Part shown: positions 1 to 46,982 of the stretch, piece after piece
Position numbering within the stretch: the first letter of the stretch is position 1
Layout: each line of letters starts with the position of its first letter
From: a virus
IMG/VR virus record: IMGVR_UViG_3300035698_013319
Location: 1 to 46,982 of that record
DNA length: 46,982 bases
Reading direction: 5' to 3' (one strand)
Notes under the pieces: generated by a model
The model's database searches: none
Told to the model about the DNA's origin: nothing
What the model saw: the letters and a program-made list of their open reading frames with translations, nothing else
Program-made: the position numbers and the translations under genes

Positions 1-1119
1 ATCTACACTCGGAGAAGTCATTATATCGTTCATTGGAACAACAATATTATTCACATGATTAGCGCTAGACTCAGTATCCTCTAGTTCTTCTATTATAGTT
101 TTATCACCTTTGCCTGTAAGTTGATTACCGTATGATTTAGTCTCATTTAATTTGTCTACATCAATCTGTTCAGTAGGAATAATTGTATTAATTTTTCCTG
201 GTGGTAATTCCTTGTCTTTACCTTCATTTTCACCAGAAACAGTTTTACCTTTTTGTACAGCTAATGGTGTATACCTAGCATCACTATCACTTCTATGTGT
301 GACTGTAGAGTACATTAAATCTTTTGCGCCCTCTAAAGCTTCCTCTTCATTTAGTCCATAGTAGTTTTTACTTTGCTGCATTTTCATAAACTGACGCCCT
401 TCTGCACTATCGAGAAATGCAGGTAAAACATTGTCGTCTATGTATTTCTTTATTTTTTTAGCCTGCGCTGATCCGTCGTTTATATGGAAATTCTTTCCAG
501 AAGCTGTTTTCATTATAGGCTGCTTGTAAGAAACACCATCTCTATCTACCATGTCTTCGTAAACAATAGTCATTCCAGGCGCAACTTTACCCATAATTTC
601 TGGCGTAAAAATATCTGTCATTTTCTTAGCCTTACTGTAAGGGTCTAGCTCAGCCTCCTGATCTCTGTTGAAATATTCAAGTTCACCTGTTTCATTTTGC
701 TTAGCAATATGATCCTCCCAACTCTTAAAGTTAAGAAGGCCCTTGTCTTTCCCACTTTGATAACGCTCGTATTCATTTAAGTTCTTGCCTATAACATCAA
801 GTCTTTTGTCTCTTAAAATTTTCGTTCTAAGTACAGCCGCCTCTTGTTTGAATTGAGGAAGCTCAAAGCGGCCTTCGTATTTATCTGTAAGATTTTGTAC
901 CTGCTGTTGGTATTCTTCAGCTACAGCATCCCTATGAGGGTTTTCCCCGGGAGCCGTCTCTAACGTAGATAAAGCTGTCTTGAATATATTTTCAGCCTCA
1001 ACTCCTGTGTCGTACTGATTTATCCTAGAATCTGTTAACTCAGAAAATTCCTTTAAAGGTTCTCCCTTCAAAGGCATTATAACTGGTTTAAACTCAAAGC
1101 CTCCTTGTAATGTTGCCAT
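1..1119 (-). CDS. Candidate internal virion (cargo/ejection) protein, 3' end outside window
   Basis: An open frame of 373 codons starts at ATG 1119 (MATLQGGFEFKPVIMPLKGE) and runs off the left edge without a stop. The protein is hydrophilic, with long charged helical stretches (EAENIFKTAL, EYQQQVQNLTDKYEGRF) and no membrane segment in the visible part. It begins 11 bases after the preceding gene and is the third gene after the muzzle protein. In crAss-like phages this position is occupied by large internal proteins ejected with the DNA and then by the giant virion RNA polymerase. I assign the role from position only; it could also be the N-terminal part of a larger protein. Confidence 0.55.
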   Translation of the reverse strand, partial: MATLQGGFEFKPVIMPLKGEPLKEFSELTDSRINQYDTGVEAENIFKTALSTLETAPGENPHRDAVAEEYQQQVQNLTDKYEGRFELPQFKQEAAVLRTKILRDKRLDVIGKNLNEYERYQSGKDKGLLNFKSWEDHIAKQNETGELEYFNRDQEAELDPYSKAKKMTDIFTPEIMGKVAPGMTIVYEDMVDRDGVSYKQPIMKTASGKNFHINDGSAQAKKIKKYIDDNVLPAFLDSAEGRQFMKMQQSKNYYGLNEEEALEGAKDLMYSTVTHRSDSDARYTPLAVQKGKTVSGENEGKDKELPPGKINTIIPTEQIDVDKLNETKSYGNQLTGKGDKTIIEELEDTESSANHVNNIVVPMNDIMTSPSVD

Positions 1120-1130
1120 AGTTTTTTAAT

Positions 1131-2048
1131 TTAAGAATTAGCAGCAGTAGCCTTTTTATTATTCTGAATGTCTTTTAATTGCTGAATTAAAATTGGATCT
1201 CCCCCTGAAGCCTCAAGCTGCTGAATTACAGGTCCTAAAGTACCTCTTCCATTATCCCTCATAGCAGTCATAGTCATACGCTCTCTTTCGAGATCCTGAT
1301 TATTTCTCATAAACTGGTTTCCCGTTAAACTAGAGAGTAAGTTGTTTCTGTTGCCAACTTTTTGTTGCGTCTGCAAGAATTGATTTTGTTGTTCAGAACC
1401 TTTCATCTGATTAAAGATGTTTGTGTTCATCGCATTTTCTCTGTTTTTTGCAAAAACGTTTCTACTGTTAACATCAAGAAGTCGTTTATCTTCGTTATTT
1501 CTAGCAGTTCCTATATCTTGAGAAGCTCTTGCGTTTGCGTCCGCAGACACATTTGAAGCTTGAGCTTGATTCATTCCAGAATTTCTTCCCGCAAGGGTTG
1601 TCATTCTAGCTTGATTTCTAATATCTTGAATTGCCTGGCTGTCTTGCCGGGTATTATCAATCATAGAACTTCTGGTTAATTGATACGGTTGCGTTATAGG
1701 CATTTCGTTTATGTTCTTTCTATTCATGAGAAAGTTACCAACAGCCAAAGCGTCGCCTGTATGTCTTTTTATAGCGTCACCTGTATTTGGGTCGTTAAGA
1801 AATTCACCAATTTTGCTTCCAAAGTTTCTAGCGCCCGCTTTAAACTTATCCATACCATTGACATCAGCCATGTTTCCATAATCAGGTTGATTGACCATAG
1901 TCATTGCATCAGGACCAACAAAACCTTCTTTATTAAGTTGTCCGTATGTTAATGGTCTAGAAGAAACTTTTTCAAGATCATTAAACATCTCACGAACAGG
2001 ACCTCCTCCTATATATTTTTTTAGCTTTCTTTTTCTTTTAGGTAACAT
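1131..2048 (-). CDS. Candidate internal virion protein, Asn/Gln/Arg-rich
   Basis: The 305-residue protein is rich in Asn, Gln, Arg and Met. It opens with a basic stretch (MLPKRKRKLKKYIGGGP) and is then largely helical, with many short polar segments (QARMTTLAGRNSGMNQAQAS, residues about 145-165). No catalytic motif or membrane span is visible. It lies 1 base after the 432-residue gene and 11 bases before the left-edge gene, so the three are surely co-transcribed. The composition resembles low-complexity helical proteins packed inside podovirus heads and ejected with DNA. That role is an inference; I do not recognise a named family. Confidence 0.55.
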   Translation of the reverse strand: MLPKRKRKLKKYIGGGPVREMFNDLEKVSSRPLTYGQLNKEGFVGPDAMTMVNQPDYGNMADVNGMDKFKAGARNFGSKIGEFLNDPNTGDAIKRHTGDALAVGNFLMNRKNINEMPITQPYQLTRSSMIDNTRQDSQAIQDIRNQARMTTLAGRNSGMNQAQASNVSADANARASQDIGTARNNEDKRLLDVNSRNVFAKNRENAMNTNIFNQMKGSEQQNQFLQTQQKVGNRNNLLSSLTGNQFMRNNQDLERERMTMTAMRDNGRGTLGPVIQQLEASGGDPILIQQLKDIQNNKKATAANS

Positions 2049-2049
2049 G

Positions 2050-3348
2050 TTATTTCGATTTTCTCATTTCTTGTTCAAATTTTAACAACTCAAGAGCCTC
2101 TTCATAACGCTCTAAGTTAAGCCTGGCAGAATTTAAGCTTGGGGGAAAAGTAGAATTTTCTACAACTTCCTCAGCCTTGGCCTTCAATTTACTGATTTTT
2201 TCAGAAAGTTCTGCGTAAGTTCCTCTTTTAAAATCTCTTCCAGTGGCAAATTTAAGGTCAGTAACAAGTTCTTTAGAGCTCTTAAGTCTGTTGCTATAGA
2301 TAAAATCACCCCCGGTCATCTCAACACCGCCATCAGGACCCTGGTGAGTTTGTCCGTTAATCATAGACATATCAGAGGATATTCTTGAAAGCTCTCCATT
2401 AAACGCTTGAGGATCTCCTCCTTGGTGTTCTATCGTCTCACCGTCTTCAGCTAAGTACTGAGGCGCTATGTACCCACCATCGGCCGCATAATAATTTACT
2501 CCAGAAACGCCTTGTGTTGGAAATGTACTTAAAGAACCCTTATCAGACTCCTGTCTCATCTGGACAGTTTTCTGTATCCTGTCTTTATCCATTTCAGCTT
2601 GTAGTTCTTCTTCTTGTTGCGCTTGTTTCTTTCCACCGATTATCCCACCAATTCCACCAATAACGCCACCTGCAAGCGCACCCCAAGGTCCGAATTTAGA
2701 TCCTGCCGCAGCGCCACTCATTGCGCCACCGACACCACCCTGTAACCCTGGCTTATCATCCGAGATTAATCCAGACACAAGGGGGCTTGCCATTCCCATA
2801 ATTCCTGCTGTATTGCCAATTCCTTGTGCATTTTTGTCAAGAAAAGAACCGAAGCCATACTTAGGCAGTTCTCTTTTCCCCACATAGCCACCATTATATA
2901 ATTTAGGTGTTGATTCTTGTGCTGCAACTGAGTTAGCAATTTGCTTCTCTAGTAATGGATTTACTCCAGGAGCTCTAGTGCGATACCTATAATAACCATC
3001 ATTGTCAGGTATATAATTTCCACTATCATCTCTTCTTATTGATCCAGCTCTTTGAGACTCAGCATGTTCGCTACTGTAATAATCTTTAAGTTTATCCTCT
3101 ATTCCATCATCAGCAGGAACAAGAAGCCTTCCATCAAAACCTGTTAAATATGGAGCTTTAAATTTTCCATCAACTAAATAATCTTCATACTTTTTAAAAA
3201 CACCTCTTCTCGCTTCAGTTAATAAAAGAGCAGGAATATCAACATCTTCAATGTCTGGATTCTTACCAAGCCATTCTTTATATTTTGCTTGCCCAGTTTC
3301 ACTAAGTTTTGTTCTTTTTAACTTTTTTTTCTTTGGATCGGTTCTCAT
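2050..3348 (-). CDS. Candidate ejection/internal virion protein with Gly-rich hydrophobic segment
   Basis: The 432-residue protein has a basic N-terminus and a Gly/Ala-rich hydrophobic stretch at about residues 175-239 (GGAMSGAAAG, GALAGGVIGGIGGIIGG). A long charged region follows. Around residues 330-355 is QTHQGPDGGVEMTGGDFIYSNRLK, a motif of the type 'NG.tH..GGv.m..gefI.S.RL' that I associate with virion proteins of Bacteroidota podoviruses. Glycine-rich membrane-active segments are typical of proteins that phages insert into the host envelope during DNA ejection. It follows the muzzle gene by 7 bases. The role is inferred from the segment and position. Confidence 0.6.
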   Translation of the reverse strand: MRTDPKKKKLKRTKLSETGQAKYKEWLGKNPDIEDVDIPALLLTEARRGVFKKYEDYLVDGKFKAPYLTGFDGRLLVPADDGIEDKLKDYYSSEHAESQRAGSIRRDDSGNYIPDNDGYYRYRTRAPGVNPLLEKQIANSVAAQESTPKLYNGGYVGKRELPKYGFGSFLDKNAQGIGNTAGIMGMASPLVSGLISDDKPGLQGGVGGAMSGAAAGSKFGPWGALAGGVIGGIGGIIGGKKQAQQEEELQAEMDKDRIQKTVQMRQESDKGSLSTFPTQGVSGVNYYAADGGYIAPQYLAEDGETIEHQGGDPQAFNGELSRISSDMSMINGQTHQGPDGGVEMTGGDFIYSNRLKSSKELVTDLKFATGRDFKRGTYAELSEKISKLKAKAEEVVENSTFPPSLNSARLNLERYEEALELLKFEQEMRKSK

Positions 3349-3355
3349 AATTTTA

Positions 3356-6300
3356 TTATCTAACTAAGGGTAAAGACTCAGCGTTGACTCCATATAAATA
3401 TATTGCATAATTAGAACTTTTCCCAACGCCATCTGCTGTATAGTCCTCAACTGTATTTGAATATATTAATCTAGCCGTTACAAAAGCATCTATAAATCGC
3501 TTTCTATCGTGCCATTTAACGTCGTTATTTATTTTAGTTTCATCCAGTTCGTAGAATGGCTGAATCATTGCGTTTTCTCTTCTACGCATAATATCCCTGA
3601 ATGAGTTGAATCTCCAAGTGTTATGCACATTTCTACTATTCCCAGAGAGAGCTGTTGGATTTACAGATACTTCCCCACTGTTTTGATAGTTATTAAATAC
3701 AATTACCTTATCGATTGTTTTGTCTCTTAGCGATATATCGCCAGGTCTAACAACTTGTGTGTTCCAGTTAAGTCCTCTAAGCTGTCCAGAAACGCCCGGT
3801 CCATAGTTAAAGGGAAATACAACGTCCACAAATGATTCGAAGTATTCCTGATTAAAGTATCTACCCCTTATCTCCTCGGAAGTATTGCCTCTGTATACTG
3901 AGGATGAATTAATTATAAAAAAGAAGTTTCCATTTCCATAAGCGACAGGCGTATAATCATGCACTGAAGCCCACGCTTCTATATCTCCAGAATAAGAATA
4001 CGTCCAACTATTTTCTCCGTCTTTTTTAGTGACAAGTATTCTGTTATAGTCCGCATCGTATCCTGCTGTAAATCCAGAAGTGTAAAACGGATTATCATCC
4101 GAAGTAGAGAGTGAGCTGTTATCTCTAAAGAATCTCCTAAGTCCAAAGCCACTTACTTCTTTAAGTGAATCTGTAAGTAAGAATGCTTTGCCTATTTTCT
4201 CATTTACAAAGAAGTAGCCAAGCTTAGAACTAAACGCAGCGTATTTACTTCTTGTGCCTGTAAAGTTATCATTTCCGTCAAGGGCAATAAGTTGTGGCTC
4301 TCTTCCAAATACATCACCAGACCCAAGCACAACTTCAGCGGTAGAAGAAACATTCATAATTTCCTTACCAACAGTTCTGTATAACCCAAACTCTTGATGT
4401 ATAAGTAGTGTATCATTAAGTGAGTCCACATTCCAAATAGCACCTCTATCTCTAGGCATTTGATAAAAATCATTAGGCAAAAATAAGCGTATGCTTGCTA
4501 ACGGATTAGCACCATTTCCTTTTAAAGACCTCGCTATAAGATTCTCGTCTGTTTGATTGTAGGTCTGAGAAGGATCAAAAGGAATTATACTTTGATCTAC
4601 ATTATTGATAGAAGTATAATCAGTATTATAATTTCTCGGTTGAGGAATCGCCATAAAGAAATGCCCCCAATTGTCAAGAACCGAAGCTCCTTCATATACT
4701 TCAGGCACTTCATAATTAGCATATCCTCCTGGCGCAAAAACTTGAGGATTTGATAGTGTTTTTGGATACATCTTTTCAAACCACTCATCACCCTCATAAA
4801 TAAGTCCTGCATTCATCGAGGTATAGAGACTGTATCCATACCAGTTAATTCTTCCCTGGCTGTTAATGCCTATGTCTCCGGTTTCTAAACCTAAAGCGTT
4901 ATCCATAACATTAAAAGAAGGAGCGCTCATTTTAGTATAAACCTTCTGTAAAAAAGTATCGCCACCAAAAAAAACAAAAGATTGTTCTTCACCTGCGCTA
5001 CTTTGATAATCTGCGTATGGATCATACGGAATATCAATTACCTTTCCTGTAGATACTAATCTTTGCTCATAGAAAGAGTTATATAAGTTAGTCTTAAAAG
5101 TCATTAGAGATACTAGGAATCTTTTACCTGTGTTTGATGTCACCACAGAGTCAACCTCTACATAATAAAACTCTTCTCTAAATCCGTTATTGACTTCTCC
5201 AGAAGCATTATCACCATCTATATATTGTCCATTGTCTACTTTAACAACTAAATGATCTGTGCTATTTAAATATAAATTACAACTCGTAGGTGTAGCCCAC
5301 TCATCATCAAACACGTCTGTATTATTTGTTTGTTTGAATCCATCAGAAAAGGAGCCTCCTGTATTTGACCAATACCATTGCTCAAAAGGTGTTAGTTCTA
5401 TTTCTGCCTGAATTTGTAAATAAGAAGGCTTAGTATTTGGTTTAAACTTTAAAAGATCCGGCGGATGAAGTCTTACATACTCATCAGTACCTGAAGCAAC
5501 ATCTTCTGTTCCGAAAGGATCTGTACCGTTAAACATAACAGTTGATCCAAGAGAGAGTGTGTCACCAAGGCCCCTCTCAGCATACACTATTTCAAAGCCT
5601 TTTACCTTATCTCTTATTTCTTTAGGTATAGCAATGTTCTTTACTTTTATACCTAGCGCTTTTCCGAAGTATGCTTCTGTTGCTCCGTCTGAATTGTAGC
5701 CCGGTATGTCTTGAGAAATATTTATTTCTCCTGTAATAAGTGGAGGATTTACATCTGAGTCTGGCTGACCGAAGTTGTGTGATGAAAAAACACAAATTCT
5801 ATCACCAGTTTTCATATCAAAAGCACTATTCATAGCGCTTATTGATGTTGTTTCATTATTTTGCATTGTCACAAAAATAGCGTTGTTTAATGAATATTTT
5901 CCTTTAGATCCTGTTTCTTTACTTATTAAAACAGAAGAAATAACATATCCGATAACGCTAGAATCGTTTGGATTTATTAATGATGTTCCTGGAGTTCTCC
6001 CTGGATAATTATTGGTATTTGCTGCGTTTGTAAAATAAGAAGTCAATATAGTGGGCTCTCCAACGCAAACATAGAACCTATATTCATCATTCCAACTTCC
6101 GTCAACAAATGGAAGATAGAGACCCGTAGACTGATTTATAATACCTAATTGAAAATTATAATTAACAACACCGCCTTCAATAACCAAGTCTCTGTCTGTT
6201 CCGTTTTCAATGTCTGTTATGACGGCCCTACTTTTTATCCCTAAAAATTGATTGTTTATTAAAAATAATTTAGCACTTTCTCTAAGTACAGGATCATCAG

Positions 6301-7915
6301 GATAATATGAATTAAACTGACTAAGACCTTCCATAGTTGTTGGTAATCTAGCTTCTGTTTTAGCTTCTATTTCTGTGTTAGAAGGTTCTGTTCCACTTGT
6401 AACCAAAGCAGGTTGAAGACCCCATTCAGTAAGCTTTACGAAACTTGGTAACTTGTGATGTAAAACATTACCTGTTCCTTCTGTGTATAAATTTCTTCCA
6501 CCCGGCGCAAGCGTTCCATCTGCATAATTAGTGGTGCTGTCGTAATCATCATCTTTTGTAAGAGGATAATACTCGTCAAGATTTTCCCAATACCCCATGT
6601 CACCTTCATTCCGAGTGTCATCATAGGTTGCTGTTTCTCGGAAGTGAAAACGCTTTGCTCTGTTATTTATAGACTTATATCTTATCTCTGACTCTGGAAG
6701 TTTTTCTGAATTTACAGCTAGAGTAGATGTGTAAGCATTATCTTCAGGTACATACGTTGTATCCGCAGGTCTACCGGGAATATGAAATGCAGAAGAAGTG
6801 TTTCCGTTGTTTAGCACAAAACGTATATAAAGCGCTACAATTTCTCCTGGAGCAAACGATCTAGCAAGATAAATTGTTTGTGGGTCTTTATAAGATCCAC
6901 TTGTAGAATTTAACTGTATATCCGCACTAGGCGTCCATTGCACTAATATATTATTAGCATACTTTTGATACTTTACAACATCTTCACTGGTAGTATTTGC
7001 TAGGTAAAGCACGTCGTTTAGTATATGAACGTTCTTTACTTTTTCATACGTAGCATTATTTACTACAAGTTCTTGAACCAATAGATCTTGAGAAACCTCA
7101 AGTCCAGTATATGATACGACAAGCCTATTACTTGTTATAGGGTATTCAGATATTTCTTTAGCAGAAGTGACGCCTCCTATTTTAGAAAGAACGCCCATCT
7201 TTATTCTTTTGTACGTTACATCTACGTTATTAAGCCTTATTACAATACTTTTCCCGGCAACAGCATTTGGCTTATCGCCCTCTACGCTATTGTACGCTTT
7301 GCTTGTGCTGTCTGAAATTATTGTAATTGGATTTGTTGGCGACATCCAGTTTGTTGATGAGCCATCATCTGTCATGTATGCAAAAAAGAAGTAATACACT
7401 CCCGCAAGAAGGCCACCTCCTCCTAGGATTTCCTGTATTGTGTAGGCCGGTGTAGCGACATCCGGAAATAGTTTTAGCTGATTTTGGTTTATATAAACAG
7501 ATTCAGTTAAATCACCTAAATTAAGAATCTTTGGCTCATTAAAATTATCAGTAATAACAAGCACAAGTTCTTTGTCGGTGTTATAAGTAAAGGTTCCGCT
7601 AACAGGATAGTCTTTGTTGAAATTTAAAGATACATGATCTATAACTAGATTAACAAGCGTTCCTGATGAATCAAGTACTGAAATTGTACTTTCATCAAAA
7701 GTCTCTGAGTGTATAGAGAATAGTATTATCTTATCGTCAGGTATACTTACGCTTCCAATGATAAGCCTAGTATCGCCTATAGAGTCTTCCACAAAGCCTT
7801 TTTCGTTCATTAACGTTGCGGGACCATCGACAACCATGTTTCTAGCAATCCTCCAGGTTCCGTCTGGTTGATCTTCTAGCTTTACATCCTGGTTTATTCC
7901 TTTTACTGGCTTCAT
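3356..7915 (-). CDS. Muzzle / tail stabilization protein, crAss-like
   Basis: This is the largest gene in the window, 1519 residues. The N-terminus (MKPVKGINQDVKLEDQPDGT then WRIARNMVV) has the pattern 'GiN.D....d..dGt.r.a.N', seen in the large muzzle or stabilization proteins at the distal tail of crAss-like podoviruses. The rest is beta-rich with many Tyr, Asn and Asp turns, consistent with propeller and sandwich domains; there are no membrane spans. Length and position (after ring proteins, before internal proteins) match the family. It should plug the tail nozzle and hold the genome until infection. The ATG at 7915 is followed directly by the conserved N-terminus, which supports the start. 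Confidence 0.72.
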   Translation of the reverse strand: MKPVKGINQDVKLEDQPDGTWRIARNMVVDGPATLMNEKGFVEDSIGDTRLIIGSVSIPDDKIILFSIHSETFDESTISVLDSSGTLVNLVIDHVSLNFNKDYPVSGTFTYNTDKELVLVITDNFNEPKILNLGDLTESVYINQNQLKLFPDVATPAYTIQEILGGGGLLAGVYYFFFAYMTDDGSSTNWMSPTNPITIISDSTSKAYNSVEGDKPNAVAGKSIVIRLNNVDVTYKRIKMGVLSKIGGVTSAKEISEYPITSNRLVVSYTGLEVSQDLLVQELVVNNATYEKVKNVHILNDVLYLANTTSEDVVKYQKYANNILVQWTPSADIQLNSTSGSYKDPQTIYLARSFAPGEIVALYIRFVLNNGNTSSAFHIPGRPADTTYVPEDNAYTSTLAVNSEKLPESEIRYKSINNRAKRFHFRETATYDDTRNEGDMGYWENLDEYYPLTKDDDYDSTTNYADGTLAPGGRNLYTEGTGNVLHHKLPSFVKLTEWGLQPALVTSGTEPSNTEIEAKTEARLPTTMEGLSQFNSYYPDDPVLRESAKLFLINNQFLGIKSRAVITDIENGTDRDLVIEGGVVNYNFQLGIINQSTGLYLPFVDGSWNDEYRFYVCVGEPTILTSYFTNAANTNNYPGRTPGTSLINPNDSSVIGYVISSVLISKETGSKGKYSLNNAIFVTMQNNETTSISAMNSAFDMKTGDRICVFSSHNFGQPDSDVNPPLITGEINISQDIPGYNSDGATEAYFGKALGIKVKNIAIPKEIRDKVKGFEIVYAERGLGDTLSLGSTVMFNGTDPFGTEDVASGTDEYVRLHPPDLLKFKPNTKPSYLQIQAEIELTPFEQWYWSNTGGSFSDGFKQTNNTDVFDDEWATPTSCNLYLNSTDHLVVKVDNGQYIDGDNASGEVNNGFREEFYYVEVDSVVTSNTGKRFLVSLMTFKTNLYNSFYEQRLVSTGKVIDIPYDPYADYQSSAGEEQSFVFFGGDTFLQKVYTKMSAPSFNVMDNALGLETGDIGINSQGRINWYGYSLYTSMNAGLIYEGDEWFEKMYPKTLSNPQVFAPGGYANYEVPEVYEGASVLDNWGHFFMAIPQPRNYNTDYTSINNVDQSIIPFDPSQTYNQTDENLIARSLKGNGANPLASIRLFLPNDFYQMPRDRGAIWNVDSLNDTLLIHQEFGLYRTVGKEIMNVSSTAEVVLGSGDVFGREPQLIALDGNDNFTGTRSKYAAFSSKLGYFFVNEKIGKAFLLTDSLKEVSGFGLRRFFRDNSSLSTSDDNPFYTSGFTAGYDADYNRILVTKKDGENSWTYSYSGDIEAWASVHDYTPVAYGNGNFFFIINSSSVYRGNTSEEIRGRYFNQEYFESFVDVVFPFNYGPGVSGQLRGLNWNTQVVRPGDISLRDKTIDKVIVFNNYQNSGEVSVNPTALSGNSRNVHNTWRFNSFRDIMRRRENAMIQPFYELDETKINNDVKWHDRKRFIDAFVTARLIYSNTVEDYTADGVGKSSNYAIYLYGVNAESLPLVR

Positions 7916-7935
7916 TTTAAATGTCTTTTAATCTA

Positions 7936-8319
7936 TTAATCCTCCATGAAAGCCAACTCTTTATCTTTCTTATCTAAAGAAAGAATATAGGAACCGGCGA
8001 TAAATGTATTTATTGATTTCTTTACTATTTTTCCGTCCTCAACAAGCTCAAGATCCATAATAACCTCATAAGAATTTCCTTCTTTAAGAGAAACTATAGT
8101 TACCTCTCTATAGAGTATAGCATCTGAAAGTATGTTCTTAAGATATGATCCACGCTTTCTATCTTCTCCTCTTGTGCCTGGAAGATCTTCGGTTCCATAA
8201 AGCTTCACCTTTTGGTGATGCATCCACATACCAAAGCCAAGATCTATGTTCAACACAATAGTCTTTGCGTCATATACCCTTTTAACAACTGCTTTATACT
8301 CTCTTTTTATTTTGCTCAT
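7936..8319 (-). CDS. SNase-like (OB-fold) protein in tail cluster, probably non-catalytic
   Basis: The 127-residue protein reads like a staphylococcal-nuclease fold: KRVYDAKTIVLNIDLGFGMW, then HHQKVKLYGTEDLP, then GSYLKNILSDAILYREVTIV. In active nucleases the equivalent segment is V.DGDTi.l...g.....vRL.giD.PE, with Arg and Glu catalytic residues. Here these positions appear as Lys and Pro and the DGD element is DAK, so I infer loss of catalysis and a structural role. It lies between the 259-residue tail protein (10-base gap) and the muzzle gene (20-base gap). A divergent active nuclease cannot be excluded. Confidence 0.5.
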   Translation of the reverse strand: MSKIKREYKAVVKRVYDAKTIVLNIDLGFGMWMHHQKVKLYGTEDLPGTRGEDRKRGSYLKNILSDAILYREVTIVSLKEGNSYEVIMDLELVEDGKIVKKSINTFIAGSYILSLDKKDKELAFMED

Positions 8320-8329
8320 AAGTTGTGTT

Positions 8330-9109
8330 TTATAATCCTGCTATAAATTCAGTAGTCTCAGCGCCTGCAAAGAAGTCTTGAGGTAAAGTTTTAGGCGGGA
8401 TCATTCTTACCCACATCTGTCTAAACCTTTCCATTTCACCCATATCAGGCATCTTCATGTTGTTTCTGGCTTTTGCTTTATGCTCTTCATATTTTTGCTC
8501 AGCCATCGTCCAGTCTATTTTTTTATGCTCATATCCTGAAAGCAGGACTTGACTTATAACATACCAAGTAACAGCAGTCTCGTAATTATAATCATCCACT
8601 ATATACGGACAACCTGAGCTGTCTACTGGAAATCCTGCAAAATGCACTTTTATACATCCTTCTTCGAAAGAAGTTTGTATGTAATCCGGATTGAGTAAGT
8701 AGTACTCGCTATCTACTGGAGAAAGAAGTTCTGACTCGTATGTAGCGGGATCACCATTTAAGTATACCAAATCTGCACTTTGCGTTCCTGTACTACTTAA
8801 AGAGTATATTTTAGTAGTTCTTGGAAGTTTAGGTAAACTATACCCTGTATAGTCTCCTCCGTTGTTTAGCTTTCTGCCATTGTATTCTACAAAATATATT
8901 GTCTCTATTTCACAGGGCAGTTTATGCCGGTGATCTTTTATCTTTAATTCAACCGCATCTTTTACCATGGGCGCTGAAGTACCTATGTCTGAAACAGATT
9001 CTCCTATATACTCATAAGCATCCGGAATCCAATCGGTTCCTGCAAATTTCATAAGACGCATGACTCTCTGGAGAACTCGCGCCGAGCTTACTAATCTTCT
9101 TTTGCTCAT
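8330..9109 (-). CDS. Tail ring/tubular (adaptor-type) protein
   Basis: The 259-residue protein begins with a helical segment (RVLQRVMRLMKFAGTDWIPD), then a beta region with EIETIYFVEYNGRKL, and ends with helical DWTMAEQKYEEHKAKARNNM. This helix-beta-helix layout, including a 'lP.d...i..v.y.G..L' strand, is typical of adaptor and ring proteins below the portal (P22 gp4 / T7 gp11 type functions) and recurs in crAss-like phages. Its ATG overlaps the stop of the 152-residue gene (ATGA). Membership of the tail ring set is inferred from fold pattern and place just before the muzzle gene. Confidence 0.6.
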   Translation of the reverse strand: MSKRRLVSSARVLQRVMRLMKFAGTDWIPDAYEYIGESVSDIGTSAPMVKDAVELKIKDHRHKLPCEIETIYFVEYNGRKLNNGGDYTGYSLPKLPRTTKIYSLSSTGTQSADLVYLNGDPATYESELLSPVDSEYYLLNPDYIQTSFEEGCIKVHFAGFPVDSSGCPYIVDDYNYETAVTWYVISQVLLSGYEHKKIDWTMAEQKYEEHKAKARNNMKMPDMGEMERFRQMWVRMIPPKTLPQDFFAGAETTEFIAGL

Positions 9110-9564
9110 ATCGTAATGTCGTTTAAGTTATTCGAAAACTTTTCTGCAAGCGCCCTTTTAAAACTCCAAGCCGCTTTAAATCTATAAGCGTACATGTTTT
9201 TCATTTTACGCATATTCTTCTTTTCCCAAGAAATCATATTGAATGAGTTGTCTGTGTAATACACAATCCAATCCTCACCTGTAGTTTCCCCGGCTTTTCG
9301 AGGAATTAACCCCTCATCTATAATTTCTTGTTTTCTTTTAAAAGAAGCTTGAAAATTTATACGATGCCTCTTAAAACTTCGAGTAACTCTTTTTGTTCTA
9401 AGGGTGCCAAAGCCTCCAGGTAATCTTACCTCATGACCTTCTACAGATAAATCTCTGATCGCCTTATAGTAGTCTTTTAGTACATTTCTATATGTAGCTA
9501 TATCAACATCTATATCGTCGTTAATAAATGTATAGGAAAGATTATGATTGTACCTGGCGCTCAT
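9106..9564 (-). CDS. Virion ring protein with HU/IHF-like motif
   Basis: The 152-residue basic protein contains VEGHEVRLPGGFGTLRTKRV at about residues 40-60 and then many Lys/Arg. The segment resembles the 'v.l.gfGtF..r.R' beta-arm signature of HU/IHF proteins; genes labelled IHF-like occur in the tail module of crAss-like phages, and I understand that some of these proteins are structural ring components. A role as a virion ring protein is therefore more likely than nucleoid binding. It overlaps the preceding gene by 23 bases and the following one by 4. Confidence 0.52.
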   Translation of the reverse strand: MSARYNHNLSYTFINDDIDVDIATYRNVLKDYYKAIRDLSVEGHEVRLPGGFGTLRTKRVTRSFKRHRINFQASFKRKQEIIDEGLIPRKAGETTGEDWIVYYTDNSFNMISWEKKNMRKMKNMYAYRFKAAWSFKRALAEKFSNNLNDITI

Positions 9565-10222
9565 CTATAGTTACTTCTTTTGGTTGTTGTGGTTGCATTA
9601 TAGAAAGCTCAGCATAAATAAGTTTCTTAATAGAATCCTCCATATCCATAGGAATTGGAAGGTCTCCTGGTTTGTAGCAGGAATTTCCATCACAATTTTT
9701 CAACTTCTCAAGTTCTAAAGAATCCGCAAATACTGCGCGGACATTTATCTTCTTAACAGAATCTTGACCAAAAGGAGAGAATACATATAAGTGCCCATTT
9801 AAGTAGCTATAATATAAAACATTTTTACCTTTAAATCTTCTACCCTCAACGATGTAAGGGATTGCTTCAGGTGTTGTCCAACCATAAGGGGTAGCTTTGT
9901 CGATGCCTCCAACATAAAAAAATGGAGAAACACTTTGCTTTAATCTTATTGGATTAGGAATGGGCTGCTTAGTTCTTGTAACAGAACAACCCGTCACCTC
10001 GGAGCAGCATTCTGAAATAGATCTTTTTTCCATTTCAATGCAGCTTAAATCTTGCACTAACTGTTGATATAATGTTCTATCCCTAGTGAAGTCTTGTCGA
10101 ATAAGCGTTGCTCTTTTAGAAAGAATCTCTCTTTCTATCATCCTTATGAAAGGAATATCAAGGGGTTTGCCTACAACTTCAGCAACAGATTGAGCAATAT
10201 AATTTAAGTTAGTGAACTCCAT
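9542..10222 (-). CDS. Tail/ring structural protein, Cys-containing
   Basis: The 226-residue protein starts with a helical region (NYIAQSVAEVVGKPLDIPFI), has a Cys cluster at about residues 81-99 (CIEMEKRSISECCSEVTGC), a beta-rich middle (KGKNVLYYSYLNGHLYVFSP) and a second Cys pair (NCDGNSCYKPGDLP) before a C-terminal helix. The helix-beta-helix plan fits a ring or adaptor protein of the crAss-like tail. It starts 1 base after the u-spanin candidate ends and overlaps the HU-like gene by 23 bases. The specific ring identity cannot be given from sequence alone. Confidence 0.52.
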   Translation of the reverse strand: MEFTNLNYIAQSVAEVVGKPLDIPFIRMIEREILSKRATLIRQDFTRDRTLYQQLVQDLSCIEMEKRSISECCSEVTGCSVTRTKQPIPNPIRLKQSVSPFFYVGGIDKATPYGWTTPEAIPYIVEGRRFKGKNVLYYSYLNGHLYVFSPFGQDSVKKINVRAVFADSLELEKLKNCDGNSCYKPGDLPIPMDMEDSIKKLIYAELSIMQPQQPKEVTIDERQVQS

Positions 10223-10223
10223 G

Positions 10224-10775
10224 CTATTTTAATTTTATTAATAACGCAATAACTGTTATACCTAAAGCGGTTATAAAGCCTAAGAAAAACCAATATGCCC
10301 AATGTTTTTTATCCTTCTTATAAACAGTAGGGTTTATCATATTTACCTTTTCTGTTTTTGAAATCTTAATGCTATCTTTTAAAAGAAGATAATTCAAAGA
10401 TCCAAAATCGCTATTATAATACACGTCTAATTTAACACCTCCTGAATCAATATGCAAGGTATCGATAACAATAGACCTAAGTATGTACTTAAAAAGTGTC
10501 TTATACTCTATTGTATTTACTGTATCTACAATAGATATTATAGAATCTAAATACACCGTATCGTACTTTAATTTAGTTTCTCCTTGGATTGTTACCTGTT
10601 TGATTACTGTATCTACGGTCACTAGTTTGGTTGTGACTGTATCCCAAACGTCAGAGTATTTCATCTCCAGTTTGTTTAGCTGCTTCATCGCTCGTTTGGA
10701 TCTTCTTGTTTTCTTTGTGCTTCCGCAAGCAGAAAGTAAAATAATTACTATTAAAAATAAAATACTCTTACGCAT
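10224..10775 (-). CDS. Candidate u-spanin: lipoprotein with C-terminal membrane anchor
   Basis: The 183-residue protein has an N-terminal signal with lipobox LSAC (Cys17), a long beta-rich Thr/Val/Asp domain with repeated DTV steps (VDTVIKQVTI, KYDTVYLDSI, SIVDTVNTIEY), and one hydrophobic segment at the C-terminus (about residues 160-181) ending LLIKLK. A lipid anchor at one end and a membrane span at the other is the defining plan of unimolecular spanins, which fuse inner and outer membranes in the last lysis step. It overlaps the holin candidate by 8 bases and the amidase lies just upstream, which supports a lysis role. The beta-rich linker is consistent with known u-spanins. Confidence 0.68.
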   Translation of the reverse strand: MRKSILFLIVIILLSACGSTKKTRRSKRAMKQLNKLEMKYSDVWDTVTTKLVTVDTVIKQVTIQGETKLKYDTVYLDSIISIVDTVNTIEYKTLFKYILRSIVIDTLHIDSGGVKLDVYYNSDFGSLNYLLLKDSIKISKTEKVNMINPTVYKKDKKHWAYWFFLGFITALGITVIALLIKLK

Positions 10776-11166
10776 CGCTATTATTCTTTTTACTTCTTCT
10801 TCTTAATACTTCCTGCATACCTACGGCGGCTAATCCCGCTACCATATAACTGAAATTTGTAAACTGAACGCCTATAAAAAACTGTTCCCATAAAGGTTTT
10901 ATCCAGAATACACCGACAGGAATTACCCAAAAGCTGAATAATAAACCAAACACTTCAGACTCAAAATACTTTCTTAACTCCTTCTTGTTAATAAAGCCAC
11001 TTTTGTCCTCGTCTATTTTATTTTTTGCCTCGGAAATTCTGTAGATTTGCCAACCAATCCATCCGTACAAAGCCTGAACCCAGGGATTTAAGAAGAGTGC
11101 TTCCCCAGGAACTTGGTGAAGTTCATCCGGAACTTCTTGTATAATCATTAAAATCAATATTATCAT
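10768..11166 (-). CDS. Holin candidate with canonical EF-hand loop
   Basis: The 132-residue protein has hydrophobic segments at about 25-43, 72-90 and 105-121 and a basic tail (RRRSKKN), as in holins. Between the first two spans is D52-E-D-K-S-G-F-I-N-K-K-E63, which matches the 12-position calcium-binding EF-hand loop (D-x-D-x-S-G-x-I-x-x-x-E). It overlaps the amidase gene by 44 bases. An internal Met7 (ATG at 11148) is an alternative start that shortens the overlap to 26 bases. Lysis-cassette position plus membrane plan supports a holin, but no named holin family is recognised. Confidence 0.55.
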   Translation of the reverse strand: MIILILMIIQEVPDELHQVPGEALFLNPWVQALYGWIGWQIYRISEAKNKIDEDKSGFINKKELRKYFESEVFGLLFSFWVIPVGVFWIKPLWEQFFIGVQFTNFSYMVAGLAAVGMQEVLRRRSKKNNSDA

Positions 11167-11626
11167 CGCTTATACCTATTTTTTTAGCCCATTCAAATAC
11201 TTTAAAGCCCGGACACTCCTTGTGAGCATTTACCTGGTTATGTCCGATTATCTTTAACCAAGGCTGTAGCCTTAGTGTAAGTTTAATGTAAGTTTCCATA
11301 CTGATAAGTTGAGCCTCAGTTCTCGTGTCTTTAGACTTTTTCATATCTTTATCCATTCCACCAATATAACAAATGTGAGCTGTGGTACCATTCCACCCAA
11401 ATGCTCCGTTTGTTATTTCCCAACTTTCAATGTGCTCATCAGCATTATAAGGCATAAGATTTTCAACTTTACCATTCAGTAAAAAGACATCTCTATACCC
11501 AGGCTTACTCCAACCTCTACCGCCAGGCTTTGGTCCTGTATGCCATTTGAGTATATCGCTGTCGTCAAACCATTTGCCTTCTGGTGTTGCTGCTGAATGT
11601 ATCATTAAATGTGTAAACTTCCCCAT
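11123..11626 (-). CDS. Endolysin: N-acetylmuramoyl-L-alanine amidase, T7 lysozyme type
   Basis: The 167-residue protein matches the Amidase_2 / T7 lysozyme fold over its full length. Zinc ligands are His10 (LMIHSAAT), His129 (GHNQVNAHKECPGF) and Cys138. Tyr44 (PGYRDVFLLNG) and Lys136 line up with the catalytic Tyr46 and Lys128 of T7 lysozyme. CYIGGMDKD corresponds to CLVGGIDDK there. It cleaves the amide bond between MurNAc and L-Ala in peptidoglycan. There is no signal peptide, so release depends on the holin encoded next. The H-to-C spacing is one residue longer than in T7. Confidence 0.9.
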   Translation of the reverse strand: MGKFTHLMIHSAATPEGKWFDDSDILKWHTGPKPGGRGWSKPGYRDVFLLNGKVENLMPYNADEHIESWEITNGAFGWNGTTAHICYIGGMDKDMKKSKDTRTEAQLISMETYIKLTLRLQPWLKIIGHNQVNAHKECPGFKVFEWAKKIGISDDNIDFNDYTRSSG

Positions 11627-11716
11627 CTTATTTTTTATTATAGTTGATAATTAAACTATACTTCTCATTACCTTGTTTCATGTGAATATATGAAAAATTA
11701 ACGTAATGAATTTTAA
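11627..11716. other. 90-base AT-rich gap before the amidase gene
   Basis: No open frame, good terminator stem or clear TAnnTTTG box is seen on either strand in this gap between the 155-residue membrane protein and the amidase. It is one of the few clear breaks in the minus-strand gene string, so a lysis promoter here is possible but not supported by a recognisable motif. Confidence 0.4.
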
Positions 11717-12184
11717 CTAGAATCTTACCCTACTAAAATGCCCGGGATCAAAGAACTCTATTAAATTATATACTCCTAATCCTAATTTTGTCAAGTGTCC
11801 TCTTGTTTTATTTTTTTTTAATACATAGCTTATGGTCTGCCTGGGATTGCCGTGAAAGAAGCATCCGGGTAAGCTATCATGTAATAACCAGTTGAACAAA
11901 GGTCCACAAAGATTATTACCCAGGAGATCTATTGATAACGCAAGTCCTAAGTAAAAATCACCTATACTTTCTATTACTGGTTTGACCTTTCTCTTTTTTA
12001 CGATCATAACCATAGCAACCAATAAACTGATCCCTGTAAGTAGTATTAAAAGCGCAAGGGCAAAGAAAAACAAAAGGATATATACAAGTGGCATTAAAGA
12101 AGTCGCTACCTTATCTAAGAAAAATAACGATTCCTGTACTGCTACCTTTGCCTTTAGCTTAATATTTTCCTTCCAGAGTTTCAT
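11717..12184 (-). CDS. Membrane protein with C-terminal 'NPrxTiS...DPGHF' motif
   Basis: The 155-residue protein has a charged N-terminus, one long or two short hydrophobic spans at about residues 26-62 (PLVYILLFFFALALLILLTG and SLLVAMVMIV), and a soluble C-terminal part with two Cys, FFHGNPRQTISYVLKK and NLIEFFDPGHF. I recall similar 'P..TiS......k.G........l.DPGHc' endings in small phage and prophage proteins of unknown function, but cannot name the family. It overlaps the preceding gene (ATGA) and lies just before the lysis genes, so a part in lysis or envelope interaction is possible. Confidence 0.5.
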   Translation of the reverse strand: MKLWKENIKLKAKVAVQESLFFLDKVATSLMPLVYILLFFFALALLILLTGISLLVAMVMIVKKRKVKPVIESIGDFYLGLALSIDLLGNNLCGPLFNWLLHDSLPGCFFHGNPRQTISYVLKKNKTRGHLTKLGLGVYNLIEFFDPGHFSRVRF

Positions 12185-12861
12185 ATTCTGTATTTTTCGA
12201 AATTTTCTTTTATGTTATTAATGTGTATATGCATAAGCGACCTTAGTTTAAAGTCCTTAAATGCTTCCTTACTATCAAAAGAAGCAATAGACAATAAAAA
12301 CATAGTCTCTGTATTAATGTCTGTAAATATATGGTAGACCTCACTATACTTTACTCCTTCGTTTTGGTACCAATCTTTAAGTCGCTGTGGTAGCATTTCG
12401 TCTACTACTAGCTTTACAGAACCTATTGTCTCAGATGCTTCAATAGCCATATTGATATACGCATCATCTACTACTACATTCTCATAGGCTTTCATTATCT
12501 CATCATGCTTGTAGTGCCTGTATCCTACAATATCATCTGCTACCTTAACCTCTACTACTTTTGCTCTCATTTTAGAGCCGGGTTTAGGGCTTGCACCTCC
12601 ATTGGTAAGCTCTATAAGTAATACTCTGTCGATAGGTTCGGTTAATTTAAGAATATCCATAGACCTCCCTATGCTAGATATAGCCCTATACTGACTTACT
12701 AGCCTCCCTGCTCTACCTTTCATTCGTAGTTTATGAGTGGCTTTCTCCCATCTTATAATAACATTAGGGCCGTACTTAATGATAACCACAATAATTATAA
12801 TCCCCAAAATAACTTCAGGGGGTAAGATTTCTTTTAAGAATAATAATATCTCTTCGCTCAC
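12181..12861 (-). CDS. Inner-membrane-anchored protein, possible GAF-like domain
   Basis: The 226-residue protein has one N-terminal membrane span (about residues 8-28, PPEVILGIIIIVVIIKYG) followed by a basic patch and a soluble alpha/beta domain. That domain runs RVLLIELTNGGASPKPGSK, ..VVEVKVADDIVGYRHYKH, ..IGSVKLVVDEMLP, ..ETMFLLSIASF, which has the look of a GAF/PAS-type sensory fold, though no ligand signature is evident. The gene is 1 base from its upstream neighbour and overlaps the next. A host-envelope or lysis-timing role is only a guess. Confidence 0.45.
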   Translation of the reverse strand: MSEEILLFLKEILPPEVILGIIIIVVIIKYGPNVIIRWEKATHKLRMKGRAGRLVSQYRAISSIGRSMDILKLTEPIDRVLLIELTNGGASPKPGSKMRAKVVEVKVADDIVGYRHYKHDEIMKAYENVVVDDAYINMAIEASETIGSVKLVVDEMLPQRLKDWYQNEGVKYSEVYHIFTDINTETMFLLSIASFDSKEAFKDFKLRSLMHIHINNIKENFEKYRI

Positions 12862-12862
12862 T

Positions 12863-13372
12863 TTATACTTCCTCTGCTTTCCACTCTACGCTATTTACTA
12901 GGTCGTTAGCCTTTAAAAGTAACGTTGCTCCTGTTTGTGCTAAAGTGTTTATTTCTGAAATTGATAACCTAAACTTAGCAATCCTTTCATCATCTGCTAG
13001 ATTTCTCCTACTGATAACATCTGCCCATGTATAAGAAATAGGATTTTCATCCTCGTCTGTTAGAGGTAAGTTCCATGCTGTTGCTAAATACTCTGGTAGA
13101 GCATCTGCATCTTGGCTTGAAGGAAATTGTACATAAATTGTTACACCTAGAGGGTATTCTACACCAAAAGCTGTACTTCCGAGTATTGCAGGAACAGTTA
13201 ATCTACCTTCATCTAAAGGAACTAAATGCTCTTCACCCTTCTTCATTCTGTTCACTTGATTTGTGGCAGACTTCAAGGTCTGTATAGTTGTGAATAGCCC
13301 TACGAATGGAGCAAAGTTTACATCTTGCGCCATAGCTAGGAGTTGGTCGGTTGTTATTTGTATCTTTATCAT
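12863..13372 (-). CDS. Unrecognised protein linked to the LamG fibre gene
   Basis: The 169-residue protein is acidic and probably alpha/beta. It starts with IKIQITTDQLLAMAQDVNFA and contains YPLGVTIYVQFPSSQDADAL and a helical end (RLSISEINTLAQTGATLLLK). No signal, membrane span or catalytic motif is visible. It follows the 1022-residue fibre gene by 3 bases and precedes the membrane protein gene by 1 base. Such small genes directly after fibre genes are often fibre chaperones or caps; that reading is an inference from place only. Confidence 0.45.
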   Translation of the reverse strand: MIKIQITTDQLLAMAQDVNFAPFVGLFTTIQTLKSATNQVNRMKKGEEHLVPLDEGRLTVPAILGSTAFGVEYPLGVTIYVQFPSSQDADALPEYLATAWNLPLTDEDENPISYTWADVISRRNLADDERIAKFRLSISEINTLAQTGATLLLKANDLVNSVEWKAEEV

Positions 13373-13375
13373 TTT

Positions 13376-16300
13376 CTATTTGTTCGTTAAATATCGTGTT
13401 ACTATGGCTCTGTCTTTATCTGTAAGTTGATTTGGGAAGTAAAGTAGTGCTTTATCAGATATATTATAAAATAAATCACTGGTAATAAACAATGCTCCTA
13501 TTGACATAGTTGTCGGTGTTGTTACTAAATCACCAATCCAATTACCATTGTCAGTACCCGTATCTATTGATAATTCTTGATTATCAACATATATTTTATA
13601 GGAAGTGCCGTTGCTAGAGATGGATATTATGTGATAATTTAAGTCATCTATTGTAAAAGTAGAATCATGAAAAGCATTAGCATTTACTCTAGCTCTAACC
13701 AATCCATCTGTGTCGATAAATATGGAAAAATAATTTGTATTGGCTGTATTCCCCATATTAACACCTATTCTTTGTGTAGCATCTGCATCCCTCTTAACTT
13801 TAAATATAAACTCTCCTTCTGTATCACTAGTAAAATTTGGTATGTTCGCACTACCATCTAAAAACTGACTTACTCCATCATAAGCTATTTGTGGTTTACC
13901 ATTGCCATCAAGCGATAAGGTAGGTTGGTCTGCCCCTGTTGTTTGGATAAAGTTGTTTCCGACGAGTTCAGTGATAATAATATCTTTTAGCCAAATTTTA
14001 TCATTTGTACTTTGGGCAATAGGATTTTGAAGTTCAAATTGCAAAGTAGTTCCAAGAGAAACAAAATTTATATTAAATGAAGTCCAAATGTCTGCATTTA
14101 AACTTAAAACCTTAATTAAATCACCACTTGCCCTTAATAGAACCCCGATTGATATATCCCTTTCTTGATAAATCTTAAATTTAATATTATATACTTTACC
14201 TATAGTTAGTGTTGAACTTCTAGCAATACGGTGAACAGATGCAGTTGTATCTGAAGTAAATAAAATACAATTTGTTTCACCTACTTTTGTTACGGGTGCA
14301 GTAGCTACTCCGTTAGTAACTCCGAAACTATCAACACCCGCAGAAAAATCAGAAGTATATATAGTAGTTAAAGAATAACCCTTATCAATCATTCCCGAAA
14401 CATTACCTCCACCATCCTCAATAACCTCATCTGATTCTAGCCACAACTTAGGAGCCATTGATAATATATCAGCCTCTCCGTATTTAGCTTCTATTTCATC
14501 TGCTTGTGCTACTGTAAGTTCATCGCTATAACTCACATAATTCTTAGCTTTAAGAGGATTGATATTATCAATAAACTCATTGTACTCTACCGCATACCCC
14601 TCTCTAGTGGTTGTTTCGTCAATTCCTAAATGTCTTATTAGGGCTGCTGCTCCTTGTGGATTAGGCAGCCATAAACTTTCAGGGTCGTTGTACCATGCTC
14701 CTGCCGGGTTATTGCTCACTAAGGTCCATCCGTATAAAGCGTTTGCATCTATACCTATAGGAACTTTGATTTCTGTTCCTGAATCATCATAAACATTGAA
14801 TGCACTCACTGCATTTCTGTGGTAATTGTCTTGAGTATTAGCCCAAAAGTCTGCTTCTATAGCTGTTATTGTTCCGTGATTTGCATTACCACTGACATCA
14901 AATGCCTTAAGTCCTGCCCCTTCTGCTATTGGTAGGTGTAATACTTCATTACCTAAAGTTTCTCTATTAATTACTGCTGTAATATCGGAAGTAGAAAGTT
15001 CATGATTAAACATTCTAACATCATACATTTGCGTATTAAAGTAATCAATTCCATTAGAACCCATTATCCAATTCTTAACTAGAGGATGTCCGGTATAAGT
15101 TCCATTATTAACATCGGAAATATCTTCCTTGATTAATGCCCCACCTAAATCATAAACCTTAACAGCTATTCCTGTAGATGATAGGCTTCCATCATAAGTA
15201 AAAAATGCAATGTATTCTTGCCCTACTGTTAAAAAAGGGTCTAAATCTCCTGTAGCTCTTCCTATTCTAGTGCTTGCGTTTGTGTAAAAGATACATCCAA
15301 AATTATTAGAACCAATGTCTCCAATAAGAAGTTCCTTTGCAGATGAGCTATCCCCTATATTTATTTTTGTTAAACAGCCCTGTTCGTCTGTTAAAATATA
15401 TGTAAATCTAAAAGAAACCGAAAAGGATCTTTCACCACTTGAGCCTGTTGGACCTAGTTCGTCTGAGGTGGGTATAGTTATGTAATCTGCTACCCCATCA
15501 AACGTTCCGCAATGGCTGTCTATTAATTGTCCGTTAATGGGAGCCTTGCCTGTGTAATCTAAAGGCTGTCTTTGACCAATAGAGTTATAAGCTACACAAT
15601 TGGAACCGCCCTCTAACTTAGGGATTATTACTCCTGTTGGAATAAGGGTTACCCCACCATCATCCACATAGTAAGTACTGTTATCCCCTAAGCTAAACCC
15701 TTCATCATCGGCAAATGACTTAATATCTTGTCGTATAGGGTCAGGTGTACCGTTTATAGAGGCATGATTTCCTGCTACACTATCAAATAAAGTAGAACCG
15801 CCTTTCTCCTGCATCTTCCACCATCCTACTTCATTACCACTAGGTCTGCCCCAATAGATTTCATTTACATTCTCTGTTGTTAGGGTTGCTGTGCCTATCC
15901 TCACGTCAAACGCTACAATTTCTCCATACGCTCCATTTGCTCTTGCTAACATAAAATCAGAAGCGGCAATAGAGGTAATTTGAATTACCAAATGATGCCA
16001 CGCATTATCATTTAAAATTGCTCCTGCTGCGGAGGCTGTAGCTGTCGCATTATCTATATAAATTGTTCCGAGTGTAATACTTGCCCCTGCTGTTACCACT
16101 CCTGCCACAACACTTATCATAGTGGCAGAAGTATTAGCTAAAGAGAATAATTCTTGATTGTCAGAGGTTTGTTTTACCCATAAACTCACGTAAGTAATAG
16201 AGCCTAAATCACCCATCGAAGCGAAATCCCCTACTCCATCAAAATCTAAAGAAGCACCTTGCTCAATAGCACGTGCTGTACCTTTGTTTAAAGTGTCGGG

Positions 16301-16444
16301 TAGGGTTAAGCCATCGGGGTTGATTTTCTTACTCCAAAGGTTTTGGAGAGCTAAACCCAGGCTTTTAAATGGTACTAAAAATCCATTGAGAGACTCCCAC
16401 CAATCGAGTTTCTTCTTTCTTATTTTGCTTTTTAAAACATTCAT
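13376..16444 (-). CDS. Large fibre/spike-like protein with LamG-type lectin domains
   Basis: The 1022-residue protein has repeated concanavalin/LamG-like sandwiches. The first (about 64-240) shows SLDFDGVGDFASM and NDNAWHHLVIQI; the second (about 311-535) CGTFDGVADYITIP and YDVRMFNHELS; the third begins at about 664 (PKLWLESDEV), is interrupted by a carbohydrate-binding-like insert (about 692-828, TIYTSDFSAGVDSFGV), and resumes with QTTGADQPTLSLDGNGKPQI to the C-terminus. Such modules bind glycans. Residues 1-60 are basic and may attach the protein to the virion. It most likely recognises the host surface. No depolymerase signature was seen. Confidence 0.7.
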   Translation of the reverse strand: MNVLKSKIRKKKLDWWESLNGFLVPFKSLGLALQNLWSKKINPDGLTLPDTLNKGTARAIEQGASLDFDGVGDFASMGDLGSITYVSLWVKQTSDNQELFSLANTSATMISVVAGVVTAGASITLGTIYIDNATATASAAGAILNDNAWHHLVIQITSIAASDFMLARANGAYGEIVAFDVRIGTATLTTENVNEIYWGRPSGNEVGWWKMQEKGGSTLFDSVAGNHASINGTPDPIRQDIKSFADDEGFSLGDNSTYYVDDGGVTLIPTGVIIPKLEGGSNCVAYNSIGQRQPLDYTGKAPINGQLIDSHCGTFDGVADYITIPTSDELGPTGSSGERSFSVSFRFTYILTDEQGCLTKINIGDSSSAKELLIGDIGSNNFGCIFYTNASTRIGRATGDLDPFLTVGQEYIAFFTYDGSLSSTGIAVKVYDLGGALIKEDISDVNNGTYTGHPLVKNWIMGSNGIDYFNTQMYDVRMFNHELSTSDITAVINRETLGNEVLHLPIAEGAGLKAFDVSGNANHGTITAIEADFWANTQDNYHRNAVSAFNVYDDSGTEIKVPIGIDANALYGWTLVSNNPAGAWYNDPESLWLPNPQGAAALIRHLGIDETTTREGYAVEYNEFIDNINPLKAKNYVSYSDELTVAQADEIEAKYGEADILSMAPKLWLESDEVIEDGGGNVSGMIDKGYSLTTIYTSDFSAGVDSFGVTNGVATAPVTKVGETNCILFTSDTTASVHRIARSSTLTIGKVYNIKFKIYQERDISIGVLLRASGDLIKVLSLNADIWTSFNINFVSLGTTLQFELQNPIAQSTNDKIWLKDIIITELVGNNFIQTTGADQPTLSLDGNGKPQIAYDGVSQFLDGSANIPNFTSDTEGEFIFKVKRDADATQRIGVNMGNTANTNYFSIFIDTDGLVRARVNANAFHDSTFTIDDLNYHIISISSNGTSYKIYVDNQELSIDTGTDNGNWIGDLVTTPTTMSIGALFITSDLFYNISDKALLYFPNQLTDKDRAIVTRYLTNK

Positions 16445-16735
16445 TTAGTAACTTACTTTAAATGCGTCTCCTCCTGCTGAGGCTACATAATTAAGTTTTT
16501 GACTGATCCTTGCGTTGCTAAGTGTTAGCGTTAGCTTATCCTGTTCAACATACATTTCATCACTATTTGAAGCATTTTGTCCTGCCGCAAAAGCAAATGC
16601 ACCGGAAATCACTGTTATTGTTACTATAGGAAATTCATCAGCTTCATAAGTAGGCACTTCTATCGTTACCTCTGTGTTCTCTGTATCTGCCGCTGTGATC
16701 AACTTTGGAAGAACTGTTATTGTCTGCTTTGCCAT
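16445..16735 (-). CDS. Small beta-rich virion-associated protein
   Basis: The 96-residue protein is Ala/Thr/Val-rich with alternating hydrophobic residues (TITVLPKLITAADTENTEVT, IVTITVISGAFAFAAGQNAS), suggesting a single beta sandwich of the kind used to decorate capsids or fibres. It ends where the LamG fibre gene begins (TAA directly followed by ATG) and sits after a 171-base gap with three 10-bp repeats. No known family is recognised. It could be a fibre partner or an independent decoration protein. Confidence 0.45.
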   Translation of the reverse strand: MAKQTITVLPKLITAADTENTEVTIEVPTYEADEFPIVTITVISGAFAFAAGQNASNSDEMYVEQDKLTLTLSNARISQKLNYVASAGGDAFKVSY

Positions 16736-16777
16736 TATCTTATATTTGAATTAAAATCGTTTATTAATCTTATCTAC

Positions 16778-16807
16778 ATTGTTCTGTATTGTTCTATATT
16801 AGTCTAT
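16778..16807. repeat. Three tandem 10-bp repeats in the leader of the 96-aa gene
   Basis: ATTGTTCTGT, ATTGTTCTAT and ATTAGTCTAT follow each other with exact 10-base spacing, one helical turn. They lie between a possible minus-strand promoter box and the start codon at 16735, so they could be protein-binding sites or part of a 5' leader RNA. Confidence 0.55.
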
Positions 16808-16808
16808 A

Positions 16809-16816
16809 CAAAGATA
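16809..16816 (-). promoter_or_regulatory. Possible -7 box (TATCTTTG) for the distal fibre/lysis genes
   Basis: The minus strand reads TATCTTTG, matching the Bacteroidota -7 consensus TAnnTTTG, about 75 bases upstream of the 96-residue gene inside a 171-base non-coding gap. I see no good TTG element 19-21 bases upstream, so this is a half-supported promoter. Confidence 0.35.
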
Positions 16817-16906
16817 CTTATTTTTTTTAAGTTTTTATTTTAAGGGTTTATCCCCTTTAAATTTCGTTAATTTTATTCAATAATAAAAAACAATCTCTAT
16901 ATTCAT

Positions 16907-17770
16907 TTAATACGCTATCGCACTACGTATTATATCAGCAACTACAAAAAAGGTATATGTACTAGAGTCATCACCCTGACAAGTAACTTGTATATTGCTT
17001 CCTGCGATAACTAATGATATTCCTGGAGTACCGCTACCAATGTCTGTAACCGTATTTGTAATTAAAGAACCTACTTGAACTATAGCAGCTGCCCCATCTT
17101 TTCTAAAAGTTCCTTGTACCGTACCCCCAATTCCATCAGAACCATCAGCATTCATTCCCTGTGCCTTTATTATTATAGTAACCATAGTATCATTAGCCAT
17201 ACCTAAAACCGAAACCGCTGATGATATGCCTGCAATTAACTGTATCAATTTTCTTTCCTCAGCATAAAGAGCATTACCCGGGTATTGTGCAACAAAAGCA
17301 CCGCTATATACTTTATTTAGCGGCGCTGTAAATATACCTATATCTTTATAGGGAAGAGATAATCTCGTTCCATCCCAGGTTAAATTGCTATCATATTCAA
17401 AATCTGTACCTCCTGCATTCATAAAAGGGATTTGATTGTCTGCTCCAAAGGTTACCCCAGCTCCTGCTGTTCTCCAAACTGTGCTTCCTACGGCTGCATC
17501 AATAACTGCTAGTAATTCTCCACTTGTATCAATGGTGGTTATGAAGTCTACTATTTCCTGAAGCGTATCATAATCAAAATCTGTACTTGCTAGTAAAGTA
17601 TTAATACCATCAATAAGTCCTTTTAATATTACACCTTGAGCTGCTGATAAAGGTACTGCTGCACCGCCTGTAGTTAAGTCATCTACTATAGAAGTGATGG
17701 CTACTTTAGCATCTAAAGAAGTTTGTAAATCTTGTACTTGGTCTATTTTTATTTTCTTTCTGTAAGACAT
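16907..17770 (-). CDS. Tail fibre protein (short)
   Basis: The 287-residue protein begins with a coiled or shaft-like region (KIDQVQDLQTSLDAKVAITS), contains DLTTGGAAVPLSAAQGVILK and a helix-rich DYDTLQEIVDFITT segment, and then a beta-rich C-terminal half (about 120-287). The 'LSaaqG..L...I' element and the 'dLQ..LdaK' start are common in phage fibre proteins. The C-terminal half may be the receptor-binding head. It follows the 473-residue fibre gene after a 50-base gap. Confidence 0.62.
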   Translation of the reverse strand: MSYRKKIKIDQVQDLQTSLDAKVAITSIVDDLTTGGAAVPLSAAQGVILKGLIDGINTLLASTDFDYDTLQEIVDFITTIDTSGELLAVIDAAVGSTVWRTAGAGVTFGADNQIPFMNAGGTDFEYDSNLTWDGTRLSLPYKDIGIFTAPLNKVYSGAFVAQYPGNALYAEERKLIQLIAGISSAVSVLGMANDTMVTIIIKAQGMNADGSDGIGGTVQGTFRKDGAAAIVQVGSLITNTVTDIGSGTPGISLVIAGSNIQVTCQGDDSSTYTFFVVADIIRSAIAY

Positions 17771-17820
17771 CTTATAATAATTGAGTTAAAGTTACTGAAG
17801 CATCTACCCTACTTATCATT

Positions 17821-19242
17821 TTAAATTATAATCCATTCACTACCCGTACATTTAAATGTTAAGGTATCATATTGATTTTCTATAGTAACCGTTAGGGTTC
17901 CATTTATTGTTTCACTTGCATTTCCATCTATAATAACATCTCCTGCTCCTGCATCCATCTTTGTTACTAAAACAGTTGCGTTGGCACTTGCTGCTGGAAG
18001 GGTTACAGTTTTATCTGTTGCCCCAGTAGTCATTAGCACATGGTCATTTGCTTCAGCGGTATAGTTTGAAGATTGTGTTGTTATTGTCGGCATTGCAAAT
18101 AAGGCGGCTGACTCAGATTTAGTATAAGCCGTTCCTATTAGTTCATACTTTGCATCAGAGGCTGACTTTGTATACGCTACATTTTTAAGTTCGTATTTAG
18201 CGTCAGATTCTGTTTTAGTGTAACTATCAGGTATTGCTGCAAAAAATGCATCTATTTGCGCTTGTGTGTAAAACAAGTCTAATATTTCAGGAAACGTTAA
18301 ATTGTAATAGTAATTAACAATAATCTCATCATCTGCACTCAGTGTGTCTAAAAGCGTTATATCACTTCCTGATATGGTAAAATCGAGAGTAGGTGTTAGC
18401 TGTATTCCTCTCAGGGTTACGGTAAACACTCCAATAGGTGGCTCGGAAAGTGTGAATGTGTTGGTGCTTGTGTATTCAAAAAATTCTGACTCTATTATGC
18501 CAAAACCACCCCCGGCTTCTATTGTCGCTAGTAATGCATTTACCTCGGCCCTTGTATAATAATCTAAATCTATAAGTGCAGCTTGAAGTTCTGATATAGC
18601 AGTTGCTGTTTGTAGCCCATAAGAACTTGTAGAAAGTGCTATATTAAACTGATTGGTAGAATTTCCATACGCAAGCACTGCGTCTAAATCTAATATCACA
18701 ACACCTGACTGACCATTTACACTTATTACATTTCCGGAAGGGCTCAATAAAGTAAAATCACTAGGAGCTGAGGGATTGTTATCGTTTAGTTTTAACCAAG
18801 CAGATCCATTATCCTCCTGTATGACCAACACACCTGTGGTTATTATTAAATTTAAACGTTGAGATACATCAGCCACAACTTCTGTGCTGTTTATAAATAC
18901 GTTTGATAGGTACTGCGCAGGTATAGTTCCAGAGGAGTCAAGCGGTGGATAGCCATCAGGCTGTCCTTTCGCCACAGATAATTGATAATCTTCAAGTATT
19001 CTTTCTTCCCAGTACTGCTCATCATCACCCTCATTGGTTCCTCTGCCTAGTGAAACAAGCTTATAGTAGGTATTGGTAGAAATAATAAACACTTCCATTC
19101 TGGTTTTACGCATAGGAAGCGGTATGTTATATCGATCAGTTATCGTAGAAAGCACCAGATAACTAACCTGAAAATCAACATCTTTACCGAGTTGAAAATT
19201 TCTGGCTCCTGAATGTCTAAATCTGGATGCTATATTTGTCAT
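17821..19242 (-). CDS. Tail fibre with YTKxESDAKY repeats
   Basis: The 473-residue protein has an N-terminal attachment-like part, QPDGYPPLDSSGTIPAQYLS (a common shaft start), a beta region (VISVNGQSGVVILDLDAVL), and three successive repeats YTKTESDAKY, YTKSASDAKY and YTKSESAALF at about residues 342-382. These are hallmarks of trimeric phage fibre shafts. A small C-terminal beta domain (TITTQSSNYTAEANDHVLMT) ends the chain. It starts right after the 270-residue fibre gene stops. It probably forms part of a trimeric host-binding fibre. Confidence 0.75.
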   Translation of the reverse strand: MTNIASRFRHSGARNFQLGKDVDFQVSYLVLSTITDRYNIPLPMRKTRMEVFIISTNTYYKLVSLGRGTNEGDDEQYWEERILEDYQLSVAKGQPDGYPPLDSSGTIPAQYLSNVFINSTEVVADVSQRLNLIITTGVLVIQEDNGSAWLKLNDNNPSAPSDFTLLSPSGNVISVNGQSGVVILDLDAVLAYGNSTNQFNIALSTSSYGLQTATAISELQAALIDLDYYTRAEVNALLATIEAGGGFGIIESEFFEYTSTNTFTLSEPPIGVFTVTLRGIQLTPTLDFTISGSDITLLDTLSADDEIIVNYYYNLTFPEILDLFYTQAQIDAFFAAIPDSYTKTESDAKYELKNVAYTKSASDAKYELIGTAYTKSESAALFAMPTITTQSSNYTAEANDHVLMTTGATDKTVTLPAASANATVLVTKMDAGAGDVIIDGNASETINGTLTVTIENQYDTLTFKCTGSEWIII

Positions 19243-20055
19243 TTACGAAACGTTTATATCTTGGTTTTGTTCTGTATTTTCACTTCTGTAAACATAATAA
19301 TCAGTAGTCGCGCCGGCTACTGTTGTATAGGAAAAAAAGTCACCAGTGCCATGCACTTGTACAAAATCAGCCCCAAACCCATTTACAGTAAAAGAAGGAT
19401 TGCCATAAGAAGAAGGGCATGCAAACCAAGCATACTCATCAACTACTGCTGATACAGAAAATGAAACTGACTTGTTTGCTCTTAACTGAGAGTCCAATGT
19501 TGTTTGAAGCCAACTGTTAGTAATTGTTCCAGGATCTTCAGCGCCTCCAAAAAATACAGGCCACTGAAACTGAAAAGTAAAAGATCTGGTTGATGGCGAC
19601 TGCTCTAAAGCATCTCCATCGCTTACTGATAATGTTATTGTTGAATTATCACTTATACCGGCACCTGTAGCGGTAATAATATCATCTCTATCGCCTACAG
19701 CAAGCGTTGGTGAATCTATGTCTGCACCAGTAATTGTCTGCGATCCTGTAGGAATTGTCTTACTAAGCGACCATTCTACTGATATTGATGTAAGGACAGT
19801 GCCTTTTTCAAGTACTGTTACACCGCTAGTTGGCGCAAACGCCAAAGCAACAACAGGCTCATAAAAAATTTCATCTATTAAGTCTCTTAGATTTTCACCG
19901 TTTCTTACAGTTCCGTCATGTAGAACGTCAGAGGTGTTTATCGGCAAAGCTCCACCGGGTCCAGAAGTTCCTGGATCTCCTTTATCTCCTTTGTCTCCTT
20001 TATTTAAAGAAGCGTCTTTTAAGAGTATATATCGTTTTTTAGCTAAATCTCCCAT
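19243..20055 (-). CDS. Fibre protein with collagen-like segment
   Basis: The 270-residue protein carries a short collagen-like run near the N-terminus (GDKGDKGDPGTSGPGG, about residues 19-34), which can trimerise phage fibres. Next come NTSDVLHDGTVRNGENLRDL and an Ig-like beta domain (VLEKGTVLTSISVEWSLSKT). Its ATG shares one base with the stop of the 725-residue gene (TAATG), showing translational coupling. The Ig-like part resembles that of the 376-residue fibre protein (ISDNSTITLSVSDG here, NKTYSATITDG there), suggesting module duplication within the fibre set. Confidence 0.65.
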   Translation of the reverse strand: MGDLAKKRYILLKDASLNKGDKGDKGDPGTSGPGGALPINTSDVLHDGTVRNGENLRDLIDEIFYEPVVALAFAPTSGVTVLEKGTVLTSISVEWSLSKTIPTGSQTITGADIDSPTLAVGDRDDIITATGAGISDNSTITLSVSDGDALEQSPSTRSFTFQFQWPVFFGGAEDPGTITNSWLQTTLDSQLRANKSVSFSVSAVVDEYAWFACPSSYGNPSFTVNGFGADFVQVHGTGDFFSYTTVAGATTDYYVYRSENTEQNQDINVS

Positions 20056-22232
20056 TATACTGCTGCTCTATTAAATTTTAAAACTTGATATCTTGCTTGC
20101 CTTCTATAAAATAAATATTGAGGAGGCCCAAGTCCTTGAAAAAGTGTATAAGGCAATGCGTTTCCGCTTAAGTTTAGATATTCTAATTTTAGCCTAAACT
20201 GAACGCCTTCAGCATTATCTATTTCATTTTTAGGCATTCTAAAGGCAGCTTTAAGCTCAACAACTTTATTTTCAAAATTAGCTATAAAGCCGGTTTGAGT
20301 TTGAATAAGTCTTTCTTTTGTATAAATTCCACCTGTTTGACTAAAATATGCATAAAGCCCAACTCTATAAGGCGCCCTAATGCGATAGCCTTGAGTGGCA
20401 TGACCAACGTCTGCTATACCAATTCCTACAGCTGCATGAACAAGTATTTGAGCATTAGATCCTCCTTGGATTGAGGTTGCTGGTAAAAAGTTACTTGCAA
20501 ATATATTTGTGCCAGAAGTGCCACCTAAAGAAAGCTTATACTCTGACCCGGTAGGATTGCATTCTAACCAAGTATCAAAAGTTGTTGTGTTGAGAATGTT
20601 TAAATAAGACTGATTAAACTCAAGCGCATTTAGCATTCTTGTGGTTCCTTGCGTAACAAAAGAAGAATAGCTTGAGAAATCAGCAGAGCTTCCGGGATCA
20701 CCTTGCCTTCCCTTTACGTTAGAGGCGGCTGCTTTTGTTGAAACAATTCCTGCCGCACTAATGTAATTATTTGCATAAGGTAATGAGGGCGATCCACCAG
20801 AACCTCCTTGCCACCCTAAAAGTTGAACAACGTCTCTATCAGCTCCATCAGAAGTAATTCCTAAAATAGGAGAGTATCCTTTATCACCAGGACTTCCTGG
20901 AGCGCCTGTTATGTAGCCTGCATCTAAAAATGTTGTTCCATTATAAACAACTAAATGACCAGTCATATCTCCTAAATTTCCACCACCCGTTACTGGCATA
21001 GTTTCACTTGTGCGTGAGTCGTTTTGGATATACGCTATCCATTTATTTTTAGCGGTCCATACAGTTCCGCCATCAGCTTTTATCGCTGCAATTGTAGCGT
21101 TTGATGCGATTATAGAAGCGTAAGGAGCGCCAGACTGACCCGTCTCTCCTTTTATATTTCCTACTGAAGTAAAAGTAGATGCACCTGTTTTTTCATACAC
21201 ATCCCATAACTGAGTGTTAATAGCAACATCACCTACTTCTCCAAGCGCTCCTGAAGGAGCAGATCCTGAAGCGTAAAGCTCTATAGATTTCCCATCTGCA
21301 CCTGCGGCGCCGCCTAAGTTTATAGACCAAGCGGTAAAACTTCCCGTGCCTACAAGTGTGTCTACAGTAAATCCTAACGTTGATCCAGAATAACTTGTAA
21401 CAGTTGCCTCTACATAAGCAGCAGCACTTCCTGCAACTATTATTGGCTGACCTACAGTATAAGCCAGACCTGTATCTACAGTAAAACTTTCTGTAGCAAG
21501 TGTGTTTATATTTGTAGAGCTTGTAGTTGCTGATGTTTTATATTTATCACCATCAAGACCATCAACACCCCTTACAGTTGCTCCTTGTTGGGCCCAAGAT
21601 CCTGATGCTTTTAACCAAAATGTAGCAGATGTGTAATTATAATAAAAATCACCATCTACTCCCTCGGATGTAGGATCTATTGACCCCGAGAGAACTTGGC
21701 TTCCGTCAAGTGCACTTAAATCACCAACAGGAGAGCTCGTTGATGAGTCACTATAAAGAGATATAATTCCTGTTGAATAATCAATTCTATGATCTCCTGC
21801 TCGTATAACATCTGTGCCTGGTAAATTATCAGTGTCTCCGTCATAAAGATATATGGCATACGGATTTGTATTACTTACTTTATTCCATACGTTATAGGCA
21901 GCCTTTTCATAAAGAGAACCTATATCATACCTTAAAAGAAAATCTCCAATTTTAGGCTTTGGGCTTCCAAGATATGTAGCGTCTGATCCTACCCATATCT
22001 TTGCATCATAAATCCACTTGTTTATATCATCATTTATGTTGTCTGGAGGAGACGCTGTAACAGTATCTGCCGGATAAAACTTATAATCTTTATCTTCATC
22101 AATAACATAAACAACCATATTTATAAAAGTGTCGCTTATATTCAATAGATCATTCTTGGTGGCAACCGAGAGTCGCTCATCCAAAGGACCTTTTTTACTT
22201 AAATCAAAACCGACTATTATTTCAATTGCCAT
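20055..22232 (-). CDS. Large fibre protein with collagen-like patches
   Basis: The 725-residue protein contains several Gly-rich patches (GEVGDVAINTQLWDVYEKTG, GAPGSPGDKGYSP, GRQGDPGSS), a repeated 'dGdfYyN..t..~w.K.~GsW' element, and a TNPYAIYLYDGDTDNLPGTD segment of uncertain fold. The pattern 'G.~G.~~~~...ts~~~~~a~g~~~Vdtg' is common in phage fibre and appendage proteins. The C-terminal 150 residues are a separate beta-rich head. It overlaps both neighbours by one base (TAATG junctions), so the three genes are coupled and may build one appendage. Confidence 0.65.
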   Translation of the reverse strand: MAIEIIVGFDLSKKGPLDERLSVATKNDLLNISDTFINMVVYVIDEDKDYKFYPADTVTASPPDNINDDINKWIYDAKIWVGSDATYLGSPKPKIGDFLLRYDIGSLYEKAAYNVWNKVSNTNPYAIYLYDGDTDNLPGTDVIRAGDHRIDYSTGIISLYSDSSTSSPVGDLSALDGSQVLSGSIDPTSEGVDGDFYYNYTSATFWLKASGSWAQQGATVRGVDGLDGDKYKTSATTSSTNINTLATESFTVDTGLAYTVGQPIIVAGSAAAYVEATVTSYSGSTLGFTVDTLVGTGSFTAWSINLGGAAGADGKSIELYASGSAPSGALGEVGDVAINTQLWDVYEKTGASTFTSVGNIKGETGQSGAPYASIIASNATIAAIKADGGTVWTAKNKWIAYIQNDSRTSETMPVTGGGNLGDMTGHLVVYNGTTFLDAGYITGAPGSPGDKGYSPILGITSDGADRDVVQLLGWQGGSGGSPSLPYANNYISAAGIVSTKAAASNVKGRQGDPGSSADFSSYSSFVTQGTTRMLNALEFNQSYLNILNTTTFDTWLECNPTGSEYKLSLGGTSGTNIFASNFLPATSIQGGSNAQILVHAAVGIGIADVGHATQGYRIRAPYRVGLYAYFSQTGGIYTKERLIQTQTGFIANFENKVVELKAAFRMPKNEIDNAEGVQFRLKLEYLNLSGNALPYTLFQGLGPPQYLFYRRQARYQVLKFNRAAV

Positions 22233-23362
22233 TAGAATACGAATTTATAGGGTTTACTGTTAATGGTTGTTGCAAGTGTCGTTCTATAAAATGTATAGTT
22301 TTCTGTCCACTCACCTGCTTGCGCGGACCATTTTGTTGACGTTACAGATTGTGCTGATAATCTAGTAAAAGCAGAAGTGACATCAAAACTGTTCTGATCA
22401 AAAATGGTAGATATATTTATGTCATCCGCATCATCGTAAAATCCGAAATAAAAGTATTGATTGGTTCCGTTAAAGGTTACTGTTACCGTTCCTGAAGCGG
22501 AAGCAAGACCAAGATCACCTCTCAATACGTTCGACAAAGAATAGTATGTAGGTGAAAGACCTGCGTTTGATCCGTAAAGAACAGGATAACCAAACACTAT
22601 ATTTGCACTATCTGAGGGAGTATTAGTTCCGTCTGTGATAGTGGCTGAATAGGTTTTATTGGCTGAGACAATAGAATCTGTAATTGTTCCTATTGACTGG
22701 GAGCCTGCATTTATTGTTGTTAAATTTACAGCTGCGTCAAAAGCATCTATTAACGGCTGTTCTGCCGGTGCTGTTAACTCTGCGGCTGTAACAGTTTCTT
22801 TTCCTTTTGCTAGATTAAATATCAAAGGAACTGCAAGTGATTCACCCACTTCTCTGTAAACAGATTGTGGTGCTGTTATAGAAGAAGTATTTATAGAAAC
22901 GCTAACAGCAGGCGCTGCATAAGGCGCATATCCTATTAAATATCTTTTTGGATTTCCTGGTATTTCTGTAATTGCCATATTATCGTAAGCTGGATCTGAT
23001 TCAACTGTTATATCTGCGCTCGTTCCTGGGGCGCCCGCAACGCCTGGAGCGCCGGCAGCACCTTTCGAAAATATTATACTAGGCTTTTCTCTAAAATAAA
23101 GTAAAGGAGCGGTCGGAAAATCGTTTATACCCGATAAACTAACCAGACATGACAGAAAATTATTGGCCGTTTTATAATCTAACCGCTCCGATAACTCTAG
23201 TGCCTTTAATAATATTCGTATGTTGGTAGCTTTCGTCCAATTCTCTTGGTACTTTTTTCTACCGTCGTTGCCATTTTTATGATCTCTTGCAATTTTTAGT
23301 GATAAATCTCCAAGAGCAACATAAGATGTAGAAATAATACGATCAAAGTCTTTGTTTAACAT
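22232..23362 (-). CDS. Fibre or collar protein with collagen-like linker
   Basis: The 376-residue protein has a helical N-terminal part (RNDGRKK-type basic stretch, NIRILLKALELSERLDYKTA), a collagen-like linker (GAAGAPGVAGAPGTS, about residues 101-115), and a C-terminal Ig-like and head region (TITDSIVSANKTYSATITDG onward). The helical N-terminus may dock to the virion and the linker may trimerise. It is 9 bases after the 246-residue gene and is translationally coupled to the 725-residue gene. Confidence 0.6.
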   Translation of the reverse strand: MLNKDFDRIISTSYVALGDLSLKIARDHKNGNDGRKKYQENWTKATNIRILLKALELSERLDYKTANNFLSCLVSLSGINDFPTAPLLYFREKPSIIFSKGAAGAPGVAGAPGTSADITVESDPAYDNMAITEIPGNPKRYLIGYAPYAAPAVSVSINTSSITAPQSVYREVGESLAVPLIFNLAKGKETVTAAELTAPAEQPLIDAFDAAVNLTTINAGSQSIGTITDSIVSANKTYSATITDGTNTPSDSANIVFGYPVLYGSNAGLSPTYYSLSNVLRGDLGLASASGTVTVTFNGTNQYFYFGFYDDADDINISTIFDQNSFDVTSAFTRLSAQSVTSTKWSAQAGEWTENYTFYRTTLATTINSKPYKFVF

Positions 23363-23371
23363 AATTTTAAA

Positions 23372-24112
23372 TTAACAAGAGGAACAAAAATCTTCTACAA
23401 AGCGCATAATTTCTTCAGCTTCTGCCATCTTATCTTGATAGTTTTTAGCTAATGCGCCATTAATTAAGATATCAACCCTATGATAGGATTTGATGTCTGT
23501 GTATTCTTTACAGTCTTTACAAAGACCTGCCTTTACAGCTTCTTGAAGTTCTCTGACTAAACAGTCTTCACCATAACACGTTACAAGGTCATCATAGATT
23601 GTGCTTGCAATAAGTGTTGTGTTGTCTATAAAAGGAACAAACGCTTCATTGTCTGTATAATCAAGTAATTGCCAGTACGCTGTTTCAGTAACAGCCTGGA
23701 CAGAACTTCCCGGCCCATTGTTTTGAATACATCTGTAAAACTGCTCTTCGGAGGCGTCGTAAACAATTGATACATCGCTATCCCCAGAACCTACAACGTA
23801 ATCCACCGCATTGCTATAAAGCGGTATAGAGAGTACGTTAAAACGATACCATCCATCTTTTGCTGTCGGAAAGATCCATTCAGAAGGAACATAGTCATCA
23901 AGATCTGATGACCCTGAAGTATTTAAAGGTGCATCATTGACAACATCAATATAGGTCGGCGTTTCATCAACGTCCATTTTTGCGCCTATAATGTAATTTG
24001 CCATTGTGTCTCTCTCTGCCTCACCATTACCATAAACAGTATCTTCTGTTACTGTATTTGTTGAGCAGTCTGCTTGATACGCAGAAATATGAAAATCATA
24101 AGTTAGTGCCAT
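23372..24112 (-). CDS. Virion-associated protein, CBM-like segment and Cys-rich tail
   Basis: The 246-residue protein has a beta-rich N-terminal half and, at about residues 105-150, VDYVVGSGDSDVSIVYDASE ... QFYRCIQNNGPGSS ... AYWQLL, resembling the 'y..GD.V.y.g..Y.c.~~n.g~.P....~W' pattern of small chitin-binding type modules. The C-terminus is helical with paired Cys (CYGEDC, CKDC, FCSSC). It is the first gene after an intrinsic terminator, so it opens the fibre gene block. It may link the fibres to the particle. Confidence 0.5.
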   Translation of the reverse strand: MALTYDFHISAYQADCSTNTVTEDTVYGNGEAERDTMANYIIGAKMDVDETPTYIDVVNDAPLNTSGSSDLDDYVPSEWIFPTAKDGWYRFNVLSIPLYSNAVDYVVGSGDSDVSIVYDASEEQFYRCIQNNGPGSSVQAVTETAYWQLLDYTDNEAFVPFIDNTTLIASTIYDDLVTCYGEDCLVRELQEAVKAGLCKDCKEYTDIKSYHRVDILINGALAKNYQDKMAEAEEIMRFVEDFCSSC

Positions 24113-24125
24113 AGTATTACAATTA

Positions 24126-24158
24126 TACTAAAAAGGGGTGACATTTCTACCACCCCTT
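24126..24158 (-). terminator. Intrinsic terminator between head genes and fibre genes
   Basis: AAGGGGTG at 24133-24140 pairs with CACCCCTT at 24151-24158 (8 bp, 10-base loop). On the minus strand the stem is followed by TTTTAGTA, as expected for termination after the 401-residue gene. It should lower transcription of the fibre block relative to capsid genes. Confidence 0.75.
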
Positions 24159-24185
24159 CTCCTTTTTAAAATTTATTAAGCTCTA

Positions 24186-25391
24186 TTAAAGAGTTACGGC
24201 ATGTAATACTTCAACTACTGTCTCGAAAACAGATTGTCCTGTATTTGCACCTGTATCGTCAAAAGCGACACCAACCTTATAGCGAGTATTAAATGTTCCA
24301 TTCATTTCGTCCTTAGACTTGTATGAGGGGTTAACATCGATATGGTACGAATCATACGTTAAACTTAGATCAACACCTAACTCAGGGGTTGGTCGTCTGT
24401 TGTCAATTTGATCATAGTATCCTAAGTATGCTTTAGACTTTTTCTCCTTTGGAAGAATGTCGTACTGGGCATCACCTGGTCCTACTGTAGAAGCTGTTAC
24501 CTGAGTAACGGTTGCATCCTCAAGAACACCAGAGGCGCCTGCTAAGAATACAACTTCAGGAGAATCAGCGATAACAGAAACACCTGCTTCTGTAGGAGCT
24601 GTTGCTCCTGCGTCTATTGCAGATGCGTTTGCAATGGTTGCACTTGCGCCTGCGTAAGGGTAATCAAGTGTTAAACTTGTTGTTGTTGGTACAGCAACTA
24701 CTTGGTAGGTACCGCCTCCTAACGTAACAAAGTCTAAAACACCAACACCGTGAGCTGCGGAAGTTGTAACAGAAACGCTTCCACTAACTACCGTGGCGGT
24801 TGCTGAAGTTGCAAAAGCAGAACCAGAAGCATTACTTACAACCTTTGGGCTGTTTACAAACGTAATGTTTGGATCTCTTTGGTTGACAGCATCCACAATT
24901 CCTTTTGCAATTGAATAATCAGTTGCAGCGGCAGTAAGGTTAGAAACCTCAAAAGAACTCTTCTCAAGTCTTTGGTTTATACCGTTGTCGCTTCTTGTGA
25001 TCTTAACTTCAGCCCAATCGTTATCAACAATCACGGGTGTATTCATAGAACCAGAAGTTCCATTGTAACCAATGATAGTTTCTTGAATGGTTGAAGCGGA
25101 GTAAGCTACCTTTTTAGGAAAGCCTGCCATTGTGCTAGAGATAGATATTGGAGGCGTTACAATTGGACCACCATTGGTAGTTCCTAACGCTACAATATAC
25201 TCATCCAGTCCAGCAGCTAAAATCGAAGCATCATTTGATGCTTGAATTAAAACCGTTTTCTGTGTTGCGGGATCGATTCCATAAATTCCTACAGATCCTG
25301 CTTGAAGTAGGTCGGGCGTGGTTGCTGTTGCAGCAGTTCCACTAACACTAGAAGCGTAATTTACGTCTTTTGCTACTAAAAATCTTTTCAT
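24186..25391 (-). CDS. Virion structural protein with Ig/beta insert
   Basis: The 401-residue protein starts MKRFLVAKDVNYASSVSGTA and is beta-rich. In the middle (about residues 200-250) it has VSGSVSVTTSAAHGVGVLDF ... GGGTYQVVAVPTTTSLTLDY, a widespread insert motif in phage head and tail proteins ('tTs.aHG..vgdfV.l.g..Y.V..v.s.t.~tLd.py'). It ends YKVGVAFDDTGANTGQSVFE. It is the last gene before the terminator in the capsid unit, so a high-copy auxiliary capsid or tail hub protein is likely. Which of these it is cannot be told here. Confidence 0.6.
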   Translation of the reverse strand: MKRFLVAKDVNYASSVSGTAATATTPDLLQAGSVGIYGIDPATQKTVLIQASNDASILAAGLDEYIVALGTTNGGPIVTPPISISSTMAGFPKKVAYSASTIQETIIGYNGTSGSMNTPVIVDNDWAEVKITRSDNGINQRLEKSSFEVSNLTAAATDYSIAKGIVDAVNQRDPNITFVNSPKVVSNASGSAFATSATATVVSGSVSVTTSAAHGVGVLDFVTLGGGTYQVVAVPTTTSLTLDYPYAGASATIANASAIDAGATAPTEAGVSVIADSPEVVFLAGASGVLEDATVTQVTASTVGPGDAQYDILPKEKKSKAYLGYYDQIDNRRPTPELGVDLSLTYDSYHIDVNPSYKSKDEMNGTFNTRYKVGVAFDDTGANTGQSVFETVVEVLHAVTL

Positions 25392-25419
25392 TTTTTTTGA
25401 TTTATATTTTTAAAATATT

Positions 25420-26169
25420 TTATTCCTGTTGCGCCTTTTCCATAGATAACTGTTGATAATTGCTTCGCTCCATAGATGCAGCCATATACTGAACCGCTAT
25501 ATCTACAATCTCCTGATGTGTGTGCTCTGGTAAATCGCAACTTACCTCGCCTTGTATATCTTCAACCACTAAATATTTAGATTGACGATTAACCTCTGCG
25601 GGCTTACGTATGTACTCAATATTTAATTTAAGAAGTCTAAAGATACCATCAGTATAGACTGTAATAACGTTATCAGAAATGGTAGCAAGTGGTGATTTTT
25701 CATTGGTTGTTGCAAAGGGATTACTTAGAATAAAATCAACTTGATTGTTTCTAGTTAATCGTATAGGCGAAATATTAGCACTACTCGCATCGCACTCATC
25801 ATTTGAAATAACACTCGCATTCATCCTAACAGAATGATAATATTTTGGATCCAGTGATTCCATGTTAAAAACATAATTACTACCACTAGTTGCAAAGTCA
25901 GCCTCTAACGAACCGTCTAGCTCTTCAGCATCACCTAAACCGTCGTAAACACCTAGCGTTAGCAAGGTTCTTACATCGTCTAGTCTTTTCTGTGTTTGCT
26001 GAAAAGAAAGAGGGTCTGTATTAGAGACATCTAATCTTTGCTTTACAAAAATCTGAATTGCCCTATTGAGCTGAAGATCTATTTCTTCAGCAAGCAAGTC
26101 CTCATAATCATACGATCCTTGTCGTTGAAGTCCTTGCTGTAACATATAGTGCATTTCAGCTATATCCAC
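25420..26169 (-). CDS. Head-tail connector-like protein
   Basis: The 249-residue protein has a helical start (MHYMLQQGLQRQGSYDYEDL), a beta-rich middle and a helical end SCDLPEHTHQEIVDIAVQYM followed by AASMERSNYQQLS. The final 'LPe..h.EIvd.Av.~~~a~~~~~~y' pattern is usual in connector, adaptor and ring proteins that attach beneath portals of Bacteroidota podoviruses. The gene sits between two structural genes, 2 bases from the 337-residue gene. The role is inferred from this pattern and order. Confidence 0.55.
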   Translation of the reverse strand: MDIAEMHYMLQQGLQRQGSYDYEDLLAEEIDLQLNRAIQIFVKQRLDVSNTDPLSFQQTQKRLDDVRTLLTLGVYDGLGDAEELDGSLEADFATSGSNYVFNMESLDPKYYHSVRMNASVISNDECDASSANISPIRLTRNNQVDFILSNPFATTNEKSPLATISDNVITVYTDGIFRLLKLNIEYIRKPAEVNRQSKYLVVEDIQGEVSCDLPEHTHQEIVDIAVQYMAASMERSNYQQLSMEKAQQE

Positions 26170-26171
26170 AA

Positions 26172-27185
26172 TTATTTCGTTTTAACTACGTTAAAGCTTT
26201 TTAATTTTTCTTTCAAAGAAAGGTCAACTTTACTGTTCTTAGGATCTTTTAAGAACTGAACGGACTCTTCTATATTGCTACCGATACGCTCCTCTCCATG
26301 GAGAATTGTGTTACCGATTTTCTGAAGAACGCCCATAGAGATACACTTAACAATAAATGCTTTTGTCTCTAAGTTTGGATCTTCCATAATAGAATTAAAC
26401 AGTTCAGAATCATCTAGAACCTGATCATTCAAGTAAACCTCTTTTTCTTCTGAGTTCATCATTTCAACAAGACCTAATTCTGTATCTGTACGTTTGTACA
26501 GCTCAAGAACCCAGTCAATTTTGTTTTCATTGATAAGATCTCCTTTGTCGTTACGTTGGAAAAGTTTCAAGAAAGAAAGGTTTGCCTTCTTCTTGATTTG
26601 AAGCTTGTCGAATTTGTTTTTAGTTTCCTGGTTTGCATCCTGAATATAAAACTCAAACATCGCTTTGTTTTCTAACTCCTCATCTGTAACGGCCACTTTA
26701 GAACTTTCTATACAGAACTTGTAAATGATAAAGTCTTTCAGATTTGCCTCTGAAGGATTACCATTTGCGTCGGTCCATATTTCGAGTTCGTAACCATCGG
26801 CAGGAACTCGGACACCGAAATCAGCCCAATACTCATCGAGCGCTCTATCCCAATTAGGGGAAGTAGGTTGAACTTGCAAAATCTTAGGCAAATATTTTGC
26901 CTCTTCATCTGCACTAAGTCCGCGGATAATACTTCTTGTACCAACTTTCCACTCAGATCCAATTTTTGTAACTGCATCCTTGAAGCTTTCAGCAGGTAGT
27001 CTGCTACTATTCCTTCGAATAATAACAACCTTCCGGCTTTCTCTTGGTACTCGTTGTAAGTCTGCTTCCATTCTTCTTTCCTCCTTTTGTTTTGGAGTAA
27101 GCTCAACTGGAGCCTTCGGCATTTCTGCTTTTGGCTTCTCTTTTTTTGGAGCTTCTTTAACTCCAGTGTCCATAGTTTCTGTCAT
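26172..27185 (-). CDS. Conserved-looking head-region protein of unknown role
   Basis: The 337-residue protein starts with a Lys/Pro/Glu-rich tail (KEAPKKEKPKAEMPKAPVEL) followed by a predominantly helical acidic body (EEKEVYLNDQVLDDSELFNS). There is no signal, membrane span or catalytic motif. It lies 28 bases after the major capsid gene. Proteins of this size and composition follow the capsid gene in crAss-like phages, but the function is not known to me. Candidates are a minor head protein or assembly factor. Confidence 0.5.
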   Translation of the reverse strand: MTETMDTGVKEAPKKEKPKAEMPKAPVELTPKQKEERRMEADLQRVPRESRKVVIIRRNSSRLPAESFKDAVTKIGSEWKVGTRSIIRGLSADEEAKYLPKILQVQPTSPNWDRALDEYWADFGVRVPADGYELEIWTDANGNPSEANLKDFIIYKFCIESSKVAVTDEELENKAMFEFYIQDANQETKNKFDKLQIKKKANLSFLKLFQRNDKGDLINENKIDWVLELYKRTDTELGLVEMMNSEEKEVYLNDQVLDDSELFNSIMEDPNLETKAFIVKCISMGVLQKIGNTILHGEERIGSNIEESVQFLKDPKNSKVDLSLKEKLKSFNVVKTK

Positions 27186-27213
27186 GTTATTTTAAAGTTT
27201 GTTTTTCTATTTA

Positions 27214-28665
27214 TTAACCTGCAAGAGAGTTCTCTAACAAGAAGCAGTTTGTAGGTCTACAAATATGCACACCACAAGACTTCATATAGTGAACGCTTGC
27301 TGCATCAACATCAGAAGCTCTAAGAGGAGAGCTAGGGAAGCCTTTAGGTACAGTTGCACCGGCTACAGCCCACTCCATAGATTCTCTTCCTTTTTCAGCT
27401 ACAAACTGAATGTTTGATTTTCCATCATAGGTTGAATTATCTAAAAAGATCATCTTGTATGAATCAATAGGAAGTCCTGTTATTGGGTGAACACCAGAAA
27501 TGTCAGCTCTTACACCGCTATCCAATAAAGGAAGTTTTCTGAATGTCAACTTGTGTCCGTCCTGATGGATGTAAGTATTGAAGTAAGCACCATACTGAAG
27601 CGTATTAGTACCTGATTTCTTCACAAACTTATCTGAATCCAAAAGTTGGAAACCACTATTAGAAGCAGAAGCGCTAAAAGCGTTGTTTACTTCTTCCATT
27701 CCACCTGTTCCTGTAAACACTTCAATGTTTACCATTTGAGAGTCAGATGCGTTAAACATCACGTCTCTAATAGTAGACTTGATTTTGTTTTCAGTAAGGA
27801 ATGTATACGTGTCTTTGTTTGGTATTTGCTCATAAACACCGGATCCTAAAGGAACAACTTCCCCTGAATCTTCATCAATGTTGTGAATAACACCATCTGA
27901 GTCTTTGTTGTACTCAGACTCCCAAAGAGACTGCTCAATTTCTTCTCTCCACTCAAGAGTTCTCAAGTAAGATTCCCAGTCAGACCAGAATTTAGTACTT
28001 CCCTTGTCAGTAACAAGTTCGATTACCATAATTTTGTTCTCAACATTACCACGGTACTTGTAAGATTTTCTTAACAAAGTAACCTGGTTGGTCATCATTG
28101 AAGGATTAAAGCTTCTTGATTCAACACCTCTAGATGCTTCTATACCTACAGGAGCAAATAAACGACCCCATGTAGTTCCGGCTGCCAATTCAGACAATGG
28201 AAGGAATGCGTTTTTGTCAGGTGAGATCAACTGGGCTTTGTACCCTTGGTAACTACCGTTGTCAACAGGCTCAGCTTGAAGTCTTACCTTATATCCCTTT
28301 GGAGAGATAATCACGAAAGATTTCGCAAACCACTTATCCTTAAAAGGAATTATGAACGAACTGTGGCCTACACCAGGTTTGTCACCTGCTGAATACAGCG
28401 AAGTTGCGATCACAGAAGTCTTTTTAGGACGACCAATGATTGGTAGTTGATAATCTGTTGAATTGATTGTTTTTATCTTGCCCATACCCTCGGTAAGGAA
28501 AGATAGAGGAAATCGCTTATCCATTTTGCCGTAGAGATGTGTTACTACCGGCGAAAGGATGTCAGCTTTGTGTTGCAATGCATTCGCAATGTGATTCACA
28601 GAGCTATAAGACTCTTCGTTAAAAGTGTCTGCATAAAGCCTCAGTTTTTCATTAATTGTTGCCAT
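27214..28665 (-). CDS. Major capsid protein, crAss-like (HK97 fold)
   Basis: The 483-residue protein follows the acidic scaffold candidate and starts MATINEKLRLYADTFNEESY. Features that fit the capsid family of crAss-like phages are the N-terminal helix, IIPFKDKWFAKSFVIISPKG, the LEWREEIEQSLWESEYNK helix and the C-terminal HYMKSCGVHICRPTNCFLLE. Size (about 480-500 residues) and order portal-scaffold-capsid also fit. It should form the icosahedral shell. No cleaved delta domain is apparent; the separate scaffold gene may replace it. The GroES-like protein encoded upstream may assist its folding. Confidence 0.8.
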   Translation of the reverse strand: MATINEKLRLYADTFNEESYSSVNHIANALQHKADILSPVVTHLYGKMDKRFPLSFLTEGMGKIKTINSTDYQLPIIGRPKKTSVIATSLYSAGDKPGVGHSSFIIPFKDKWFAKSFVIISPKGYKVRLQAEPVDNGSYQGYKAQLISPDKNAFLPLSELAAGTTWGRLFAPVGIEASRGVESRSFNPSMMTNQVTLLRKSYKYRGNVENKIMVIELVTDKGSTKFWSDWESYLRTLEWREEIEQSLWESEYNKDSDGVIHNIDEDSGEVVPLGSGVYEQIPNKDTYTFLTENKIKSTIRDVMFNASDSQMVNIEVFTGTGGMEEVNNAFSASASNSGFQLLDSDKFVKKSGTNTLQYGAYFNTYIHQDGHKLTFRKLPLLDSGVRADISGVHPITGLPIDSYKMIFLDNSTYDGKSNIQFVAEKGRESMEWAVAGATVPKGFPSSPLRASDVDAASVHYMKSCGVHICRPTNCFLLENSLAG

Positions 28666-28689
28666 CTTTTATTTTGAATTTATTTGTAT

Positions 28690-29925
28690 TTAATTATTAA
28701 AAAAGTAATCCCTGCTAATAGAATCTAAGTTCCCCATATTCTCATCGCCTCCAAGACTTCTATTGTCTTTTCTTCCCTGATTAGAAACTCTAGATTCTCT
28801 AGATTTATTTGCATCAGAAAGCGTTTGAAGGCTTCTTACATTTGATGCCTTGCCGGGCGTAACTTTAAAGTCTGAAAAAATCATATACTCTATCATCAGT
28901 CTTTTCTCCTGGGATAGGTTACTGTATTTTATCTCCTTCTGAGTCACTATGTTTCCTTTGCTGTCTTTTACTGGAGCACTTAAATATTCCCAAAAAGCAG
29001 ATTGCTTTGATTGAGGTATATTTATACTGTCCACTTTTCCACTATCAATTTTTGATTTGATCTCGTCCCACTCTTGCTTTACTCGACGCTCATTGTCTTG
29101 CTTGGCTTGCGCTTCTTGCGCTTTCTTGCCTTCAATCGTTCTTTGAATATTTTCTTGCTTTTTAGCTAGAGCATTCTTGGAAAAAGCATAAAGCTTACCT
29201 TTCTCTTTAAAATCATCAATAACATCATTGATGTCTTCTTCAGAAATTCCTGAGTTGAGAAGTTGCTCTCTGGCCACTTGCGTTTGAGCATCTACATCGT
29301 TCTCTTGTAACTCAAAAGAAAGAATTTCGCTACTGTCTTGCTTTTCACGCCAGGTATTAACCGAGTAGCCCTGGGCCAAATGATCGATAAGATCCTTGGC
29401 TTCCGGGTACTCATTGAGCATTTGCGAAACCATAGCTTCTGCTGCTTTTGGTATAATAGCCTTTGTAAGGTTAGTCACACCATCCACATCATTACTAAAG
29501 TCTCCTTCTACATCATATCCTAAATTTTCCCTCACTATATCAATAACAGATTGGGAATCTCCAGAATCTGGATCATCGTCTGTAGTATCTTTGGTTTTTT
29601 TGTCTGTAGTCTTGTCTTTTCCGTCTGTGTTGGCCGGATCGTCATCAGTATCCATATTTGGATCGTCTTGGTCATCCTGATCATCATTGTCGTCGTTGTC
29701 GTCTTGCTGATTGTTTACCGCTTTAGCTTTAGCTTTTTTAGCAGTGTCATTATTGTCAGCGGTATTATTATTAATATTATCATCTGAATCATCAGAGTCA
29801 TCTGTATCGTAAACTGTAGCTGCCGGTTTAGCGGCTGTTACGTCGGATATTGCATCGGAAGGTTTATCTCCCATTACGTCGATAAGTTCAATGCTGTCTA
29901 AAAGTGAATAGTCGGGTTTACTCAT
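28690..29925 (-). CDS. Candidate capsid scaffolding protein, Asp-rich
   Basis: The 411-residue protein has a very acidic low-complexity region at about residues 40-130 (DTDDSDDSDDNINNN, QQDDNDDNDDQDDQDDP), then a long helical, partly coiled-coil region (KKQENIQRTIEGKKAQEAQA), and a short C-terminus ending ISRDYFFNN. Acidic, helical proteins encoded between portal and major capsid are typically internal scaffolds that are removed before packaging, and the C-terminus often contacts the shell. The role is inferred from composition and position; no protease gene is seen in this window. Confidence 0.65.
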   Translation of the reverse strand: MSKPDYSLLDSIELIDVMGDKPSDAISDVTAAKPAATVYDTDDSDDSDDNINNNTADNNDTAKKAKAKAVNNQQDDNDDNDDQDDQDDPNMDTDDDPANTDGKDKTTDKKTKDTTDDDPDSGDSQSVIDIVRENLGYDVEGDFSNDVDGVTNLTKAIIPKAAEAMVSQMLNEYPEAKDLIDHLAQGYSVNTWREKQDSSEILSFELQENDVDAQTQVAREQLLNSGISEEDINDVIDDFKEKGKLYAFSKNALAKKQENIQRTIEGKKAQEAQAKQDNERRVKQEWDEIKSKIDSGKVDSINIPQSKQSAFWEYLSAPVKDSKGNIVTQKEIKYSNLSQEKRLMIEYMIFSDFKVTPGKASNVRSLQTLSDANKSRESRVSNQGRKDNRSLGGDENMGNLDSISRDYFFNN

Positions 29926-29988
29926 ATCGGGTTCTAAGTTAGTTATAAATTTTCTTTTATGTCAATGTCTAAGTATATTTTTTCTGTA

Positions 29989-32397
29989 TTATTTTTTCTT
30001 TCGTTCTCCTACTACAGGATTTTTAAGCGCGGTTTCTGCCTTTTTCTTCTCTATTCGCTCTTTTGATTTTATCTCCTCACGCTTAATAGTGTTAGATTCT
30101 TTCTTTATATCAACGTCCTGTTGTTTAAGATCCATCTCTCTAGCGGTACTTATACCGTCTTGATTTAATTTCTGTACTTCCAAGGCGTCTGAGACCCCGT
30201 TGTCGTTTATATCAGAGGCGTATAGTTCTTTATTTACATCATTAAGCATTTTCTCACGCTCAAGGTTTCTGTCTTTTTCAGACTCTATAGTCTGGTGATC
30301 TCTAGACTTCTGATTCTCTTGCGCTTCAAACTCAAGTTTCTGCATCTCTGGTTGACCTTCAGCCTGTTGTGCTTGTTGTCTCATCTGCATTTCAAGCTCT
30401 TCCATTTCCTCCATCTTCGTTCTAAGTTCCATGAAGTTGTCTGCATTAATAATATCAGCAACCATGGAAGGACGCATTTGATTTTGTGCAAAGGCTTGTG
30501 CCAGTCCTCTTAGAGATTCAAGCTTCTCGTTTTCTGATTTAGACGTTCTTACAAATACACCAAACTCAGCCTCGGCGTAAACCTCTGGGTTGACACTTAG
30601 AAAATTTACTTTCATGTCATCGCCTACATATTGGGCTTGTTTTCCTTTTATCCAGGCAACTTTAGAAAGATCCACCATTCCCTGAAGCTCTCTTCTTTGA
30701 AATTCCTCGAAAGAAGCGAACAGCTCCTCGGTTATTACAGAGGATTGGAAAATACTTTGCTGGACAACGCCCTTGCCTTCTGAGGCGGTAGACTGTCCTT
30801 TTCTTTGTCTTGTAATTCCCACAAATTCTTCAAGCTCTTCTTTTATCGCTTTTAGATAATCATGAACAAAACTAATATACTGATTGAGCGAGGCGTCCAG
30901 TACTTTCATGTACTGCATAGACTGAATCGCATTTTTATTGGTCTCATCATAAAACATGTATCCGGTCGCGTCAGCATAAAACATAGAGGTAAAAAGATCC
31001 CACCCGTCCCTGTCCGGAACCAGTCCTACAGGAAAAGGCGTGATTTTGTCTTTGTTTTTTGCCATCGTTACTTCTAATCTAAACTTCACAATGTTGTAAA
31101 GGATTTGATATGGAAGCATTTTTTCTGTTAAGGACACACTACGCACATGCTTGGGAGAGTAGCAGAGTCCATTATAAGGGAGTTTACATTTAGAAGGATT
31201 GTCCATAGAGCCTCTTTGAAAAGGAATAGGACGCAATTCTTTGTAAAACTTATCATCTATTCTGTAGCCTTCAACGACCTGGTTCACCCACATCCACTCA
31301 ACTTCTTCGTTAGGTCTTGGCTTAAACGAGCGATCAACCTCATATTCAGATTCATTGCCGTACATGTCTGTTGTCTTTAAAGTGCCAACTTCTATCATGG
31401 CTTTATAACAAACATGGTATACTTCTTTTATGGTGTTTCTTCCTGAAGTGGTTCGATCGTCCATATAACTATCATTGTCATATAGCGAAAATCCAGGATG
31501 ACCCTCGTTGTTTCCGTTGTCGTTTTCTAGAATGTCAATCTCATCAGGAGTCAACACATCATGGAATCGATCTATTATTTCAGAGACCGTCATAAGTTTT
31601 CTTCTAACGACAGCCTCAGCGTCTTCTATAAACTTAGTCTCATACGAAGAAACATAAGAAATCTCATAAGGAGGCACATTTTCATATACTACTTTGTTTC
31701 GAAGTACATCTTTATAAGAAAAAACATAATCAGTTACTAGCCAGTCGAAAAATCCATCACGCCACTTATCTTTTACTTCTTGATCGTCCAGGATGTAGTT
31801 TAATCCTTTTTGGCCCATGTCGGCTCTGGCGTCTGACCAACTCTTTCTTAATTTCTTTGCAACATCTTCAGGCATAGGCGGCTGCTCCTCTGGCGCCGAA
31901 ACATCCATGCCCTTTTGCTTTAAATCAAACATAATTTGAGAAATCAGGTTTTGATTTATCGCGTCTTTCTCTGCTTGCTTTAATTTAGTTTCAGCGTCTG
32001 CATTGTGTACAAACACTTGAAAGGGAAAAGGTCTTGTTGCTTTTTCTCCCCGGAGTAGATTGAGTACTGGTGAGATTATGTCGAAATTTCTAATTCTTGC
32101 AGGATAACTTCTTTTGTCAGAATCAAAACCTTCGTGGGGTTGTGTGACGTATTTATAGTCATCTTGATCCAGTATGCCCTGGGCGGCTCTATATAATTTT
32201 TTTAATTTTTGATCATAGGCAGAAAAATCGATAGAACTGTCTATGTAGTAATCTATATTGCGAGCATACCACTCTGAGGTTTTCTTACTTTCTGGTATTT
32301 TTTGCTTTTGCTTTGAAGCTGAAAAAGACGTGCTGTTTACAAACGAGCCCGTTTCGTCGACTTTTGTATATGTTTTTGCCTTGCTATGAATGCTCAT
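29989..32397 (-). CDS. Portal protein, crAss-like, with long helical C-terminal tail
   Basis: The 802-residue protein contains NIDYYIDSSIDFSAYDQKLK, NFDIISPVLNLLRGEKATRP (the 'r..d.i.pi.n.l.GE...RP.pf' element of this portal family) and a long helical clip and stem region (KAIKEELEEFVGITRQRKGQ). Length near 800 and its place right after the terminase agree with crAss-like portals. The last 150 residues are Gln/Glu/Lys-rich coiled coil and hold an EF-hand-like loop D729-INDNGVSDAL-E740. The dodecameric portal is the DNA entry and exit channel. Confidence 0.82.
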   Translation of the reverse strand: MSIHSKAKTYTKVDETGSFVNSTSFSASKQKQKIPESKKTSEWYARNIDYYIDSSIDFSAYDQKLKKLYRAAQGILDQDDYKYVTQPHEGFDSDKRSYPARIRNFDIISPVLNLLRGEKATRPFPFQVFVHNADAETKLKQAEKDAINQNLISQIMFDLKQKGMDVSAPEEQPPMPEDVAKKLRKSWSDARADMGQKGLNYILDDQEVKDKWRDGFFDWLVTDYVFSYKDVLRNKVVYENVPPYEISYVSSYETKFIEDAEAVVRRKLMTVSEIIDRFHDVLTPDEIDILENDNGNNEGHPGFSLYDNDSYMDDRTTSGRNTIKEVYHVCYKAMIEVGTLKTTDMYGNESEYEVDRSFKPRPNEEVEWMWVNQVVEGYRIDDKFYKELRPIPFQRGSMDNPSKCKLPYNGLCYSPKHVRSVSLTEKMLPYQILYNIVKFRLEVTMAKNKDKITPFPVGLVPDRDGWDLFTSMFYADATGYMFYDETNKNAIQSMQYMKVLDASLNQYISFVHDYLKAIKEELEEFVGITRQRKGQSTASEGKGVVQQSIFQSSVITEELFASFEEFQRRELQGMVDLSKVAWIKGKQAQYVGDDMKVNFLSVNPEVYAEAEFGVFVRTSKSENEKLESLRGLAQAFAQNQMRPSMVADIINADNFMELRTKMEEMEELEMQMRQQAQQAEGQPEMQKLEFEAQENQKSRDHQTIESEKDRNLEREKMLNDVNKELYASDINDNGVSDALEVQKLNQDGISTAREMDLKQQDVDIKKESNTIKREEIKSKERIEKKKAETALKNPVVGERKKK

Positions 32398-32459
32398 ATT
32401 TTTTAGAATATCTTGTATAGATACATAAAATCCCTTAAAAGTAAAATTATTTTTTCACT

Positions 32460-34544
32460 TTACGAAACATTTACAGATGCATTTGCAAGTCTATCTAAAG
32501 AATTACTTTTAGATTTCGTTGGGGAAAGACTTTCATCATACGCTATCTCTTTCATATAATACATACCTACAATCATCGCTGCAACCCTGTCAAACTTACC
32601 TACATTTAAAGAGTCGTATTTTATAAGCTCTAGTAATAACCCGGGGTCATATATAAAATGAAGATTCAATTTAGTGTTGCCCTCAGTATCTACTCCGCGT
32701 GGGGTAAGTAGCCAATCGCGCAGATACAGCTCTCCTTGTTTTCTTTTTAGGTTTAGCTTTCCAGAACCCATGGTCATACCAAATGTTCTAGAGGTAAGTG
32801 GTTTTTTAAGCTTATCATTGTAAGCAAGCTCAAATTCAGGGGCTAATAAATGCAATCGTTTTTTTCTTTTTGCAAAACCAATCACATCCCCCCTGTCATT
32901 CTCAAAACCAATAGTAGCGTTGTAATACTCGGTAAGCATAAACATCTGCTGATTGTAATCATCTAGAAACTTAGGTCTACCCACATAAGAGGCCACAATC
33001 ATATCGTCAGGTCTGGAAAAATTATTCGAGTTTTTGATAACAAACGTAGCGCCAAAAGAAGATCCAGTCGCGTATTCAGTGTCGTTTGCATAGGGATCAT
33101 GGCAAATAAAATAAAGATTATCCGGAATCTTACCTGTAGTAGGATCTCTGTACGGTGTTTGATATACGGTGATACAACCGTTAGGGTCGCCGCCTACTTT
33201 AAATGGAAATTCATTTATCGGCCTGGCTGATTTATCCGGCCCAAAAGATATTTTAGAATCCTTGTCATAGCGCATAAAACCATTAATAGCCATATTTTGA
33301 TAAGCGCCTCGATTGGTGACTAGGTTTAGCTGATCTTGCAAATGTTTTAGTGGAAACATATTGTTACCCACTCTTAGGAAGGCTTCCTGGGGAGAAAAAG
33401 AATATTCTGCAATATACTGGTCAATACTCTTTGGATCTTTAGAGGTATTCTTTATTAAGGTTCTTTTAGACTCTTCATGGATTTTAGCCCCTTGAATATC
33501 TGAGTTTCCATCTTTATCAATAAATCCAGGCTTGTTGAGATAATCAGGTACATAAAAAGAACAAATAGAGCCCTCAGCCCCCTCATCCCAAACATTTTCG
33601 AAAGGAAGTATATTGTATGTAAAAGGATCGTAAAACATATCCTCAAAATCTTCCCAGTTACTATCGCTACCACCGCCGGTACCAAACACAATAATAAGAC
33701 CAGTCGTGTATATTCCATCTTCTACTGTAGGTTTTGTTGAATTGTAGCTCTCCTTTAGATTCGGAAACTTTCCAGCTTCTTCTAATAATATCAATGTACC
33801 GTCTTTTCCTCTGGCCGCACCAGGGTTTGAGTTAAACGTTACTGCATACACTTGAGACTTGTAGCCTTTCTCCACATCCATGCCCCGCTCGTTTTTCTCT
33901 ACAAAGCCTGATTTTACGTGGTCGTTTTTGTTGATTAAGGTTCGCTTGGCCCATCCTGTTTTTTCATTGATAAAAGACAGATAATTATGGGTCATCGTCA
34001 TAGTGCCATCAGGATATAAGTAATCCTTTAAGTATGCGCCTATAACTGTTACAGAGTTTCTTTCAGTGTTATATCTATTAGCGGCTATAAGTCCGTTCTT
34101 ATAAGAATAGCCTTTACGTCTTGATTTGGCGACTAGTAAATGCTTGCCTCTAATCTCTGCCAATTCTTTTGCATGAAAATACGCGTAGTCGCCATCCCAA
34201 AAATCAGGGAAGATCACTTTTTTTCTAATGCCTTTATTCTTAGTGACGAGTTCTCCTTTTCGGCCCGCCATTTTACGTGGATCTTGCGTTAGTTTTATCT
34301 GCGCAAAATTTAAGTACGCATAATGGTCCCCGGTAATTCTAAGCCCGGCTGAGCTATATCCGTTTATACATCGATTGAGCTGCTCGTTCCAATACGACCG
34401 CCATCCTACAGAGCCCCAAGGGTCTGCTGTATAGTAACCATACTTTAAAAAATGTTCAGCCTCCCTTCTAAATTCTTGCGTATTCGCAAACCCTGTATCA
34501 GGAAGATTGATTTGATTTAATCCCGCATCGGTACTCTTATCCAT
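32460..34544 (-). CDS. terL: Terminase large subunit (ATPase and nuclease)
   Basis: The 694-residue protein packages DNA into the head. The Walker A-like segment is AKSRRKGYSYKN (about 139-150), Walker B with catalytic Glu is TLILLEEAGKF (Glu255/Glu256), and motif III is VFGTGGGSD (287-294). The RNase H-like nuclease has Asp483 (YFICHDPYAND), Glu548/Asp550 (IGFENDRGD) and Asp652 (KFDRVAAMIVG). Length and motif forms match crAss-like terminases. It lies 2 bases after the 198-residue gene and 62 bases before the portal gene. Confidence 0.9.
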   Translation of the reverse strand: MDKSTDAGLNQINLPDTGFANTQEFRREAEHFLKYGYYTADPWGSVGWRSYWNEQLNRCINGYSSAGLRITGDHYAYLNFAQIKLTQDPRKMAGRKGELVTKNKGIRKKVIFPDFWDGDYAYFHAKELAEIRGKHLLVAKSRRKGYSYKNGLIAANRYNTERNSVTVIGAYLKDYLYPDGTMTMTHNYLSFINEKTGWAKRTLINKNDHVKSGFVEKNERGMDVEKGYKSQVYAVTFNSNPGAARGKDGTLILLEEAGKFPNLKESYNSTKPTVEDGIYTTGLIIVFGTGGGSDSNWEDFEDMFYDPFTYNILPFENVWDEGAEGSICSFYVPDYLNKPGFIDKDGNSDIQGAKIHEESKRTLIKNTSKDPKSIDQYIAEYSFSPQEAFLRVGNNMFPLKHLQDQLNLVTNRGAYQNMAINGFMRYDKDSKISFGPDKSARPINEFPFKVGGDPNGCITVYQTPYRDPTTGKIPDNLYFICHDPYANDTEYATGSSFGATFVIKNSNNFSRPDDMIVASYVGRPKFLDDYNQQMFMLTEYYNATIGFENDRGDVIGFAKRKKRLHLLAPEFELAYNDKLKKPLTSRTFGMTMGSGKLNLKRKQGELYLRDWLLTPRGVDTEGNTKLNLHFIYDPGLLLELIKYDSLNVGKFDRVAAMIVGMYYMKEIAYDESLSPTKSKSNSLDRLANASVNVS

Positions 34545-34546
34545 AG

Positions 34547-35143
34547 TTACTCTTCAAAATGATTTATCTCTCCTTTTCCTCTGACATTTCGTTTCATACT
34601 CATCTTTTTCTTTAACTTTTCTTCCATGTCCTCCAGGGTGTCAATCGTCTTGGGAACTTTGGCTGACTTATCAAGAACATTGTCTAGCAAATCATTTGCG
34701 CTTTTTAACTCTTTAATGGCTTGTTCTCTGTTTACTGGATCCGCAAAATCTTCAGGTCTTACCTGCTGAAGAATAATCTCTACTAATCTAGAAGTTCTAT
34801 CTATAAGCTTAGCGGTAGAAAACAACCCATCGCGTATTGCCTTAACAGTCGTAGAGGTAGAAGACTCAGTAAGTCCTCTATACACATCTCTAGCGGCAAT
34901 TACATCGGTATCTAAAAGCTCCAACTCAAGATCCAATACCTCACATATTTTCTCTTTACGCTGCTCAGGGGCAATTTCCTGAAACGGCGACATGGGGTGT
35001 TCTATCAAACGCACAAAAGCCAGCTTCTTTAAAGCTAGCTCTTTTTTGTTGTTTTTTATAATATCGGCAAATGCCTTTATCTGTTTTCCCTCGGGTGATA
35101 TTTCACATTCCCAGGTATCCTCATTTACTCTTAGTATCTCCAT
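34547..35143 (-). CDS. Possible terminase small subunit (by position)
   Basis: The 198-residue protein is helical and charged (NKKELALKKLAFVRLIEH, QEIAPEQRKEKICEVLDLEL, DLLDNVLDKSAKVPKTIDTL), ending in a Lys-rich tail. No clear helix-turn-helix is seen. It directly precedes the large terminase with a 2-base gap. The size and position fit a small terminase subunit, which would select the genome for packaging, but the sequence does not prove it; another helical head protein is possible. Confidence 0.45.
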   Translation of the reverse strand: MEILRVNEDTWECEISPEGKQIKAFADIIKNNKKELALKKLAFVRLIEHPMSPFQEIAPEQRKEKICEVLDLELELLDTDVIAARDVYRGLTESSTSTTVKAIRDGLFSTAKLIDRTSRLVEIILQQVRPEDFADPVNREQAIKELKSANDLLDNVLDKSAKVPKTIDTLEDMEEKLKKKMSMKRNVRGKGEINHFEE

Positions 35144-35336
35144 CTTTTTTGAAATAACTCATTCTCTTTCTGGTACTATAAAATTTCCCTAAATACGGAA
35201 TCCTCATTTCCAAGGTCCTGTTCCGCATTTCATTCTGCATAAACTTAGTGTGCGCAGTAAGAATACCATTCACTTGTTTTAAGGTCAACCCATACTTTAC
35301 ACAAATCTCTCTTTTGGCTTTTTCCTCCCAAGTCAT
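35121..35336 (-). CDS. Small basic protein with HU-arm-like motif
   Basis: The 71-residue basic protein has helical KAKREICVKYGLTLKQVNGI and then LEMRIPYLGKFYSTRKRMSY. The second part resembles the 'v.ip.lGkF......r' element found in small HU-like proteins of Bacteroidota phages. DNA binding near packaging is a plausible role. It overlaps its upstream neighbour by 4 bases (ATGA) and its downstream neighbour by 23 bases. Confidence 0.5.
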   Translation of the reverse strand: MTWEEKAKREICVKYGLTLKQVNGILTAHTKFMQNEMRNRTLEMRIPYLGKFYSTRKRMSYFKKDGDTKSK

Positions 35337-35512
35337 GCAAAATCTCTTATAGTGAACAGTACCTTATATTTTCCTTTGGAAAGTTCAATATCACTACTCT
35401 CCAAAGAGTCAAGCGCTATGTCTAGATTATAACACACACGCTTAAACATCGTGTAATATGTCATAAGCTCAGTATAGCTATCAAATTGTTTTTCGTAAGC
35501 GGTTACTTCCAT
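35333..35512 (-). CDS. 59-residue hypothetical protein
   Basis: A short frame (MEVTAYEKQFDSYTELMTYY ... SKGKYKVLFTIRDFA) fills what would otherwise be a gap between the wHTH-like gene and the HU-like gene. It overlaps the first by 10 bases and the second by an ATGA junction, the same coupling as its neighbours, which is the main support for it being real. It appears helical and acidic; no function is recognised. Confidence 0.6.
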   Translation of the reverse strand: MEVTAYEKQFDSYTELMTYYTMFKRVCYNLDIALDSLESSDIELSKGKYKVLFTIRDFA

Positions 35513-35841
35513 CCTATGTTTATTTTTAGTCCACTACTGGGGGGAATAATCAAGCTGCTCGCACTATACACGCCCCACTTTCCGGGTACAGGCTTTATAA
35601 GCTTCTTGTCTTTAAAGGTCTTAATGTACACATTGATATTTTTTAAATTAAATTTATCAATGATTTTCTTACGGTCTTTTGTGTCACACATAGAAGAGTA
35701 GCTCAAGTCCATAAAGGACGAGAGCACTTCTATTTCTTTTACCGAGAGGCCAAGGATTCCGTTAATCAACTTTAAGTAATCTAAATTTTTATTTTCCTTA
35801 TTTAGCTTAACGCTTAAAGTGGTTGTTGATAGTTCTGTCAT
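35503..35841 (-). CDS. Winged-helix-like small protein
   Basis: The 112-residue protein has LKLINGILGLSVKEIEVLSS, then KKIIDKFNLKNINVYIKTFK, then DKKLIKPVPGKWGVYSASSL. This is the layout of a winged helix: recognition helix NINVYIKTFKDKKLI followed by a beta wing PVPGKWGVY. It probably binds DNA, either as a regulator of the packaging genes or as a small terminase-like factor. It lies 27 bases after the Lys-rich gene and overlaps the 59-residue gene by 10 bases. Confidence 0.5.
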   Translation of the reverse strand: MTELSTTTLSVKLNKENKNLDYLKLINGILGLSVKEIEVLSSFMDLSYSSMCDTKDRKKIIDKFNLKNINVYIKTFKDKKLIKPVPGKWGVYSASSLIIPPSSGLKINIGWK

Positions 35842-35868
35842 AATTTTCTGTCATGTCTGTTTTTCTTA

Positions 35869-36126
35869 CTATAAGTATCTGTTTCTCTTTCCTTTAGAGG
35901 CCCTGATAGCTCTTGCTAACGCAGCTCTTTTCTCCTCCTCGGTTTTAGTAACCATTTTTGTAGACTTTGCCGGGGTCGATTTTTCCAATTTCGGAGTGCT
36001 TTTTACCACCTCCTTTTTCGGCTTCTTTTCGGTTGATTTCTTCAAGGATTTCTTTTCCGGTTTTAAAGGTGTTTCCACTTTCGGAGCTTCCTTGGTCTTC
36101 TTGGGTGCTGTTTTCTTTTTTGCCAT
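35869..36126 (-). CDS. Lys/Pro-rich small protein overlapping its neighbour
   Basis: The 85-residue protein is about a third Lys with Pro, Thr and Glu (KKKTAPKKTKEAPKVETPLK) and ends KRAALARAIRASKGKRNRYL, resembling histone-tail-like DNA-associated proteins. Its first 182 bases overlap the 3' end of the 281-residue gene in another frame. It starts at ATG 36126. Both frames could be translated; an A-rich gene end could also produce such a frame by chance, so confidence is moderate. Confidence 0.5.
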   Translation of the reverse strand: MAKKKTAPKKTKEAPKVETPLKPEKKSLKKSTEKKPKKEVVKSTPKLEKSTPAKSTKMVTKTEEEKRAALARAIRASKGKRNRYL

Positions 36127-36790
36127 CTTGATTGTTTTTTATGTTATTCGTTAATTTTTCCATGACTAATTTACTTATTATAAGTTTTGTTTTCTTTCTT
36201 TCCTTGTCAAGTAGCTCCAGTACATACCTTGGCTGAAGTGCATCAAAATCAATAGAGCGAATAGACCTTCGCTCTTGTACATGTTTAGGTGCTGATTTTC
36301 TTGGCGTCACTGTAATTATGCTTTTCTCTATATCAATAGAGAAAATAAGATGCTCTTCATCCTCTCTAAGCATATCAGTGTTGTGGGCAATCCGTACTGA
36401 ATCAAACCTAGAATCAAACCTATCTATTTCAGTTTGAATGGGTGGCCAAAAAATATTGCCATTAAAATTACGTGTGCCGCTAGTGCTACCGCTAGAACTA
36501 AGCACACTTCCTTCTGTATAAGCTTCTGTATAAGCTGTATAATTTTTGTTTCCGTAAATATGACCCTGAATAATCGACTTATTCCTTGCCACCTCTTCTC
36601 GTAATAGTTGCTCTTTTTCTTTTGTCTTAAGATCAAGATAAGATGATAAATCTTGTTCTTCTTTTGATTGCTTACGACTATCCATAGCCATGGAAGCTAA
36701 GGATGAAGGGCCTTTCCCTTTTTTTGTAGTAGGGATTAATGGTTTTTTCTTATCTCGCTTTCCCATAAATTTCTCTAGTATCCTAGACAT
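35945..36790 (-). CDS. Hypothetical charged protein
   Basis: The 281-residue protein has basic ends, a polar Ser/Gly/Thr linker (SVLSSSGSTSGTRNFNGN, about 94-112), a central alpha/beta region (EEHLIFSIDIEKSIITVTPR) and an acidic, Lys-rich tail. No catalytic or membrane motif is seen. It begins right after the GroES-like gene ends. Its last 182 bases also encode the start of the Lys-rich protein. Position near packaging genes suggests a head-assembly or regulatory role, without direct evidence. Confidence 0.55.
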   Translation of the reverse strand: MSRILEKFMGKRDKKKPLIPTTKKGKGPSSLASMAMDSRKQSKEEQDLSSYLDLKTKEKEQLLREEVARNKSIIQGHIYGNKNYTAYTEAYTEGSVLSSSGSTSGTRNFNGNIFWPPIQTEIDRFDSRFDSVRIAHNTDMLREDEEHLIFSIDIEKSIITVTPRKSAPKHVQERRSIRSIDFDALQPRYVLELLDKERKKTKLIISKLVMEKLTNNIKNNQDGKKENSTQEDQGSSESGNTFKTGKEILEEINRKEAEKGGGKKHSEIGKIDPGKVYKNGY

Positions 36791-37141
36791 TTATTTAAGT
36801 GTAGTATTCACGTTGGTAGTAATTTTTTTATCTTCCTCTATACGTATGCCCAATATCTGATAAGCGGTCACCACAATCATCTTAGGCTGATTCGAATACT
36901 CCACAATTTGTGGATTGGTAAACTCAGCAGGGCTCATATACACCTGATCTCCTATGTCTAAATTCGTATCAGGGTCAGCGAATAACACTTCAAAAGGCTG
37001 TGTCGCATTCACTGCCACCTCATACTGCTGCTGATCAGTCAGCACAATACCATTCTCATTTCTCTTCTTTAACTCAGGGAGCCTTAATAACACATTCCCA
37101 TTAATAGGCATCATATTCATTTTCTTAGGTTTCATATTCAT
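36791..37141 (-). CDS. GroES-like co-chaperonin
   Basis: The 116-residue protein fits the Cpn10 pattern: INGNVLLRLPELKKRNENGI (13-32), the mobile-loop contact triplet in NGIVLTD (Ile32-Val33-Leu34, matching GGIVLTG of GroES), FEVLFADPDTNLDIGDQVYM with the 'GD.V' strand at 64-68, and MIVVTAYQILGIRIEE at the C-terminus. Phages such as T4 carry GroES substitutes that enlarge the GroEL chamber for the capsid protein. It overlaps the 131-residue gene by 17 bases and abuts the 281-residue gene. The N-terminal Met-rich extension is unusual. Confidence 0.72.
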   Translation of the reverse strand: MNMKPKKMNMMPINGNVLLRLPELKKRNENGIVLTDQQQYEVAVNATQPFEVLFADPDTNLDIGDQVYMSPAEFTNPQIVEYSNQPKMIVVTAYQILGIRIEEDKKITTNVNTTLK

Positions 37142-37520
37142 TATTGTTTAGTACTACTTTATCATTAAAAACTTCCCTTAAAGAGACCGTAATCTTATGC
37201 TTCAATACTGCATAACTAAGATCAAAATCAGGGGTAATCGTATAATACACATCAAGAGCAGACAAACACAATAAAGTAATCGTCTCCTTATCACGAGCTG
37301 TTAATTCATTTCCTTTAACGGTACTGAGTAAACTTTCATTAGCGCCTATCATCCAGTGCATATCCTTTTCAGTGACAATATACGCCACCGCTTTCCGAAT
37401 ATCCTCTCCATAGAGTTCAGCTGTATGTAGATGATCTTGATTAAAAAAAGAAACATCCTTAACCTGTACACCGATACTGCCAAAAAACTCTTCCATTGTT
37501 TTACGCTGAAGTTTGTTCAT
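37125..37520 (-). CDS. Hypothetical protein, helical
   Basis: The 131-residue protein is mainly helical (KLQRKTMEEFFGSIGVQVKD, ARDKETITLLCLSALDVYYT), acidic, with no signal, span or known motif. It is transcribed with the GroES-like gene, which overlaps its end by 17 bases. A promoter-like box ends 4 bases before its ATG, so it may head its own transcription unit with almost no leader. Function is unknown. Confidence 0.55.
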   Translation of the reverse strand: MNKLQRKTMEEFFGSIGVQVKDVSFFNQDHLHTAELYGEDIRKAVAYIVTEKDMHWMIGANESLLSTVKGNELTARDKETITLLCLSALDVYYTITPDFDLSYAVLKHKITVSLREVFNDKVVLNNNEYET

Positions 37521-37524
37521 ATCA

Positions 37525-37553
37525 CAAATATAAAAATTTTATACAAATTACAA
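37525..37553 (-). promoter_or_regulatory. Candidate promoter, near-leaderless, for the 131-aa gene
   Basis: Read on the minus strand: TTG (37553-37551), 18 bases, TATATTTG (37532-37525), which matches the Bacteroidota consensus TTG-N19-TAnnTTTG with a spacer one base short. The box ends 4 bases before ATG 37520, so the transcript would start at or next to the start codon. Confidence 0.5.
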
Positions 37554-37562
37554 ATAATATAT

Positions 37563-37685
37563 CTAAATAAATAACAGAAGCGATAGAAATACCGGAAAGG
37601 CAATTCCAAATATCAAAAAGTTTTTCAAATCCTTTTCACTCACCTCAAAAGAACGAGTAATCCAATCAGTTGTTTTCCTTATCAT
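37563..37685 (-). CDS. 40-residue membrane microprotein
   Basis: This short frame encodes MIRKTTDWITRSFEVSEKDL followed by a hydrophobic segment LIFGIAFPVFLSLLLFI at the C-terminus, so it is a tail-anchored single-span protein. Its ATG lies one base after the stop of the winged-helix gene (TGATATG), indicating translational coupling. The tight junction is the main support. Small membrane partners of regulators are known in phages, but no function can be assigned. Confidence 0.6.
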   Translation of the reverse strand: MIRKTTDWITRSFEVSEKDLKNFLIFGIAFPVFLSLLLFI

Positions 37686-37686
37686 A

Positions 37687-37995
37687 TCACACAAAGTTTA
37701 AAATATTAATATTAAGCGCATACAGCCCTCGTTCCTTCTTCACCAATATCCCCCGGGTAACCAACCACTTCAATCTTCTGTGATAGGTCACTTCAGGGAT
37801 ATCAAGTCTTTTCATAATAAGTGAGCGATTCTCACTATTAGAATGGAACCGATTCATATTTCGATCCAGTACACGCAGTATCTCAAATAACATCAAGCAG
37901 TAGGGCCCTCCTATTAACTTAAGAAGATGAGCGGTTTTCATTTGCTCCACCATATAAACCCTCCTTGATGAATTAACGCCTCTTTTTCTTGACAT
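37687..37995 (-). CDS. Winged-helix DNA-binding protein (RepL-like or repressor)
   Basis: The 102-residue basic protein has FEILRVLDRNMNRFHSNSEN, then RSLIMKRLDIPEVTYHRRLK (HTH), then LVTRGILVKKERGLYALNIN (wing). The chain 'D.N........i...l.i...T..r.lk.L...Gil.k...GlY.lN' resembles RepL-type plasmid initiators and small MarR/Crp-like regulators. It is the first minus-strand gene; a 19-bp near-palindrome lies 12 bases upstream of its ATG, and more copies occur at 38340-38430. It may repress its own and the opposing genes, or initiate replication at those sites. Confidence 0.62.
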   Translation of the reverse strand: MSRKRGVNSSRRVYMVEQMKTAHLLKLIGGPYCLMLFEILRVLDRNMNRFHSNSENRSLIMKRLDIPEVTYHRRLKWLVTRGILVKKERGLYALNINILNFV

Positions 37996-38004
37996 AGAAT
38001 TTAG

Positions 38005-38027
38005 TTACTATCATTTAGTGACAGTAA
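38005..38027. promoter_or_regulatory. Operator/iteron site O1
   Basis: ACTATCA (38007-38013), five bases, TGACAGT (38019-38025), an inverted repeat with one mismatch; flanking TT and AA extend the arms to 9 bases. It lies just upstream of the winged-helix gene, where binding would affect that gene's own transcription. The same arms recur at 38340-38430. Confidence 0.75.
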
Positions 38028-38060
38028 TATTACGAATACAATTCAGTTTATACAAGTAAA

Positions 38061-38079
38061 AGTATAAAATTTTTATACT
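38061..38079. repeat. 19-bp AT-rich perfect palindrome
   Basis: AGTATAAAATTTTTATACT has 9-base arms around a single central base. It lies directly before the TTTTG element of promoter P1, so it could be a binding site that controls P1 or a strand-opening element. Confidence 0.6.
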
Positions 38080-38080
38080 A

Positions 38081-38112
38081 TTTTGATAAGTGTCCCGTAA
38101 TCACTATATTTG
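38081..38112 (+). promoter_or_regulatory. Promoter P1
   Basis: TTTTG (38081-38085), 19 bases, TATATTTG (38105-38112): a full match to the Bacteroidota consensus. The first 12 bases TTTTGATAAGTG are identical in promoter P2, with the same spacing. Transcription should start at about 38116 toward the terminator at 38158. Confidence 0.72.
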
Positions 38113-38115
38113 AAC

Positions 38116-38191
38116 TCTTGACATATTTCATATTTAAGTTTAGTTTAATTACCGAGTAAGAGCAAGTGCCACACACTTGCTCTTCTTTTTT
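38116..38191 (+). ncRNA. Putative small RNA or attenuated leader, copy 1
   Basis: Between P1 and its terminator lie about 75 bases without a start codon followed by a convincing frame. The product would be a short RNA ending in the 11-bp hairpin. If readthrough occurs it is a leader for the rightward genes. Ends are estimated from promoter and terminator positions. Confidence 0.5.
38158..38191 (+). terminator. Intrinsic terminator of copy 1
   Basis: AAGAGCAAGTG (38158-38168) pairs perfectly with CACTTGCTCTT (38174-38184), 11 bp with a 5-base loop, followed by CTTTTTTG. It points rightward. Confidence 0.85.
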
Positions 38192-38339
38192 GTCCAATCC
38201 ACACTTGCTTCAGACCCAACCACTCATCTCTCCTGGGAACCGTTAATCAATTAATTAACAAATAATTTCCCTTATATTAGGAAGTCTCATGTAAAATGAT
38301 ACAAACTAGTACAAAATCTCTATATTATTTTAGGTAGAA

Positions 38340-38430
38340 ACTATCACCAAATGACAGTGAAACTATCACTAGCTCATGACAGTTGAACTATCACTAGCTA
38401 GTGACAGTCTGGCTCTCGTGAAATGACAGT
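38340..38430. promoter_or_regulatory. Cluster of four operator/iteron sites (O2-O5)
   Basis: O2: ACTATCA 38340-38346, 5 bases, TGACAGT 38352-38358. O3: 38362-38368, 8 bases, 38377-38383. O4: 38387-38393, 8 bases (CTAGCTAG), 38402-38408. O5: degenerate left arm 38412-38418, 5 bases, TGACAGT 38424-38430. Left arms are 22, 25 and 25 bases apart, an iteron-like rhythm. The cluster is about 100 bases upstream of promoter P2. The protein encoded at 37687-37995 is the natural candidate to bind them. Confidence 0.75.
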
Positions 38431-38535
38431 ACGTTTTGCCATAATCCTTAATCCCAGAGAGTATAGGCCCTTTTAGTGAAAACTTAAATACCCTAAGACC
38501 CAAATCTTATTCTTAGATAAGTAAATTTAAGATAA

Positions 38536-38567
38536 TTTTGATAAGTGATTCTTCTTTTCTACATTTG
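38536..38567 (+). promoter_or_regulatory. Promoter P2
   Basis: TTTTG (38536-38540), 19 bases, TACATTTG (38560-38567). TTTTGATAAGTG and the spacing are identical to P1, so the two promoters are duplicated or under the same selection. Start is expected near 38571. Confidence 0.72.
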
Positions 38568-38570
38568 AAA

Positions 38571-38640
38571 TAGTGTTAAAAAGGAAGAGCTAGTCTCTCA
38601 ACTAAAGGAATGTGTCAAGGATGCGTTCCTTTTTTCTTTT
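38571..38640 (+). ncRNA. Putative small RNA or attenuated leader, copy 2
   Basis: About 70 bases run from P2 to its terminator. The stretch AAGAGCTAGT resembles AAGAGCAAGT of copy 1. There is no convincing frame inside. It is either a stand-alone small RNA or the attenuator leader of the rightward genes that begin at 38892. Confidence 0.5.
38604..38640 (+). terminator. Intrinsic terminator of copy 2
   Basis: AAAGGAATGT (38604-38613) pairs with GCGTTCCTTT (about 38623-38632), with two G-U pairs, followed by TTTTCTTTT. It points rightward and stops P2 transcripts about 65 bases after their start. Confidence 0.75.
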
Positions 38641-38704
38641 AACAGACACGTATGAAGTAAAGGTACTTCTCCTGGGAACATATCTAGTGATCCCCATATA
38701 AACA

Positions 38705-38714
38705 CCCCCCCCCC
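38705..38714 (+). repeat. Run of ten C in an AT-rich spacer
   Basis: Ten consecutive C lie between terminator 2 and the first rightward gene. Such a run is rare in this AT-rich DNA and prone to length change by slippage. It may also be a sequencing-sensitive site. Confidence 0.7.
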
Positions 38715-38811
38715 TGGTTACATAAGTTCATACCTCTATATATCCCTAAAAAAAATATTATAAAAAATTTTAAAAGTTTTCCTGTGTGGGTAGCTCCTAA
38801 CATAAGTAACC

Positions 38812-38849
38812 CTCATCAAAATGATGAGTCAGAGTGCCCCGGGTGGGGC
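38812..38849 (+). promoter_or_regulatory. Paired hairpins in the leader of the first rightward gene
   Basis: CTCATCA (38812-38818) pairs with TGATGAG (38822-38828), and GCCCC (38836-38840) pairs with GGGGC (38845-38849). They lie about 43 bases before the ATG at 38892, without a T-run, so they are more likely a 5' leader structure than a terminator. Confidence 0.45.
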
Positions 38850-38891
38850 TAACTTGTTGACAAATCAAAAATCAATAAATAAATAATTATT

Positions 38892-39353
38892 ATGGAAGAA
38901 TTACAAGAGGTAAAGCCGACGATTAAAGCGATTAAAACCGAGTCAATACTGGACGCTACGGAGAAAATTGAGTCGAGAGTAGAAAAAGGAAACTGGAGCA
39001 TAGGCGGTTCATCAGGCGTTCCAGAGGTGATAACAAATGGCGTTGAAGTGGGACAAATAATACCCTTTGATGTTATTGTAATAAACACCAATCCCATTTT
39101 GATTGAAATATCTACTGATACTTACCAAATACTAGTAGTACAAATCGAATGTATCGCAGTAGTCGAAGATAGACAATACAAAGTGAACGTAGGAGTTGAA
39201 TACAAACAGTATTTAAAAAATCCTATTAATGAAGGGACAAGTATTAAAGTAGTACTGAACGAGGGCAAAAAAGGTAAGTTTTATCTTACTTTAGTGCAGA
39301 ACTTTTTACCTAGAAAAACACCAGCCAAAACAACTACTAAAGCTAGAAAGTAA
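38892..39353 (+). CDS. First rightward (early) gene, unknown function
   Basis: The 153-residue protein has an acidic helical start (EELQEVKPTIKAIKTESILD), a beta-rich body (IIPFDVIVINTNPILIEIST, VEYKQYLKNPINEGTSIKVV) and a basic tail (PRKTPAKTTTKARK) that could bind nucleic acid. It is the first gene right of the control region and forms its own unit, closed by a 13-bp terminator 17 bases downstream. A strong early promoter and terminator on both sides suggest high early expression. A small beta-barrel DNA- or RNA-binding protein is possible but unproven. Confidence 0.6.
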   Translation: MEELQEVKPTIKAIKTESILDATEKIESRVEKGNWSIGGSSGVPEVITNGVEVGQIIPFDVIVINTNPILIEISTDTYQILVVQIECIAVVEDRQYKVNVGVEYKQYLKNPINEGTSIKVVLNEGKKGKFYLTLVQNFLPRKTPAKTTTKARK

Positions 39354-39369
39354 AAAGTAGTAAATTATA

Positions 39370-39408
39370 ATAGTAGATAGGTTATAAATACCTATCTACT
39401 ATTTTTTT
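39370..39408 (+). terminator. Strong intrinsic terminator after the first early gene
   Basis: ATAGTAGATAGGT (39370-39382) pairs perfectly with ACCTATCTACTAT (39390-39402), 13 bp with a 7-base loop, followed by a run of T. One of the strongest terminators in the window. Confidence 0.9.
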
Positions 39409-39410
39409 AG

Positions 39411-39620
39411 TTTTATTTATCGCGGTTGCGTTGATTGTAGACCATTACTTATTGTTATCTACTACTCTGATTCTTTTTTTTTACCATTACATCACATAGT
39501 TGCATTAATACCCTACAGCAAGACATAAACGTCGCTCTAAACAGCACTGTAGAGAGAATGTACAAAAGACTTTAAACAAAAAGTAAACTAAATAAAACAA
39601 ATAACTAAACCAATAGAATT
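39411..39620. other. 210-base non-coding leader between early units
   Basis: No convincing frame or consensus promoter is found. The 3' part is A-rich and ends with the motif AACTAAACCAAT (39603-39614) just before the ATG at 39621. Since a strong terminator precedes it, a promoter must lie here unless readthrough feeds the downstream genes. Confidence 0.45.
39603..39614 (+). promoter_or_regulatory. Leader motif AACTAAACCAAT, copy 1
   Basis: This 12-mer is repeated at 40528-40539 and 40732-40743. Here it ends 6 bases before the start codon at 39621. It looks like a translation-start element of the A-rich, non-Shine-Dalgarno type used in Bacteroidota. Confidence 0.5.
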
Positions 39621-39932
39621 ATGAAAATTACGAAGACAATAGTAACCGAAGCAGCGGTTGGAAGCACTGTAGAAATATCATTCCAAGAGCAAATAGTAAT
39701 CGCTGACATTGTTAGCGAATTAACTTCTTCTTTAGAGGAGAACAGAAAAGTTGAAAATGAAAACATAAAGAACTACAAAAGAGTAATAAAAGTGGATACT
39801 GATGTTGTAGACAAAGCTAGAATAGTTCTCTCTAAAATATGTGGAGATGTTCCAGGACTAGAGCAAGTTGCTCATAAACTCTACACTGAAGTAGAGACAC
39901 ACAATGGAGAAGAAACATATCTTCAGCCATGA
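39621..39932 (+). CDS. Small acidic protein of unknown function
   Basis: The 103-residue protein has a beta start (KITKTIVTEAAVGSTVEISF) and a helical remainder (IADIVSELTSSLEENRKVEN, KARIVLSKICGDVPGLEQVA). No signal or membrane span is seen. The last four bases overlap the lipoprotein gene (ATGA), so the two are coupled. It begins a transcription unit after a strong terminator. It resembles nothing I can name. Confidence 0.55.
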   Translation: MKITKTIVTEAAVGSTVEISFQEQIVIADIVSELTSSLEENRKVENENIKNYKRVIKVDTDVVDKARIVLSKICGDVPGLEQVAHKLYTEVETHNGEETYLQP

Positions 39933-40213
39933 AAAGACTAATTATAGGAATGCTCATCGCTATAGTAGCGGTGGGTATTATTTCCTGTTCTGCTTCGGGA
40001 GAAAGAGCAGTTAGAATGGTTAAAGAAGTAAAACAACCAACAGTTGTGTTGAAGAAAAGTGTTTATTCACTCCATGACTGGGAGTTCACCGGTCATAATA
40101 ACTACATTGTAACCTTAACAGATAGTATCCATTATACAACAGGATACGGGTATTACACTCAAGATACATTATACTTCACAAGAATCGTTAGAGCTAACAC
40201 TTTAACACCTTAA
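39929..40213 (+). CDS. Small early lipoprotein
   Basis: The 94-residue protein has a signal sequence (MKRLIIGMLIAIVAVGIISC) ending in a lipobox, with Cys20 as lipid attachment site. The mature part is short and beta-rich (DWEFTGHNNYIVTLTDSIHY, YGYYTQDTLYFTRIV). An early phage lipoprotein is often used to block superinfection or alter the envelope. That is inferred from type, not motif. It overlaps the previous gene by ATGA. Confidence 0.6.
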   Translation: MKRLIIGMLIAIVAVGIISCSASGERAVRMVKEVKQPTVVLKKSVYSLHDWEFTGHNNYIVTLTDSIHYTTGYGYYTQDTLYFTRIVRANTLTP

Positions 40214-40218
40214 ATTTG
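40211..40218 (+). promoter_or_regulatory. Possible -7 box for the 91-aa gene
   Basis: TAAATTTG matches TAnnTTTG; 20 bases upstream is TTA (one mismatch to TTG). Start would fall near 40222, giving a 17-base leader before the ATG at 40239. It overlaps the stop of the lipoprotein gene. Confidence 0.35.
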
Positions 40219-40238
40219 TTAAACGAAAAACGTATATT

Positions 40239-40514
40239 ATGGACAAAAAGAAAATAGCAATTATAGGAGCAGGAAGCATTGGTAAAACCGTGGCAATGAC
40301 AATAGCAGAAAACACTAATAATATATGTGTTTTACATGATATTGTAGATAGTCAATTTACCGATTTAAGAGAACCTGAACCATTTTTAATCACAAGACTT
40401 CCTGATTTTAAAGAACCTTGGATTGATCCGAAAGAACCTATCCCAAACTACAAGAAGCACGAGCAAACTTGTGTTAAAAAAAGAAAAGCTCGAAAGAAGA
40501 AAAAACGTAGGTAA
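40239..40514 (+). CDS. Short Rossmann-like protein with basic tail
   Basis: The 91-residue protein opens with KIAIIGAGSIGKTVAMTIAE, the beta-strand, GxGxxG loop and helix of a dinucleotide-binding Rossmann fold. The fold is cut short: there is no catalytic domain, only a Pro/Glu-rich linker (DLREPEPFLITRLPDFKEPW) and a Lys/Arg tail (KKRKARKKKKRR). It may be a remnant or a stand-alone binder that modulates a host enzyme or ribosome. It is flanked by non-coding DNA on the right. Confidence 0.5.
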   Translation: MDKKKIAIIGAGSIGKTVAMTIAENTNNICVLHDIVDSQFTDLREPEPFLITRLPDFKEPWIDPKEPIPNYKKHEQTCVKKRKARKKKKRR

Positions 40515-40527
40515 ATTTATTATCTAC

Positions 40528-40539
40528 AACTAAACCAAT
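40528..40539 (+). promoter_or_regulatory. Leader motif AACTAAACCAAT, orphan copy
   Basis: Identical to the copies at 39603 and 40732 but with no start codon just downstream. It could be the remnant of a lost gene start or a binding site. Confidence 0.45.
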
Positions 40540-40656
40540 AAAACGAAGAAATCAGTCAAAAGAAGCGATTGACTTGGGGATAGCAAATAGTGGATATTCT
40601 GTATCTAAACGTTTGTAAAATGATGACCTTAAAATACATAATAGCTTCATTTTTAC

Positions 40657-40707
40657 ACCTGAAAGGCTTGTGCTATGTAAATAGTATCTTGTCTTTCAGG
40701 TTTTTTT
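40657..40707 (+). terminator. Intrinsic terminator with long loop
   Basis: ACCTGAAAG (40657-40665) pairs perfectly with CTTTCAGGT (40693-40701), with a 27-base loop that can fold further, followed by seven T. It closes the unit 39621-40514. Confidence 0.75.
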
Positions 40708-40731
40708 ATTAATCAAATTTTAAACCATTTA

Positions 40732-40743
40732 AACTAAACCAAT
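40732..40743 (+). promoter_or_regulatory. Leader motif AACTAAACCAAT, copy at a start codon
   Basis: The third copy overlaps the ATG at 40742 by two bases, supporting a function in translation initiation. Confidence 0.5.
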
Positions 40744-40966
40744 GAAAGAACTAAGATTGAAAACAACGTTAGACTTTGGCAAATACAAAGGCCAAAAGAT
40801 TATGCACTTGCTTAATAACAATACACCCACAGAAACAATAGCTGTTGTTGTTTATTTAAAGCATTTAGAGGACACAGGTAGTTTTACCCTGTCACTGAGT
40901 TTAAACAGCTCAATGGAAAGACTTATGATGAGTGCGGTACAAAGACTCAAAGAGGAGCAAGTATGA
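40742..40966 (+). CDS. Small protein with FGKYKG motif (DUF3820-like)
   Basis: The 74-residue protein contains TTLDFGKYKGQKIMHLL, the 'mpFGKykGk.l.dl' motif found in DUF3820 proteins and at the C-terminus of some RNase T/exonuclease X-type proteins. The rest (VVYLKHLEDTGSFTLSLSLN) is helical. The motif suggests association with nucleic-acid enzymes, but there is no catalytic domain. The gene heads a unit and overlaps the next by ATGA. Confidence 0.55.
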   Translation: MKELRLKTTLDFGKYKGQKIMHLLNNNTPTETIAVVVYLKHLEDTGSFTLSLSLNSSMERLMMSAVQRLKEEQV

Positions 40967-41271
40967 GAATAGTATTCTTATTACTCCTCATTTCTGTTAT
41001 AAGTAGTTGTAAGAATGAACAAATCATTAACGATCAAACAACTACAGCTATAGCAGAAGGTTGGACAGACTCTGAGCACTATGTAGTACAGGTAGACAAT
41101 AAACACAAAACTATTTTAGTGTACGACATAGAAGCAGGAAGATATGATGTGTATGTTTCAGCAAGAGAATACAATGACAATTTTATTGCATTTGTTTCTA
41201 TTGTATGCACATTCCTGTTTATGTATTTTGTTTCCATCATCATTAAAAAAGTAATGACTTATGAAAATTGA
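40963..41271 (+). CDS. Lipoprotein with C-terminal membrane span (u-spanin-like layout)
   Basis: The 102-residue protein has a signal with lipobox (VISSC, Cys16), a short beta-rich domain (YVVQVDNKHKTILVYDIEAG) and a C-terminal hydrophobic span at about residues 74-95 (FIAFVSIVCTFLFMYFVSII) with a KKV end. This is the same two-anchor layout as the lysis spanin but encoded among early genes. It could bridge the envelope for exclusion or be a second spanin; alternatively it is an inner-membrane protein. It overlaps both neighbours. Confidence 0.55.
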   Translation: MRIVFLLLLISVISSCKNEQIINDQTTTAIAEGWTDSEHYVVQVDNKHKTILVYDIEAGRYDVYVSAREYNDNFIAFVSIVCTFLFMYFVSIIIKKVMTYEN

Positions 41272-41572
41272 AATAATAGTACGCAAAAACCTTATCGACA
41301 AGTACAGCATCTATGTTGGAGAAAATCATGTGGATAATGCAAAAGATGTTTTTGGTCTAGCAGCAGTACTTGCCAGGTTAAATCAAAACATCAAAGATGA
41401 TGATATTGAGTCACCGGCAGAATTTAACATAGAAAGTAGTGAAATCTTTATCGGTAAGGAAGGGAAAGAAAACAAGTCATTGTCTAAAGAAATGATAGAG
41501 CTTGTTGAAGCGCTTGATATAGCGAAAAAACTTTCAAAGAATGATTTTCATTTAAAACCTTATAATTTATAA
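41261..41572 (+). CDS. Small hypothetical protein
   Basis: The 103-residue protein has a beta-alpha start (IEIIVRKNLIDKYSIYVGEN) and acidic helices (LARLNQNIKDDDIESPAEFN, MIELVEALDIAKKLSKNDFH). No known motif. Its ATG lies within the end of the lipoprotein gene (11-base overlap), so it is translationally coupled. Function unknown. Confidence 0.55.
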   Translation: MKIEIIVRKNLIDKYSIYVGENHVDNAKDVFGLAAVLARLNQNIKDDDIESPAEFNIESSEIFIGKEGKENKSLSKEMIELVEALDIAKKLSKNDFHLKPYNL

Positions 41573-41577
41573 AAACT

Positions 41578-42276
41578 ATGATAAACATAGATCTAATAAG
41601 CAAAGCCAAGAACATTAAGCAGACCAGTACTAAAACTGGTTTGTTTAATTACTTTGTGATTCAAAAGAACCTGAAGAAATCCCCACGTTCAGGTAAGATA
41701 CTAGACAAGCTTGATGTTTCCATAGGAGAACATTATAGAACGGCTATGAAAATAAAGAACAAATACAAAAAAGAAGTCTGGGGAAATGGATATGTTGTGG
41801 TGCCTAGAAATTCTTATTTCGGAAATTTACTTGGTCAGTTTGAAGGAACATTTCCAAATAGAATAGATAGTGATTCCTTTTGTGAGATGATGATTGATGT
41901 TTACAGTAACTGTCTTAGTGGTAGTAAATTGGACCACATGCCTGACAGTTTTTATTACAATAATAATGAGATTGCTAAGTGTGTTGATATGATTTATGAT
42001 GTTGACAACAACACATTAGCTGAACAGTACAAAAACTACAGAAATGCTTATATTGTATGTTTTAACTTCATTAAGCTAAAGGAATTGTCTTGTAGTGAAA
42101 ATGTAAATTATTTAGATGATGACTTCTCAAAGAAATCTACCATTAAATGGTATACAAGATGTCTTAGAGATTATATTCAAGCGTTTAAATTACATAATAA
42201 CAACATCCTTCGATTAAATAGTGATGGTGAAATTTATCAATTCAGTCTTGCAAGTCCTGATGAAGGCACAAATTAA
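41578..42276 (+). CDS. Hypothetical protein, 232 residues
   Basis: The protein is basic at the N-terminus (KAKNIKQTSTKTGLFNYFVI) and acidic and Cys/Tyr-containing later (CEMMIDVYSNCLSGSKLDHM). No catalytic, membrane or secretion motif is visible. It follows the previous gene by 5 bases. It is among the longest genes of the right arm. I do not recognise a family. Confidence 0.55.
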   Translation: MINIDLISKAKNIKQTSTKTGLFNYFVIQKNLKKSPRSGKILDKLDVSIGEHYRTAMKIKNKYKKEVWGNGYVVVPRNSYFGNLLGQFEGTFPNRIDSDSFCEMMIDVYSNCLSGSKLDHMPDSFYYNNNEIAKCVDMIYDVDNNTLAEQYKNYRNAYIVCFNFIKLKELSCSENVNYLDDDFSKKSTIKWYTRCLRDYIQAFKLHNNNILRLNSDGEIYQFSLASPDEGTN

Positions 42277-42315
42277 AAATCATGAAAAAATTAAAGTAAA
42301 CTAAATTAAATAAAA

Positions 42316-42459
42316 ATGTACGAAAACCAAATTGAGGAAGTAATTCCGGACATGATGGATCTTTTAGAAAAATCCATTGTGAAAATTACACAGCCAGAAA
42401 CAGATGAACAAGAGTCCATGGCGCTCTTTATGTTTAACTTTGAAAACCAAGACAAATGA
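42316..42459 (+). CDS. 47-residue acidic protein
   Basis: A short frame encodes MYENQIEEVIPDMMDLLEKS ... ESMALFMFNFENQDK. It is acidic and amphipathic-helical. It follows an A-rich leader (AAATTAAATAAAAATG) and its stop overlaps the next ATG (ATGA), the coupling seen throughout this arm, which supports it as real. Function unknown. Confidence 0.6.
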   Translation: MYENQIEEVIPDMMDLLEKSIVKITQPETDEQESMALFMFNFENQDK

Positions 42460-42788
42460 AAAGCTTTTATACAAGTATCTTAATATTATTAGTCGGCATA
42501 AGTTTGTCGGCTAGTTTTTACGCGCAACATGTGTTAATCCAGAGCAGTTTTATTCTGATGACACTTGTTTTTTCTGTAGGTATAGCCTATCTATCAGAAA
42601 CTTTTGCAGATCGACTTAAAGCAGTTGCTTTAGCAATATCAGTTACCTTATGGGTAAGTTTATTTATTAAAGCTTTTGAGATGAACCTGTTGACTCCTTT
42701 GGAAACTCAGGGTGTGTTGATTATGAGCGGGTTTCTTTGTCTTTTGTTTATAACCATGGTTCCACTTAAAATACTGAGCTATGAATAA
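42456..42788 (+). CDS. Small polytopic membrane protein
   Basis: The 110-residue protein has three to four hydrophobic segments (about 5-23, 28-46, 55-72 and 85-105), short loops and few charged residues. It may change host membrane properties or recruit the following protein, whose gene overlaps by 8 bases. No family recognised. Confidence 0.6.
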   Translation: MKSFYTSILILLVGISLSASFYAQHVLIQSSFILMTLVFSVGIAYLSETFADRLKAVALAISVTLWVSLFIKAFEMNLLTPLETQGVLIMSGFLCLLFITMVPLKILSYE

Positions 42789-43539
42789 TGAAATCAAAGA
42801 AAAAATGGAACAAGTCATTAACAAAATGAAGAACTACCCTGACATTGTCAAGATGCATGAGAAGTCAAATTACAAGTATACCAGGGACGAGATTGTAACG
42901 GCACCTATAGCAAGAATGATGAAGTTTATAGATACGATTAAAGATAATAAAATGACCATAAAAAATGTAGATCAAGCGTTTTATGAAAAGCTACATGAAG
43001 GTGTAGAATACAGAAGCTCAACTACCTCTTATCTCACGGGTCTTATTATTTCTTCATTAGCCACAAGATCTATAAAGAAAGCTAAAGACATTTCTAAAAA
43101 AGAAAACTATCATGATTTCATTAGTAAGTGTATTAATGATAAAGACAATCCTGATAGCGCTTCAAGTATACTGGATCATTTAATGGAGATAGACAATCCT
43201 GAAGCAAGGAAAATGCTTCAAGAAATTCAGCAGATAAACATATCGATGAACGATAGTGTAGGAAAGTTTGAAGCGTTTCTTTTGTCAGGCGTAAGACATT
43301 ACGCACCGCAAACAGGTGTTAAGCTTAACTTTGTTAACAAAACCTTTAATTACTATTTTGATCTTATCAACAAAATGCATGCTGATGAGATTGATAGCAA
43401 AACCTTTGATAATAAATGGATGAATTTTGTTGAGAACATTTCAGTGATTGGAAACATTTTAGATATTTCTTTTGCAGGGTTTATCGAAGGATACGGACAA
43501 AACATGAGGAAAGACAACACTATTATCTTCCTGCTCTGA
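42781..43539 (+). CDS. Hypothetical soluble helical protein
   Basis: The 252-residue protein is almost fully helical and charged (KEKMEQVINKMKNYPDIVKM, SKKENYHDFISKCINDKDNP, ARKMLQEIQQINISMNDSVG). No transmembrane segment is obvious. It is coupled to the membrane protein before it by an 8-base overlap. It closes this gene group; a non-coding gap follows. Function unknown. Confidence 0.55.
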   Translation: MNNEIKEKMEQVINKMKNYPDIVKMHEKSNYKYTRDEIVTAPIARMMKFIDTIKDNKMTIKNVDQAFYEKLHEGVEYRSSTTSYLTGLIISSLATRSIKKAKDISKKENYHDFISKCINDKDNPDSASSILDHLMEIDNPEARKMLQEIQQINISMNDSVGKFEAFLLSGVRHYAPQTGVKLNFVNKTFNYYFDLINKMHADEIDSKTFDNKWMNFVENISVIGNILDISFAGFIEGYGQNMRKDNTIIFLL

Positions 43540-43710
43540 CAAAGTAGCAAATATTTATATGGTATTTTTTAGTAGATAAATTTTTTATTTTAAGAATTAA
43601 CCACTATATTTATCATATAAATCGTTTATACTTTGTCGTTGCCATCGAGATCGTATAGGAAGGAGGTCAGAAATGTCCTCCTTTTTTTATATATTCACTG
43701 TTTAAACTTA
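43540..43710. other. Non-coding gap with terminator
   Basis: AT-rich spacer. It contains a partial -7 box (TATATTTA, 43605-43612) without a TTG element, and a terminator at 43660. A frame can be read leftward-extended from the next gene through this terminator, but I place that gene's start at 43711. Confidence 0.5.
43660..43688 (+). terminator. Intrinsic terminator
   Basis: AAGGAGG (43660-43666) pairs with CCTCCTT (43677-43683), 7 bp with a 10-base loop, followed by a run of T. It closes the unit ending at 43539. Confidence 0.75.
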
Positions 43711-43950
43711 ATGCTTATGTGCTTAGAAAAAAAGTTAAAGGCCAATATAGACGAGCCTTATCATGCCTTTTTAATGAATCTAACAGAGCTTAAAACCAGA
43801 AGGAACTCTATAAAAGGATTTCTTCAAACACTTAACAAAAGCCAGTTAGAAAATGCCTTAGACATTGCTTCCAGAAACAAAAAACATTATTTAATAGCCT
43901 GGATTCAGCGTGAATTAAAAAAGAGAAGAGTAGAGGTCACCTCTATTTAA
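43711..43950 (+). CDS. Small basic protein
   Basis: The 79-residue protein reads MLMCLEKKLKANIDEPYHAF ... KKRRVEVTSI and is helical and basic at its end. I choose ATG 43711 because an upstream extension would run through the terminator at 43660; ATG 43717 is an equal alternative. It sits alone between two terminators. Function unknown. Confidence 0.55.
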   Translation: MLMCLEKKLKANIDEPYHAFLMNLTELKTRRNSIKGFLQTLNKSQLENALDIASRNKKHYLIAWIQRELKKRRVEVTSI

Positions 43951-43981
43951 AGATTAGTTTTCGATTAGTTTAATTTGGTTT

Positions 43982-44047
43982 AGCCCCTGCTTTTAACGCC
44001 TTGTACGTTTTTCTGAACCCACAAACGTTAGGGTGGGGGCTTTTTTT
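43982..44047 (+). terminator. Terminator with compound hairpin
   Basis: AGCCCC (43982-43987) can close with GGGGCT (44036-44041); inside it ACCC (44017-44020) pairs with GGGT (44031-44034). Seven T follow. It ends the unit of the 79-residue gene. The enclosed 48 bases make it larger than a usual terminator, so a small structured RNA is possible. Confidence 0.6.
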
Positions 44048-44051
44048 ACTA

Positions 44052-44082
44052 TTGATTGCTATTATAAATAGCCTTACATTTA
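44052..44082 (+). promoter_or_regulatory. Candidate promoter, near-leaderless, for the 161-aa gene
   Basis: TTG (44052-44054), 20 bases, TACATTTA (44075-44082), one mismatch to TAnnTTTG. The box ends 4 bases before ATG 44087, the same distance as at the minus-strand candidate at 37525. Confidence 0.4.
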
Positions 44083-44086
44083 GTAA

Positions 44087-44572
44087 ATGGACTCGTTGGC
44101 ACGATTTATCACAGAATATTTATACCTGGGATTACAAATTCTTGGTATCTATTTAGCGGCCATTGAGCAACGTTATCCACTTGTAGCAGACAAAATAGAA
44201 GACTACATAGACAAAATCGGAGCGTATCTAGACACAACAGGGACAAGACTCCTAGGAGATCATTACTTTAAGAATGTCTTCACAAGTTGCTTTGTAACCT
44301 CAGTATTCATGGTAATTATACCACACGCCGTTGGTTTCTACCAACAAATATTTCCAAAATACCTACACATGCCTTATATGATATTTGTATATTTTAATGC
44401 TATGATTGTTTTAATTTATCTAATATTTGTTATTATATTTGGTTTGTCAGACTTTATTCACTTTTTGAATAAGTTTTCTAACGGTAGAGCAATCGGTACC
44501 TTTGGATTAGTAATAGCACTACCAGAAACAATTCAGAACATCATTCAACAGCTCACAAAGCTGTTTGGATAA
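44087..44572 (+). CDS. Polytopic membrane protein
   Basis: The 161-residue protein has an N-terminal amphipathic part (YLYLGLQILGIYLAAIEQRY), then two to three strong spans at about residues 70-85 and 95-125 (FVTSVFMVIIPHAVGF, MIFVYFNAMIVLIYLIFVII) and a soluble helical end. It starts a new unit. Early membrane proteins of phages may act in exclusion or host membrane change; no motif decides this. Confidence 0.58.
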   Translation: MDSLARFITEYLYLGLQILGIYLAAIEQRYPLVADKIEDYIDKIGAYLDTTGTRLLGDHYFKNVFTSCFVTSVFMVIIPHAVGFYQQIFPKYLHMPYMIFVYFNAMIVLIYLIFVIIFGLSDFIHFLNKFSNGRAIGTFGLVIALPETIQNIIQQLTKLFG

Positions 44573-44585
44573 AAAAGAAAACAAA

Positions 44586-44969
44586 ATGACTAACGAAATA
44601 CAAAATTTAATATTTGACATGACTCTTACAGAGAAGACAAATCTACTTGAGGAGTCATTTGAAAGCGGTATCTCTGTTAAAAAGATGGATGAGCTAAGAG
44701 ACAGCATTATAAAACAAATGCTAAAAGATCATACAGCATATCATGAAAAACACGGAGATGATGAAGATGAATGTCCTGGAGAAATATATTTCATTGTAAG
44801 AAGAATTAAAGCACATTTATTAGAAAGAGCTGACTTTTACAGTGACCAGCAAGCAATGGCTATATTAATATCTTTCTCTCATAATTTAGGCATACAACAC
44901 GGGTTGTTATTATCAAAAAGACAAGAAATAGAAAGTTTTATGGACCCTGATGAGCTTAGCTTAAACTAA
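44586..44969 (+). CDS. Acidic hypothetical protein
   Basis: The 127-residue protein (MTNEIQNLIFDMTLTEKTNL ...) is helical and acidic, with HDDEDECPGE in the middle-like stretch HGDDEDECPGEIYFIVRRIK. I choose ATG 44586 after an A-rich leader; the frame extends to a TTG at 44565 inside the previous gene, which is less likely. No signal or membrane span. Function unknown. Confidence 0.55.
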   Translation: MTNEIQNLIFDMTLTEKTNLLEESFESGISVKKMDELRDSIIKQMLKDHTAYHEKHGDDEDECPGEIYFIVRRIKAHLLERADFYSDQQAMAILISFSHNLGIQHGLLLSKRQEIESFMDPDELSLN

Positions 44970-44984
44970 AAATACATTCTTCCC

Positions 44985-45167
44985 ATGCAAGCTTGTCACA
45001 CGAAGCTGACAAGTGGAGCACTAGGATTCAAGACACACTGGGATAATACCGCCTGTGAAATATCAGCAGGTATGCTGACTTATAGCCGGCCATCTTTGTG
45101 CAAATGGGAAGTTTTAAAATACCAAGATAACCTTCTAGCCTTTGGAGGGCGCGAAGTGGTTGATTAG
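44985..45167 (+). other. Doubtful 60-codon frame in a structured region
   Basis: A frame (MQACHTKLTSGALGFKTHWD ...) spans this stretch but the DNA is richer in G and C than neighbours and is filled with hairpins: CTTGTCA/TGACAAG, a CCTGTGA/TCAgCAGG stem with one bulge, and CTTCtaGCC/GGCgcGAAG. That fits a structured RNA at least as well as a gene. It ends at a terminator at 45202. I leave the nature open. Confidence 0.4.
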
Positions 45168-45201
45168 TAGATTCAAACGAGAATATATTAATCTATTTTT
45201 G

Positions 45202-45230
45202 AGAGGAGAGTCCTAAGCTCTCCTCTTTAT
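45202..45230 (+). terminator. Intrinsic terminator (and possible overlapping promoter)
   Basis: AGAGGAGAG (45202-45210) pairs with CTCTCCTCT (45218-45226), 9 bp with a 7-base loop, followed by TTATTTT. TATTTTTG at 45194-45201, with TTC 19 bases upstream, is a one-mismatch promoter that would start a transcript inside this hairpin, leading to the gene at 45253. Confidence 0.75.
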
Positions 45231-45252
45231 TTTAAACCATAAACTAAAACAC

Positions 45253-45789
45253 ATGAAACAATCAGGAATTAAAGGACTAGAATTAATTATTGGCGGAGTA
45301 GCCGTCATTGTAGGAATATCTATCACTGCCTTTAGTGATTACATTAACTCAGGACTAGAACCAAGCTTTTTACCTGTATTTATAGGTATTATTATTATGA
45401 TTAATGGAATTGCTTTTGCAAACGCGGGACATGATTCTAATATATTAATCTACGGAGCTCATTGGAAAAGAGGTATAATAAGAGGCATTTTGCTTTCAAT
45501 ATTAGCCTTAGCATACGGTAAGCTAGACTTAGCGATCAGCTTCTGGCTGTTTGTTTATATGGCTGCATCCTTTTGGATAGCCTTTGATATTTTTATAAAC
45601 GTATTTAAAGATATGCATTGGTTGTACATCGGCACACAGTCTTATGTAGATAAAGCTGCTTGGTATATTTCTGATAAGATCTCGGTTAAACTCACGTTTA
45701 GAAAAATAAAAGGAGGAGCAATCTTCCTTGCATTTAAAATAATGATACTTATGGTATCAGTTATAGCAATTCAAAACCAACTAAAATGA
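45253..45789 (+). CDS. Polytopic membrane protein
   Basis: The 178-residue protein has four to five hydrophobic segments (about 9-27, 36-54, 70-88, 94-117 and 152-170), including LELIIGGVAVIVGISITAFS and FWLFVYMAASFWIAFDIFIN. It resembles no transporter family I can name. Its ATG follows an A-rich leader (AAACTAAAACACATG). It overlaps the next gene by ATGA, so a membrane protein and a secreted protein are made together. Confidence 0.6.
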   Translation: MKQSGIKGLELIIGGVAVIVGISITAFSDYINSGLEPSFLPVFIGIIIMINGIAFANAGHDSNILIYGAHWKRGIIRGILLSILALAYGKLDLAISFWLFVYMAASFWIAFDIFINVFKDMHWLYIGTQSYVDKAAWYISDKISVKLTFRKIKGGAIFLAFKIMILMVSVIAIQNQLK

Positions 45790-46184
45790 AAAATCTAATA
45801 ACAATATTATGTCTGTTTATAACAACTGTAGCTACAGCACAACAAGAAGCTACTACATTCGAATTGTACGGCTGCAGGGAAGGAACATATAGTTCTGCTA
45901 AAGAAAAATACATGTATAGTGAATGGGAAGTAGCTCAAGGGTATGCCGTTCTGTTCGAAAATACAATCACAATCTACTCAGGAGAAACTGTAGCAAAAAT
46001 TGTTACAGTTTCCACTGTAGTAGAAGGACACGACAATGGTGGTAATAAGTTCTTATTTTATAAGGTTGCTTTATTGAACGGGTTTAACTGCTCTTTTAAG
46101 CTTACTGTAAAATCAGAGACAGTAGCACATTTCACTATATTTGTTACTGATACCGTGTGGTTATATGAGGGCAAAAGGATATGA
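45786..46184 (+). CDS. Secreted or periplasmic small protein
   Basis: The 132-residue protein has a cleavable signal peptide (MKNLITILCLFITTVATAQQ, likely cut after ATA or AQQ) and a beta-rich mature part with two Cys (YGCREGTY..., GFNCSFKLTVK). No lipobox. It may act in the periplasm of the host with the membrane protein encoded just before it. It overlaps both neighbours by four bases (ATGA). Confidence 0.58.
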   Translation: MKNLITILCLFITTVATAQQEATTFELYGCREGTYSSAKEKYMYSEWEVAQGYAVLFENTITIYSGETVAKIVTVSTVVEGHDNGGNKFLFYKVALLNGFNCSFKLTVKSETVAHFTIFVTDTVWLYEGKRI

Positions 46185-46771
46185 AACTAGAGAAATTAAG
46201 ACAAATGAAAAAACACAAAGTAGGTGATAAGGTTGTGGTTACTAATACGGAAAGACATTGTTTTAAATTAGGTCAAGAGGTTATTATAATTGACGTTAAT
46301 TCTGATGAGGTCATGGGTAGAGGCGATTATTATAAATGCGAATATGATGACACAAAACAAGTCCTAAAAGCAGACCAATTTGAATTTGTAGGACCAACTT
46401 TAAAGCAACAAATCAAGAAGATAGTACGCAAAGAAATAAAGCGTATTGAAAGGGATAATGCAGTTAACAAAGTATTTTCAAGCCCTAAAGAAGTTTGTGA
46501 TGAGCTTGATTGCGTGTTTAATTTAATCGACCAAGACAAAAGGAGTTACAAAAAACTTGACAGTAAAACCCTTATTGAGTGGTTTAATGAAATGAGTGAT
46601 GATGACTATATGAAAACGCTGTTATTGGATACTTATGATAAGGGATGGGAAGAAGATAAAGAAGAATTATTATCTGATGCTGTTAAATGGGCCTTTATTT
46701 GGGATGCTTCACCTCAAGGTCATAAATTTTGGGATGCATACTATAAATTTTTAAAAAGCAAAGGACTGTAA
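46181..46771 (+). CDS. Hypothetical protein with SH3-like N-terminus
   Basis: The 196-residue protein has KHKVGDKVVVTNTERHCFKL and YYKCEYDDTKQVLKADQFEF near its start, the strand pattern of a small SH3/KOW-like barrel. A helical, acidic and basic remainder follows (IVRKEIKRIERDNAVNKVFS, YDKGWEEDKEELLSDAVKWA). The barrel might bind protein or RNA. It ends the ATGA-coupled trio. Function unknown. Confidence 0.55.
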   Translation: MKLEKLRQMKKHKVGDKVVVTNTERHCFKLGQEVIIIDVNSDEVMGRGDYYKCEYDDTKQVLKADQFEFVGPTLKQQIKKIVRKEIKRIERDNAVNKVFSSPKEVCDELDCVFNLIDQDKRSYKKLDSKTLIEWFNEMSDDDYMKTLLLDTYDKGWEEDKEELLSDAVKWAFIWDASPQGHKFWDAYYKFLKSKGL

Positions 46772-46790
46772 ACTACCCACCCACGCAATG

Positions 46791-46863
46791 TGCCTAACGA
46801 CCTGTGTAAAATTTCGTTTTAATGAATTTTAAACCTTGTTAGCGTTCGTTTTGAGCGTTGGCA
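46791..46863. repeat. Imperfect inverted element, attC-like in look
   Basis: TGCCTAACG (46791-46799) pairs with CGTTGGCA (46856-46863) with one unpaired base, and inside it TAAAATT (46807-46813) pairs with AATTTTA (46825-46831). It lies between a stop and the next start, as integron attC sites do, and has GCCTAAC (RYYYAAC-type), but the right end GTTGGCA does not fit the attC core. No integrase is seen. Confidence 0.4.
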
Positions 46864-46878
46864 TCAATAACTAAAAAA

Positions 46879-46982
46879 ATGACTGAACAAAGATTAAAAG
46901 AGTTACAAGAATCAATGACTAATGAAGCACTTATTAAAGAAGTAGAGAAGCAAATATCAGAACTTGCAAGAACTGGTGGTAG
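46879..46982 (+). CDS. Partial CDS at right edge
   Basis: A frame starts at ATG 46879 after an A-rich leader (ACTAAAAAAATG) and remains open to the window edge: MTEQRLKELQESMTNEALIK ... It is highly helical and acidic. Too short to identify. Confidence 0.45.
   Translation, partial: MTEQRLKELQESMTNEALIKEVEKQISELARTGG

Follow-up and report, generated by a model that had tools for sequence, protein, structure and literature searches.

A candidate iteron-type replication origin beside a winged-helix gene in a phage related to the Crassvirales

Between the two opposed gene arms of a phage related to the Crassvirales, next to a gene for a small winged-helix (wHTH) protein, lie four intact copies of a repeat site and a degenerate fifth. 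We see an even balance of evidence for the proposal that these sites are iterons for a RepL-like initiator which would also repress its own gene, the array formed by four of the sites being a candidate replication origin. The DNA analysed, hereafter the window, is an IMG/VR record of 46,982 bases (IMGVR_UViG_3300035698_013319) and represents a contig fragment of the phage genome.

The window TerL (32460-34544, minus strand) is 34-36% identical to TerL of the Flavobacterium phages Fpv and of crAss-like phages, and the portal and major head proteins match phage families. The leftward genes make up a structural arm, while the genes running rightward from 38892 are short and of unassigned role; gene order, with the arms opposed, is like that of named crAss-like phages. 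The three homologous proteins, combined with this order, point to a relationship with the Crassvirales. In the window no replication enzymes were recognised and no tRNA genes were found. The minimum of its GC skew falls at 38-39 kb, a turn given little weight because skew follows gene strand and is confounded with it. Neither by DNA nor by the 102-aa wHTH protein was any near relative found among GenBank phages or in IMG/VR. The features of the divergent region and its borders are as follows.

37687-37995, minus strand: gene of the 102-aa winged-helix protein, the proposed binder of the sites; first in the structural arm (ORF; model; sub-threshold RepL match)
38007-38025, unstranded: site S0, ACTATCA-N5-TGACAGT, a proposed autoregulatory operator 12 bp upstream of the wHTH start codon (pattern match; position compared with the relatives' proximal sites)
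38025-38056, minus strand: candidate wHTH promoter, weak, TTG-N20-TAATATTA, abutting S0 (by eye; inference only)
38082-38190, plus strand: putative promoter-terminator unit 1, TTTG-N19-TATATTTG, then a terminator-like hairpin at 38158-38184 with a T-run (consensus matches only)
38340-38358, unstranded: site S1 of the array, spacer 5 (pattern match)
38362-38383, unstranded: site S2 of the array, spacer 8 (pattern match)
38387-38408, unstranded: site S3 of the array, spacer 8 (pattern match)
38412-38430, unstranded: site S4 of the array, spacer 5, with TGACAGT as right arm and a degenerate left arm, GCTCTCG (pattern match)
38537-38640, plus strand: putative promoter-terminator unit 2, TTTG-N19-TACATTTG, then a terminator-like hairpin at 38604-38632 with a T-run (consensus matches only; partial duplicate of unit 1)
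38892-39353, plus strand: first gene of the rightward arm, 153 aa, function unassigned (ORF; right border of the divergent region)

Pattern matching placed ACTATCA at starts 38007, 38340, 38362 and 38387, and TGACAGT at 38019, 38352, 38377, 38402 and 38424. The repeat coordinates of the original prediction, its left-arm distances of 22, 25 and 25 bases, its spacers of 5 or 8 and its degenerate last left arm were all confirmed. The five matched pairs that it described proved to be four exact pairs (spacers 5, 5, 8 and 8) and one degenerate pair, and the arms are imperfect complements: each has a single central A/C mismatch, whose orientation never varies. Every intact site has ACTATCA as its left arm and TGACAGT as its right; the repeats are therefore direct as much as inverted. 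All of the pairs lie within the divergent region, the four exact ones are the only such pairs in the whole 47 kb window, and no further half-sites with one mismatch or fewer were found in 37900-38900. ACTATCA itself occurs 19 times in the window, as compared to 8.2 ± 2.7 expected, a count reached in 0 of 100 shuffles.

Sites S1 to S4 form a 91-bp array in which the half-site starts are spaced 12-10-15-10-15-10-12, mirror-symmetric about 38385. The linker between sites is a constant 3 bp, independent of the inner spacer (5 or 8), and the periods are 22, 25 and 25, the distance from S1 to S2 being exactly 22. A tandem array of one site type with a regular period near a Rep-like gene, as in iteron origins, is thus found in the window and, with period 22, in the related phages described below. 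Such an array could have arisen by tandem duplication of one unit, but chance or a non-functional local duplication is hardly credible: copy number and confinement are beyond those of shuffled sequence, S0 stands 315 bp off the array, and the relatives show the same format at the same place.

The predicted structure of the 102-aa protein is a winged helix (core pLDDT 80-90). Pfam gave sub-threshold matches only, among them RepL (PF05732) at 13.8 bits (13.1 in a six-frame search) against a cut-off of 20.3. When compared to the relatives' wHTH family (alignment A6, L128 and relatives), the protein ranked second of 266 window ORFs by hmmsearch, with a non-significant E of 0.17, and gave an E of 0.028 by hhalign. 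It is shorter than the RepL plasmid replication proteins, and its wing reads YALNIN, as opposed to Y.VNP in RepL. As it has no sequence tie to the relatives' family and scores below the cut-off, the protein was not filed as RepL; its tie to the relatives rests on position, fold, a RepL score below threshold and a site format in common.

Fold comparison of the model with the PDB returned many generic winged helices without a clear winner, including plasmid initiator domains (4pta, 4pt7), DnaD and a centromere binder. Small wHTH proteins, for example AspA of pNOB8, bind palindromic centromere sites, and Foldseek matched the window model to AspA (PDB 4rs8, 5k5q), among others, at E 0.012-0.03. 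The array could be taken for a parS/tubC-like site through which a small wHTH centromere protein maintains an extrachromosomal phage genome in dividing cells, a reading with which the report of p-crAssphage as a phage-plasmid (PMC11844821) would agree. AspA and the window protein are both small winged helices, and AspA binds repeated palindromic sites, as is proposed for the window protein, but the structural match is weak and no better than that of many other winged helices. None of the neighbouring proteins tested was recognised as a partition ATPase or GTPase partner, and the relatives match RepL, not a partition family; we regard a centromere as improbable.

In IMG/VR, the exact arms of the window sites gave single-site matches, some of them in crAss-like contigs, and those inspected were solitary and inside coding sequence or structural genes; the two-site pattern gave two matches (L126 and L127), both unrelated. 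Exact TerL patterns matched nothing, so profile searches with TerL were used instead. These yielded IMG/VR contigs at 41-53% in TerL, and the contigs carrying a wHTH gene and sites of the same format lie at 48-53%. In a group of these relatives a homologous wHTH gene stands where the structural arm begins, 2-3.5 kb ahead of TerL, and upstream of the gene are tandem sites of 19 bp (7-5-7) with a 3-bp linker and a period of 22. Their letters differ from those of the window: AGTGTAC-N5-GTACACT in L128, L212 and L219, AGGATAC-N5-GTATCCT in L297, and AGGTGAC-N5-TGTACCT in L244. In 12 of the 15 members the best repeat lag (range 15-40) at that place is 22, a value reached by 0-1 of 500 shuffles; the exceptions are L225, with a best lag of 22 at another repeat, and L216 and L230, with a best lag other than 22. 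The original prediction had looked to related phages for conservation of arms and spacing, and to close relatives for that of the arms; among the distant relatives, the only ones found, the geometry is kept but the arm letters are not. Inner spacers vary in the relatives as well (5 and 6), the 3-bp linker being unchanged; with this slack and the identical arms of the window sites, the suggestion that two spacer classes mean two binding proteins finds no support.

The direct repeat survives decay of the dyad: in L249 and L244 the dyad is retained at 3-4 of 7 positions and the direct repeat at 18-19 of 19 (L249: 3/7 and 19/19, respectively). For this reason a strict near-perfect-dyad test at lag 22 matched only 3 of 10 relatives, and a direct-repeat test performed better. 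In L128, L219 and L297 the sites have 7-bp stems and 5-base loops, nearly all perfect, and Crassvirales possess a virion RNA polymerase and express their genes in an N4-like programme (PMC10136315). One may accordingly ask if the inverted repeats extrude hairpins that serve the phage's virion RNA polymerase as promoters, as in N4. We find this very unlikely, in view of the dyad decay in L249 and L244, the mismatch always present in the window arms, and the strict 22-bp tandem pairs, which are unexpected for such promoters.

The curated RepL cut-off of 20.3 bits is passed by the wHTH proteins of six relatives (L128, 21.5; L212, 20.7; L219, 25.6; L230, 28.1; L297, 25.4; L312, 25.9); L216 (15.9) and L131 (19.5) fall under it, and L214, L249, L244, L240 and L225 gave no RepL match at E 0.01. 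The original prediction had left a choice between repressor operators and initiator iterons at the small HTH gene. The relatives support a tie between the wHTH protein and the sites, and their similarity to RepL would favour the iteron side. Several relatives have a second, proximal pair of sites near the operon promoter, which in L249 and L297 holds a Bacteroidota-type -7 box, TATATTTG; the distal pair lies about 60-100 bp upstream of that promoter, where an activator could also sit. The window shares this plan, with one site at the wHTH start and the array further away. In the longest relative record examined (33 kb), as in the window, the sites are restricted to one place, and there is therefore no scattered regulon.

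Other searches gave less. No convincing plasmid homologues of the wHTH protein of L128 were found, and a wHTH profile had no match in four named crAss-like and Fpv genomes, in a search run without a positive control. At 4003-5273, L249 carries a tyrosine integrase gene (PF00589, 36.1 bits), preceded by a tRNA-like 3' end, between its distal and proximal site pairs, and is possibly another temperate relative. A stretch that is similar in L297 (about 300-480) and at the corresponding place in L298 (L230), with a terminator-like hairpin at its end, lies upstream of the distal pair and resembles a structured RNA. Clusters of TGACA/TGTCA inverted repeats occur near the divergent region of more distant crAss-like contigs (L135, 1933-2035; L137, 860-990), and L131 and L133 have suggestive repeats; none is of the 22-bp format, and all four were excluded from the argument.

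A search of bacterial genomes with the wHTH protein profile identified an independent case in Zeaxanthinibacter sp. PT1, the source of L312. Its wHTH gene and a crAss-type TerL belong to the same element, an integrated crAss-like prophage of about 91 kb that is apparently complete (NZ_JAQPCN010000001.1, about 907589-998656; loci L312, L315 and L316), with these features.

907589 and 998607: 50-bp direct repeat, overlapping a tRNA-Met gene
910040-911992: TerL
992453-992875: RepL-like wHTH gene
997142-997690: tyrosine integrase

The wHTH gene sits inside the structural operon, with no 22-bp repeat directly before it. In the divergent region about 1.6 kb upstream of the gene, AAGGTGACGTGACGTAACCTTG is followed by AAGGTGATGTGAGGTCACCTAA at 990807-990848 with a period of 22 (0 of 500 shuffles), and these are the sole two forward pattern matches in the 3.3 Mb of this genome.

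As an integrase gene is present in two relatives, at least some of them are probably temperate, a point that also suits an account in terms of operators only. There, the wHTH protein would repress its own structural-arm operon at S0 and act on the divergent region from the array, as a developmental or lysogeny switch that takes no part in replication. The position of S0 at the start of the wHTH gene, the -7 box inside the proximal sites of L249 and L297, and the generic nature of the winged-helix fold are all in line with such a switch, and distal sites acting on the operon promoter downstream of them would explain much of the relatives' layout. It is less easily reconciled with the RepL scores of the relatives or with the place of the window array, which has the nearest rightward promoter candidate about 100 bp off and the wHTH start more than 300 bp away. 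Moreover, a wHTH gene at or near the head of the structural arm, and within that operon in the Zeaxanthinibacter prophage, is unusual for a lysogeny repressor. We hold operators without a replication role to be possible but doubtful.

Iterons are favoured over operators or hairpins because the direct repeat outlasts the dyad, the sites are confined, and p-crAssphage has its RepL at the same divergence. Plasmid Rep proteins assemble on iterons to start replication, and iteron plasmids have repeats of about 22 bp, one of them at the promoter for the gene of the binding protein, and an array set off from promoters. The window likewise has a single type of site, in repeats of about 22 bp, S0 at the gene of the proposed binder and an array off the promoters; its repeats differ from those of plasmid origins in being also imperfect inverted repeats with mirror-symmetric 5-8-8-5 spacers. 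Another difference is that no DnaA box (TTATCCACA, with up to one mismatch) was found in the divergent region (37996-38891); such boxes are common beside iterons, but not universal.

According to the iteron proposal, the window sites would be 22-bp-type iterons bound by the wHTH protein encoded next to them. At S0, over the start of the wHTH gene, binding would regulate that gene; at the array (38340-38430), away from recognised promoters, several copies of the protein would assemble and start replication, at the divergence of the two gene arms. Binding of the protein to the sites is supported by the comparison with relatives, and S0 is best read as an autoregulatory operator given the -7 box in some of the relatives' proximal sites, so that the operator and iteron roles may both hold at once. 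We infer that the window protein binds these sites, that it corresponds to the RepL-like proteins, and that the array is where replication starts. The system probably works like a RepL-iteron module.

In p-crAssphage (Carjivirus communis; CrAssphage ZA, MK238400, 96778-97632) a RepL-annotated gene also stands at the divergence of the gene arms, and its wing motif can be aligned to the relatives' wHTH family (hhalign E 9e-5). Unlike the window protein, this RepL has 284 aa and is directed to the replication arm, not the structural arm; it had no Pfam RepL match in this analysis, and no 22-bp site array lies beside it. Two RepL copies of p-crAssphage have been discussed (PMC10136315, PMC7551546).

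Already known are RepL in crAssphage, origins of the iteron type and the life of p-crAssphage as a phage-plasmid. For the 22-bp format at the arm divergence, a linker that stays fixed as the letters change, and the symmetric form with four sites, no description was found in the literature searched, which covered few subscription journals and preprints. With some reservation, we suggest that phages related to the Crassvirales share a fast-evolving initiator-iteron module at the arm divergence, in which the geometry (19-bp site, 3-bp linker, 22-bp period) would be fixed and protein and site letters would change together, making replication lineage-specific; the window would then hold a mirror-symmetric four-site origin. 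The array geometry is seen again in relatives from the environment and in the prophage of a bacterium whose genome is sequenced. A 2023 review called the replication mode of crAss-like phages unknown (PMC10136315), and a candidate origin that is short and clearly delimited, and that comes with a candidate binding protein, opens this question to a simple binding and replication test.

Several other elements surround the array. The stretches 38082-38240 and 38537-38679 are partly duplicated units, each with a Bacteroidota-type promoter (TTTG-N19-TAnnTTTG), a hairpin about 50-60 bp further on, and TCTCCTGGGAAC. These two putative promoter-terminator units flank the array, and two short RNAs could arise from them; Rfam had no match in the window's divergent region, nor in L297, L298 or L128. 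At the candidate wHTH promoter (38025-38056) the strict promoter consensus had no match on the minus strand. A perfect, AT-rich 16-bp inverted repeat, TATAAAAATTTTATAC, lies on either side of the wHTH gene (37529-37544 and 38062-38077); it could be due to chance in AT-rich DNA, or represent promoter elements or the ends of an invertible segment.
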